Assembly (NCBI GenBank): GCA_964036295.1
Contig: OZ038464.1
Location: forward strand, 20,473,443 to 20,537,442
Reading direction: 5' to 3'
From: Plumapathes pennacea
Taxonomy: Eukaryota > Cnidaria > Anthozoa > Antipatharia > Myriopathidae
DNA: 64,000 bases
In this document: positions 1-64,000 of the stretch, piece by piece
How the letters are laid out: every line of letters starts with the position of its first letter
Numbering within the stretch: position 1 is the first letter of the stretch
Notes under the pieces: model-generated
Told to the model about the DNA's origin: nothing
Database searches by the model: none
What the model saw: the letters and a program-made list of their open reading frames with translations, nothing else
Translations under genes and position numbers: made by a program

Positions 1-1521
1 CCTGACGACTACATTTTGGATCGGTGAAGCAAGCTTCCTGGGGTGGCCACCACTGTTTGTGCTTGTGTCGATATTCAACTCAGATGACACTGGGTATGCG
101 CTGGGTTTTCGATTTCTTGTTCACCTTTCATATAGCATTCCCGGCATTTCAAATCTATATTCCCAAATCCTATTACTCTATTAATGGTCACTAATCTGTG
201 TCACTTGTTAAAATGATTGCTGCCCTTAAAAGTACACTACACATGTACAGACAATTTCTTGAGTTTGACTCACATGATATCCGTGGATATTCTGAAACTG
301 TCAAAAACCCGCGACCGAAATCGAACCCGATACAATTGCAATGCACTAGGGTCTTCTCAACCGGTCGGAGTATAAATACACGGGCATGATACACACCCGG
401 CATCGTGTCGACTTGACCAATTATCTTTTCTGCAATTTCTCGAACGCCTTTTATGTTAGCAAATTGATTTGATCATCGGTTTTACATAATTTGCACCGCT
501 GACATGCCTCTAAATATTACTGGAGCTAGCATGCATTCAGTTTCTAAATGGTATTCGCTTGATAATTATTAATACAGTTAACAAGTAAAGAGCACAGTTT
601 TGCTGCAAGAGAAACTATTCCACAACGGCTCTACTCTGTCAACGAAACACTGTAGCAGCAAGGTAACTTTATTATTCACGGACAAGTATGACAGTTTTCA
701 TTGAAGGCAGAGGAATGCGTATAACTACATTTGATAATGATCTACTGTAACTTCGATTTAAGTCATGCTTAGCCCCACGAACTCTCAGATTATCAAGTCA
801 GTCAAAGATAATCCTTCCCAACACGTCCCGTTAATTTTACCGACGCAAAAATTGTCATGAAATATCTAACAAATACCTGACACGTCGCATCTGGTTCCAA
901 CAGCAAACGACACAAGAAGAAAAAGCAGACTACTCGTTATCAATAGGAGCGGGGGTGAAGCAATACGGATTAAAGGAAAGTGACAGGGTATTACAAAGTT
1001 GTTCGGATTTGTGATATTTCACACCCTCAAAGTGGCCGCAAGCTTTGGTATAATTCAAACGACAGACTCTATGGCACCCCTTTTGACAATAAAGTCACAA
1101 CAGGACCACACGTAATAGCTCGAACTAAAACCTTATTTATTTGTTTTCCCAGCTTCATTTAGCAGTCAGAAATTGGTGTAATGTACTCCACGTTTGCTAC
1201 GTCTTTTAGTTCTTGCGGAAAGAATTTACAACAGATCAACTTCAGCCGGGACTTCAAGATTTGTTCTGTATCCAGATATAAAACAGACTTCCAAGACGCT
1301 CGCACACAAACAAGTGCCGTCGCCACGAACTAATCAATGGTAATCCATCCAAACACTCTTTTTATTGCTGGTATAAAACTTAAACGTTTCGGAGAGCACA
1401 TTTACAAAATACAAAAGTCTCAAAGATCTAACACCTATTGAATACTATGTACAACTCAAATACGTCCGCCTCGAGATTCTTGTCCAAATATATTAATCTC
1501 TTTTACATAATAAATACTCGG
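1..1521. other. Intergenic, 3' side of Gbx
   Basis: No protein family, RNA gene or clear repeat was recognised. Open frames here are below 75 codons and show no domain, no splice-site pairing and no similarity to anything else in the window. The part next to 1522 is probably the 3' UTR of the Gbx gene, which is read leftwards. Confidence 0.5.
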
Positions 1522-2600
<1,079 letters not shown>

Positions 2601-2950
2601 ATCTTCATTGTTTCTTATCGGATTACGGCCTCTGTGGCAGACGCTACTAATTACAGGGGCAGAGTCAAGCCACGTCAAGCCGTGCGCTCTGATTGGCCAA
2701 GGTGCGGTTAAGTGACAAGAGAGGTGCGTGAAATTGATAGCGTTACTTTTGCCGAAAGACCAAGTCCAAACAAGAAATCCCTTTGATTGGCTAGGAAGAG
2801 TCTAAAAGCATCACCAGGCCAATCAAGTACCATTCATCATCGTTAGGAAACAGGTTTGCCATCATCAATTTTACCTGTCACGGAATAGAATGGTCTTTTA
2901 TCGCCTGGTTGAGTCAGAGCAACTTTGAAGACCGATGACCAATGGGATAG
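2601..2950 (-). promoter_or_regulatory. Putative Gbx promoter with four CCAAT boxes
   Basis: Within 350 bases upstream of the Gbx start there are four CCAAT/ATTGG pentamers, near 2692, 2786, 2819 and 2939, in both orientations. NF-Y-type CCAAT clusters are common in metazoan promoters. The promoter role is inferred from position; no TATA box was identified. Confidence 0.4.
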
Positions 2951-5069
2951 CTCACTGCTAATTACTCTCAAAGCAACTTCAGCTACGGATGCGGTTTAAT
3001 GGGATTTATCTCGCTGTTTGGCTTCAAAACAAAAAGAAGGCGAAGGAAATAGTTAAATAAATCAAACTCCACTTTAGACATCTTTTGAGAAATAATTACA
3101 CTGGAGTGCTTCTCACTGGCTAATAAATTGTTCTTTGATGGGTCGTCGGTGTTTCGTAAAGAGGTAGAATTAAATGTACACAGGTTCTTAAGCGCGCGTT
3201 GCTTCACATTTGAGAAAGCAAATAAGAATTATGCAATACAAATTGCGTCCGAAACCTGGGCGCAATGGTCCGCAAATCGTCACTGAGCATTATTCACTTT
3301 TAAAAATATCTGTGGTGGGTCTTGAAGCTGCCATCACAAGGCATGTTTTTTGTTATAACAAACAAGCTGCCGTAAACCGGTGGGAAAATTGCGAAGCCTA
3401 ATTGAGACCAGAAGGGGGCTGAAATAATGTGATTTACAGGAAGATAAGTTCATAATCGAATTTTCTCCTCCCTGTAATGACAGCAGTCATTTAGGTGTTT
3501 GTTGTACTGCCCTAATCTGCCACAGGAGGTGAAATGAAAATGTGGAGCCGGCGATAGGCATTATGAGGAGATTCAGCCAGCACACCGCTGTAATTTCTCT
3601 TATCAATAACTCAAAACCTTTAAAATGCGCTTCACTTCAAAGTGATTTCCTCTGCACATTAAATTTCAATTATATGCAACTTCTTGAAGCTACACGTGAA
3701 TTGCATATTGGAAGATATTGAACATTTCAAGAGATCAAAGACATTGAATAAACATTTCCTTGCAAATCCAGTGTATCACGCGAAATATAAAACTCGTGCA
3801 ATGTGCTTATCAGTTCCAATAAACACAACTGCACATCATACAACCAGCACAGACACCCCACCCGCCAAGAAAAGGCTTTGGTACTGCTGTTCGAAGCCAT
3901 GCAAAAGAATCCTTTCAGCACTGCGCTGACCTCTGAGTTCCAGTCGGGGCTCAATGGATATCGATAAGAACTTTCCGTCGCTGACTCAGCGGTTGTAATT
4001 TTTTGGGGGGAGTCCCTGTAGTTTCTCGGCTTCTTTCTCCTTCTTCTCAATTTCTACTTAAATTGACTCTTTCTGCTGATGAAGCCTATTCACACAAAAA
4101 TTTCAAACAACAACTTGAGTGAGACCAGGGCCAATCTGGGGCACTTTAAAAGTGCATGGGGAGGCTCGCCCAGACTTTCAACTCCTTGACCTTTATTATA
4201 CCAATATGGGGTCAAAATAGCGACTCTTTTGCATATCTCTAGTAAAATTTTAACCCCTTTTCGTACCTTTGAACGGGAGGACGTTTAGAAAAAACGCACG
4301 CGATAACTCGGCAACGCGGCAGTTTTTGCGAAGACTTCTAATCGAGGCAAGAGTTTTAGAACCCCTGTGTGATGTCAATATGACTTCTTTTCGGCGGCCG
4401 TTCTTAACGACTCTTTATTGAAATCCTAAAAAGCATTGTTTTTCTACACCCTTTCTTATGCCTGAGACTTGAAAAGACACCCTGTGTGTAAAAAACAGCG
4501 GAACAACTCTGCCAATCAGGAAGGAAGTGGGTTATTAACAAGCCCTTCCTATCCATCATAAAACAATGTGAACCCTGTGACCCTAAATCAGCATTTTAAA
4601 AGCCCGGTTTTACTGGTACAGTGGAGTTTTGTCCTTGAATTTATACAACACATTTGGAAGGTTCTGAACGTGCAACCGAGCGGAACGAAAGTATAGCGAA
4701 TAACCGATTATTTTGTATAAAGTAACCCCATGTACTTTACGAATGTTACTGGGATAGCTTGTTTTTACATCCTGCTGTTGTCAAGCAAAACCTAAACAAA
4801 CTTGAAGGCACAACTGAAATCATACGCTGCTACATGCGGGCTAATTTGTGTGGCTTCTGCAAGCCTTCAATATAACGAGTTAACACTTCTATAAATTAAA
4901 TCTGTTTCCTCAACTGTCGCTTAAAGTGTGAAGGCCTGCTGTAGGCGCCAGCGCGTCTAGCGCTCTTTGCAGAGGAATAAAAAAGTGATTGAGATAAAAG
5001 GTGGTGTCGCTTAGCACCAACAACGGCGCTAATTGTGTACATCGCGCAGTCGTTTTCTGATAATCTTTT
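2951..5069. other. Intergenic, no gene seen
   Basis: AT-rich sequence between the Gbx promoter and a foldback repeat. No conserved coding exon, RNA gene or internal repeat recognised. It may hold distal Gbx control elements, but nothing visible proves this. Confidence 0.4.
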
Positions 5070-5275
5070 AAGCCTTGTCCTCACTAGCGCATAAGCATAA
5101 GCATAAGCATAAGCATAAGCATAAGCATAAGAATAAGAGAGCGACAGTGGCGACATAAGCATAAGCATAAGGATCAAACATGTTCGTTCCTTATGCTTAT
5201 GCTTATGTCGCCACTGTCGCTCTCTTATTCTTATTCTTATGCTTATGCTTATGCGCTAGTGAGGACAAGGCTTTA
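5070..5275. repeat. Foldback (palindromic) element with ATAAGC arms, copy 1
   Basis: Two arms of about 90-105 bases are reverse complements around a short centre near 5180. Outermost arm sequence is AAGCCTTGTCCTCACTAGCG; inside it comes a run of ATAAGC hexamers, then GAGAGCGACAGTGGCGACAT and more hexamers. Arm lengths differ only by the number of hexamers. A diverged second copy of the same design lies at 22809-22968, so this is a mobile family (MITE or foldback type) rather than a chance hairpin. It has no coding capacity; open frames through it are only YAYAYA-type translations of the hexamer. Confidence 0.8.
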
Positions 5276-8200
5276 AGCTGCTCCAACGCAAATATGGAAT
5301 GGGTTGCTTTCATTTGCAGAACAGCGCTCGCTTTATATGTGCTCCTGCTGCGCTGTGTTGCGTTCAGTCGTTGAAACGGAGCTATTTGACGATCAAACTT
5401 AGCGGCAGATATTGGACGGAGAACCGCTCCACTGGAGGAGTGCAATTATATCGATTTTTCGAATCTGTAATCACTAGAGCCGATCCGACTCAGAAGACGC
5501 AAGAAACGCAACAAGTCGCCATCAAGCGGCCAAGTGAACACCGTTATTGCAATTTACCAATTCTCCTCTTATGTTCACCAAATAAGGCTAGATACTACTG
5601 TCCAAAAACAAGGCAGTGCTTATGGTGCTTGCAGTCGTTGATAATGCTCATAAGTAGTTCAAGTACTGGCACAGCCCAATGCCGTTAAGCCGCCTTTTGA
5701 AACTGAGACACTGGGAAAATAACAGATCAACAATTCTCCATCCTGAGATCGATTCATGCCAAATGCGACTAGTCAAAAGTGAACGGTTCTGGATGGTAAT
5801 TTTTCGATTGTGAATCGCGCGCTAATAATCTCAATGCCTGCGAGCGATCTCGCATTTTAGAGTCAAAATGTGCAAAGGGCCCTTTATAGAATGTTATGAC
5901 TTAAATATCGACTCTTTATGATGACATAATTATGTCAAATATAGAATGAAGCCCAGCAAGAGAGAGCCAGCCAGAAATCAATACACTGCCAAGGGCACAC
6001 ATGCCCCTAAACGGGAGACATGAACCGTCGGCCGCAAACTGCATGGTGGTAACCACCCACCCACAGTATTGAATTGAATACCATGCATGTTTCTTCTGCG
6101 CACGTTGCGACAGTGGCATCGTCAACCCTGTCTAGTCATTCAAATTTTGTTTCCTAACTCCTATAGAATCTTGGCTGTATTCATTGATTTTGACATCTTG
6201 AATCAGTTTGTTGAAGCCAATTGAAGGGAAATCAAGAGCGAAAGCTTAGCAACACTGAGTTATGAAGGTACTGATTGTCACCGTTTTACCACACTGGAAG
6301 CCGTGGCCGGTGGCCCAATAGTGTACACCAGAGGACGCCAAGCTTTCTATAAAAGCTGGCCGCTTTTTGAGGCCACAAATCTGACGACAGACATAGGTTG
6401 GGGAAAGAATGCGAAATATGGTAACCAGCCTGAAGACATATGTTGGCAATCTGGCAAAACGCCACGCTAATCCCTGCATTCAAACTTAAACTGGCAACCC
6501 TGTAATGCCAAAAACAGTGGTCAGGGGCCATATTTTCTTTTCAGTTATCAGAACTAGGGTTGTACGGGGGAGCTCATCTGTCTTCTGAAGACAAGTTTAC
6601 AGTACAACATTACATGCCCCCAACACAGCTTATAAATTGTATCTTCGTTGCCTCAGGGCGGGTTTGAACAGTTCGGTTCAAGAGGTCTCAGAATTAAATT
6701 GAAATGTAAATGCACCTAAAAGCTGGTACTTGGTGACGGAGCAAGTGACGTTACTCGCTCCGACGAAGGACTAACAATCGAAACGTGAGCTCAGAATTCC
6801 TAACGACGTCCAGTTGGAATATAAATGTTCAATCACTTCTGATTACGCTCTCTTTAACCCTTTCACTCCTGAGAGTGATCAAGTTCAATTTCTCTTTCAG
6901 TCTCTCGCCAGAGATATATGATACAGTATGGAGAATTTGCTGCTTGATAGTTTGATCAGATGAAAGCTGATTGGCCTATCAATTCTCACTATATCAGCCA
7001 TACATTTTCTTCTTGGATGGTTAGGAGAATTTGCATTCTGAGCTCAGGAGTAAAAGGGTTAACACAGAAATGGTACACTGTACAAAGACGTTTAGTGAGA
7101 CTCATTGCTGACCTGTAACTGCAGACTGACAACGCACATTCCTCGCTTTCTGAGGTTCGTCCGTCCTAAGCGCTCTCTATCATGCGTGAGTGTAGATCTC
7201 TCGACAGGATTTTGCGAAGTCAACTGTATAGAGCGGGCAGTGACAGCTTGCATACCTGTGAAACGATACAGAAATCGCATCCTGACGTGACCAGCGATTT
7301 TTTTGGAGTTTGCGAAAAATGAACCCGTCCTGACTAATTGTAAAATTGAACAAAATTGAACAAAATTGAAAAAAAAAAAAAAAAAAAAAAAATATGTCAG
7401 TACTTCAGAAGTGTTTTTTTCAAGCGGGTTTCGAATTTTTCTAACAGTACGAAAAGAAATGACTAAAAATCGCTTACCACTGATAGCCATCGACAAGGAA
7501 AAAGGGTTGTTGTGATGCTCGCAAACATGAGTTGCTGCCAGTAGCCCAATCTCCATCATGTGTTGAAGAAGGTTTCTCAGGTTGCCAGTCCGTTATCAGG
7601 GAGTAAAACATTGCTGTTAAAACTCACCAAGTTGAGCCCGTGACACTGCGGACGTCGTAACTGGAAAATAGTGTTCTTGGTAGTGAGCGCAGCCAAAAAA
7701 AAAAAAAAAAAAAAAAAAAGAATAAAAACGAAAAAACGAGTGCTATGAATGTTTGAGCCCTTATCAACGAGTTATCGTTTCATGCCGAGAAAGTCTAGAT
7801 ACTGATCACTGTATTCAGTTTTAAAACAAGATCTTACTTTTTAATAGTTTGATCAATTTAAGAACACGACCGCTCGGAAATGTAAATTGAAAACGTTGAT
7901 CATTGTAATTTGAATACGTAACGTGTAACAAAGATAAAAACTTCAACAACAAACTGCAACTCGGTTTACATGTAGTCCGCATAGTGATATAAGCTAACTC
8001 GATCAGCAAACTTTTTCATTCAAGCCTCTAAAGCATCTCATGCAATATACAGAGCTTGTTGCAAGAACGTGTGCAAAATTTCAAATCACTGGCCGTACTG
8101 AAAGCAAAGATACAGAAGTTTGGAGTTCCAGATAGTCCCATGCTAAACTGTGTTTAGTTATTTATCCTCAGCTCTAAATAATAATAAAAAAAAACGACAA

Positions 8201-8403
8201 AAATAAAGCCCCTGTTTACATGGGAGGGTGACCTACCTAGAAGGGACACCCTGCTAGAAGGGTCAGAAGATAGCCCCCCTTCACATGCCAAAAAATATTC
8301 TTGCGACGTCACCACTTTGGAACGATGTTTACCCTTAACCATCCTCCCCTGGGGCCAAGTTTTGGACGGGCGCGGCTACTAAGCAAAACCAAGATGGCGC
8401 GCT
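5276..8403. other. Intergenic with poly-A tracts, no gene seen
   Basis: No gene recognised. Two long A-tracts occur at about 7370-7391 and 7696-7719, possibly tails of old retroposed copies, but no retroposon body was identified next to them. The last part (8210-8400) is GC-richer and resembles dispersed repeat sequence. Confidence 0.4.
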
Positions 8404-8579
8404 GTGTCACGCAATTTGCGACTCAATACAGGAATTGCACCGGATCACGATTGGACGATATAAATAGCATAATGGTTACACAAGTCAGATTACGTAATTC
8501 ACAAATGTGATATGAATATTTGATTTGGCTTGTGAAATACCAAACACATATATACTCTGGTATATTTTTGAACATTGGA

Positions 8580-10730
8580 TTTAGAAATATTTAAGGTTCT
8601 GGAGGGTTTTTAGTGGGATTAGTGCACCAAATCCAACAGACAATGGCGATGACTAGGTAGATATCAAACTTGCAGTGTTTATTACAGCAACAGCAGCGTA
8701 AAATTTGTTTATAGTAGAAATATTTTGTAGCCGTTCTTAGCAGGATCCCGACCATCCTTAGCTTGATCCCGAACATTGGACTTAGAAATATTTAAGGTTC
8801 TGGAGGGTTTTTAGTGCACCAAATCCAACAGCCAATGGCGATGACTAGGTAGATATCAAACTTGTAATGTATATTACAGCAACAGCAGCGTAAAATTTGC
8901 TTATATTACTAGAAAACTTTTGTCGCCGTTCTTAGCAGGATCCCGACCATCCTTAGTTGGATCCCGAACATTGGACTTAGAAATATTTAAGGATCTGGAG
9001 AAACTTTAGTGCACCAAATCCAACAGCCAATGACGATGACTAGGTAGATATCAAACTTGTAATGTATATTACAGCAACAGCAGCGTAAAATTTGTTTATA
9101 TTAGAAAAATTTTGTCGCCGTTCTTAGCAGGATCCCGACCATCCTTAGCTGGATCCCCGCGAACATTGGACTTAGAAATATTTAAGGATCTGGAGAAACT
9201 TTAGTGCACCAAATCCAACAGCCAATGGCGATGACTAGGTAGATATCAAACTTGTAATGTATATTACAGCAACAGCAGCGTAAAATTTGTTTATATTAGA
9301 AAAATTTTGTCGCCGTTCTTAGCAGGATCCCGACCATCCTTATTTAGATCCCGAACATTGGACTTAGAAATATTTAAGGTTCTGGAGAGATTTTAGTGCA
9401 CCAAATCCAACAGCCAATGGCGATGACTAGGTAGATATCAAACTTGTAATGTATATTACAGCAACAGCAGCGTAATATTTGTGTATATTAGAAAAATTTT
9501 GTCGCCGTTCTTAGCAGGATCCCGACCATCCTTAGCTGGATCCCGAACATTGGACTTAGAAATATTTAAGGTTCTAGAGGGTTTTTAGTGCACCAAATCC
9601 AACAGCCAATGGCGATGACTAGGTAGATATCAAACTTGTAATGTATATTACAGCAACAGCAGCGTAATATTTGTGTATATAAGAAAAATTTTGTCGCCGT
9701 TCTTAGCAGGATCCCGACCATCCTTAGCTGGATCCCCGCGAACATTGGACTTAGAAATATTTAAGGTTCTAGAGGGTTTTTAGTGCACCAAATCCAACAG
9801 CCAATGGCAATGACTAGGTAGATATCAAACTTGTAATGTATATTACAGCAACAGCAGCGTAAAATTTGTTTATATTAGAAAAATTTTGTCGCCGTTCTTA
9901 GCAGGATCCCGACCATCCTTAGCTGGATCCCCGCGAACATTGGACTTAGAAATATTTAAGGATCTGGAGAAACTTTAGTGCACCAAATCCAACAGCCAAT
10001 GGCGATGACTAGGTAGATATCAAACTTGTAATGTATATTACAGCAACAGCAGCGTAAAATTTGTTTATATTAGAAAAATTTTGTCGCCGTTCTTAGCAGG
10101 ATCCCGACCATCCTTATTTAGATCCCGAACATTGGACTTAGAAATATTTAAGGTTCTGGAGAGATTTTAGTGCACCAAATCCAACAGCCAATGGCGATGA
10201 CTAGGTAGATATCAAACTTGTAATGTATATTACAGCAACAGCAGCGTAAAATTTGTGTATATTAGAAAAAATTTGTCGCCGTTCTTAGCAGGATCCCGAC
10301 CATCCTTAGCTGGATCCCGAACATTGGACTTAGAAATATTTAAGGTTCTAGAGGGTTTTTAGTGCACCAAATCCAACAGCCAATGGCGATGACTAGGTAG
10401 ATATCAAACTTGTAATGTATATTACAGCAACAGCAGCGTAAAATTTGTATATATTAGAAAAATTTTGTCGCCGTTCTTAGCAGGATCCCGACCATCCTTA
10501 GCTGGATCCCCGCGAACATTGGACTTAGAAATATTTAAGGTTCTGGAGGGTTTTTAGTGCACCAAATCCAACAGCCAATGGCGATGACTAGGTAGATATC
10601 AAACTTGTAATGTATATTACAGCAACAGCAGCGTAAAATTTGTTTATATTAGAAAAATTTTGTCGCCGTTCTTAGCAGGATCCCGACCATCCTTATTTGG
10701 ATCCCGAACATTGGACTTAGAAATATTCGC
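8580..10730 (+). repeat. Tandem satellite array, 192-195 bp unit, ~11 copies
   Basis: The anchor AACATTGGACTTAGAAATAT begins at about 8772, 8967, 9162, 9354, 9546, 9741, 9936, 10128, 10320, 10515 and 10707 (a first variant at ~8573), so spacing alternates between 195 and 192 bases. Each unit carries AGTGCACCAAATCCAACAGC, GACTAGGTAGATATCAAAC, ATTACAGCAACAGCAGCG and GTTCTTAGCAGGATCCCGAC. Variants repeat every four units (774 bases): the 9162 and 9936 units share GGATCTGGAGAAAC and the 9354 and 10128 units share CTGGAGAGATTTT. The four-unit block was therefore duplicated as a whole, giving a small higher-order repeat. No conserved open frame spans the unit. Confidence 0.92.
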
Positions 10731-10734
10731 TACG

Positions 10735-11800
10735 AGGATCCAGTTCGGAAAAGAAAAGGCCGTCGTCACCCAAACCGTAAAACATTACTTTCAAAATTAT
10801 ACCAGAGTATACACGTGTTTTATATTTCACAAGCCGAATCAAGCAATTCTAAACCACTGAATTTGGTTACTCAATGCTCATGATCTCATCGCCTCGTTTC
10901 ATTGCCGAGTTCACGGCCTCTACACTCGCCGGTGCATCCTGTATTTATAGTGTCAACAGATAAATACAGGAATCGCACCGACTTCAACGACGCTAAAATT
11001 TCCATTTCTAAGTCCAATGTTCGGGATCCAGCTAAGGATGGTCGGGATCCTGCTAAGAACGGCGACAGAAGTTTTCTAATATACACAAATTTTACGCTGC
11101 TGTTGCTACAATATACATTACAACTTTGATATCTACCTAGTCATCGCCATTGGATGTTTAATTTCGTGCACTAAAAACCCTCCAGAACCTTAAGTATTTT
11201 TAAGTCCAATGTTCGGGATCCAGCTAAGGATGGACGGGATCCTGCTAAGAACGGCGACAAAATTTTTCTAATATAAACAAATTTTACGCTGCTGTTGCTG
11301 TAATGTACATTACAAGTTTGATATCTACCTAGTCATCGCCATTGGCTGTTGGATTTGGTGCACTAAAGTCTCTCCAGAACCTTAAATATTTCTAAGTCCA
11401 ATATTCGGGATCCAACTAAGGATGGTCGGGATCCTGCTAAGAACGGCGACTGAATTTTTCTAATATAACAAATTTGACGCTACAAGTTTGATATCTACCT
11501 AGTCATCGCCATTGGCTGTTGGATTTGGTGCACTAAAAACCCTCCAGAACCTTAAAAATATTCGCTCAAATTCTACAGTCTCGCCAACAGTCTTACTATA
11601 AACCACCTTCGCAACTTCGAAAAGTTACAGGAAACTGTTTGAGAAGTCAAACACGTAAATTAATCGAGCGAGGTGAGTTTTCACGGTGCTACAAGGATCC
11701 GGTTCGGAAAAGAAAAGGCCGTCGTAACCCAACCCGTAAAACATTACTTTCAAAAATATACCAGAGTATATATGTGTTTGATATTTCACAAGCCGAATCA
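10735..11800 (+). repeat. Direct repeat pair inside the satellite element
   Basis: About 110 bases starting GGTTCGGAAAAGAAAAGGCC (CAGTTCGG in the first copy) occur at about 10738-10845 and again at about 11699-11805, in the same orientation. Both end with the ATTTCACAAGCCGAATCAA motif that also forms part of the inverted ends. The first copy lies right after the plus-strand array and the second after the minus-strand units, as expected if two related elements were joined. Confidence 0.75.
11003..11560 (-). repeat. Three satellite units in inverted orientation
   Basis: The same unit as in the main array, reverse-complemented, with boundaries near 11200 and 11395. The third unit is shortened by loss of the CAACAGCAGCG segment. 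Together with the plus-strand array this makes a long, interrupted inverted repeat able to fold back. Confidence 0.85.
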
Positions 11801-11914
11801 AATATTCACATCACATTCGAGAATTACGCAACCTGACTTGCGCAACCATTATGCTATTTAGATCGTCCAATCGTGATCCGGTGCAATTCCTGTATTTAGT
11901 CGCAAGTTGTCACG

Positions 11915-14900
11915 CGTAGGACCAACTACCATGTTTTCATATTTTTCAAGGGAAAGCTACACGGAATACATCCGAACATGATAAGGTATGCATCTATCTA
12001 CATATATATATATATATATAGTGTTGAATTTATATGTCAGTACTAACTGATACCCGTTAAACTTATCAAGCGGCCAATAACAAATTCCTAGCAGAAACAT
12101 TCTAAAATCCGTCACGGCTGATTTTTTTTTTCAGTATAGTGCAACGTTTAGTACATATGTGATAAATATCGGTCATGAGCGGCCTGAGATATTTTTGAAG
12201 GACTGAAGGCTATTTTTTAAATTTTCATAAATTTGAAAAAATTCATGCCAGTGCGGAAAAAAAACAAAGGTAACCAAAGGTAATCTAAGGTAAACAAATG
12301 CAACCAAAAGTAAACTAAGGCAGCTGAAGATAAAACGCAAAAGACACGGTTATATATCTATACTCTGACGCAGATTTGAAACTAATTCTGTCACAAGAAA
12401 CATTAAAAATTTATGTGCCTTATGAAGCCGGACTTGATCGCTGATCGTTCCGCATGCCGAAAACCTGTTTTGTATCAGTAAGTTCGTACTTTGAGCGAGT
12501 GCTCTCGGCCAGATTCACGGCCATCTATCGCCAAATCCTTTGTTTGTCCTATAACGTTTTCTGGGTTGTCCAAATTCTTTGATATTTATTGTTGTTCGCG
12601 AGCACTGCGGCCGAGTTTGCACTATTTTTCTGCAGAATATTGCGACTCGTAGTCCTGGCAACTCTCAAAGTACATTTTCTCCTTACTACCTCAAAGCAGG
12701 AAGATGTAGTGAGGTATGGAGAACATGGCACCTGATCCCCTGCAAAGCAACTAAGGCAGCTAATCCAGTTGGGACCCCGAATAGTGTTTCTTCGTAAATA
12801 TAGTGAAATATAGTAGGAATAATTTGTATTTCAAGACTCGTGGCGTAAAGAGTTAAAAAGTTACTGATATAGATCTGAAATGCGTAGCGGCTACAAAGTA
12901 TGTGGCCATGGTAATCAGCTAAGTATTACCAACTGCATGGAAATTGCTTCATCTTGCTTGTAATTCTTTATTTTTTCTTAACTGGGCCCAGAGAAGCCGT
13001 TCACAGGATAACTATGCACAGCTGGTTTAAATTTGTGAACCGAGATATGTAGTCATAAGACACGCCCCAAATATTCCTGCTCAGTTTCACAGCCAACATA
13101 ATCGAGATTACATGAAGACACGCGAGACCATAAAAACACAATCAAATGAGTGAAGTGGCAGCATCTTATTAATAGCTTAATCAAACACAGGCACACGATG
13201 TCGCCGAAGCATGCACGATCCCGCACTGCCGTAATAAAAACTCAAGTTACACCCGACAGTAGGCTTATAGTGGATTAACCGATTTACTCAAAATTGGTTT
13301 TGGAGAACTATCGTGCAAGCCGTTTATACAGCGTCAAAAGAGCACCGCTGGATTGTCCATTTTGTGGGTTTAGCTGAGGGTTTCCTCTCAATTGGACGTG
13401 CGTTTCCGTTCGATCACAGAAAATCAAAGTCTCTTTCCTCAGATATCTAATTGACACAGACTTGAAGGCAAACGAGATACTCTTAGATAACTTTGCCGAG
13501 GTAGAATCATACCAGCCGTGCCATGGCTCCATTTCCAATTTGATTGGTGCGAAGACAGACAAAAGAGTTGAGTTTTCGTCGCGGCTCAAAACTAACTGTC
13601 AGAAGCGTTCGCCAGCAGGTATCATCACACAGAAGACATACGTCGCCCACCGTCTTTCGTCCCGGCATTGTTGGCATGAAGAGAGAAATTAAAGCTCTAT
13701 TTCTCTTTATGCTCTGTCCTTATGAATGCTCCCATTCACTAGAGTGTATGTCCACACCTGAATGTAAGACATCCTCTTAAAAAAAACTCAGACTGAGCGA
13801 ACCATGCACATAAACTCGTACCACATATGATGTACAGTAGTGATATGAAGCACACGCAGCAGGCCCTATGACTTGGAATTAAGAGATCGCAGTCTCGATA
13901 CAAACCGACTCGAGAAACAGCAATAAACTGACGTTGCGGGTTTGTCAAGTATGGCGACAAAGGTACATTCAAGATTAGGGCGGGAGCTGGGCCCGCTCAC
14001 TAGGACTCAGTGTCAACTATTGGCTCAAGTATATAGCTTCCTTTCAGAGTCAGATAGTAAAAACATATAGTATGACAATGTAGCTTGATTTTTTTCATTG
14101 CATTTGTTTCGATAGGCATTTAAGACTGAATTGTAGCTTAAAGATTTGTTTGGGAACCGAAGCTGGGCTAATAAGACAATTTAAACTGCGTCCATTTAAA
14201 ACGAGCTCGGTTTCGAAACTGAGGATTTTAATTTTCGAAATTCCAAACCTCAACGCGTGAGGAAGTTATTATTTACAAAACCAAAATAACTCCGCGGTAC
14301 GGATGCTTACATATTGACTGGGAACCGCAAGGGAAAAGAAGAGAGCTTCGTGCTAAATATACCACAACTGCGGAACGTTCCTCTTCTACTGCGAAACAGA
14401 ATTCTTGAACTTTACCTCAAAAGAAGACTATGCGATTCTAACAAGTCTGACACAGACTACAGAATGTGATTGTTGAAAGTGTGACTTGTGGCTAGTTGAG
14501 GTAAATGCGGTTTTTCGTAATGGTTTTGCCATGCGTCGCTGCGAGAGGGTGTGGCATAAACGTCAACACATCTTTGCGCATTTCGGCTGCGGATACAAAA
14601 ACATGTCTTCTGATTGTTGGAGTCTAGAGTGGTTATTAGCGATATTTGTCAGCTTAGCTCATAGTCTCTTAATCTACATGTTTTGTTTGAAAATATACGC
14701 CGCTTATTCTACGTTATGTCATATATATTGCGTCCAATTTCGATCAGTGTTTCCTGCCTGTGCAAAGGGGTACTATTAAAAGTAATGGAAAAAACGGAAG
14801 GCGATACCCAATACATGTGCCGCGAGGAAACTTTGTCCGGAATCGCTTGAAGAATGATCCGCAAAGGCAACAGTTAGTGTACTCTTGATACGTTTTCCAG

Positions 14901-17263
14901 CATCACTATTTGCCTGCAAGCCGATGCTCTTAGACTGTTCACTCGAATCGCGTCTCCCGTACTGATAAAAGTAATGTGCGTATATTATATTATTGTGGTT
15001 AGCTTTCCCAGTAAGTGTACAATGAGTACTTGCACAGAAGGTAACAACGTTATACAACGATTAAAAGGCAGCTCTCACGCACCAGGCAGGAGCTGACTTT
15101 AAAGTACGGGTGCTATGCCTGAGAGGCTGGTTAATATGTATGGATCCTCGTTCTTTGTCGATCGCACAAGCTTCGTTATAATGGCGCCACTTGTAAATAG
15201 AGCTGCACATGCATGTGGAGAAGCCACTTTCGGATTCGGGCAAAAATTTCAAATGGTCATCATTCTACAATTAGACGCAAGACTTGCTGACCTTTATTAA
15301 TGAGATTAAAGGATCAAATCTGCGACTGAGAAGGTGCAAGACTACACCTCAGGAAGCCGCATTCAGAGAAAGTTCTCTTGCTGACTTCTGGCTGCTTGCG
15401 GTACCGCATACTCAGTTGAATCAAGTCTCTGTAACCAATATTGAGGCTGCATTGAATCACCCTGTGTAACTATTACTATCTAGGTACGATACTTATATTC
15501 AAACGGGTTTGTCGATTTTCAGTATCTGCATGCTGTCATCCGAAACTAAGTAGAAGATCGTCTCACAATCATTCGTTTGTTCAAGTGGTAAAAAGTAGCA
15601 ATACCGGCTCAGTTTTAGCGACCTCACTCGAGTATTTTATGGTCAACAAGCTCTGAGTCCAGCAGTTCTATAACCGTGGGCCTTGTTCACTGATTGTAAT
15701 ATCCTTTTACTTCTTCTGTTTCTTCTTCTTCTTCTTTTTCTTCTTCTTCTTCTTCTTCTCATTCGATCTCTCTCTCTCTCTTTCCACGTTTAAGTAAACG
15801 CCTTTAAGCCTGTGGGCGCGCGCACACACGCACACATTTGCGATGAAACAAAGCTCGCTAGCTCTCAACAAGTACCGCTTCATACAAGTTAATTGTTTCC
15901 AATACGTTTTGAGTGTCGAACTGTAAATTCGCCTTTGAATTTTTCTGTCTCTAGTGATGACTATTAAGACATAACGATACCATTGCCATATAGAACTTGT
16001 GGGCAATATATCGGATTCATACTTCTTGTTGAATGTTTAGTTTTAATCTGTAGTTTCTTTGTTCGCTTGTGATCTCTTTGCATGTTCTTTCTTCAATCTG
16101 TTCGTTTACAAGTCGCCTTATCTCAATGTTAGAAGTGTTTGTTTCCCTTATCTTCCCGCCACCTGTCTGCTTCTCTCAGCCAAACATTTAAAGTGTGTCT
16201 TGGCCGGCGGACCAATGACATGGCGTAAAGATTTTGCACGGATCTGTGCATCAACTGCGTCCGGTGGTCCTGCAGTCGTGAGACATCACATATCTCAGGC
16301 ACCGCGGTGACTGTGTTTAAATAATCTGGGACTTAAAGTTAAAAAGCACTCCTATCCTTGAAGCATGCCATCAACTAACATAGCTGCGTGAGGTTTTTAT
16401 GTACAATAACGGTTTTGCAAAGTGTTTTAAAGGAGGAACGCAAAACACTCAAAACCTGCAGGGCTGCTACTCTGCTAAATCTGTTAGTGTTTTCGTGCCC
16501 GCAGAGACGTTGAAATATTTATCAATCCGCAAGCAAAATTGATATGATATTGAGAGCAAGCGCTAAAATATATTCCAGTTGTCTGTCATCTGGTTTCCGC
16601 AATTAAGAAAATGCGCTCCATATGCTTGTGCGTTATCTTTGTGCTTTTTCGACCATCCAGTTGGGCCACTGAAGTAGTGTTTCCAGCAATCGTCCATATT
16701 TGCTTCTTAAATATTGCTCAATTAAAGGATGGTGCGCGTTCGAAGCGCACTCGCTACTTCCTGATTTAAAGTGATCTTTATTGGCGCCTGGTGTTGATAA
16801 CAAGGAACCCGTTTCACTGCGTGGGAGGACGAGACTGTTTTATACGGACTATCAGAAAGTTCAGGGACAACATTTCCAAATGCTTCACTTGCTATCATTT
16901 CCGGATAATAACTTCAGGGGAATGTATTTTACTCAATAAGTTTCCTTCCCGACTTTAGTTGGTCAGCGACCGGAAATTTGTGGACAAAACTGTGCACGAG
17001 ATTGCGGCCTTCACTGTAATGATACTTTCTAAGGGAATGCTAAGTATCTTCTGTGATAAATTCTAGTTGGTGGGAAGCCTGATTCAGATTCACTTGACGT
17101 TGGAACGAGTATAAAGAAATTAGGTGAAATTTCAACAGCTAGATGGAACTATACCCATCCCTTCCGGCGAGGCGTCTCTATTTACAGTTACTATAATGAG
17201 CCAATTAAGATACAGTAGACATGAAAAGAAGTAATTAGCTCGTTATCACAGCTGTCAGTAGTG
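11915..17263. other. Intergenic between satellite element and homeobox gene
   Basis: No conserved gene found. Simple sequences present are a TA run near 12001-12020, a degenerate minisatellite with an AAGGTAAACAAA-like unit at about 12262-12325, and a CTT/CT-rich run at about 15712-15782. Open frames up to about 97 codons exist (14486-14779) but have no domain or supporting splice structure. The stretch just upstream of 17264 is likely the promoter and 5' UTR of the homeobox gene. Confidence 0.4.
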
Positions 17264-19992
17264 ATGCCATGGGACAAGTGTCTCCAGTCTTACTTAACGT
17301 GGTGCCATGTAGCCGAGAAATCTGGAAGAGTCGAAGCCACTGAGCAAACACCCGGCGTTCATCTGAGGAGGAACGACATGTCGTCTCGAATGAAATATGG
17401 TTCTGCGTTCACGCCTGTCAAAACGGCCAAGTCCACCACAAATCATCCATTCTCCATTAAGAATCTCCTAAACTTGGATAACGAGGCGAAGATAGACAAA
17501 AGGGAGCAAACTGAACCCCCTAAAACTGCAAGTAATGTTTGCTGTAGTACCTCACATGTGAGCGCGGACGATTGCACACTCGAGATCCGCGAAGTTTCTC
17601 TCCCCGTATCGCTGTCCCAATCTCCGACTTTCCCTCTTAACCCACAGTGGCCTGCATGGGTTTACGCCACCAGGTATTCAAGATATGGAATTCCCCAAGG
17701 TGGGTCATTTGTCGATTTGTCAGGCAAGATTTATTGCATTGATTTATCAGTTACGTTGTGTACAGTCGTAAATCTTGTGATTGTCACTGTTTCAAGCTGA
17801 ATCGATGACCCTCTTAGAAACGATATTTGGCCCAAAGTATTGATAGTACCATTGTTTTGACTATGAACATGCAATTCATCAAATGATTCCAAACTGAAAG
17901 ATTTAAAAGTAGTTATATTGCATTTTACAACAGCAACGCTTCTTTTTCGCTAGTATTTTAGAAACATGTTAGGATTTACGGATCAAAGGATCAAGGTCTG
18001 GACGATTAAGCGATTAATTGAAACACAACTTATCTTTCGCTTGGTGAAATTCACGGTCTCTGCGATACAATTTTAACTTAGAATAACACATAAACCTAAA
18101 AATGCAATATGCTAATCATTATAACATCCCATATGAATTGCTTGTAGGGGGTACCGTTGATTTTTCTCCTTCGTAACGGGAACTTCTCAGCCATCTGGTT
18201 TTGTGCTGAATCTCTAAGATACCCACCCGTTTTCGATTAAACATAATGTGATAGACCTGGGTTGATTCCGGACCTGAATGAATAGTGATGCATAAAAAAG
18301 ATTGGAAACCAAGTCCGTTTATTCGGAAGGTGCATCTAGTGTCGCGCGCCAGTCAGAGGTCGCGAGCCGAAGGGGGCAGCGTCTATCTGGGGCCGCTCCA
18401 ACAGAAAAAACTAAAACAGTAAAAATACTATATTATTCTTATTTACTGCGGTTTAGCCCGGGGGTTTAGCGGAGGGGCTCTTTAAACTGAAACCGACAAA
18501 TCACGTTGCCGATACAGTGATCATGTTAGAGCGCCGACTGGCTGCGAAATGGCTGCCAAAGCGTTAATGTAATATGCAGTAATCATCTTAATTGGGCACG
18601 TGAAGGGTTGTAAATCATTTTGAATGACTGTTTGTCCCTTTTCCGTAAATTACTCGGTGACCGCCTTTGATTGCGGTCGACAAAACGCCACGTACATCTA
18701 TGATTTTCATTCCGCGGTGAAGTCAGTGAAAAAGTCACATGCATCATACATCAAACGTATTCGCGATGGAATGGGCAACTGAGCGCTGTGCATTCCATTG
18801 TCTTATTTCTGAGACGCTGTCAACGATTCAAGTAGAGCTTTGACAACATTCAAGTGGATCATAACCTGTTTTATTGTATTTGGTGGTGGGCCACTTCACA
18901 GGGCCATTTCTAATTTTGTGTTGTGAGTCAGGCACTGAACTTGAGCCTGTTTAGTAATTTCCTTCAGACGGCTTACGTGTTCTAAGCACTCTCAAACTAC
19001 TCCACAGACGACAAAAGTATTTAGCGGTTTTCTTAGAAGTTAGGCTAACCTTCTACAGTCTTTTGGAACGGATTAGGCGCTTAGCCGATCCCATCCTGAC
19101 AGCACTAATGTTTCACACTGAATATTAGAAAGAGAACCTTGGCGACAGTAATCATTTTGGAAACGCGGCCGGGCAAGCCGATAAACCATTAAACAGCAAT
19201 GTTCAGGTTATTGTCGGACAAAAACAATGTTTCAGGAATCGATAAATTTGAGTCACTAATAACTTTCCATGAGTTCAGATTACTCGTTGGAAATCACAAC
19301 CATGGCATATATTTAAGGCAGTAGTCTGAAAGAGTTTCCACTTAACAGAAACGCAATTGTAGCAGCAATTATAATTCGATGATCAGTTACCACCAGCAGC
19401 TATCACAAGTAACGGTTCGCTATATAACTCACAGGCCAATTCGGCTCGTGAGTGCATGCAATGAGGCATGCAATTGTTGACCTTGAGGGAAACTGATTCT
19501 CACGGTCAAAGTCAATTCCATCCTCTTACGATTCATGAAATAACATCAATTAACCGTTTTTTTTTTTCTTCATAATAGGATACAACGTGTATGTTTAATG
19601 AAACTAATGTGGTTTCCTTGTTTTTTACACTTCATTATAAAGGCAACTACGGAAACGCGAGACGCCCAAGAAAACCCGCGAAAAGGCAGAAGCAAAGGCC
19701 TCTCTTTTCACAAGCGCAGCTCCAGAGAATGGAGGAAGAATTCACGAGCGAGAAGTACATTTCCAAGTCTAGGAGATGTAAGCTCGCGACGGAGGTGAAT
19801 TTAACGGAAGCGCAAGTAAGAACTTGGTTTCAGAACAGAAGAACAAGATGGCGCAAAGAAGTGCACGGGGAAGGAGGAATTTGTAGCGAGCGACATGGCT
19901 GGCCTGCTTTTCCCGGGAGACAGGATCGTGCTGCGCACTCGGACCCACCGCCCTTAAACTGTGTGGTTGTCCGTGGCTACTGCTCCTCCTGA
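17264..19992 (+). CDS. Divergent Engrailed-like ANTP-class homeobox gene (2 exons)
   Basis: Predicted homeodomain transcription factor of 261 aa. Exon 1 is 17264-17699 and exon 2 is 19643-19992; donor CAAG|GTGGGT and acceptor ATAAAG|GC join in phase 1. Residues ~62-69 (PFSIKNLL) form an eh1 Groucho-binding motif. Residues ~129-139 read WPAWVYATRYS, almost the Engrailed EH2 hexapeptide region (WPAWVYCTRYS), which binds PBC cofactors. The homeodomain, ~160-219, is complete (F8, F20, W48, F49, N51, R53) but divergent: Thr47 in VRTWFQNRRTRWRK resembles Tlx, and YISKSRR resembles Rough. The C-terminal Engrailed EH5 box (GLYNH-like) is absent and only about 42 residues follow the homeodomain. In-frame ATGs at 17378 and 17390 are alternative starts. 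It lies 15 kb from Gbx, a classical Engrailed neighbour, which supports an Engrailed-related origin; Nedx-, Rough- or Tlx-like descent remains possible. Confidence 0.75.
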
Positions 19993-22136
19993 GTTAGTTA
20001 GCGCCCAGTCTGTATGTGTCGTAGTTCTATAAAGAATCAATGCCCTGTAAACGAATCAACTCTAGCCTGGAAGCTTCTTTAGATGACAGGAATCAAGACC
20101 TTGGCAGTTGCCTTGGCGTTGTGCAAAGTGGAGCCGTATCACTTGATATTGAATACACGATGAAAGTAACAGGATACGTAACAAAAGAAGATACATTTGA
20201 AAAAGAAACTCAATAGTCTTTTTTTTTTAACTATACCTAACTACCTAGTAGCCAGTTTCAAACGCTTTGGTCTCGTTCAGCTCCGTCCACGACAAGAAAC
20301 AGCAAAATTATAATCAACTGAGCCAGCTCTTAGTTTTAATGACGTTGAAAAGGAGATACGCTTTGTTTGGACCTTTTACAAGCGGCTCTATGGAGGGGCT
20401 GTTACGTACTGTACTACGACTACAGATACAAGCAACCCCGCTAGTACGTATCCTAATACAATAGGCTGCAGTTTAACTAATCCGAAACATACCACTCGGT
20501 ATTGTTACATCATAGACAGCTTCCTCACAGGAGGTTAAGAGCAACAGGCGGAGACAGAAGACAAATTCATGTGTCGTCATGTGGTTGTGACAAATTCCAT
20601 TTGCTCTTTGGATTGGATGCATTTTTGAGTATGGCGTTTTTCAAAATGCTGCTCGAGAACGTAGCGTGCCACAAATTTAGTTTCTTGTTCTTTAGTTTTC
20701 GTTCGCCTTATTCGGTTCTTCGTCCTGTTGCTAGTTTCACCCTATCGTCGCACCGTAGTATTCTTAATTATTTTTATATAAACCTCTTGGAGGGGGCAAT
20801 TCTTCTATTCATACACGGCGCTTGAGGCTAGACTATATTCATTTTGTAAATAAATTTGGAGAATTATGAAATCATCAAGCAGTAGCGGGGCAGCTTTGAA
20901 ATGTGTAAATAAATTCTTTATATGAGATTGCTGCAACTCTTGTTTCTTTTCTGCTAGCAACAATGTACCAAACATTGCACTGAAAAAAAAAAAATCCACA
21001 GCTATCGCTCGCTTTCTTTTTTTTTTTTCCTTCATTGGGACAATATAAAAAGAAATGCTCTTTTGCATGGGGTCTGTCTTTTCTTAATATCACACACGTG
21101 GCGTGATTCTTGCAGGGAAGGAAGTATCATGACTGACCCCTGGATAATGGGATTATGTGATTGATACACTATCGTTTGATGAAAGACTTTATAATAGCAT
21201 ATAGAGAATAGGATCAAATGGAAACAAAACTTAACACTGGAAACAACTAGTTTGAATCAACATTTTTACACTACTGCTATTTCAGTAATTGACAATTCAT
21301 GGAACTGTAACATAGTCCGTTTCTTTATAGTCATTCTAGCTCAGTCAGTTTATTCATTGTCCTGTGGGAGAATTTTTTGACATATTCATGTAAATTTCCC
21401 TCACCAGGAAATGAGCAGCGAGATAACCTGAACTGCACGATTGCCTCGCGACTGCGATCTCGAATCGGAGTTAAACCCGGAAAAAAAAAAAATGATTGTA
21501 CTCATTTTTTCCGCGTAACGAGCGAAGACTCTCGGAAGTGAGTCAGTTTCCCGCGCCACGTCGGCGTGGTTTCCTCACTAAATTAATTATTGTTATGCCA
21601 TTGCTTTGTCACTATCGAGGAAAGGAAGTGCATCATACAGGAAGTGGCGAATAGTTTTACCACACAATCCAATTGTTATGGCACGCAAGACGCGGCCGTG
21701 AAACGGCAGCATTGCCGCGAAGACAAATTTTGGTGCCACGTCCGTGAAGTAGCACGCAAGCGTCAAGAAATAAAATGCAAAATATCGATTGGAACCCAAT
21801 TACAGGGATTTTACCAAGGGCTTTATATATTCATATTGTGTTGATTTATATCAGAACGCCTATTCACTCTATTCTGTAGTCGCTATTTTGGTCTCTGCAC
21901 ACCGACACGGCAGTTTGCTCTTTGCGAGAAAAAAAGAACCATGAAAGTATGAGAATCTGGGTACGAGTTGTAAGCGGTTCAATAGTTTTGCGCATGCGTA
22001 ATCCGGTGAGCAAAAATGGCGGAGGTTTGTACGGATTTCGGTAAATAGTGTTTACCGTTAAATTACTCGGCTAAAATTTGGTAAGAAAGCTATTGTTTGG
22101 CTCCCTGTACTGCATAGCGGACTTGCAACATATGAA
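19993..22136. other. Intergenic, no gene seen
   Basis: Holds the 3' UTR of the homeobox gene and the upstream region of GATAD1. Only short A/T tracts and weak open frames were seen. No RNA gene or transposon end was recognised. Confidence 0.4.
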
Positions 22137-24247
22137 ATGCCTCTTGGACAAGAACCCCAATGTTCCGCTTGTAAAATCGGATCTTCGTTGATGTGGCGGA
22201 AGGCCCCGAACGGCGACCTTCTGTGCAACAGCTGTCATTTAAAGCGTGTCAACTCAAGCCTTCGGACACAGAGGCAGAGCTCTAGAGAGAGCAAGAAACT
22301 CATTGCTAGGATCAAGGCGGGGTCTAGAAAAGGACATGGAAATGGCAAGGCTGGAGAGCGAACGAGAGATCGGAGTAGGCGAACTTTGATGAAGATGAGA
22401 AGGAAGGTAATGGAAGTACTGCACTTGATCTTGGAGAACCCGTCTTCTAACTGTTTTCACTGTTGATTCTGAAATTTAAAATTTTGATTTAAAAGAAGCT
22501 AGCAAGTTCACTGCTGCGTTTCAATGTGTCAATATATTTTCGTCATATTTTTACAAACTTTGCCAATTTTCGCGCTACACCTGTAGGTCGTTTTGGCGCA
22601 AATGTACGTAGTCGTTTCGCGAGAAGAGAGAAAGCTCTGGTGAATATGTCTGTGTTTCTTTTTCTGGTGGCTTTTCTCAATAGTTTGCATAAACTACACT
22701 CTGTAAAAAAGCCTTTCTCCTGACTTTTTAGCCATACAAGTCTCCTGTTGGATTACCGACCACAGTTGCTTCAGACAGAATTTATCACAAGGTAATGTCC
22801 TACGCCTGGTTTTCACTAGCGACATAAGCATAGGCATAGGGATAAGCAGAAAACACAAGAGAGCAACAGTGGTGACATAGTGTAAGCACAAGCATACTGC
22901 AGGAACGGACATGTTCTATTCCTTATGCGTATGTTGCACTGTCGCTCTCTTGTGTGCTTAGTGAAAACATGATTTACAGAAGACAGCTCTTTTACCCTGG
23001 TTACTTTACTAGATGTTTTGTCTCCCCGATTAGCATATATGCCCGGCCATAAGAATCCAAGACTTTAATAAAGTTGTTGAATTATTGTTTGGTTAGCTTC
23101 AGCAAAATGTGCATTGGTTCATAGCTCTTATAAGTGTGTGGATATTTATTTGTTCAAGTCTGTAATAATCATTTTTGAAAGTGACTTTTATAATACGGTC
23201 AGAAAAGTAAAAAATAAGCAAGAAAAATCTAAAGTAATCATTTTTTTTAGTGATTGGTAAATTTTTAAATGTGCTCAAGATATCCAGGTGACAGTTTTTC
23301 TAAGTGTTGACTTTAGAAACTCATCTTGAGTACATGTTGATAAGCACAATGTAAAGTCACATTCAACAGACAAAAATTCAGCCCGTGCAAAGAAAATAGT
23401 GATACACTGCATGAAGATGTACAATGTACTATATGACATCTGTCAATTTTGTTCTTTTTCTTTGCATTAAGGGAGTCCTGTACCAAGTTGGGGATATTGT
23501 CTCAGTGGAAGACATAGAGGGTACCATCTACTTTGCTCAAGTTAGAGGATTTCTTCAAGACCAGTATGCAGAGAGGAGTGCAGTTATTACATGGTTGATT
23601 CCAACTGTGCCTAATCCAGAGAGCTTTGATCCTGTCTTATTTGTACCAGGTACTGTAAAACAACTTTGCAGCTCCTTACGGTTTATATTAATATGTAGTA
23701 TGTCAACTATTGATAGATATACAGTACTTAAATGCATCGAGGGGTGGTATGTCAGTATATAAATACATGAGTTCTGTTAGTCTCACAATTCAACTCATTG
23801 TTGATCACTTGTTATTAAAAAAAATTGTACATGTAAAAGTGTACCAGTCACACCATCTGATACACTGTAGTTGCATAATTTATTGTGTGGGCACAGCATC
23901 AGTACAGCTGTCATGTTTGCATTACTGGTATACTAAAGTACATATCAGGGGTAAAAGTTTAAAAAGAGAAAGTTTGCCTTGATCCCCTCCAGACATTACT
24001 CTTGTGACCAATCTTTTAATTAAACTTTACTTGATATATATATATATTCAAAACTACAGGACCAGAGGAGGACATTCCCAGGCCGATGGACTGTCTTGAA
24101 TTTGTTTGTCGGGCTCCCTCTGAACTTTTCCAGGCCAAGCGAGACCATCCACCATTTGTGATTCCCAGAAAACCAGATCTAAATGACCTGACTTCTGCAG
24201 CAGTTACACTTTTGGACTTGAGATCTAGTACGTGTGCATCATCTTGA
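22137..24247 (+). CDS. GATAD1: GATA zinc finger domain-containing protein 1 (3 exons)
   Basis: Chromatin protein; in mammals GATAD1 associates with H3K4me3-binding complexes. Exons are 22137-22406, 23472-23649 and 24060-24247, encoding 211 aa (human 269). Donors AAG|GTAATG and CCAG|GTACTG pair in phase with acceptors ATTAAG|GG and CTACAG|GA. The start matches the family N-terminus (MPLG). A single GATA-type finger has C9-x2-C12 and C30-x2-C33, with W20 in LMWRKAPNGDLLC. A basic Arg/Lys-rich linker follows. Exon 2 carries the conserved GVLYQVGDIVSVED, FLQDQYAERSAVITWLIPT block and exon 3 GPEEDIPRPMDCLEFVC; both match human GATAD1 closely. The linker is about 60 residues shorter than in human, so an extra small exon in the 1.07 kb first intron cannot be excluded. 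That intron also carries a foldback element. Convergent with the carrier gene to its right. Confidence 0.9.
22809..22968. repeat. Foldback element, copy 2, in GATAD1 intron 1
   Basis: Starts GTTTTCACTAGCGACATAAG and ends with the reverse complement TGTGCTTAGTGAAAAC. Inside are the GAGAGCAACAGTGGTGACAT arm and the centre GGAACGGACATGTTC-like loop, matching the design of the element at 5070-5275. Arms here are more diverged, with fewer ATAAGC hexamers, so this insertion looks older or derived from another subfamily. Confidence 0.75.
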
Positions 24248-25656
24248 AATTGTGCAGGCACACTACAGAGGACAATCAGCTCAAGCTTTCTACATGTAGT
24301 CTAGTTGTGTCATGCTGGAAGTATGGTGGAAGAAATGGAGCCATATCTTTAAACTTTTTATCAGCACTTATTAGAGAAAGAGGTCCATAAGGGAAATGCC
24401 ATCGCCACTGGCTTGTTTGCTTGAGAAGATTGCAGTCAGGTTATCTATTGTTCTTGATTGGCCTGGAATGCTGCTATACTTGCTAGACCAATCCAAAAGC
24501 ATAGCAAATGCAAAGCAATCACACAAATCAAGCACTTTCAACAGTCATCCAAAAATGGCTCTACTGTATCACAAAACACTTGGTCAGTAGTGGGAGAATT
24601 CCAAAGTGATGGCAGAAAAACTATAAGCACTTCACAGATTTAAGCTTTTCAACAGCACTTATTAATACAAGACAGTACCTTCAGAAGTTCAGGGCATTCA
24701 GGTTGTTAAAATAACACTTTTATTTGAATCAAACTGCTAAATTATTAAAAAAAATCTTCATAGAGAAAAATAATAGACAAGTCGTTAGTCCAACATTCTG
24801 TATAATTATCAAGTTGTTTGTTTATGGAACTACTGTACCCTTTCCAACCCTGTGTGGAAGAGATTTCTCAAGTTCATTTTGCTATTTTGTGGCATTTCAA
24901 TTGTCGAAAAACCTCATAAATTCATGTGAGAAAGAAGAAGTATGTATTATAATGTCTAAACAATATCTGGTAAGGAATTCATTGTAAATGAAAATGTCTA
25001 ACTTTGGCTGGCCTTCATTGTACACATTGTTGCTATTTTGTGTTGCAATAGTTGCACAGTAGCCACAAGTTCCTGGTGCAACATAAATGCTAACACTAAA
25101 CAAAGTATTAAATAAAAGGAACAATTTATTGATGTGTGGTTCTATGTAGCTATAAAAACTATATTATTAATCTTAGTCTTCTAAATTGAGTACCTGTGAC
25201 AGATTGTTACTATTTATACAAAGTTCTGAACAATCAGGTTCCCTTTCAACTTCTTGCCTGTCCAGCCTTCAAAAACTGATATAGCATTAGCTAAACTTGG
25301 CCACCCATTTTGATATTAGCTGTGTGGACTGTGAACAGTTCCTCCCTTTCTGTGAGTAAAAAATGAAAGCACAAAAAACCTGAGGTCTGGATATCAGACT
25401 GGAGGTTTTTCATGTGTTCATTTTCACTCATCATATGATCTTTGGCCAGAAAATGAGGGGTTGTTCAGTCTATTATCTGGGAGTGTGTTGACAACACATC
25501 CCAGGCTGATGGTCTCTTAGCTCCATTCCATTGATGCCCAATTGCTAAGTGCAATAAATTCTTTTGAGCCACCCAGCATCCATCAGATGTTCTTGAACGA
25601 GACTTGCTGAAACACCTTGTTTGCATTTAGAAATTGTTGTGTTTGTACATCTGAAG
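24248..25656. other. Convergent 3' intergenic region
   Basis: Lies between the stop codons of GATAD1 and the carrier gene, so it holds both 3' UTRs. No gene seen. A near-perfect hairpin centred on GATATC lies at about 25373-25413, with complementary AAACCTGAGGTCTG / CAGACTGGAGGTTT-type arms; it falls in the expected 3' UTR or flank of the carrier transcript. Confidence 0.45.
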
Positions 25657-28600
25657 CTACTTTGGCTGTGATGCCAGTGCAGGAGAAGAGTTCAGAAGCC
25701 TCTGCTCATGGTTATATTGCTTAAAGAAGGTCTTGCAATATTCATAGGAACTGATCATGATGGCACATGCTGGGGCCACTTTCATTGATCTGGCAGTTAG
25801 CCCTACAAGATAAACAAATTGTCAAACAAGTTTCCAGACTTGTCAAAGTTCCATAGTGAAGACATGCAAAAAGTCCATGGAACTGCATCAATAAACACTA
25901 AATGTTTTCAACAACCAAAGATTGTATACCTGCCAACTTTTTCAAGTCAAAAGGTGTGAGAAGTGCCAGGACTGTTTGAAGACAACCGGACTATCTCGGA
26001 AGACGTCCAAAGAGTTCCAAAGAGGTTCAGAAGATTTTGGAAGTTCCAGTTCACTAAAGCACAACCTCGGCCCCAGTGGTTTTCCCTTCAAAAATCGGAG
26101 AATTCAGGGAAAGTACCCTCATTTACATGGACATAGAACTTTCTTCTCACATCAGTTCAAGTTTTCATATTTTTTGAATAACCCAAATGCTTTAACCAGG
26201 CATGAGAAATTGGTCTGTAGGTGTGAAATCGAAGTTTTCAACCATTGGCAGGTATAAGATTGCCCTATGACAGTACTTGTGAGTACAGTTGTAGATACAA
26301 CTGTGCAAACATTACTGAGGTGTGAAGATCACTTTCACCACCATTCTTAAATGCAATGATATAGCCAGGATTTCAACAGAAATCAAACCCATAGCCTTTG
26401 TGATACTGGTGCGACAACATGACAACACAACAACTATGATTGAGTTATGGTACCTGCAAACCCAAAATTTATAAACAAACAAAAACCCAAATCAAATGAA
26501 ATCAAAGCAGCATACAGTACTGTCACATTTGTACCTCATCAGCATTGACACTAAGTGTAGAGAGGTCATACAGTAGCTGAGCATTTTCATAGATTCCTCA
26601 CACTGTGCTATAAATATTTTACTAACCAGCATATAGACTTCTCAAGCCCCTGTCTTTGTACAACTTAAAAATGAGGGAGTAGGTGAAGGGTAGCTTCTTC
26701 CTTGCAGCTGGATCTGTAGATTAGAAAATACAATGTTGATGTGATATCACTTAATAAGTACTGTAAACTCTTTCATTTATGACCCATCAAATACTTCCTC
26801 TCGTGCATGACTGGTGGAATTGTGACTACTATCCTACTATCCTTCTACCCTTTTTTCTTAAAAAAAAAAATCTCTTATCCCTCCTCTGTCATGTCTTCAT
26901 GCCTCTTTCCTACAGCAAGTGTCATCTTCCCTAGATTCCTTTTTCATCACTCTTACCAAAGTCAAGTTCTCCCAGTTCAATCTGTCTGTGAGTCTTGACA
27001 ACATCAAAAGGTTGAGTGAGTAATGAAGCAATCTACCAAAAACACAGGAAGCAAACAAATAAAAATGAGGTCAAAGAATCAAAATGATTCCAGAAGCATA
27101 CAAAAACTGTAAGATCATAATAGGGAAAAGCAAAATAATTTGAATCAAGCTAGAAAATGTTCAATTCCTGAACTGTCAAATGAAACCTGAAAGTGTAACC
27201 ACTCAAACAGAAGCTCTCCAAATTATTGCATTTCCATACAGTGCTCACACAGTTGCTGAGTGAGTGAAGTTCACACTTTTCGGGTCATGCAGCTTAAATT
27301 GGACAAAGATGTGTGTTAGAAAGGTAAAACTTTGGATGGTACTGTAGTTGTCACTCTGATATCTGCAGCTAAAAATTTGATTACAAAACAAAGGCTTCTT
27401 ATTGAAGTTACACACCATTCCTGAAATTGCTCCAGCCATAAAATATTCTTTGAGCCCTGGGTCTTTGGAATGGGCCTTGGTATACTCATAGCTATACCAG
27501 TATATGGCTGAGAAAAGTATAAAATACAAAGTCAGTGCCAGACTGTCACAAATTAAAAGCACCAACTCAGCTTACACATGTGACTAACCTGAGAATGGCA
27601 CATCACGGAGTAGAGTAGGACCCAAACCTTGCCATAAAGACAAGATGCCACCTTGTTCTACTGCAGTCTTGATCACCGTCACCAGCTCTAGTTTTAAAGA
27701 AGACAACAATAAATCCATGTAATATTGTGGGGTTGAGCAGAAAAGGGGCTGTAAGTGAATATTTACTTGCTATTGCCAGCTCCCTAATCTTGTTTTGCCT
27801 GATGGACTCACAAAGTAGATACAGTAACTTACTTATACCACAATCAGCTGGCCATTATAACGCTGATGTAATCTCATCATAGTTTGTACAGACAAAGGAA
27901 TATTAATGAAAAAGAATCAGGAGTTACAAAGCACCTTTATAGTTGTAACCTTTCCTGGACTGTAGTTTGGTCCTAATCAGTTCCAAGGGAGAGATAATGC
28001 TGACAGATATAGCTGAAAGTCAGATTGACAATAAATCAGAGTTAGCAGTCAGCATTTGCAATCTACAGAAAAAAAATGACAGCTGCAATCATTCAATTAT
28101 AACCAAAGGATCTGAATGCTAAAGTTTGACTGCCTTACTTCTTCCAGTGATGCCTGCGAGTGCGGGTGAAAAAGTATTTCCTTCACTGAAACCATAGACC
28201 TCCTTTAGCTGGTCATACAATGTGTAGTAAATAATGGTGTTGGGAACAGCCATCACTCTGCAAAAACAACAACAACAACAAGCAAGTATATTTACAGTAA
28301 ATGAGATAAAAAAATTATGCTATCAATCACAACTTCTCGTGTGAATGTTAAACAAAATTATAGAACTCAAAAAAAAAAGAAAAAAAAAAAACTTACAAAG
28401 TTGGAGGTAAGCCTCTCCAAAGAGCAGGAATCCCTTCATATCGAGGTATCTTTATGAATGCATCCTACAAAAGACAAAAAGAATGGTAAAGTCTGTATAT
28501 ATTACTGCTCCACATTTTCATTACACCTCTCACAAAACAGACATCAGCAAGCGTAACATAAATGAGCAGACCTAACATGCATTAAATGAGCAGACCTAAC

Positions 28601-30135
28601 ATTCTGTTGGATACCTCTCACAAACAGACACCTTTTACAATGGACACCTCATGAATGGCCACCTTATAAGTAAATCATGTACAGTATAAATGGACACCTC
28701 ATAAATGGACACTTCTCATAAATGGACACCTCATAAATGGCCACCTTACATGACAGGTAAATCATGTATAAATGGACACCTCATAAAATAATGGACACCT
28801 CTTATAAATGGACATTTCTCATAAATGGACACCTCATACAAGTAAATGACATCTTTCATAAATGGACACCTCTTATAAAATAATGGACACCTCTTATAAA
28901 TGGACATTTCTCATAAATGGACACCTCGTAAATGACATCTTTCATAAATGGACACCTCACCAAATTGACACCAACAGTGTATCACAAATGGACACCTACT
29001 GTGTGGCATGAAATTTCACAGGAGTATATTGTCACAAATTTTATGGATTTTTAGACAATTTGCAAAAATTAAATTCCGCACAAATAAACTCCAGCGAAAA
29101 ATAAATCCACAAAAATGTACTCCTATTATTTATCAAATTCGTCCAGCACTATTATATGTTACGTGTTTTCCAGGCCAAGCACCTAACCGTGTACTGTAGC
29201 CTTGAGTTGTAATGGATGACTTGTGACATTTTGTAAATTAGAGATTGATTAAGAAAAAGCAACCCCTTGTTGCTATGTACCAGTGCCAAATGTGAAAAGC
29301 AGACAGAAACTTGCCTGAAATCAGCGAAAATTTGTTCCTAACAGTAAATCTGTAAAATCCGCAAAATGCAAAAAAAGCAATCCGTGAAATAACTCCCACA
29401 AAATTTCATGCCACACGATATCGCAAATAGACACCTATCACAATATTAATGAATATCTCTCATGACAGCTCCAATACTGTACTTTTTACTCACCACAGTA
29501 GAGGTGAAACGCTGAGGTGGAGAAAGTGGCCTAAAGGGCGAGCCAACAGTTGAGCAATAGCACACATGATCCATCAACCCATTACAGAAAAGATAACAGC
29601 GATCTGTTTTTACATAAAACAAAAATCACACAGTTATGCATCACACTCGCTACTTGGGCATTCCCTATGCAATCTTAGAAGGGAAAGGGAATCTGCTTGC
29701 TATGCTTTACTGCTTACTAGTACACTCAGGTTATTATCCTGGGCAGAGGGGGGCAAAGTGCAAAATGCTCTGTACTGAATGATATCACAATGGCAGAAAT
29801 GTCATACATATTACAGTATGCATGTAGAATAATTTTATGTAATACATGTAAGAATGTTAATATGTAACTATGAACAGTGAGAAATGGAAAAATGAAAAAA
29901 GTATAAAAACTGCTTACTTTGCACAGCAGGAATGTGTTGCTGTGCTTGCATTCTGGTTTTGACCACATCAAAAGGTGTCACTAAAAATGAAACAGTAATC
30001 AACAAATCAACAAAAACAAACAAACCAAAAAATGCACATGTTACAAAAATATACAGTATACTTTGATCATTGTCTTGAGATATTGCACACCCATTGGAAA
30101 AATTCACTTTGATCACAGAAATACCGAGTTTGGCA

Positions 30136-30195
<60 letters not shown>

Positions 30196-30469
30196 GGAGT
30201 GGGGGAGGGGGAGGGGGTTCAACTTCTTTGTATATGTTTCAAATGTAATTATACATTAATTTCTTTTAAAACGTGGGGAAAACAACATCATAGAACAGTT
30301 TAACGATAATGTGACTTTCTGCAGATATATCTCTTCTTGTAAAAAGCGCAAAATAAAGTAGGTAGGAAACCAGAATACACTCACTTGACAAAGAAGTCAG
30401 CAAAGCTCCCGAGCCTGATGCTATTATCTGTTGACATGGGGTGATTTCTCCCAATGAAAGCTTCTTCAT
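25657..30469 (-). CDS. SLC25A39/40: Mitochondrial carrier SLC25A39/40, glutathione importer (11 exons)
   Basis: Inner-membrane carrier; human SLC25A39 and SLC25A40 bring glutathione into mitochondria. Exons on the minus strand: 30385-30469, 29918-29980, 29494-29603, 28397-28464, 28139-28257, 27950-28012, 27589-27687, 27416-27507, 26957-27032, 26627-26713 and 25657-25802. All junctions are GT..AG and in phase; total 335 aa (human SLC25A40 338). The three carrier signatures are present: TPFDVVKTR (residues 30-38), SPLELIRTK (in exon 6) and QPFDVVKTH (exon 9). Start [19 protein letters not shown] matches the family N-terminus, and [19 protein letters not shown] matches the second repeat. Matrix loop 1 carries four cysteines (C52, C56, C64, C66), like the regulatory cysteine cluster of human SLC25A39. 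Its 5' end faces MEIOC across 593 bases. Introns contain a minisatellite and a TG run. One gene here probably represents the state before the vertebrate A39/A40 duplication. Confidence 0.93.
28612..28998. repeat. Degenerate minisatellite, ATAAATGGACACCTC unit
   Basis: About 20 imperfect copies of a 12-17 base unit built on AAATGGACACCTC fill the intron between exons 3 and 4 of the carrier gene. Longer internal duplications are visible, for example the TAATGGACACCTCTTATAAA segment near 28791 and again near 28882. The same motif recurs faintly near 29425, so the array was once larger. Confidence 0.8.
30139..30195. repeat. TG dinucleotide microsatellite
   Basis: An uninterrupted TG run of about 28 repeats followed by a GGGGGAGGGGGAGGGGG purine block, in intron 1 of the carrier gene. 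Confidence 0.95.
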
Positions 30470-31062
30470 GGTTAACTAGGATTGCCTTAGTTCACTCGTT
30501 TCCGTGAGGATATCTTTAGTTCTGTATTGAAACGGTCAAAAGCTTGTGCTCAATACGTTCCAAATGGTCAGCCATGTTGCATAAGCGAAGACATCCCATA
30601 AGCCTCTTCGAGCGGCGTGTGCCTGTGGTGACCCGTGGGTGGGCTGGGGGAGAGGTTTAAACGTCAGGGAAAAGAATCACCCGAGGGTATTATGACGAAG
30701 ACGGTGACAAAAAAAAAAAAAAAAAAAAATAGTCAACACAAACTATGTCTATATATCTCGTATGTAAGAATTGTTTTCTTGTTATTTTATAAAAAGGGTC
30801 CATCGGCCCAAACAAGCTTCTTACGTCCAAAAATCGGCAATTCATCACGAGATAGGGTGAGGATGTGGTTAATTCTGGATTAACTTAATCCAGGTTTCAT
30901 CGTATACGTACCCGTACCCTCTCCTCTCTCATTTTCTTTAGCGGAATCACCCGTATCCTGATTGGTGGATTTTGGTGACGTGAAGATATTGACCAATCAA
31001 ATTTCGTGGTGCTGGGGGGAAGTAAGAAGTGAAGATTTGTTAGCGGAGACCATGGAGGAGTA
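30470..31062. promoter_or_regulatory. Divergent promoter of SLC25A39/40 and MEIOC
   Basis: The two start codons are 593 bases apart on opposite strands, so transcription must begin inside this interval. Near the MEIOC side an ATTGG (30961), a CRE/ATF-like TGACGTGA (30976-30983) and a CCAAT (30993-30997) are packed within about 40 bases. An A-run lies at about 30711-30728, and a TGGATTAACTTAATCCA palindrome near 30873-30889 resembles the ends of the MITE found at 60529. Shared regulation of the two genes is an inference. Confidence 0.5.
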
Positions 31063-31063
31063 A
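31052..31063 (+). promoter_or_regulatory. Minimal upstream ORF overlapping the MEIOC start
   Basis: ATGGAGGAGTAATGG: a Met-Glu-Glu-stop frame whose TAA shares its last A with the MEIOC ATG. The upstream ATG has a good Kozak context (ACCATGG). Such a 1-base stop-start overlap would force either leaky scanning or termination-reinitiation if the transcript starts upstream of 31052, which is not known. Confidence 0.55.
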
Positions 31064-34000
31064 TGGCGTTTTCAGCTCAGGCGGAGCATAGCCAAAATGA
31101 ACCGAAAGAAGGCCATGTTTTGTCGGCAATTGCCAAGGATTCTTCGAAAGAGAGAGCAAAGGTATATCTCGGCGCGTTCCCTTGTGACAACGCTGTCAAT
31201 TCGTGGAATTGCCGCCGCTGTTTTGTCCTGCGATCGCTTTGGGAATATCATTAGCTTTTATGCTGTTATAAAAACTGCTTGAAAGCCTTTCATAGTGCCT
31301 CTGTATTCTTCATCAGATTTTGATATTTCCGCTGCTATTAGGTAACATTCTAACCCTCTTTATCCGGTCGCCAGTTTGTCCCCAACCCCGCCGCTAAGCC
31401 ATTCGTACCGACTTCCAACTTTATTTCAAGTGCATCTCGGAGCTCAGATACGTCATGGACAGCTGACTCAGAGCAAACGAATAAGGTTAGTTCTCGGCTT
31501 TGTTAATACGGCTTCATTTCTAAATTTCTCTTCAACCTGTAACGAGATTTCGGTCCTCTTTTGTGTTACAGCACTAACTGTGAATACTGTATGTTGCTGT
31601 TCTGTGCCAGTGATCTGTTTGCTTGGAGATAACAGAATAGAAAATTCAATAGGAGGACAAGAGGGGCTTTAAGTTCGCTGATACTCTCGAGCCCTTTTTC
31701 TTTCCATCATAAACTTTGTTTCACCAGCGATCGTCGTAAACATAGTTGCTTGTGCAACAAGCTAGCGGTCGTTGTCGAGTTGATCGTGACAACTACATTT
31801 TTAATTCTCATCCGCTAAATATCCCCCAGTAGTTTTGCCAATAGTTACAAGTTTGAGTATATATTCTGGTTCATCACTTTGATGCATAATCTTTATTCTA
31901 GTTTTTCTGGAAATACCAATAAATTCATCGATGTTGTCGCTGGCTGTAAAATTTTCTGTGAGCCGAGTATGATTTTGTCCGCAATTTAGAAGACTTCTAA
32001 CTCATTTCTTATTTAGAATATTGTTGGTTACGGATTTTCAGCACTTTGCCCACTTCAGTCGATCTTTAGAGCGAGCTGTTGCCAGTTTGTTGTTATTTTG
32101 AAACCATCTTTTTTATTTTCAGTTTAATAATATCGGGTTTTCCTTTGGCCGACCGCGAACATAAAAGCCCTTTGTAAACATTATCAAGTTTTCATTTTGT
32201 TACCTGGGATATATGATTTTCGGAGTCGCAGGTAGCCGTAATTGCTGTCGAGAAAGAGTTCGGAAAGCAGATATAATAAATAAGCAGGGTATGAAGCAGC
32301 AAGCGTAAAATGTAGTACCGAATATCGTGTTGTATGTAGCTAGTGTACCATTGCAATTTTCAAGATCAAACCTATAATCGCGAGCACAATATTCAATCTC
32401 TTCAGTGTGTGACTGTGAATATTTTGAGAACCCGTCGGTAAAGTAGCTTTCAACTTCTAAATGGAGATCCTTTGACGAAATTTGGGATACTTGGGGGGTC
32501 CCGCGCGTTGCGACATAGGGATGTTATTGAGTTACGCTCCGCTGAGTTAGTTCGTCAATAGAAACAGTTTAACCACCCTCATTTCTATAATTGTCGTCTA
32601 GTCTCAAAATATCATTTGGTCGACCACAGTTCATACATGGTCGTTTCTTGTGAGTCGATTGATGCAAAGTGACCACAGATAAAATATATTTTCTCTTTTC
32701 AAAGCCAACTGTTATGTGATTCAGTGTGGAGAAAGTGGCAAGTGATCCTTTGGTTCAAGCTGTTCAGACTATCAATTCTCAATGCTCGTACATTTCTTTA
32801 GGACATGTCAGGAGGCATCGGAGATTTGAAATGTTGATTGACCATGACCCACTGAATATCATAGCAGTGGTACAACTGTAGAGTTATGGACTTATTAGTG
32901 GTTATCGAGGGGAGGGGAGGGAGGGGGTCTTGATCCAGGGGAACCCCCAGGCATTTGCAATGACACAAACAAATCCCCCTCAACTCAAAGACAGTACTTT
33001 GATGGTTGCTTAATTACTTTGTAGGCTCTCAGTTTTAGGAATAACATTGAAGCCAGCCCCACTTCTCCTGAGTATGGTCTCACAGCACCAGTGAACTATA
33101 TGAATGGTCCTTATGTGAATGGTATCACTGAACACATCAATGGAGTGTCTCAAGACGAGTCTGGGACCCCTTCCACTATGCATTCTAATAATCATATTGC
33201 TCTGCACTTACTGTCACAAGTCCTTGATGATGAAAGTGTTGTCAACTTCACAAATTTTGATGAATCCAGTGCTTGTTTTGAAGCATTGTCCTTTCCTTGT
33301 GCAGCCCCATTGGAACAAGGGTATGTAATGTGATTGTACAGTATATGACTGATGTTATTATTGCTTAAGGAGCACGCATTATGAGTTGAAATTTAGCTGT
33401 GTCTTTGGATTTCACATTTTGGAAGTACAGTATGTATAAACTTATCTGTTCAGGTTTTGACCGTAACTGAGCACCAAGAAACAGTGTTATTTGTACTCAG
33501 GTTATAGCAAAAGCCACATGCATCAGACCAGGGCTACCAGACTTCACTGCCTGGCTTATAGATTTTCCTGACTACTTTCTCAGATTATCTAAATGAGTTA
33601 ATGAATCATGACTACTGCATGTCATTGGGTGGTCAGGGAAATTTGTTAAAAATCAAGGAACATTGAAATTTTGGAAATATTGTCTGCAAGACACATGGCT
33701 GTACAGCTGATTGTACGTCAAGTAGTGTATATTTTTTTTAGAGTATGTTATATTGTTTTTCACTTCTTACTCAGGTCCAATGGAACATCTCATTCTTGGA
33801 CATCACCTGTTCAGGATTCCGCTCCAGGTGCCATGCCAATAATTGGTTCTTTTCCCGGACAAAACATCTGGTCGAGTGGAACAAATCCAAATTCAACCCC
33901 ACCCCTGTCACCTCTGGACATGTCACCATCATCAAGTTTTAACAGCTCTTCATTTGGAACTACTCCACCCCTACTGCTTCCGTCATCCCTTCCACCCAGT

Positions 34001-36287
34001 TCAGTTGACTCATCCAATAGGGCTTCACCCATTGTTAATGGTTACCATGATGACATCTCACCCCACCTCTCCCCCAGTAGTCAGACGTTTGGCTCTTGTG
34101 ATGTGTCTCCTCACTCATTTATGCCCATCAAGGATCCTTTCAAAGGGAAAAGCTGGCAGTCAGAAACAAGTCATCTTGGCAACTCAGGAAGTAGCTCATT
34201 TTCTATTTCTCGCTCCTCTTCGAATGCTGGACACTTGCCATTGTCCCACGATGCACGCCCTACATCACTGAATTTTGCAGATGTCAATGGTTACTCTTAC
34301 AACAGCTCTCCTAGCATGTCGCCTTCCTCACCTATGTCAAGTTATAGTAAATCTGACGCCAAGCATTTTGCCCTGTACAAGATGCCATCATTCAGGGATT
34401 CGTCTATTGGGCATAGCCCAAATGGTAAGGAAATGAGCTGGAAAGAGAATGGATATTCGAACCATGCCATGTCACCTCGCATGAGGAGCCCTTTGACCAG
34501 TGAACTGCACTTGAGGCTGGAGGAATGCTATGATCAGCTCAGGCTATTGGAAAGGGAGAGGAAAAAGGTATCCTACAAGACAAGTCTTTAATGTTTCATT
34601 GAAAAGTTTTGATGAGACAGACCTTCAAATGGATGTACAAGTCCACTTATGCCATGTTTACACAAGAGAAATTTACTGCAGTAAAAAAAATTACTGCGGT
34701 AAATTTGCATTTACCATGCCCTGCAAGATGGTAAATTGGCATTTACTACAGTGAATTTTAAAGTTCTGAACTACACTTACCAAGGTTTTGTAAATTGTCT
34801 ATACACATGGTACATTTACTGCAGTAAAGTACTTGCTTTCATTGAGGTTAATGTGTTTTGTGTAAACATGGCATTAGTGAGTTACGGTGCCTGCACCAGA
34901 AAAATTATTATCTGCTGACTGGAGATGTCTGCTAGTACATGTATAATTATAGAGGTTACTGTATGTTAAATGGCAGTGCAAATATAGCTATGGTATGAAT
35001 TTAAAAAGTCATTCATGAATGAATACTGACTGCAATCTTTTGGTGAACAGGCTGAGACTGAGGTGTCCAGACTTTGGTCAGGTCGACGTTTGTCAAATCC
35101 GGGGAACAGTGCAAATGTGCGGCTTCCTGCCAATCCATCCAGGGTGGATAAGTTGGTGGTGGATCAGTTCAGAGAACACGCCAAGGTGTGCAGTGGTATT
35201 GATACTCTGTCACTGTGCTTGGAAATAATTTTATTACTGTTTGTATGCAACACGAATGTCAAAAATATTCTACTTCTTTTTTCAAATTGGTCTTTGTGTT
35301 TTTGTGAAATCAGGTGGAGGCAATTGTGGGACGAATAGAGCGCATACGGCACTCTCCCCTACATGTCAGCATAAGTGAGAATGTAGACATGTGGCAAAGT
35401 GCCATTCGGGATCTGCAGGTGAAGCGCAAAGAAGAGGTGTACAACAGCAGTGGAGCCAGGAACAGACTGAGCTGTAGTCCACGGTATCAAGATGGCTCAG
35501 GTTAGTTCCACATTATATCCTTAAACTTTAGGCTTATTGGATAATGGCAATTAAAGAAACAGGGTTAGTCTCCAGGTTTCAGTAAAGAGGCAGAGATGGG
35601 AGAAGTTGGGGGGATTACATGTATGGGTTGAAATTTGTTTGAAATTCACAAGTGTTACAAGTACTGTACTGTAAATCCAAACTGTAAAGCTCAACATGAA
35701 AGTGAAGGCAGTGGAGGGAAAATTATTTGGATCTGGTAATAATACATGTATTATATAGAGAATATTACATGGGTGCACGGAGATATGAAATTTATCTTCG
35801 AGCGTTCATCTTGATGTTGAGGTGAACATGAGAAGATAAATTTCATATCCCCAAGCATCCATGTATTATTCTGTTTATTTCATAAACTTTGGTGTGATAC
35901 AGAGATTCCTGCCACTAAGAAATGCGAAAACATGCAAGGTCACTGCTTGGCTGATATCAACATGATATTTTCACGTGTGTTCAGATTCAACATTTCTCAG
36001 TGGCATAAATCTCTATCAAACCAGAGTTTATGTAATAAATTATTATTTTTTTCTTCGGTGTACAAAGTTGCCAAAGTATTGTGTGAACTCTTTCAGATCT
36101 CATGGCACTTGTGGCAGCTGTCAAGAACTTGCACCACAACACTCGGATAGTGCGCACAACAGTGTGGTGCGCTGTTCAACTGGTGACGTCCAAGACTGTA
36201 CCAAAGAGTGGGAGCTGTTGTAGTAATGAAGATATTACATCTACCAGTCCAGCAGAAAATGACGCAAGTTCTGACAATACATCTTGA
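31063..36287 (+). CDS. MEIOC: MEIOC, meiosis-specific coiled-coil protein (7 exons)
   Basis: In mammals MEIOC partners the RNA helicase YTHDC2 in germ cells and sustains meiotic prophase I. Exons are 31063-31161, 31375-31485, 33025-33320, 33775-34567, 35051-35185, 35314-35500 and 36097-36287, all in phase, giving 603 aa (human about 950). The C-terminal third (from ~410) is the conserved MEIOC domain: LHLRLEECYDQLRLLERERK, RLPANPSRVDKLVVDQFREH, IERIRHSPLHVSIS and VRTTVWCAVQLV align with the human protein. Residues ~170-405 are Ser/Pro-rich and look disordered. Residues 33-43 (KFVPNPAAKPFVP-like) resemble a PAM2 PABP-binding motif. The ATG used overlaps the stop of a three-codon upstream frame (31052-31063). 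Exon 3's start (GTAG|GCTCTC) is chosen because it keeps phase 0; a further small exon in the 1.5 kb second intron is possible. Two MITEs sit in introns 4 and 6. Confidence 0.9.
34649..34874. repeat. MITE in MEIOC intron 4
   Basis: Perfect 17-base inverted ends ATGCCATGTTTACACAA / TTGTGTAAACATGGCAT enclose 226 bases of AT-rich sequence with repeated TTTACTGCAGTAAA-type palindromes. Flanks are compatible with a short TA/TTA target duplication. No coding capacity. Confidence 0.8.
35756..35874. repeat. Small palindromic MITE in MEIOC intron 6
   Basis: Two ~45-base arms are reverse complements: ATTACATGG then GAGATATGAAATTTATCTTC on the left, mirrored on the right by GAAGATAAATTTCATATCCC and CCATGTATTAT. 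The loop is about 30 bases. Confidence 0.75.
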
Positions 36288-38507
36288 TGATAAATATTGG
36301 AGTTGCCATTGGATACAAGTAAACTCCCAAAGTAGTCCCCATTTCTGGATGGTCGCTGTTTTGGAAAATGCAGGCTAACTCCTATAACAATGCACACTTG
36401 CATTTTGGAGTGGCACTTGGTGTGGCATAAGTCAAACCTTACCTAATTCAGGGAATTCAATTTGGTTGCACGAAGAGACATTGACATGTAAATTGCTAAC
36501 AAAGTTGCATTCTCTTAAATCAATGCAACTGTTTGTAGATGAAAAGCAGCTCGAATGTTTCTCATACAGAAGTCTCACTAGATGGGTGAAAAGCTAGCCA
36601 GCTTAAATTGTGCAAAACAATGCAAAATGGACAGTATCAGTCTTACGTGTACATCGTGTTAACTCCAGCCATCAAGCTTTGTAGCTTTGAAGATGCACTT
36701 GGACAGCAGAATAACAAGGCATAAATAATTTTAAACTGCAGATTAAAAATACATCACCAGCTTCATGTACATCCAGGAGCAGTATTGGTGTGGGTTGAAG
36801 AATGAATGAGCCTTAATTATTTATTGTGATTGGAGCTTGGGTTTGAAGTTTAATAACAAAAAGAATGTGGGGTAATACAGAAACTGCTTGCCAAACTGCT
36901 ATTTACCAGGCTAAAGTTTGGCTTATTGTTAGTTGTGATAATTTCTCCTTGGCAGGCCAAGATATTGTAATCATTTAATATCAGTTAAATACTGAACAGT
37001 GCTTTCAACAATAATGCACTAAAAGTCTCATTTTGAATTGACAACATGATTGACCACACATACACCTGTAGTGACCCAAACAATTTTGATGCCGACATAA
37101 ATATATCCATAACGACACCAGCTTTTATGGCTGTGAATTATATAAAGTGTTCACAGATTTACTATTTACACCATCTAACTCTTCATTCTAACTAAAGTTT
37201 TCAAGTAAACACTGTAGAGTGTTGACGCCCTGATGTTTTTTTCTGGACTACCAGTATTTGTGCTGCTGCATAACTGTGAAGATGTCTCTATCTGCAGTTC
37301 TTGCAGAATATTAGGCAGTTTAAAATTGCCATATTCTGCAGTTGGCCATGCTTTGTCACCTTTTTGACACCAGGAAGAAAGAGGTGAGTATTGAAACACT
37401 GCAGCAAAAATAAAAGCTGCAGAATTTGCCACCTTCAGCCAATGTGATGAATCAATCAGGTCATGTGACTTATGGCAATCTTCAACTGTCTAGTGTGAGC
37501 TCTATCATGTGAATCAGACTTAGTTTGGGTTGGGACGTAACTGCAAGCAACGTACTGGATTGTCTGCAAAAAAAATCAGTAAATATTGAATTTGATGGTA
37601 CTGTAACTCCATACCGATGAAATACTAGCAACATCACAAACTCTAGTCAATCCTCAATCACATTCTTTGACACCAAGTTGTGAATGCCGATGATACCATA
37701 ATATTGGCACTAATGAGTGGGTAAGACATACTGTGATAGCACATTCATTACCCTCCCATGTTCTTGACGAAATAGCACAGATTATAATTTTGTGGTAAAA
37801 CTTCAGATGAGGTTTCAAGCTGTTCATCTTTAAAAAATAAAGTTCCTCTGATGGATGTCCCTTCTTTGAGAAAAGGGAACACATAAACAAGGGGTTAATT
37901 CCTACAATTCTTCTTTTACCTCACAGCACTTACAGCATTACAATAATGTACAATCATAATAGAGAACCCTCCCAACCTCTAATCTACCCCTTAGGGGTGG
38001 CGAATGGTAAAATCCAAGACCCTTCTTTGAAAACCCGAGACTTCAACCACTCCAAGACGGAAACAAACAAACAAACAAAAAAAAAAAAACAGACTGTGAC
38101 TCATAAAAAGGGCTGCCGAAATTCCAAGATCAGATCGAAACTTTCTGAGACCCACAATTTTTCAGGTACCATTTGCCACCCCTTAATCTGCATCTCATTG
38201 AGACGCATGCTAGTGTAATGATCAGGGGTCATTTAGTGAATTTCACACACTGAAAAGGATGCACTTTATTTCCTAAACTTGCTTTGAAAGAAGTTTTGTT
38301 ACATGTCAAATATAAATGAAATCAATCTTATAGTTTATGAGCTGGAGTCAATTCATAGCAAGTTGGACCCTTGTTCTGACATGTTAGAACAAATTTCCCT
38401 CGGGTCAACAAAATACATGATAATGTAAATAGTTCCAATAATAATAATAATTTTGATCCCCTCCCTGCACAGATCATGACTTGGAGTCATCATCATCATT
38501 TTGAAGT
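36288..38507. other. Convergent 3' intergenic region
   Basis: Lies between the stop codons of MEIOC and the PDP-type phosphatase, so it holds both 3' UTRs and spacer. No conserved exon or RNA gene recognised. An A-rich run with AAAC repeats occurs near 38061-38090. Confidence 0.45.
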
Positions 38508-40476
38508 CTACGATTTGGAATTGGTAGATTCTGCATTAAGGAATATCACAGTCACAGTTATGTCATCTCTCCACATTCGTCTGTATTGATCAGGGACTAA
38601 GAGCATTTGAGCTACAATATTATGATCTTGCCCACCAATAGCATGTCGTATTAGGCGTGTGGCGGCATTCTTCTCAAACCCTTCCCCTTCATCCTCCACA
38701 AACTGACCAACCATATTCACTGCCTCTTCATTACTGACAGTGTCCCACAGACCATCTGAAGCCAGAATGAGAAACTTGTCTCCACTCTGCAGATGGTGTT
38801 GAGTCACGACTGGCTTTGCAGTGAGGTATGGAGGAGTCTTGTATAGGTTAGGGGGCAAGATGGGGCCACCGTACACTTGTGTAAGGATGTGATTATGGGT
38901 AACTCTATCCCACTTATACTGCACATCACCAAACGCCCTCAGAGGCTGGAGTTGGCCAAGCAGACGTCCATTCTTGATTACTGACTGCTCTTCACCCGGG
39001 TGTTCTGAGTAGATTCGTTTGACTTCATCTTCGCTCTTTGCTGTCTGGTCATGGGACAAGGGTATAGCAAGCCATGTGCCATCTGGCTTGACACTCCCAA
39101 GAACTGCACGACAGTCACCTGATTAAAGATGACAGTCAGGTCACTACAAAAAGTTATTTCTTTGGTATATTAAACACAGGTTTGGTTGGAAAGCTGGGTT
39201 CAGTACGAGATACAATCTAAATTCCTAAACCTCTAGAATGCTTTTAGTACAGAGAAAATTAAAGTGGACCTTGACTATTTACCAAAAATCAAGGCCCCAC
39301 AATTTGCTTAGTTTTGTTTTCAGAATGGTTTATTATATGTACATACAGTAGTACCATATTGGTAGTTTTGCTTTTCTGCTCATTTGGCCCTGGGTGACCC
39401 TTGTTCTCAAATTACATGTACACACCCCCAAATTTTATTTGTGTTGTACCTCAAAAAAAAAAAAAAGTTTATCATTTATGACTTGGTAGCATACAAACAA
39501 AATTATATATCTTGTTGTTGTTGCAGCTTTTAACCCTTCTCATTTCCCAAACACTCGGCCAAGGTCAAAGAATACCAGCCCAGATTATATAACACAACTT
39601 ACCTGAATTTGCCACATACAAATCTTTGCCCTCAATGTAAGACACAACAGCACAGCTACCAGAAGCTCCAGCCATGAAAGAGTCATCAAGAACCTTAACA
39701 GGTATGGCTTCAGTGGCAATGTCGTCGTCCAACTGGGTGAAAGCCAAGCGCAGACCTTCGTCTATAGGTAACCGTTCGGTCTGTAACTTCTCTGACAGGT
39801 TTTTCACCAAGTACTTTGGTCCCGTGTGAAACACCTCTTGCTTCTGGCTCAATGAATAACCAACTGCAACCCTGGCGACTTCGGGAGTGGAAGAAACATC
39901 TTCCTCTCTCCCGAAACTTCCGACAAAGTCGACCGCGCAAAATTCCTTCGCCAAGTTTTTCTCAAGCAATTTCAGGTCGGGTTTTGGCAACAACGTGAGA
40001 GCAACGTACAAAGGCAAACGTTTATGAACTGTTTCAGCACACTGCCAACCACCGTGCCCGTCAAACACACCAAATATAGCTCCATCAGTTTTAATTAAGA
40101 ATTTCTCCGAATTGCGATCCTCGATCGGATTGTTGGACGCCAAATTGTTCGTTTCAAAGTACAAAATGGCTCCACGATTCACTTCAACACGACGCTCGTT
40201 CAGGCGAATTATTTCACTGGCTTCCTTGGCACTGAGTGGAGGGCCGTCTGTAGCTTTAGATCCATGTACAAAGCCATGTATGAGCTTTTTCAAGAGCTCG
40301 CGAAGCCCTAGCGAAGATGTTTCTTCATTAGCGTCGTCACTTGCCTGCACAAGTTGTCCGAGAGGGAACTTCTGAGTGAAGCCAAGTGTGTACATCGAGC
40401 CAACAAAGGCTGCTGCGGCGCCGAGAAAGGACCATTTCCATCTGCTCCACGGCACAACTACCTCAGCTCGGTTCAT
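38508..40476 (-). CDS. PDP1: Pyruvate dehydrogenase phosphatase-type PP2C (2 exons)
   Basis: Metal-dependent Ser/Thr phosphatase; PDP reactivates the pyruvate dehydrogenase complex in the mitochondrial matrix. Exon 1 is 39603-40476, exon 2 is 38508-39118, joined in phase 1 (TTCAG|GTAAGT ... AATCAG|GT), giving 494 aa (human PDP1 ~537). PP2C motifs in order: IEDR (118-121), GVFDGHGG (136-143, metal-binding Asp139 and Gly140), SGSCAVVSYIEGKDLYVANS, GDCRAVLG, GRLLGQLQPLRAFGDV (family motif), LILASDGLWDTVSNEEAV and RDDITVTVIF (last metal-binding Asp). Residues ~15-32 are hydrophobic after a basic N-terminus, fitting mitochondrial import or membrane association. The ATG at 40476 is the first in-frame ATG. 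The acyl-CoA dehydrogenase gene lies upstream on the same strand. PDP1 and PDP2 are a vertebrate split, so the symbol is approximate; another mitochondrial PP2C is the main alternative. Confidence 0.88.
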
Positions 40477-41132
40477 CTGTGACAACAAGACGGACGTAGT
40501 CTACACTACTACTCTACTACTTTTCTTTCACACTTCCCACACGCGGCCATTTTCCAGAGTCTGACGTAAATCGTCGCAACCCCGGCCCCAGGGCCATCCG
40601 CGTTAAAACCTCGACACTCTCGTCTGCGCGGAATCAAAACGAGGTCAAGTGCGAATCCGCTTTCCTGGTAACCTAAACTAATTCTTGTTTCCCCTTGTTC
40701 ATTGTATAGTAGTTTTATATCGCTGGTTCCCAGAGCTTCCCTTAGTCTCAAGGTTGGAATGATATATTTTGAGGATAAATTAAAAATAAAATATTTAGGT
40801 TAGCAAGCCTGTCTTTCACCAATACGGCCCGGGTTCAATCCCAACTTGGGGGTCTGACCCCTGCGCCATAAGTGGGAAGGACTATGTTCCTGTCTGAGCT
40901 ACACTCCGCTGTTGGGTTAGTCTCTCAACCTTCACTAACCCAATACTTTAAAGAACTCAGACACTTCTCGAAACAAGCAGGGGAATTTCCCCGGTGCTGT
41001 ACACTGTCCTCCATTAACATATCACTAATTCAGAGATCATTGTACAACGCATTTGAATATATACACATAGGATTTGCACTATGATGCATCATCATTAGAT
41101 TACATCACTATTACAGTCAACTGTCAAATTAT
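40477..41132. other. PDP promoter region with possible tRNA-derived SINE
   Basis: Between the ATG of the phosphatase and the stop of the acyl-CoA dehydrogenase. At about 40798-40850 the sequence TTAGCAAGCCTG, then GGTTCAATCCC about 35 bases later, resembles RNA polymerase III A and B boxes, as in tRNA-derived SINEs. There is no foldable intact tRNA, so this is a tentative SINE remnant. Confidence 0.35.
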
Positions 41133-43409
41133 TCACAACTTTTGATCATCAGGAAGCATCCCCATGTACTTGCAAATGATAGACAACATGACTTCATCAG
41201 CTCCTCCCCCAATAGACATAAGTCGGAGGTCCCTGTATGCACGACTGACATCAACATCTGCTGTGAAACCCATTCCACCCCAGTACTGAAGACATGAGTC
41301 TGGAACTTCCCGAGACAAGCGGCCAGCTTTCAACTTGAGCATGGAAGCAAGGTTGTTTGCATCCTTGCCTTTCAAGTAGAGGTCTGGAGAATGATAGTGG
41401 AACAATTGATTAGGTTATCATCAAGGTTACAGTATAATGATCTCACCATACCTTACATAGAAGGAAATATGTGTTTGAGTTTTACAGAGATCAGTTTTTC
41501 CTAGTAATGTTATTATTTTCTTGTTCAACTAATGTTAAACCCCAAAACATTGCAAATGTATTACAAACCTGCAGCCCTGTATATCAAGGATCTTAGCAGC
41601 TCAACTTCTGTCTGTAGTTCAGCCAGACGAAAGTGCACACTCTGATTGTCCAGGATACTCTTTCCAAAAGCTTTCCTTTGCCTACAATATTCTGCTGTCT
41701 CGCTGATCAGCCTCTCCATTGGTCGTAGCACTGTCAAGATAAAGGACTCATTATTCACAAAAACTTCAAAACAAGCTCAGTGATGTTTCTTCTCCCTATT
41801 GAATAATAGGCAAGATATAGAAACAAGGAACTCATAGAAAGAAAAAAATAGTCATAAATGTACCACAAAGACCTGTTAAACATACAATTTTCTGGAACAT
41901 GAAAGTTATACATGTAACTTAACAGTAAATTATATTTATTTTTCAAACTTCACTCTATTTAGTTTACATACATGATGCACCAATAGCTAGCCTCTCCTCC
42001 ACAAACTGCAGCATCTGGTAAGTAAACCCAGACCCTTCTTCACCAATCCTGTAGGACTGTGGCACTACAACATCTTCAAAGTACAATTCAGCAGTATCAG
42101 AGGAATGCATGCCAATTTTCTGAATATTACTTGCTCTCTGAACACCAGGAAGGTTCATGGGGACACAGATAAGGGACTTGTTTCGGTGAGCAGGACCATC
42201 ACTCGTGTTTGCCAGAAGGCAAATCCAGTCCGCTTGATGTCCATTAGTTATCCAAAACTTGCTCCCATTGATCACATAGTCACCTGTAGAAAAACTAAAC
42301 TTCAATATCAAACCCAAAAGTAAATGCCTCCCTTCAATACACAGTCAATAACTTGTATGTAGCTGAGTATCACAGGTGGTCTCTTGCTTAGGTCCAAGCT
42401 TGCTTAGACTTTAAGCCTACATTAGCAAAAGAAAATTCAGGCAGAAGATTCAAGCTTGGGTTCTGGACCCCACTCAGTCAAGGGATATAGCTCTCATGGG
42501 GTGGGGCCAGACTGGAAGTTAAATTTTAGAAATTAACAACAATCCTTCAACACAATACCAGATAAACTTCACACATATGGTCAAATGAACACAATTTTAC
42601 CCAAGCCATCCTTTTTATCATTTTTCTTTTCTCCTTCTTATACCTGAAGTGTGGACCCTTTCGGTGGAACTAAGCCCCATAAAGGGAGTGCCCCCTCACC
42701 TCCCCTCTGCCCCCAACCCCCACCCCACCCCCCCCCCCCCCCCCCACCCCCATCTCCTGGGGATTTCCCTCACCTCCGTTCTTTACCGCTTTTGTTTTGA
42801 TGCTCGCCACATCTGATCCTGCTCCCGATTCACTCACTCCAATGCAAGCAACAAAGTCACCAGCAATTGTGGGCACAAGAAACTGCTGCTTGAGATCCTC
42901 ACTGCCGAACCTGACCAGAGCTGGGGTGGCCATGTCCGCTGAAACCCCAATGGCCATGGGGACACCACCACATCTGATATTTCCTGCATTGGATAAAGCT
43001 CATGAATATCATCCCGGATATCAGCCTTGGTGATTATACTATGATGTACAATCAACTTACCCAATTCTTCGGTCATTGCGACGGTATACGAATAGTCTAG
43101 CCCCATTCCACCATATTCAGTTGGCTTGTTCACACCGAGGAATCCAGCGCTACCCATTTTTTTGAACAGCTCGTGTGCTGGAAAACTCTTGGCATTTTCC
43201 CACTCGTCCACAAAGGGATTGATTTCTCTCTCGATGAATTTGTTTAGAGACTGTCTCAGCTCTGCGTGTTCTTCAGTAAAAATCGACTCATGAGAGAAGT
43301 CGTAAGCTTCTGGTCGTAGGTTTACTGATGCTTTGGCCGCATGATTTGTGGCAAATGTTCGCAAGATACCGCAGAAAACCCGAAGACTCTTCAGTGCTGC
43401 ATTAGCCAT
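41133..43409 (-). CDS. Acyl-CoA dehydrogenase, citronellyl-CoA/ACDH-6-like (5 exons)
   Basis: FAD-dependent acyl-CoA dehydrogenase, expected in mitochondria, passing electrons to ETF. Exons: 43061-43409, 42774-42983, 41972-42283, 41569-41730 and 41133-41383, all GT..AG and in phase 1; 427 aa. The N-terminus (MANAALKSLRVFCGILRTFA) is a basic amphipathic presequence. Signature 1, GVSESGAGSDVAS, is intact, as is FWITNGHQADW (FAD-binding region) and QRKAFGKSILDNQSVHFRLA. The last motif reads RLMSIGGGADEVML, where MCAD-type enzymes carry the catalytic Glu in YEGT; here that position is Gly. A Glu lies instead before Arg-Leu (Glu283 in FVEERLAIGAS), where isovaleryl-CoA and long-chain enzymes keep theirs. 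The IGGGADE form resembles bacterial citronellyl-CoA dehydrogenases and invertebrate 'ACDH-6' proteins; I know no vertebrate counterpart. Substrate is not predictable; a branched chain is plausible. Intron 2 contains a C-tract. Confidence 0.85.
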
Positions 43410-43559
43410 CCTTGCCGAGCTCGTTCCCAGTCACATGGCCGCGCTAGTGCCATGCCTCACTCCTTCATTAAATAGCGCCAGCCCATCTTTGCCCAAAAAG
43501 CGACAGACTGAGACAGTCATGTCTGAAGTGTAGTCCTAAGGAGTAGGAAATTATTTCTT

Positions 43560-43843
43560 GATGCTCGTCGGGGTTTCCATTTTGACCCCTAAGAGGTACT
43601 AAAATGAGCGTGGCTTGGGCATATTTTGACCGCTAAAAGTACCAATAAAATCATACCCGACAAGAATTTAAAGTTTCGATGCCTTTTATTGCTATGAAGA
43701 CCAATACAATGAAAGTTTATTCGACTGGCACCCGACCCCTAAACGGTACCACGTAATATAAAAATGTCAGGGTTTGATGTTGAGTACCCTAAGCGGTAAC
43801 CAAAAACCCATGATTTTGACCTCTCGGAGGTACGGCGAGCATC
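43560..43843. repeat. Possible inverted-repeat element with five CCTAARNGGTA boxes
   Basis: Outer inverted motif GATGCTCGTCG (43560) / CGGCGAGCATC (43833), inner motif GACCCCTAAGAGGTAC (43584) / GACCTCTCGGAGGTAC (43818). Between them related boxes occur near 43631, 43736 and 43786 (for example CCCTAAGCGGTAACC). It lies upstream of the acyl-CoA dehydrogenase start and just before the MOXD array. Mobile nature is inferred. Confidence 0.45.
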
Positions 43844-43905
43844 CCCGTTCCTGCGGGGACCCCCGGGGGATCTCATGTAGTGTTTCGGCCGAATCGCTGC
43901 GGCCA

Positions 43906-43992
43906 GCTAAACCCGCTGGTATTAATGCCGCCACGATGCTACTGGTGCTGTTCACATCAGCTTTCATTAAGTTGCAGTATACTGCCGTTTAA
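43906..43992 (+). pseudogene. MOXD copy A: 3' remnant of last exon
   Basis: Encodes the terminal hydrophobic tail (AKPAGINAATMLLVLFTSAF) seen at the end of MOXD copies B and C, but nothing upstream of it belongs to a MOXD gene. The stop has moved 9 bases: copy C ends CAGTAA, here CAGTAT continues to GTTTAA. The following ~340 bases match the 3' flank of copy C (61664-62000) almost base for base, so this is a recent duplication breakpoint rather than an old relic. No product is expected. Confidence 0.8.
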
Positions 43993-44092
43993 AGGCCGTT
44001 TCTCTCATCATTTTTAGGCGATCGGAAAGTAAACTTGATTTTGAAGTTTTGTCAATCAATGTAATAAAGGGAGAGAGTCGATTCTCTACATA

Positions 44093-44440
44093 CCTTGTTG
44101 CCCGCTTCTATTTGTGCCCCCGCACCCTCTCCTGCTCCTGCTTCCCACTCCCGATTCCGATCCCACATCTTTTTATGATCGCATTCCCGATCCCTATCCC
44201 AATCTCACTCCTGCACTCTCTTTCCTGTAGGTATTGGATTTACAGGGATGTACAAGTGCAGGATCGCGAGTGGTATTGGGAATCCAACTCCCAATCCCGC
44301 TTCCGCACTCCCATCCCTGTAGGTTCTATACTTATAAACGGTAAGATGTGAGGATATTTGAACACGGCTTCATGGGCCCGGGGGTGGGGAATTCGATCGC
44401 CAAAAATCTGCGAAAAGTTCAAATGTCCGGTTCGAGTTAA
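44093..44440. repeat. MOXD 3'-flank repeat block, copy A
   Basis: Pyrimidine-rich block of CTCCC(A/G)ATCCC-type motifs with TACAGGGATGT and ACTTATAAACNRTAAGATG boxes and the tail GCGAAAAGTTCAAATG(T/C)C. The same block follows copy B (48555-48860) and copy C (61790-62390). Sub-blocks form imperfect inverted repeats (AGAACTTACAGGGATG against CTCTGTAAGT...). A poly-T run follows at about 44448-44488. Confidence 0.75.
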
Positions 44441-44454
44441 AATGTTCACTTTTT

Positions 44455-44485
<31 letters not shown>

Positions 44486-45552
44486 TTACCTTTTTCGATT
44501 TTGTCAGAGCGAAACAACGTTGCTACTTGACAGACCTGAAAAATATGAAAAATTTCGCAATCACGAAAACCTGGTGAAGAGCGGATGAGCGTAATATAAT
44601 CTTATCTGCAAGTGAACGAGATGCCGTCATGTTTTCGACAATGAAGGGTTCCCTTGTGTTTGTTTCGTTTTTAATTTCGCTCGCACTCGCAAAGGGAGAA
44701 GACGATCTTTCATCCGAGTACAACAACTTAGACTGTTTGTGCCTTTATCACCATAAACCTACAATTATTCGTGTGAAACTCCGGTGATCTAAGCCATCTA
44801 GTTACTAGCTACGAGCCACAGGAGACGAAGGTATAAAGGTTAGAAACTTTAGAGAATGTTCTTTGACTGTGTAATTGTTGGCTTTCTGTCTCACGGTTTC
44901 CGAATTAAATTTCATGCAATATTCGGACAACTTTTCTTCACGCTGCTTCACTAATTGCACATGATTTGCACACGGCTTCACTATTTGCTCTAATAGCCCA
45001 CTGCAGTTTCTGTAACACATGAATCTTTGAAGTAGGGGACGACACGCAGTCTTTTTATTTCAGGATTCGTCATTTCCATGTCTTTGTACTTATTTATAAA
45101 ATGGTTTTTTAACCAATCAGAGCGCGCGTAGTATCATAGTTATTTTATAATTCCATTTCGAGCATCTCGAACGCAGTTTACAGTTTCAACGTACAAACTT
45201 CTTCAGTGCATTAACCACTCGACCGTACTCGACTCGTGATCGAACTACCGATTAATCGACATCAAAATATCTACGTTTTTGTGTCTACTGCGCATGCGCG
45301 CCAGACACAATGTTAGTAAATCTAAAAGCCGTGTTAACTAATCGATACGAAATCGGACTAATTGATAACGGCGCGTCGGGCCTGTTCGTAGCCCTGTGAT
45401 TGGCAACGATAGCCTTGTGATTGGCAACTTGTTAAGGAGTCCGAAGACGTCGGAAACTTAACAAGTTGCCAATCACAAGAACGTGTGCGAAACCCGTAGC
45501 AACAAACCTGAAATGTCGTATCAGTGCTTTTTCACCTCGCTTGCAGTTTCAG

Positions 45553-46019
45553 TAGTCGCGTCCTCGACTTGATTGAAAGGCAACGGTCGAGAGGATTTCT
45601 AGCTTGCTTGTGGCGACGATTCAGTTCGAACTGACGTCATGATATAAATTATGACTAACGAGTACGCGAGCATTTGTTGCGTAAGAATTTATCTAATTGC
45701 AATTATCTATTGCAAATGCCATTTCTTCACGCAAAAAAAATAAAAAGGGAAATGCAGTAGACACATGTACGCATTGCGGACCTATTATTAGAACATGCGG
45801 CTATTCAGTCACCTGACAGCTGAATTTTTTTTTCTAAACTTAAACGAATTCTCACCTTCAATAATCGCGTCCCGTCGGCTTGGTTGAAAGGCTACGGTCG
45901 AGAAGATTTCTGGCTTGCCTGTGCCAGCGATTCAGTTCGAATTGACGATATAGTAATTATGACTAACGAGTACGCGAGCATTTATTGCGTCAGAAATTCA
46001 AACTACGCATTATCTAATT
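45553..46019 (+). repeat. Direct repeat pair, ~150 bp, in MOXD B
   Basis: Segments 45553-45700 and 45863-46019 are about 80-85% alike by eye: GCGTCC, TTGAAAGGC(A/T)ACGGTCGAGA, GATTCAGTTCGAA, TATGACTAACGAGTACGCGA and GCATTT(G/A)TTGCGT(A/C)AGAA in the same order. Placed between exon 1 and exon 6 remnants, in sequence absent from copy C, so they mark inserted DNA. An AC run follows at about 46066-46096. Confidence 0.75.
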
Positions 46020-46064
46020 TCCGGTTTACCTTGTTGCGTCAGAAGTCGAAACCAACAATTTGTT

Positions 46065-46097
<33 letters not shown>

Positions 46098-46586
46098 AGC
46101 TGCAGTCAGCGGCTGCTAAGCGTATTATTATATAGGATTTAGCTCATGGTCAGGTGTCACTTGTACGGAATATACACATATTACACATATGCACTGAACT
46201 GAGCAAGCAGGCGGACTGTAACTAAATAATCACGCACCTGAGACAATGCCAATTTCTAATACTTGTTTCTAGAGTAAAAATCCATTCTGATCCCTGGGTC
46301 TCCTAGAAAGATGTCCTAGTGTAATGATTGCTTATATTTGAGATTTTTCTGTTTCAAAGATAGATTAATTGGCCATTAATTTAATCCTGTAGCCATTTTA
46401 CATGCCAGAGCATGTGGGTATTCCACTTGGTACAGATGGCAGTCCAAAGTACGTTGTCATGGAAATACATTACGACAACCCAGACGAGAGAGACGGTACG
46501 TGGTGTATGTGCGTGATGTTACTGAACGGTCAAATATCGTACTCGTAGTCGTACTGGGAGTCGGATCTAAAGCTCTCTACTATTAA

Positions 46587-46618
<32 letters not shown>

Positions 46619-46626
46619 TTAATACT

Positions 46627-47187
46627 AGAGTGATTTCAATAAACCCGTGAAACAGTTTTTATTAGTGAGGGTGTACTAGTATCTAGTAGAGAGTATTTGT
46701 CTATATCTTTAATTCGAAACAAAATGTAGTGATATTGGGAAATTGAATATCCGAAGTGGCCGCGATCCGACCGCTAGCAAGTGTTAATGTCCGCGTCGAT
46801 ACAAATATATTGAAGGCATATCTACGGAACGTCACTAAAAACATGCGAGTCGACGTCATCTCAAGGCAGTTTCTTGTCCTTTCACCGACCAAATGCCAGT
46901 AGTGCATGCAGGCTCATTAGTTTTGCAAATTACGCGGAAAATGACAATTCCTGGCTCCTCTCGCACAGCTCAACACGCCAATCAAGTGTCCACATTGTTT
47001 CCTAACATTAGATGGGCAAGACTCTAGTTTACTGTAAGTTTTGTGTAGGGGTTTTTGAGAAGAATTTTCGGTGGCAAATAAACATAGTCCATTGCCGTAT
47101 AGTCTGACATCTACTTGGAGTGTGTACGTGTCTTTAATAGTCTCTAATAGTCTAGTATCTATTTCACGGGTTTATTGAAATCACTCT
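46627..47187. mobile_element. TA-flanked MITE with 26 bp inverted ends in an ACT repeat
   Basis: Perfect inverted ends AGAGTGATTTCAATAAACCC + GTGAAA on the left and its reverse complement ending at 47187. TA sits directly beside GAGTGATTT at both ends, as for Tc1/mariner-type insertion at TA. The element splits an ACT trinucleotide array (46588-46626 and 47188-47273). It is 561 bases with no open frame of note. Copy C has no such element at the matching place. Confidence 0.88.
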
Positions 47188-48420
47188 ACTACTACTACTA
47201 CTATTAATACTACTACTACTACTACTACTACCACTATTACTACCACTACTACTACTACTACTACTACTATATAACAGCATTTTTTAGATTATATCATTCT
47301 GCTTATTGCATCCGCTACGGTTTACTCTTTGGCAGTCGTTTCAAGAATATATACTGTCATTATCCTGGTGGGCTTTTTAGATTCGTATTAAACTTTCCAC
47401 ACGTTTAATGGCACCAAATTTAGTAATTCTCCCGTGAATCCACTGCTATGTTTTGTTTGTTTAATAAAATTATTATACGCCTATTATATATACAGTCCGC
47501 TACCGCCACGGCATGGTAAACTGTCACTCTTATTTTGTATGATTTGTATATTTTGATTTTATCTGAACGATGAACTGGAGACTGTTTGCATCTATGACAC
47601 ATCTGAAAGATCGAACTCAACTTTTGTGAGTTTACTATAACTTCTGTTTATTCAGTTCTACTCCTTCTCTGTTTCTTCCTTTTCAATATATACTCGTCTA
47701 TTTAAAAACTACGATAATTGATTTATTTCAATTTACCGCAGGGCGGACTGTCTACACAACAGGAAATGTGTCTTGCCTTTGTGTTATACTACCCTAAGGT
47801 CAACCTCTTCCAGTGCTATAGTGCAGATATGGGTTACCACTTGTTCTACCAAAAATATTTCGGCAATTTCACGTGAGTATGCTTTCATAGTATTCGACCT
47901 TGATAAGCTAATTACAAATTATCGCATTTGTGTATTTGATTTCTGCTCCGTCTTCACTTCTTTTTAATTGGGAGCAGGAAAGATGCTTACCCTCGACTCG
48001 AGTCTGCAAAATGGAATCAAACGATGGCGATCAGCTTGAGAGACTTTTACAAACAGGCGCCAGATTATTACTCCAGGTGCTTCGGTAAAAATGGAAACGT
48101 AAGTATCAAAGCCATGACGAAAACCATATGAGGCACCATCGTCAAGTTGATGTAGTCATTGTGAAATTGCGGTTATAAGCGGCATCAAGCTCTGTTTCTT
48201 CCAAATTTCCTCCCTCTTATCTTCTTTCTTCCTTTTATACTTTCAGAAGACGTACTCTGGTTTGGTCGACAAAGTGGCAATAAACGAGCCTTACAAACCC
48301 AAGGACGTCTGTGAGTCTGGCAGCGGACCGCCTCCATCAAGCGCAGCTAAACCCGCTGGTAATGATACCACCACGACGCTACTGGTGCTGTTCACGGCAG
48401 CGTTTATTAAGTTGCATTAA

Positions 48421-50043
48421 ACTGCCGCTTAAGGCCGTTTCTCCCACCATATTTAGGCGATCGGGAAAGGACTCCTTTTTCCTTTTTCCATTTATGATAA
48501 ATTTGATTTTGAAGTTTGACTTTTATCAATCTAATGGAATAGAATAAATACCTTATTGCCCGCTTCTGTTTCTGCCCCCGCACCCTCTGCTGCTCCTCCT
48601 TCTGCTCCCAATCCGGCAATCCCAATCCCGCTTCCCACTCTCTTCTCTGTAAGTATAGAACTTACAGGGATGTGAGTGCGGGAGCGGGAGTGAGCTTCCG
48701 ATCCCAAACCCAATCCCGCTTTCGCATTCACATCCATGTAAGTCCCATACTTATAAACCATAAGATGTGGGGATATTTGGAACGGATTTATGGGCCCAGA
48801 GTGGGAACCGCTAAAAAGCCGCGAAAAGTTCAAATGCCCGGGGAAGGGGGGAGGGGGGATTTTAACAGTACAAATTGATCGGCGCATAAAGGCAGCTGTC
48901 ACGTTTCTGAAACTAAGGAAATTGAGTCGCCTATTCAAGTCGATGGTGATGCGTAAAAAAATTATGTTCTGCACAATAACCCAAATGTTTGGGCCATTTT
49001 CTCCGGAATAAACCAAAACAAATGCAACCTTTCCTGCCGACTGTGTGTAAATATCTTTTGATTATTCAATCTCGGGTCGAGTTGGAATTTGTATATTCAT
49101 GGCCGAAGGGCTGTCATTAAGAACCATGTCTCAGTTCAGGAAGGGGGTGTTTAGTGATATATTTTTTGAGAGTGGCGATTATCATTTTGTTAACTTGCTA
49201 GGTGAGTATTAATATTTATTTTGATCAAAATCATTGCAAAGCTGCTGCCTTGGAGACGTCGGCCTGTTAGCGTTGCATGTTCAGCACCTGATCCGACCAA
49301 AAAAGATACCACCTATTGATACGCAATAGGCCATGACCGTAAATTGCGCAACTTTTACAAACACCATGGGGCCAGACCGTTCCTAGCCTGCGAATATACT
49401 CCAGCCGTCTCCCGCGAATTCGCGGACGACAGAAGGGGGCCGAATGGTCTCTAGTTAATACCATTCCTTAACATTTAGTTTGATTTCTTTAATTCCCTTG
49501 CTTTAAATCAGTCCTCCCTGATAATCAACTTGGAGAGATAAGAATGTTTGATTAAAGCTTACATTACTTGAATGTTTTCTTTTTTGTAATGGCTTAGCTG
49601 TTAGCGTAAAATCAAACAAATATAGCCTTACCATTTTTTTAAAAAAACGGCTATTTTTTGTCCAATCTCAAGGTGAGTCATTTTGGTGGTTTGAAGATAA
49701 CTATTTACTGCTCTAGGAATCGAAGTTGTCAAGAAGAAGTTATCACGAGGTTGTCAAGCTTCTGCTACTGGCGTTTCCACGTCGCGAAAGGCATTTATTG
49801 GGAGTGTGCCGCCCGGTCCTGAAAACCCTAACACTATTTCAGACCAAAGTATCTGATTTTCTAGACTCTATTTCAGACCTATTTCTCTCCAGGTTTGATT
49901 CAAAACATTGTCCCAACCTTAACCTCCTCGTCCCCCTCCCCCCTCCCCCCCCCCTCCCCCCCCCCCCCCCCCCCAATAAACAAACGCAATGTAATTTATG
50001 CGTATGCGCACGAAGACAAAGTCGGACGGTTCACTTTGCAGTC
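48421..50043. other. Spacer between MOXD B and C
   Basis: The first ~440 bases repeat the MOXD 3'-flank block (48555-48860). The rest holds no recognised gene. A nearly pure C-tract of about 50 bases (49923-49973) lies 70 bases upstream of the MOXD C start codon, within the presumed promoter or 5' UTR. Confidence 0.6.
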
Positions 50044-52752
50044 ATGAAGTCTTTGCTGTCAATTCTGCTGTTCCTTGTAGCCGCATATGGAGAGGATTTA
50101 TCGTCTGAGTTTACAAACTCTGCATCTCTTGACGAAGATTCTAAAGTGCTGCTCTACTGGAGCGTGGATTCCAGCGACAACACCGTGCACTTTGCAGTGC
50201 AGGTTCAAACAACTGGCTGGGTTGGGTTTGGAATTTCGTCGGGTCAAGGCAAAATGAAAGGCGCTGATATCGTCATTGGATGGTTGAAGGATGGAAAGAC
50301 ATATTTTTCAGTAAGTAGTTTCGGAAAGGGTGGGATATGCGTGGGGATATTCGGCAAAGGTTGAAACAATCAGCCCAATTATTATAATTACCGACGAAAG
50401 CGGGCGATTCATTAGTTATTTTACGGTCACGCGACCGCAAACTTAAAGCACGGAGCTCTGCCCGCTCGGTGAGGCTTCAGAGCTGAAAATGCACAGCCGA
50501 AGTATTATTTCGTGCACCAGAGCAGTCACGATTCTCAAACTGTTGATGATTGCAAAGTGCAAGCGAACGGTAGCTGTGATGTGCGAGACTACAACGAACT
50601 GCACCAGCATAACTTATGCATGAGTCATCCATGAGCAAGACAGCGCCTTGTCATGGGACAGCTGTCAAATACCGAATCAATCTCTATCGGCAAATCAGTT
50701 CACCTTGACCCACATACATCAAAAATTAACACGTTTAGTTACAAAGAAGAAAGCTGTAATGACACCAAAACGCTGATACGTTATGTCCTGGGGAAAAATC
50801 AATAAAATTTGAAACTGAGGCCTGTTTCAAGCGTCGAACTTCACATGCGTCGAGTACAATGTAAAAGATAAAACATAAGAATTATAATCGTTTTAAAACA
50901 CCAGAGGAACTGTTGTAGCCTTTTGACTTGTCTATTGTTCGATGTCTCAAGGATCAACTTTAATCAAAATAAAGAATCAAGGCACGCCAAACGGTCTAAA
51001 AATACATTTACCTACACTTCCGTAATTCGATTACACTTCTGAGCGGTAATGTTCTCTTTTTCTGATTTTTTCCTTTGAAAAAATCAGTCTTACGTGTACA
51101 CGAGGGTTAAAAAAAGATGATTGGAAAGTGTTCACATAAAGCAACTTAAAACTCATCTGGAATATTTTGCTGGACCGTTCTAACGTCACTTCACTATGGG
51201 ATACTTCGACACGTGCGGGGAGGGGAGATACAAAACTGGAAGCCCATATCTTTTTATTGTCATGGATGGGCACGGGTAGCTCTGTAATACTGTTTTAGTC
51301 TGCATCAAGCGATAACGATCTGACATTGGCACATCGAATTTTTAGAATTTTTATATGGTTGTTTGAATTCTGCGATGATTGTAATGATTTCTTCACGCAG
51401 GTGAAATAACTAATATCGACTCTGATATTGGTGGTAATACGGATTGTTGGTGGTTGCAGGGTTGTGCTGTGAGACGTTATCATGTAGCAGGGAGTCAAGG
51501 TTTCGGCTCAAATCCTCCCTCGCATTCAATGTTATCTCCTCGAGCAGGCGTAATGCTCAACTCAAACATTGAACCAGGACAGGGGAGGTATAATGTTTGT
51601 AATCGTCATAATGACTTCGACCACGATGTGAATCAATCTCTGAGCGTAATTCTATTAAACTTAGTTAACCGGAAAATCTCACACATTTTCAGGATCGTCA
51701 CGGTACAGGTTATTCTTTACCACCCAAAGATGACTCTCAGGACTTCAAACTGACCGACTCCGAGGAAAAAGATGGAAAAACTACTTTGAAGTTTAAACGC
51801 AAGATAGATACATGTGATCCGCAAGATAACAAGATTAAGGTATTAGTAGCGATAAGGGTGACGAACACAATATATATACATGTCACTGTACAAATGCCTT
51901 AACCTTTACGTCCTCAATTTTGAAACAAATTCTCTCTACCATTCACGAAGAAGGAATTTGGGTGGCACACAGAGGATTAGAGACTTAGTATTTCACAGTG
52001 AAAACAGGGGGCTCTATTATGGCAAGCACACACAAAAATATATGTTTCATTTACTTTGCGTTTGTGCTTGCGTCGCCTGTTTTCACAGACGCGTATCTCT
52101 TGTGCTTGTGCTTAACATGCTTCAGTTGCTTCCCGACCCAATATTTAGATTTTGATGATATTCTGTTTTCTTTACTCCATATGTCATCTAGGATGAGACG
52201 ACCAAAGTGATATTCGCTTATCACCCCGATGATCCCAGTTCTCCAGACGATATACCGAAGCACGCTGTCAAGGGCGCCCGCAGTTTAATGTTACTGAACG
52301 TGAAAAAGGCGCCAAAACTTCCAGACAACTTGAAACACTTTGACTTGCTGAACAACCAGGTGAGTTAAGAGGAGATGTGAATTGGAGAAGAAGTTGATAA
52401 TCTACCTCGTCTCTAAAAATTATAAGATGGTCTCTGCCTTTCTGCCTTTAAAAGGCGCAATTTTATTACTCACTTTTAATTGTTCAGTTTATTCACCTTG
52501 TTTCAGACTCAGCCGGCTGTCTGTCTCTAAGAGGGGCACTTTAGTCACTCGATTTTGTTCTAAATTAACACATCATTGTTTCAGACCAAATTGCCGGCAA
52601 ATGACACGACATATTGGTGCACAGCATTCGAGATTCCGAAATTTGAAAAGAAACACCACATCGTCAAGGTAGGCACATCATCAAGGAAGCCGCCCAACAT
52701 TACGATCTAACAGTTGCGTTGTGTTATAGATGGAGGCATAGTATTAAACATT

Positions 52753-52783
<31 letters not shown>

Positions 52784-55119
52784 AGATGGAACCGATCGTA
52801 CAGAAAGGAAACGAAGGAATAGTGCACCATGTCGTGGTTTACCAATGCCCTAACAATTTCCCGCCAAAAAATGCCAGCCACTCGTCACCGTGTAGTTCTC
52901 CCGACATGCCTCCCGCAGTTCTAAAGTGTCAAGGCATGACACCAGTTGCAGTCTGGGCCATAGGAGGATCGGTTAGTATTGGAAATTATTTAATTATTGA
53001 GTTCATGGTCAGGTGTCACTTGTACGGAATACACACATATGCACTGCACTAAGCAAGCACGCGGACTGTAACTAAATAATTACACACCTGAGAAAAGGCC
53101 ATTTTCTAATACTTGTTTCTAGAGTAAAGAAAATATCCAACTTTGTATTTATAGTTGTTGGGTTGGTCAGGTGTCCTAGCATCCTCGGAGACTCAGGTGC
53201 AGATCGTGGAGCGGCGGGCAAAACGGCGGCGGAGGGGGAGGGGAAGAGGGAGAAAACGGGAGCTCTTTTCCCTCCTTCCCCTTTTCTCCCTCTCCCCCTC
53301 CCCTTCCGATTTGCCCGCCACTCCATGATCTGCCCCTGGGTCTCGTAGGATGGTGTCCTAGTGTAATCATAGCTTATATTAGCGACTTCTTTGTTTCAAA
53401 GATGGATTAATTGGCCATTAATTCAATCCTGTAGCCATTTTACATGCCAGAGCACGTGGGTATTCCACTTGGTACAGATGACAGTCCAAAGTACGTTGTC
53501 ATGGAAATGCATTACGACAACCCAGACGAGAGAGACGGTACGTGGTGTATGTGCGTGATGTTACTTAGACGGGAATTCTTTAAATTGGTTTCATTATTTC
53601 ATTAATAGTTCATTGATTGATTGATTGATTGATTGATTAGTTGATTGATCGATCGATTGATTGATTGATTGATTGATTAATTAATTAATTGAATAATTGA
53701 ATGATTGATTGATTGTTTGGTTGGTTGGTTGGTGGTTGGTTGGTTGAATGATTAAGATGGCACCATTCTGACGTCAGGCTGATTTTCATGTCCTATACTC
53801 GCTGCGAAACCAATCAGATCGTTTGTACCATTTTATACTGTGTTATTTTATAGATATTGTCGACAGCTCCGGCTTCCGTTTTTACTACACCGAAACCATC
53901 CGAAAGCATGACGCGGCGGTCCTCTTTACTGGATCAGTATTTGGCCCTTACATGACTATTCCACCGAAACAGTCCAAGTGGGAGATTAAAGGATATTGTC
54001 CTGCGGCCTGCACAAGAGAGGTAAACAAACAACAGACCGAAACAAACAAACAAACAAGAATTTCTAGCAATGGGTTCTGGCAAGACTAATATTGACAATC
54101 TTCGTCTTTAACTTCAATCTTCGTCTTTAATCTTCGTGTTTATAACCTTCACCCTCTTTCCAAAGGCAAGTTAAACTGCAACCTTTGAAAGCTTCAAACT
54201 CCTGCACTGTCAAATGCGGCTGTAGCTGCCACGCAACGCACCCCCCTACCCCCCCTCTTACGGCTGCGTAGGAGACTAACGGCTCAACTCAGTGGAGATT
54301 CCCCAAACGCAAAACAACTCGAAAGGGCAAACTAGATCTATTTTTTAGATGTGAAACACTTTTCAATTCATTGGCGTATAAAATACAATGTTTAAAATAC
54401 AAATGTACCCAATGGCTTTATGGCTTTTTTTAGGGGATGAAGAATTATGAACTACCTTCAGGAGGAGTAAACGTATTTGCCGTATTGCTCCATACCCATC
54501 TAGCAGGTAAATATGACCAGACGTTAACTGTTGTATTTTTCTCGCCGACTAAAGATTATATAGCAATAGTTTGTGACTCTCTACGATCAACGTTTCTTAT
54601 TTTGAGTCAGCATTCAAAATTTAGAAATGGCAAAGACAGTTATTGCCATATATTATCGAACCCCGCTATTTCGAACTCGGTTAATTCGAAGTCCCCGTTA
54701 TTTGAAAGTCAAGCCAAATCCGCTTAGATTTACCGTTATTTTTTCAGTCATTTACTATCGGCTATTTCGATCTCTGCCGCCTGATTGACCTACTTTCAAT
54801 TGGCAGGTCGGGCAGTACGACTACGCCATATCCGGAACAAAGTAGAACTTCCGGAACTTGCTCGAAACGACAACTACGACTTCAATTTCCAGGTAAAAAG
54901 GAAAAGACAGCAAATAAGATATAAAACGCTGTCATTTTTATTCAAGTGTATTAAATTACATTGAATTGCGTGTGCATTAGTGTAGTAGATTAAAGTTACG
55001 AAATGATTTGCTGGTCATAATATTTGGTGTTTTTATTCATAGGAATATCATATCTTAAGGAATGAAGTGCAGATCAAACCGGTATTATATTACACTACTA
55101 CTGCTACTAATACTATTAA

Positions 55120-55160
<41 letters not shown>

Positions 55161-55172
55161 ATACTATTACTG

Positions 55173-55223
<51 letters not shown>

Positions 55224-58200
55224 GCATAGTTATCGGTCATTTGGCACACTTTTCGGTTAAAGTTATAATACGCATTGCTTCATCAAATGCACAGCAGTTG
55301 GCACGAAACTTAAGGGGTATTGGGAGAAACCTTAGCTGAACAGGTGGGTAAGGTATGGTAAAGATTTGCAACATCCCTGAAGAAATGGAGCATTTCTCCC
55401 GGAGGCTGTGTTTTCGGTCGGGAAACTTTGAAGCGGTCTACCACGTTACCATGGCAACGGATCTCAAAGCCATGCGCAGGAAAAATAGAACTTGGATAGG
55501 GCTATGCCCTGACGAAGTACGAATAGTTAGCCTTGGAATGGGAAAGAGCGGCGCAGTTAAGAAGTTCAGGGCCAGTTAACATCATACTGAAACATGGTCG
55601 ATCATTTCCCGAATTTAGTGTAAAAATAGGCAACTCAAATAACTCCCCAACGAATAGACCAAATGAAACCATTTTACTCATGATATGTTGGGCTGCCAAG
55701 GCAGACGTGATGGTGTGTTCGAGTGTGCAATCGATTACGTAATAGCCAAGATCTACGATTTTTCTGCGATAACGGTCCAAACGACCGGTGCTTTTCCCAC
55801 CACAATGCAATGGTGATCCAAAACTGTATGCAAGCACCACAGAAAATTGGACCAGAACTATTAAACAGTTTAGTTGAAGCTATCAAGAGCATGAATGTTC
55901 CATTCCTTATATGATTTAGTTTTACAATGAGCCGTGGGAATTTTTTAAACTTCGGCGCTCTGAGATTGCACTATTATGAACACTGAGCACTGGAAAAATA
56001 CCAAATGATCACAGTCGATGGTGTCTAATATTCTCTTTATCATATTGATGTGGGAGTTTGACTACTAGAGTTTTGAATTCCAAATGGACAAAAAACCTTA
56101 TAACTCAGATACTACTGACCGGTCTTATTCCCGCAAAAGTAAAATAATTTCGTCATTCATCCCATTTCATGGTAGATCTTTGTAAAAAGGTCTGTTTTAA
56201 TAGGCCCTCGGGTTTGCCCGACCATATAAACGAAAGAATAAGAATTTAGCGCTTCAGTCTGTTTAATAAGTGACAATTAGATAAGAAAATCACAGTGCCG
56301 GTTTCACTACACAATCATCTTCATAATACAATGGAATCCCGATAACTCGAACCTTCTAATCAAGGGAAACGAAAATTGGTTCGAGTTATCGGGAGTTATT
56401 GGGAGTAAAATTACAGTGTTAACAGGCGAAGGGGAAACGGCTTTTGGTTCGAGTTGTCGAGGGTTCGAGATATCGGGATTCCACTGTAAGTTCTCTTTAA
56501 CAAATAACGAGTTGAACATCAAAACGCCTTCATCAACAAAAGCACGTGCATTCATTATATGTATCCTACGTATTTATAATGTTCATAAACGTGTTCAGAC
56601 TAAACATGTTCGTCATCAGAATCATATCAGGCTAGTAACAGCCTCAAACATGCTCGTAATGAGAGTCAGTATGATCATCATCAGCATCAAGACTTCATGA
56701 TCATGTTCATCAATTGTGTTTATATCCGTGTTCATAATCAAACTCAAATGTGTTAACAGTGTTCGTAGTCACAGCATTAATCAGACTCGAAGATGCACAT
56801 AACGTCTTTCTCATTTGTTACGCTGCATCTGATAGTTCCTTCGCATGTGCTTAACCTTTTGGTAGGCCCTCTCTGCGCCTTCTGCCTCAACCATGTCGTG
56901 AGTATCTGGATTGATGCGGAGTTTTCTGATGATAGATGCCCTTGTGGGTACCCTTGCCCCGGTTATCTCAGATTGGCAAACAGACCTTATTTTCTCTGTG
57001 TTTGCCCTTGACCAGTGTCGCCGTCTCGAGCCCCAGCTGGCAGTCTCAGATGGCGGAATGACGTTAGAAAACCCAGAGAGCAGCGTTACCTCGTCGTCAT
57101 CTTGAGATTCCAAGGAGGCTCTCTTCTTATGGTCATCCATTGGCTGGGGTCCCTTCACATCAGACTCCATGCCCTGCTGTTGATCTTTAGGTTTCTTCTT
57201 CGTGGAGGAACACTCATCCACGTCAAGGAGAGTAGCTACAGTATCGTGCGCTTCTGACGCTGCCTTTATCTTGTTTACCAGGTTGTACCACCTGTCAGCG
57301 GTGCTCCGGCTGTGGCCCATCTTGCTTGCCAGGCTGTTCTTCTCTGGCGAGCTTAGACCTCTGGTATTGGTCACGACAAAGTGCCGTAACATGCTTGAGC
57401 AAAACGCTGACAGACTTTCCTCTCTCAGGCAACCTGTACATACAGCGAACTGTTTTAGGGCGTGGTGCACATGCGAGTTGGTATACGGCGATCCAGTTGA
57501 ATTGAGGAACATTGCATCTGTCTTGACTACCATTTTGTGCCAAGAGTGGGCGAAAATGATGGATGTACTTGCCTATCATCAGCTTAAGGTCGTTGGAGAA
57601 GTTGAGAATTAGTCCTCCTCTGGTTCTGGTTGTCTTCTGGTTAGAGATGTGGACGGTCCACTTGTCATCCACCATCCGGCCATTCTCGAAGGTGCTTAGG
57701 GTAATCTCGGCCACTGGGCCAGCCCTACTGGCATTCTCCATGTTGATGTTGTAGATTAAGAGGTTACGGACTGCAACCGCGTCCTCTGTGGTCAGCTTGT
57801 AGCGTCGTGGGTGCATGAGCATCTGTCTCATTTTCTGCACATGCTCTGAGGACTGGATGTTTTTCATTTCCTCTTTCGCTGGAAGATTTTTCTCGGCCTC
57901 CCATTCCACCTCAGCTCGTTGCTGTGCTATCGTTTTCCCCCACGCTTCTCTCCAGTTACTCTGGGCGTCTCTGAGATCTTCTAAAGCTTCCCTCTTCTCT
58001 GAGGACAGTGATTGGCGCATAGATTTCACGGCAAAGGACAGAAAACGCTGTAAGCTCGTAGAGTAGCAAGAGAGCGTTTTGCTGCAGTACCCCTGTGATC
58101 GGTCTTGTTTTCGCAGCTCTAGCTGGCGCTTGAAGAACTGCTTATAAACAAGGTCCTTCTTGAGGAATACATCCAGGTCTCGCGCGTCGGGGTCTACAGC

Positions 58201-59638
58201 CTTGGCGATGGTTGCCACATGATGGCACATTTGGCGAATCATGGCTGGTGATTTTTGGTGCCATCTGGGGTGGCAAGGTGTAAATTCCACCCTCTTAGCA
58301 CTACCTGAAAAGCAGACGTCGCTGTGCATGTGCCTTGGCTTCTGGCGCTTGTTCTTGTCCTGCTGTGGCTGTATGGGGGCGCACCTCTGCAGCCTCCCGG
58401 TCAGCTGATCGTTCTGCTGTTAGTGGAGCAGCAATCTCTTTCCTGGTTGCTGTAAGGGGACGTTCTGGTTGTACCGAATTGTCACTGTCCTGTTCCTTTT
58501 CCTGGTCTTGTTCTTCATCTTCTGGTCCAACAACTTGTAGAAGTTTATTTGCATACTGGCGCAAAAGAGACCTGGCGGAGCGCTCGTCATTCATACCCTT
58601 TGGTAGAAATGCCAAGTGTTTGCCAACACGGCAAAAGTGGTGGCTCTGGAGGGTTGACGTCAAGAAGGCAGCTCGCTGAGACAAATGTGGTTGCTTATCA
58701 TCAGTGAGAACCTGCTCTATCAGCAACTCAATTGCTTGAGCCAACCATTAAACTTTTTGTGCCGCCAGAAAAATATGCACGTAAAATTTGCTCGCGAAAC
58801 TAATAAGTATTTTTTTATTTTTCACTTCTTTTTGGCTGACTTTTACTCTTTCTGATATAAATCAAGGAACTACAAAAAGTCTGGTTCACATTCGATAGGC
58901 AGTTTTTGCGTTTCTAGCGGACAAATAAACAAACACACTCCAGATATTTATTGATTACACTTGGCAGCCTGTGCTATAGTCCACCCATTTGTGCAGAAAA
59001 TGCGCACTTTTGACCAAACCTCAGATCCTCTAAATCTTTCAGCAAACCTTACTGGGAGTATAGCGAAGGTGACAATGTAACATTTGACCATATAAATGAA
59101 GCCGCCCTTGAGAGATTAGCACAAATCAACGGTTAACAGATCAAAGTTTTCAAACAAAGGCCATACTATAGCTCGCTTCTGTGCTATATCTTTGTAACTT
59201 ATTTAGCAAAATAGGGCAAATGTGTTGCAAAACGTCCCATTCTAGTCCCAAGAAACTCGCCTGACAGTTTGAAGGGATTCTAAAATTTGAGAAAAATGCC
59301 AGTGCTATACTGAGTCCATGGCATTTCTGAAGAAAATGTACACTTTTTGCCAAACTTCAAAATGCTTTGAAACTCTCAAGACATTTCTCAATGAATAGAA
59401 AAGGTTGTATTCCTACGTTTGACCATAATAATGCGTGGGTTCTCAAGAAATACAAAATCTAGTCATGACCGGTCATGTTCCCATCATGACCGGTCACGTT
59501 CCCACCATGACCGGTCACGTTCCCAAATGACCGGTCACGTTCCCATCATGACCGGTCACGTTCCCAAATGACCGGTCACGTTCCCAAATGACCGGTCAAG
59601 TTCCCAAATGACCGGTCAAGTTCCCACAATAACCATGC

Positions 59639-59672
<34 letters not shown>

Positions 59673-61663
59673 AGCAGACTATCTCTTAGACTATCTCATT
59701 CTACCTTCTGCATCGCTACATACTTACTTTTTTGCAGTCGTTTCAAGAATATATACTGTCATTATCTTGGTGGGCTTTTTGGACTCGTATTAAACCCACC
59801 ACACTTTTAATGGCAACAAATTTAGTAATTCTCCCGTGAATCCACTGCTATGTTTTGTTTGTTGAATAAAGTTATTATACTTCTAACATATATACAGTTC
59901 ACTACCGCCACGGCATGTTAAAATGTCACTCTTATTTTGTATATTTTGTTTTCAGAACGATGAACTGGAAACTGTTTGCAGCTATGATACATCCGAAAGA
60001 TCAAAAGCAACTTTTGTGAGTTTACTATAATAACTTCTGTTTATTCAATCTACTCCTTCTCTGTTTCTTCTGTTTTACATAGTGCCTCTTATATACTCGT
60101 CCATTTGCAAAATATGACAATTGCTATATTTCAACTTACCACAGGGGGGAGAGTCTACACGAGAGGAAATGTGCGTTTCCTTTGTGTTATACTACCCTAA
60201 GATCAACCTCTTCAATTGCGCCAGTGTAGATATGGGTTTCAGCTTGTTCTACCAAAAATATTTCGGCAATTTCACGTGAGTTGCTCTCATTATTCTATTA
60301 TATTTGACCTTGATAAGCCATGGCTAGAAATAGCGGACACGCATGCGCATTAGGGGCTGCAATTTATTTGGCTTTCAGTGTAAACTAAACAAGAGACTCT
60401 ACCAGGGAGATGGACACAAAAATCATCGTACCTTTGAACTAGAGACTAAATAGCAAGCTGTTCAACCGGATTCTCTTATAATACAAGGATACCGAAAATA
60501 TTAACACAAAATCAGTGTAGCTGTCCATGGCCCGGTTTTTCGAAAGCCGATTAAGTTAATCCAGGATTAACGAAATTCTTTCTGACGACCTCTGCCGATA
60601 AAATGCAGGGTTTTGTTCAAATATGGATTAAAAAGCTTGTTTTAGCTGAATAAGTATCAAGGAAATCGTTGCAGGACAAAATCTTCACATTTTCAGGCTT
60701 ATAAATGACAAGAAAGTTTACACCTAATCCAGGATTAGCCTAATCGTGCTTTGTAAAACCGGGCCCATATGTACTTCTTGCGTATTTCCAATGTAAAGTT
60801 GCAAGAGTATGGCAGACAAGCTGAAAACGGCATACTGGATGAGAGTAGCTGACCGTTTTGCCTCCAAGTTGTTGAAATATCGAAGCTGTTCAATCGGTTC
60901 TTACTTCGAGAAAGGTCATTCTTCTGAACAAACTTAATGGTAACCCTCGGCACTTTGTATCTCTTGCGTTTTTGGATTATAAAGATGTGTTTTGTTGAAT
61001 TTAGCCGCACAATCACTCGATACGCACGCTTAGTGAAGCAAAGTTCGATGCTACTCGCAATCGGTTCTAGCTCCCTCTGATCGGCCCCGGCGATCGACCA
61101 AGTTGTTCAAAACAAACTGTGTAGCCTTGTGAGTAAACCATCCTGCAAAGTGCTCAGAATGTCCGCTATTTCTGGCCATGTTTACAAATGATCGCATTCC
61201 GTCTTCGCTTCTTTTTAATTTAGGAGCGATAAAGATGCTTACTCTCGACTCGAGTCTGCAAAATGGAATCAGACGATGGTGAAGAGCTTGAGAGACTTTT
61301 ACAAACAGGCGCCGGATTATTACTCCATGTGCTTCGGTCAAAATGGAAACGTAAGTATGAAAGCCCATGACGAACACCATATGAGGCACCATCGTCAAGT
61401 TGATGTAGTCACTGTGAAATTGCGGTTATAAGCGGCACCAAGTTATGTTTCTCCTTTAGATTTCCTCCCCCTTATCTTCCTTCTTCCTTTTATGTTTTTA
61501 GATGACGTACTCTGGTTTGGTTGATAAAGTGGCAATAAACGTGCCTTACACACCCAAGGACGTTTGCGGACCGCCTTCTTCAAGCGCAGTTAAACCCGTT
61601 GGTATTGATGCCGCCACGATGCTACTGGTGCTGTTCATGGCAGCGTGTATTAAGTTGCAGTAA
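50044..61663 (+). CDS. MOXD1-like: MOXD copy C: DBH-like copper monooxygenase (14 exons)
   Basis: Secretory-pathway copper, ascorbate-dependent monooxygenase of the DBH/PHM/MOXD family; the substrate of MOXD1 is unknown. Exons: 50044-50310, 51693-51839, 52192-52359, 52585-52668, 52786-52971, 53435-53537, 53854-54020, 54434-54506, 54807-54892, 55043-55081, 59956-60015, 60145-60275, 61224-61350, 61502-61663. All borders are GT..AG and in phase; 599 aa (human MOXD1 613). Residues 1-16 are a signal peptide; a DOMON domain follows (SSGQGKMKGADIVIGW). CuH-site ligands: H236-H237 (VHHVVVYQC) and H291 (PEHVG). CuM-site ligands: H394 and H396 (LLHTHLAG) and M469 (REEMC). All are intact. The C-terminus ends in a hydrophobic stretch (MLLVLFMAACIKLQ), suggesting a GPI or membrane anchor. 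Intron 10 is swollen to 4.9 kb by a mobile element. Exon 10 ends at CCG|GTATTA, beside the triplet array; this junction is the least certain. Confidence 0.9.
52754..52785 (+). repeat. TTG microsatellite serving as splice-acceptor tract
   Basis: A run of about nine TTG triplets ends in TTGTAG directly at the exon 5 boundary of MOXD C, taking the place of a pyrimidine tract. Confidence 0.8.
53171..53350. repeat. GC-rich foldback element in MOXD C intron 5
   Basis: Arms GCAGATCGTGGAGCGGCGGG and GCCCGCCACTCCATGATCTG are reverse complements with few mismatches, framed by TGTCCTAGCATCC / GGATGGTGTCCTA. The centre is purine-rich then pyrimidine-rich (GGGGGAGGGGAAGAGGGAG against CTCCCTCTCCCCCTCCCC). 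The matching intron of copy B keeps only the right-hand end (CCTGGGTCTCCTAGAAAGAT), consistent with loss or partial excision there. Confidence 0.75.
53609..53745. repeat. ATTG tetranucleotide repeat
   Basis: Imperfect GATT/ATTG array grading into TTGG units, within intron 6 of MOXD C. Not present in copy B, where this region is deleted. Confidence 0.9.
55086..55222. repeat. ACT/CTA triplet array, left part
   Basis: About 40 ACT/CTA triplets with some ATT/GCT variants. The array resumes at about 59639-59671 after a 4.4 kb insertion; the unique sequence beyond it matches copy B (47280 onward), so the two parts were one array. Confidence 0.92.
56327..56488. repeat. pogo/Tigger-like MITE
   Basis: Inverted ends CAATGGAATCCCGATAACTC / reverse complement of the right end CAGTGGAATCCCGATATCTC, both continuing GAACC, flanked by TA on each side. 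The CAGTGGAA...TCGA... design is typical of pogo-superfamily ends. About 162 bases, no coding capacity. Confidence 0.82.
56811..58744 (-). pseudogene. Crypton-like tyrosine recombinase, frame-broken
   Basis: Three minus-strand frames follow each other: 58744-58301, 58329-57295 and 57533-56811. In order they show a charged N-terminal region, an Arg box (ENASRAGPVAEITLSTF), a Lys strand (SNQKTTRTRGG), an Arg-His box (MLRHFVVTNTRG), a MGHSRSTADRWYN motif with the presumed nucleophilic Tyr, and a basic C-terminal tail. Together these fit the R-K-RH-H-Y layout of the tyrosine recombinase fold. The first His of the usual HxxR box is not seen. The recombinase core changes frame near 57535, a single-base-scale break. 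The 58301-58329 overlap is either a second break or a small intron (a CTTTTCAG acceptor-like site is nearby). The element class (Crypton rather than DIRS) is inferred from the lack of a reverse transcriptase. Antisense to the MOXD host gene. Confidence 0.75.
59461..59635 (+). repeat. Minisatellite of palindromic TGACCGGTCA boxes
   Basis: Eight tandem copies of a 20-21 base unit, TGACCGGTCA(C/A/T)GTTCCCA plus a 2-3 base variable end. The first ten bases of each unit are a perfect palindrome. It lies about 0.7 kb upstream of the recombinase reading frame, at the edge of the insertion. Confidence 0.92.
60529..60765. repeat. MITE with GGCCCGGTTTT ends in MOXD C intron 12
   Basis: Inverted ends GGCCCGGTTTTTCGAAAGCC then GATTAAGTTAATCCAGGATTA on the left, mirrored by TAATCCAGGATTAGCCTAAT and TTTGTAAAACCGGGCC on the right. 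About 237 bases. A fragment like its inner end (TGGATTAACTTAATCCAGG) occurs at about 30873. Confidence 0.82.
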
Positions 61664-62514
61664 ACTGCCGCCTAAAGCCATTTCTCCCACCATTTTTAGG
61701 CGATCGGAAACTGATAAACTTGATTTTGAAGCCATTAATCAATGCAATAGAATAAAGGGAGAGAGTCGATTCTCTACATACCTTGTTGCCCGCTTCTGTT
61801 TCTGCCCCCGCACCCTCTCCTGCTCCTGCTTCCCACTCCCGATTCCGATCCCACATCTTTTTATGATCGCATTCCCGATCCCTATCCCAATCTCACTCTC
61901 GCACTCTCTTTCCTGTGGGTATTGGATTTACAGGGATGTGAGTGCGGGAATGAGAGTGGTATTGAGAATCCAACTCCCAATCCCGCTTCCACACTCTCTT
62001 CTCTGTAAGTATAGAACTTGGAGGGATGTGAGTGCGAGATCGCGAGTGGGATTGGGAATCCAACTCCCAATCTCAATTCCAAACCCAATCCCGCTTCCGC
62101 ATACACATCCTTGTAGGTCCTACACTTATAAACCATAAGACGTGAGGATATATTATAAACATAGCCTGCGTAGCTGGCGGTCTCATTCGATGCGGTTGAA
62201 CAGTGTTCACGGGCGCCATTTTGTGCTGATGGCGGATGGGAGACTGAGGTCGAGTGACAAAATTACGGGGCGGGGGGAGGGGGGCGGGGGCGTGGGAAAA
62301 GACGGCTATTATAAACACGGCTTTATGGACCCGGGGGTGGGGATTTATTTGACCGCCAAAAATCCGCGAAAAGTTCAAATGTCGGGGTCAAATGCCCAGT
62401 CTGAATTCAAATGTTTACATTTGTTTTCATTACTCTCTGCGAGCTGTTCAGCTTACAGGGAATTGGCCTGTTTTCCGCAACAAACCACCCTTGGGGGGGA
62501 GGGGGGGTACACTA
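61664..62514. repeat. MOXD C 3' flank with repetitive CTCCC block
   Basis: 3' UTR and downstream region of copy C, matching copies A (43993-44440) and B (48421-48860). The CTCCCAATCCCG block is longest here (about 61790-62140) and internally repeated, with several TACAGGGATGTGAGTGCG(G/A)-type boxes in both orientations. Shared GCGAAAAGTTCAAATG sequence ends the block near 62390. Confidence 0.7.
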
Positions 62515-62539
62515 AGGCAGATTTTGCTCGCTAAATTTG

Positions 62540-63010
62540 CCGATAAATGCATCTGTATTTATAGTATGTATTCCATATATGGAACAACTGGACGAGCAAA
62601 TATCTGGCCCTGATGAGCAAATACATTTCCTGCCCCAATGAGCAAATACGCAACCTTGAATAATAATTAGCCGTAATACGTGGCGCACGAGCAAATTCAT
62701 GACATTGAATAATAATTAGCCGTTACTTTGCAACTGGATAAACAGTGTTTGGACTATAGTTTAGACTTAGATTTAAGGTTAGGGTTAGAGTTAGGGTTAG
62801 GGTTAGGTTTAGGGTCAGGATTAGGGTTATGGTCAGGGTTAGGCCGTAATTTTCGTATATGTATCACTATTTCTCACTCGCATCAATTCAATTTACGACT
62901 AGTTATTATTCAAGGTTGCGTATTTGCTCATTGGGGCAATGTATTTGCTCGTCTGGCTGTGCTTTATAAGAATACGTACTATATATACCTATCGATAAAT
63001 CGCATCTAAA
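62540..63010. repeat. Inverted-repeat element with telomere-like core
   Basis: Left arm (to about 62672) and right arm (from about 62895) are reverse complements over roughly 60-100 bases: CCCCAATGAGCAAATACGCA and CCTTGAATAATAATTAG on the left against TTATTATTCAAGGTTGCGTA and TTTGCTCATTGGGGCAATGT on the right. Further out TATAGTATGTATTCC pairs with a diverged AGAATACGTACTATA. A second short direct copy of GAATAATAATTAGCCG lies at about 62707. Confidence 0.72.
62772..62843 (+). repeat. Interstitial TTAGGG telomere-type repeats
   Basis: About ten TTAGGG-type hexamers, some mutated (TTAGAG, TCAGGA, TTTAGGG), in the loop between the arms of the inverted repeat. TTAGGG is the telomere repeat of cnidarians as of most animals. 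Confidence 0.85.
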
Positions 63011-63505
63011 TTTGAGCAAGTTTTGAAACAGCGTCGATTTCTCGGCGACAAATTGCATGAAATCGCCACGAAATCGCAGATAGTTTACACGTGCGATTTG
63101 GTATCGCATCGAAAATCGCGCCACCTAACTCGCACCAACTGTAACGTACTATATGCCCCATGGTGACATACTGCGCTAGAATCTCCGGGGGAGGGGGGCT
63201 CTGGTGTGTGCGCGGGATGGAAACTTGATCAATATCTGAAATAATTAATGAATGTATTCATGCGAACTTTGAGCATAAAATCAAAGTGTGAAGTGATAGT
63301 TCTCGGAGTTCTTTGAGTGTATAGTGTGTAAATGTGTGTTGTTGTTGTTGCTGTTGTTTTCTTTTTACCGTTTTTCGATACAGTAGAAGTAATTTTGTCA
63401 CAGCGGAACGACGTTCCACTGTGACAAATATGAATAATTGCGTAATAAAGCCTGGTGAAGTGCGGATGAGCGTAATCTTATCTGCAACTGAACGTGATTG
63501 CCGTC

Positions 63506-64000
63506 ATGTTTTCGACAATGAAGGGTTCCCTTGTGTTGGTTTCGTTTTTAATGTCGCTCGCACTCGCAAAGGGAGACGATCTTTCATCCGAGTACAACAA
63601 CTTTGCAGCGTTAGACGAGGATTCTAAAATCCTGCTGTATTGGAGCGTGAATGCAAGCGCCTCCACTATTCAGTTTGCCGTGGAAGCCAAAACAACTGGC
63701 TGGGTTGGGTTTGGAATTTCGTCGGGTCAAGGCAAAATGAAAGGCGCTGATATCGTCATTGGATGGGTGAAAGATGGCAAGCCATATTTTTCGGTAAGAC
63801 AGTTATGTTCTGTCGTCAGCTTTTATCAAATCTTTAATCTATTCAGTCAAAGACTAATCACAAATTTATAATGTTGGAATCACTGTCTGCATAACTGCGC
63901 CCACTGTTAAGCCCCATGCACACGAGCAAGTTTTCTATGACAAGTTTTCTGCGACAAGTTTTTTTTGCTCGTGTACATGAGAAAATTTGGGCAAATTTTC
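63506..64000 (+). CDS. MOXD1-like: MOXD copy D: first exon, gene runs off the window
   Basis: Exon 1 is 63506-63793 (96 codons), ending TTTTTCG|GTAAGA in the same phase as copy C exon 1. It encodes a signal peptide (MFSTMKGSLVLVSFLMSLAL, then AKG) and the start of a DOMON domain; the region TTGWVGFGISSGQGKMKGAD is identical to copy C. The first 35 residues are nearly those of copy B, while the following part can be compared only with C. The upstream 150 bases also match the copy B promoter (GGTGAAG(T/A)GCGGATGAGCGT). An upstream in-frame GTG is ignored in favour of the ATG. Sequence after 63793 is intron. Whether the gene is intact cannot be judged here. Confidence 0.85.

Follow-up and report, generated by a model that had tools for sequence, protein, structure and literature searches.

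A 195-bp satellite probably carried by a non-autonomous Mutator-like foldback transposon in Plumapathes pennacea

The window, the 64,000-nucleotide stretch of DNA analysed here (C3:20473443-20537442), belongs to a 290-Mb assembly of 24 contigs. A 3.5-kb element with inverted ends and target-site duplications lies at positions 8414-11907. Its left target-site duplication, TGTCACGCA (8405-8413), is identical at 8/9 positions to the right one, TGTCACGCG (11908-11916), and the target before insertion would have held a single TGTCACGC. The left terminal inverted repeat (8414-8572, plus strand) has the terminus ATTTGCGACTCAATACAGG, and its counterpart on the right (11741-11907, minus strand) has the terminus ACTTGCGACTAAATACAGG. 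The family terminus is ACTTGCGACTAAATACAGGAATTGCACCGG, which takes the form ATTTGCGACT on the left side in the window. A repeat scan delimits inverted arms at 8412-8572 and 11749-11909 that are 161 nt long and 93% complementary, and these are long terminal inverted repeats as in Mutator. An ATGGCG motif (8394-8399, plus strand), common to many insertion sites of the family, adjoins the insertion point.

Four names are used for the component sequences. END is the right end, 174 bp as first cut (to 11914); SUB is the 181-bp subterminal region; SPC is the second part of the spacer, 159 bp; and U is the satellite unit. Inside the left END is a plus-oriented arm (8570-10727) that consists of a partial unit and then 11 units of 192 or 195 bp, the last of which ends at unit position 177. 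It is followed by an inverted internal fragment of SUB (1-53) and END (114-174) at 10729-10842 on the minus strand, and by SPC at 10845-11003 on the plus strand, in which two copies of the terminal motif lie inverted to each other around 10930-10982. A minus-oriented arm of about three units (11004-11536), the third of them degenerate, precedes SUB (11560-11740, minus strand). SUB extends the right end inward by 181 bp, and the left end lacks it. The full order is END+, U+ x 11, SUB'- and END'- fragments, SPC+, U- x 3, SUB-, END-. Long stretches of the two arms could pair with each other, for example 10058-10510 with 11023-11475 (453 nt, 94% complementary), as would be expected of a foldback element. 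The initial annotation had described inverted ends around plus- and minus-oriented units of 192-195 bp, and the 161-nt arms at 93%, with 11 plus and about 3 minus units, agree with that description.

Three other features of the window were observed. Two overlapping frames on the minus strand (56811-58419) resemble a tyrosine recombinase by eye and have no Pfam match. An internal TTAGGG array of 11.8 copies at 80% matches is found at 62773-62843, which corresponds to C3:20.5 Mb of 28.3 Mb. A homeodomain frame is also seen and fits an animal genome.

The satellite arrays were confirmed by Tandem Repeats Finder. The starts of successive plus units, 11 in all, are 192, 195, 195, 192, 192, 195, 195, 192, 192 and 195 bp apart. 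The minus units comprise two good ones and the degenerate third, which is 81-85% identical to the others. According to the initial annotation, the array has a tetrameric organization produced by duplication of whole tetramers. Units 3-6 are indeed matched by units 7-10, with identities of 99.0, 100, 99.0 and 97.9%. However, the pattern is smaller than described, since identity is not raised between units 1 and 5 (94.3%) or between units 2 and 6 (90.9%). Mean identity at lag 4 (96.8%) is the best among lags 1-8 and is equalled by 166 of 20,000 random unit orders. The two 774-bp blocks themselves (9006-9779 and 9780-10553, both plus strand) differ at 8/774 positions. In the same register outside this pair, there are 58 mismatches in 382 bases before it and 21 in 174 after it. 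Because near-identity is limited to the two blocks and falls away outside them, the '774-bp higher-order repeat' amounts to a single tetramer duplicated once in tandem, with no long series and no general tetramer organization.

Sequences of this element recur in the genome as a dispersed family of low copy number. Searches gave 36 matches for the left end, 44 for the right end with SUB and 43 for the spacer. The spacer matches bear on the palindromic terminal motif near 10930-10982, which is present as the initial annotation reported and had been taken there as a hint of fusion between two elements. A fusion at the window site was rejected. The palindrome is covered in 19/43 rows of the spacer search, the window's own included, so it is inherited within the family and is no trace of a local event.

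When copies with shared flanks are merged by hand and counted once, ends are present at 18 independent sites. The C2 copies at 16.96-16.98, 17.46 and 18.09 Mb, for example, share flanks and count as one site. So do L021 and L033, which share only 98 bp of flank that is inversely repeated within L021. In L021 (C1:14446181-14449339), a flank segment of roughly 100 bp that includes the motif AAGATGGCGGAC recurs inverted beyond the END copy, perhaps through a hairpin-type rearrangement.

Most ends are single, and both full-family ends occur at only five places. Target duplications are identical at 9/9 positions in two of these paired copies, C6:3745847-3747541 and the tiny C7:16493220-16493367 (about 150 bp), and at 8/9 in the window (8414-11907). 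These lengths lie in the 8-10 bp range of Mutator-type duplications. The fourth copy, C1:31002869-31003546, has no target duplication. The fifth, C1:3137915-3141561, retains only the right-side sequence GAGCACTGT with which its right flank starts, and the left one is missing; the same nine bases (9/9) stand directly left of the sister copy C5:4564953. Shorter relatives also carry the family terminus, such as C5:2035560-2035755. At C7:159474-159515, two end motifs abut as a 42-bp palindrome, perhaps an extreme deletion product.

Copying by segmental duplication, with no transposition, would account for the flanks shared by C1a and C5a and by the C2 copies merged above. However, 18 sites with distinct flanks are left after merging, and C6b, C7 and the window carry different target duplications, which makes this explanation of the family hardly credible.

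Arrays are linked to the ends through recurrent joins. The 13 END-linked array loci include ten that were read at their joins and one that was read partly (C2:4.75 Mb, L008). In 7/10 loci (window, C6b, C1a, C5b, C9a, C6a and C1b), unit position 1 leads to SUB position 181 via 21-30 bp. In 6/10 (window, C5a, C1a, C8b, C6a and C1b), unit position 177/178 leads to the internal SUB position 53/54. The number of units is variable. C1a and C5a have similar left flanks (89.9% over 485 bp, 95.3% over 215 bp), and neither arm has the same number of units in both. The mini copy measures about 150 bp, others have a few to 14 units, and a chain of about 35 units by coordinates (C2:4753688-4762395), linked to SUB and SPC, is the largest array among the matches listed. 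Constant joins with varying unit number fit a single capture, then transposition, then local growth. The initial annotation proposed that a mobile unit of foldback type carries the satellite, and these results bear this out: separate genome searches with the unit and the end recover other copies with the same ends, other unit numbers and 9-bp target duplications.

A different relation between ends and arrays can be envisaged, in which an array that was already in place, and never moved, received the ends as unrelated insertions. Other repeats do lie within these arrays. X, a separate repeat of about 430 bp with at least 41 matches (best 40 of 262 candidates scored), lies at the SPC/U join in C6a, C5a, C1a and C1b and is absent there in the window. 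However, the same unit-SUB joins are present on several contigs, and outer duplications frame ends and array together. C6:3745847-3747541, with its 9/9 duplication around both, largely refutes a passive array, which we regard as very improbable.

The cargo of these ends is not always the 195-bp satellite. Some END copies (interiors of L016, L013 and L050) carry other tandem repeats in place of U, and these are 15-bp and 21-bp minisatellites with periods read from translated frames. The 15-bp type is found at C7:1467859, and the 21-bp type at or beside C3:8989362 and C8:9193154.

The satellite also exists away from the ends. At least 292 matches to the unit are present in the genome (best 40 of 243 candidates scored, 150 of the 292 matches listed), and the listed matches, together with one locus seen in L049, define 37 array loci. 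The initial annotation had asked whether the unit occurs outside these ends. Matches to END, SUB or SPC lie within 3 kb of 13/37 array loci, and no such match is near the other 24/37, so the array is housed by the element in part but is not confined to it. With these 24 loci in view, the element is one carrier of the satellite but may not be the sole one. Eight of the 24 unlinked arrays were read (L047, L051, L052, L053, L056, L057, L058 and L059), and 16 were judged from coordinates alone.

The unit forms homogeneous tandem arrays at many loci, as is typical of a satellite. Among 95 full units, identity averages 94.7% for units of the same arm, 94.0% for units on different arms of an element and 92.4% for units of different loci, and 59/95 units have their nearest neighbour within their own locus. 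Units near END are as similar to units elsewhere as each group is within itself (END-END 92.7%, END-other 92.1%, other-other 92.8%). A tree of the 95 units has 11 changes between END-linked and other arrays, a count that has no shuffled control and is not used as evidence. Comparisons of the unit with END, SUB, SPC and X give no match at E 0.5 or better, and the sole match of the unit, to L069 (see below), is at chance level (E 0.43). Derivation of the unit from END, SUB, SPC or X was rejected, as no similarity was found.

Some unlinked arrays have contexts of their own. In L051, copies of X at 2377-2805 and 4524-4944 enclose an array. The 6-bp sequence CGAGGT flanks the block on either side, and TAGATA is present where X meets the array. 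This X-array-X block looks like a composite transposon carrying the satellite array. Listed X matches lie within 3 kb of 6/37 array loci, and L056 contains X fragments. L058 has a 44-bp inverted repeat around its array, and unit-like sequence is also present beyond the right copy. Another satellite, whose period is about 90 bp, adjoins the array in L053 (3057-3335) and L059 (4665-8008) and is near the array in L049 (1-888). No recognized context was found around the arrays of L047, L052 and L057.

These arrays raise the possibility that the 195-bp satellite is a separate family that was caught by the MULE ends and independently by other elements. The 24 loci that lack nearby element sequence, the dissimilarity of the unit to END, SUB, SPC and X, the equal likeness of units near the ends and elsewhere, and the L051 block with its CGAGGT flanks and TAGATA joins are all consistent with an independent satellite. 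However, arrays that lack ends may be decayed former elements, and just 8 of those 24 loci were read. The joins fixed in 7 and 6 of 10 loci favor one capture followed by transposition over repeated captures, and the largest array seen is linked to SUB and SPC. An independent family is a serious possibility, although we would give it somewhat less than an even chance, and it is compatible with a transposon that carries the satellite.

A candidate source of transposase points to the superfamily of this transposon. A pattern search with the terminus gives 35 matches (0 in the reversed control), and there are 11 MULE Pfam matches in the genome. One of these (C2:19097175) lies 4.7 kb from a terminus match with 2 mismatches (C2:19102174). 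The locus, L069 (near C2:19096641-19102194), was chosen where the two lists met; chance alone would give about 0.013 coincidences of this kind. A frame of 513 amino acids in L069 matches ZSWIM1-3_RNaseH-like (3.3e-9) and MULE (6.4e-6; score 27.0, just below the cut-off of 27.6), and another frame has a weak SWIM match (0.008) with a score below the cut-off. The L069 terminus differs at 2/21 bases, its END match is just 41 bp at 78%, and no second end was found within the 6.6 kb examined.

A further frame in L069, of 296 amino acids, has no Pfam match. Its protein matches C7:12875356-12876236 (60% over residues 61-296, 46% over 6-61, one stop), which is 0.9 kb inside the END/SUB/SPC copy C7:12874433. 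A peptidase-like reading of this frame, made by eye (HWTLCYVD...GDTLGW), was dropped, being unsupported by Pfam or by a PDB sequence search. No convincing transposase was found at the C7:12874433 copy, and none was recognized by eye in the frames listed for the single-ended C2 copies at 17.46 and 18.09 Mb. The L069 transposase protein was matched at three loci only (C2, C5:14.25 Mb and C3:10.50 Mb), none of them beside a listed full END. Among the family copies, none was found that combines both intact ends with a transposase. The near-identical terminus and the shared 296-amino-acid frame suggest that the family is tied to Mutator through its cousin L069 and not through a complete autonomous copy.

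Insertion sites of the family have a sequence motif in common. ATGGCG or its complement CGCCAT is present within 60 bp of the ends in 15/29 flanks, or at 11/18 sites after merging of copies with shared flanks; the other 7/18 END sites have neither within 60 bp. As background, either sequence is present in 1.3% of 60-mers across the window and in 3.0% in flanking DNA at a distance of 0.8-1.5 kb. For this motif, which was picked once the flanks had been seen, the binomial chance of 11/18 is 5e-13 at a 3% rate and 8e-10 at 6%. Dropping two sites with repeated flanks leaves 9/16 (8e-8 at 6%). The motif resembles the YY1 promoter motif, and its enrichment suggests targeting of promoter-like sequence. 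The phrase 'YY1 motif' is absent among the matches listed in the literature on insertion preference.

Taken together, the window feature is most probably a non-autonomous Mutator-like (MULE) foldback transposon that carries a satellite. A MULE transposase from a relative such as L069 would bind the ends in trans and move the element. Insertion would generate a 9-bp duplication, and the array would be carried along. The array could then grow or shrink at each site by unequal exchange, slippage or gap repair, and local growth in the window would have produced the single 774-bp tetramer duplication. Arrays that lose their ends would persist as ordinary satellite DNA.

Elements of this kind are already known, and in the literature on foldback and Mutator elements the closest are Tetris of Drosophila virilis (PMC4079207) and Tm1 of root-knot nematodes (PMC3169594), as far as the available parts of these reports describe them. 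Tetris is the closest in design, a likeness that is of design only, as sequences were not compared. It is described as a non-autonomous foldback element with 8-10 bp duplications, suggested to belong to the Mutator superfamily, with tandem repeats of about 220 bp inside its inverted repeats that vary in number by copy and also form arrays away from the ends (PMC4079207). The window element has all of these features in common with it: foldback structure, duplications, internal repeats of variable number and arrays elsewhere. In contrast, the available text reports no transposase for Tetris, whereas the window family has a cousin with a MULE transposase. TIR-220 has a 37-bp stretch in common with the Tetris terminal domain, whereas the window unit has nothing detectable in common with END, SUB or SPC. 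A further difference from Tetris as described there (PMC4079207) is the association of the window family ends with minisatellites of 15 and 21 bp.

Tm1, a Mutator/foldback element, resembles the window family in its composite inverted ends of variable length, its mostly 9-bp duplications, and its MITE-like and transposase-bearing members. However, its repeat motif is about 14 bp, and the portion of the report considered here describes no satellite-sized cargo (PMC3169594). Muta1 and other mosquito MULEs, in the available account, are similar: terminal inverted repeats exceed 100 bp in 12/14 families, duplications are 8-9 bp long, the interiors of non-autonomous derivatives are foreign, and insertions are enriched in and near genes. 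They differ in having subterminal repeats of 9-15 bp and, as stated there, no sequence preference on reinsertion (PMC5225508). Satellite capture is also noted, in the available part of a review, for miDNA4 of Xenopus, a Tc1/mariner MITE that belongs to another transposase superfamily (PMC12628747). A network of satellites and transposable elements has already been argued for molluscs (PMC5139131, in part). Coral MITEs form tandem arrays, and the available text on them does not describe the design of the window element (PMC2872659). The window family is close to the published Tetris, and what it adds is the transposase-bearing cousin, varied tandem repeats under one set of ends, a possible second vehicle and a motif preference.

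The second vehicle and the motif preference can be joined in a tentative proposal, toward which we lean less than against. One satellite might be passed between unrelated vehicles, as internal cargo of the MULE and by X, which, once duplicated within an array by unequal exchange, would move X-array-X as a composite transposon. MULE insertion next to ATGGCG-type promoter-like motifs would then seed arrays beside gene starts.

These observations bear on the old question of how satellite arrays reach new sites and grow. One chromosome-scale genome holds the vehicle, its ends and duplications, a candidate source of transposase, and copies at different stages. Sister copies of a single insertion that have different unit numbers allow growth to be measured. 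The presence of the same ends with other minisatellites suggests that foldback MULEs may be general nurseries for tandem repeats.
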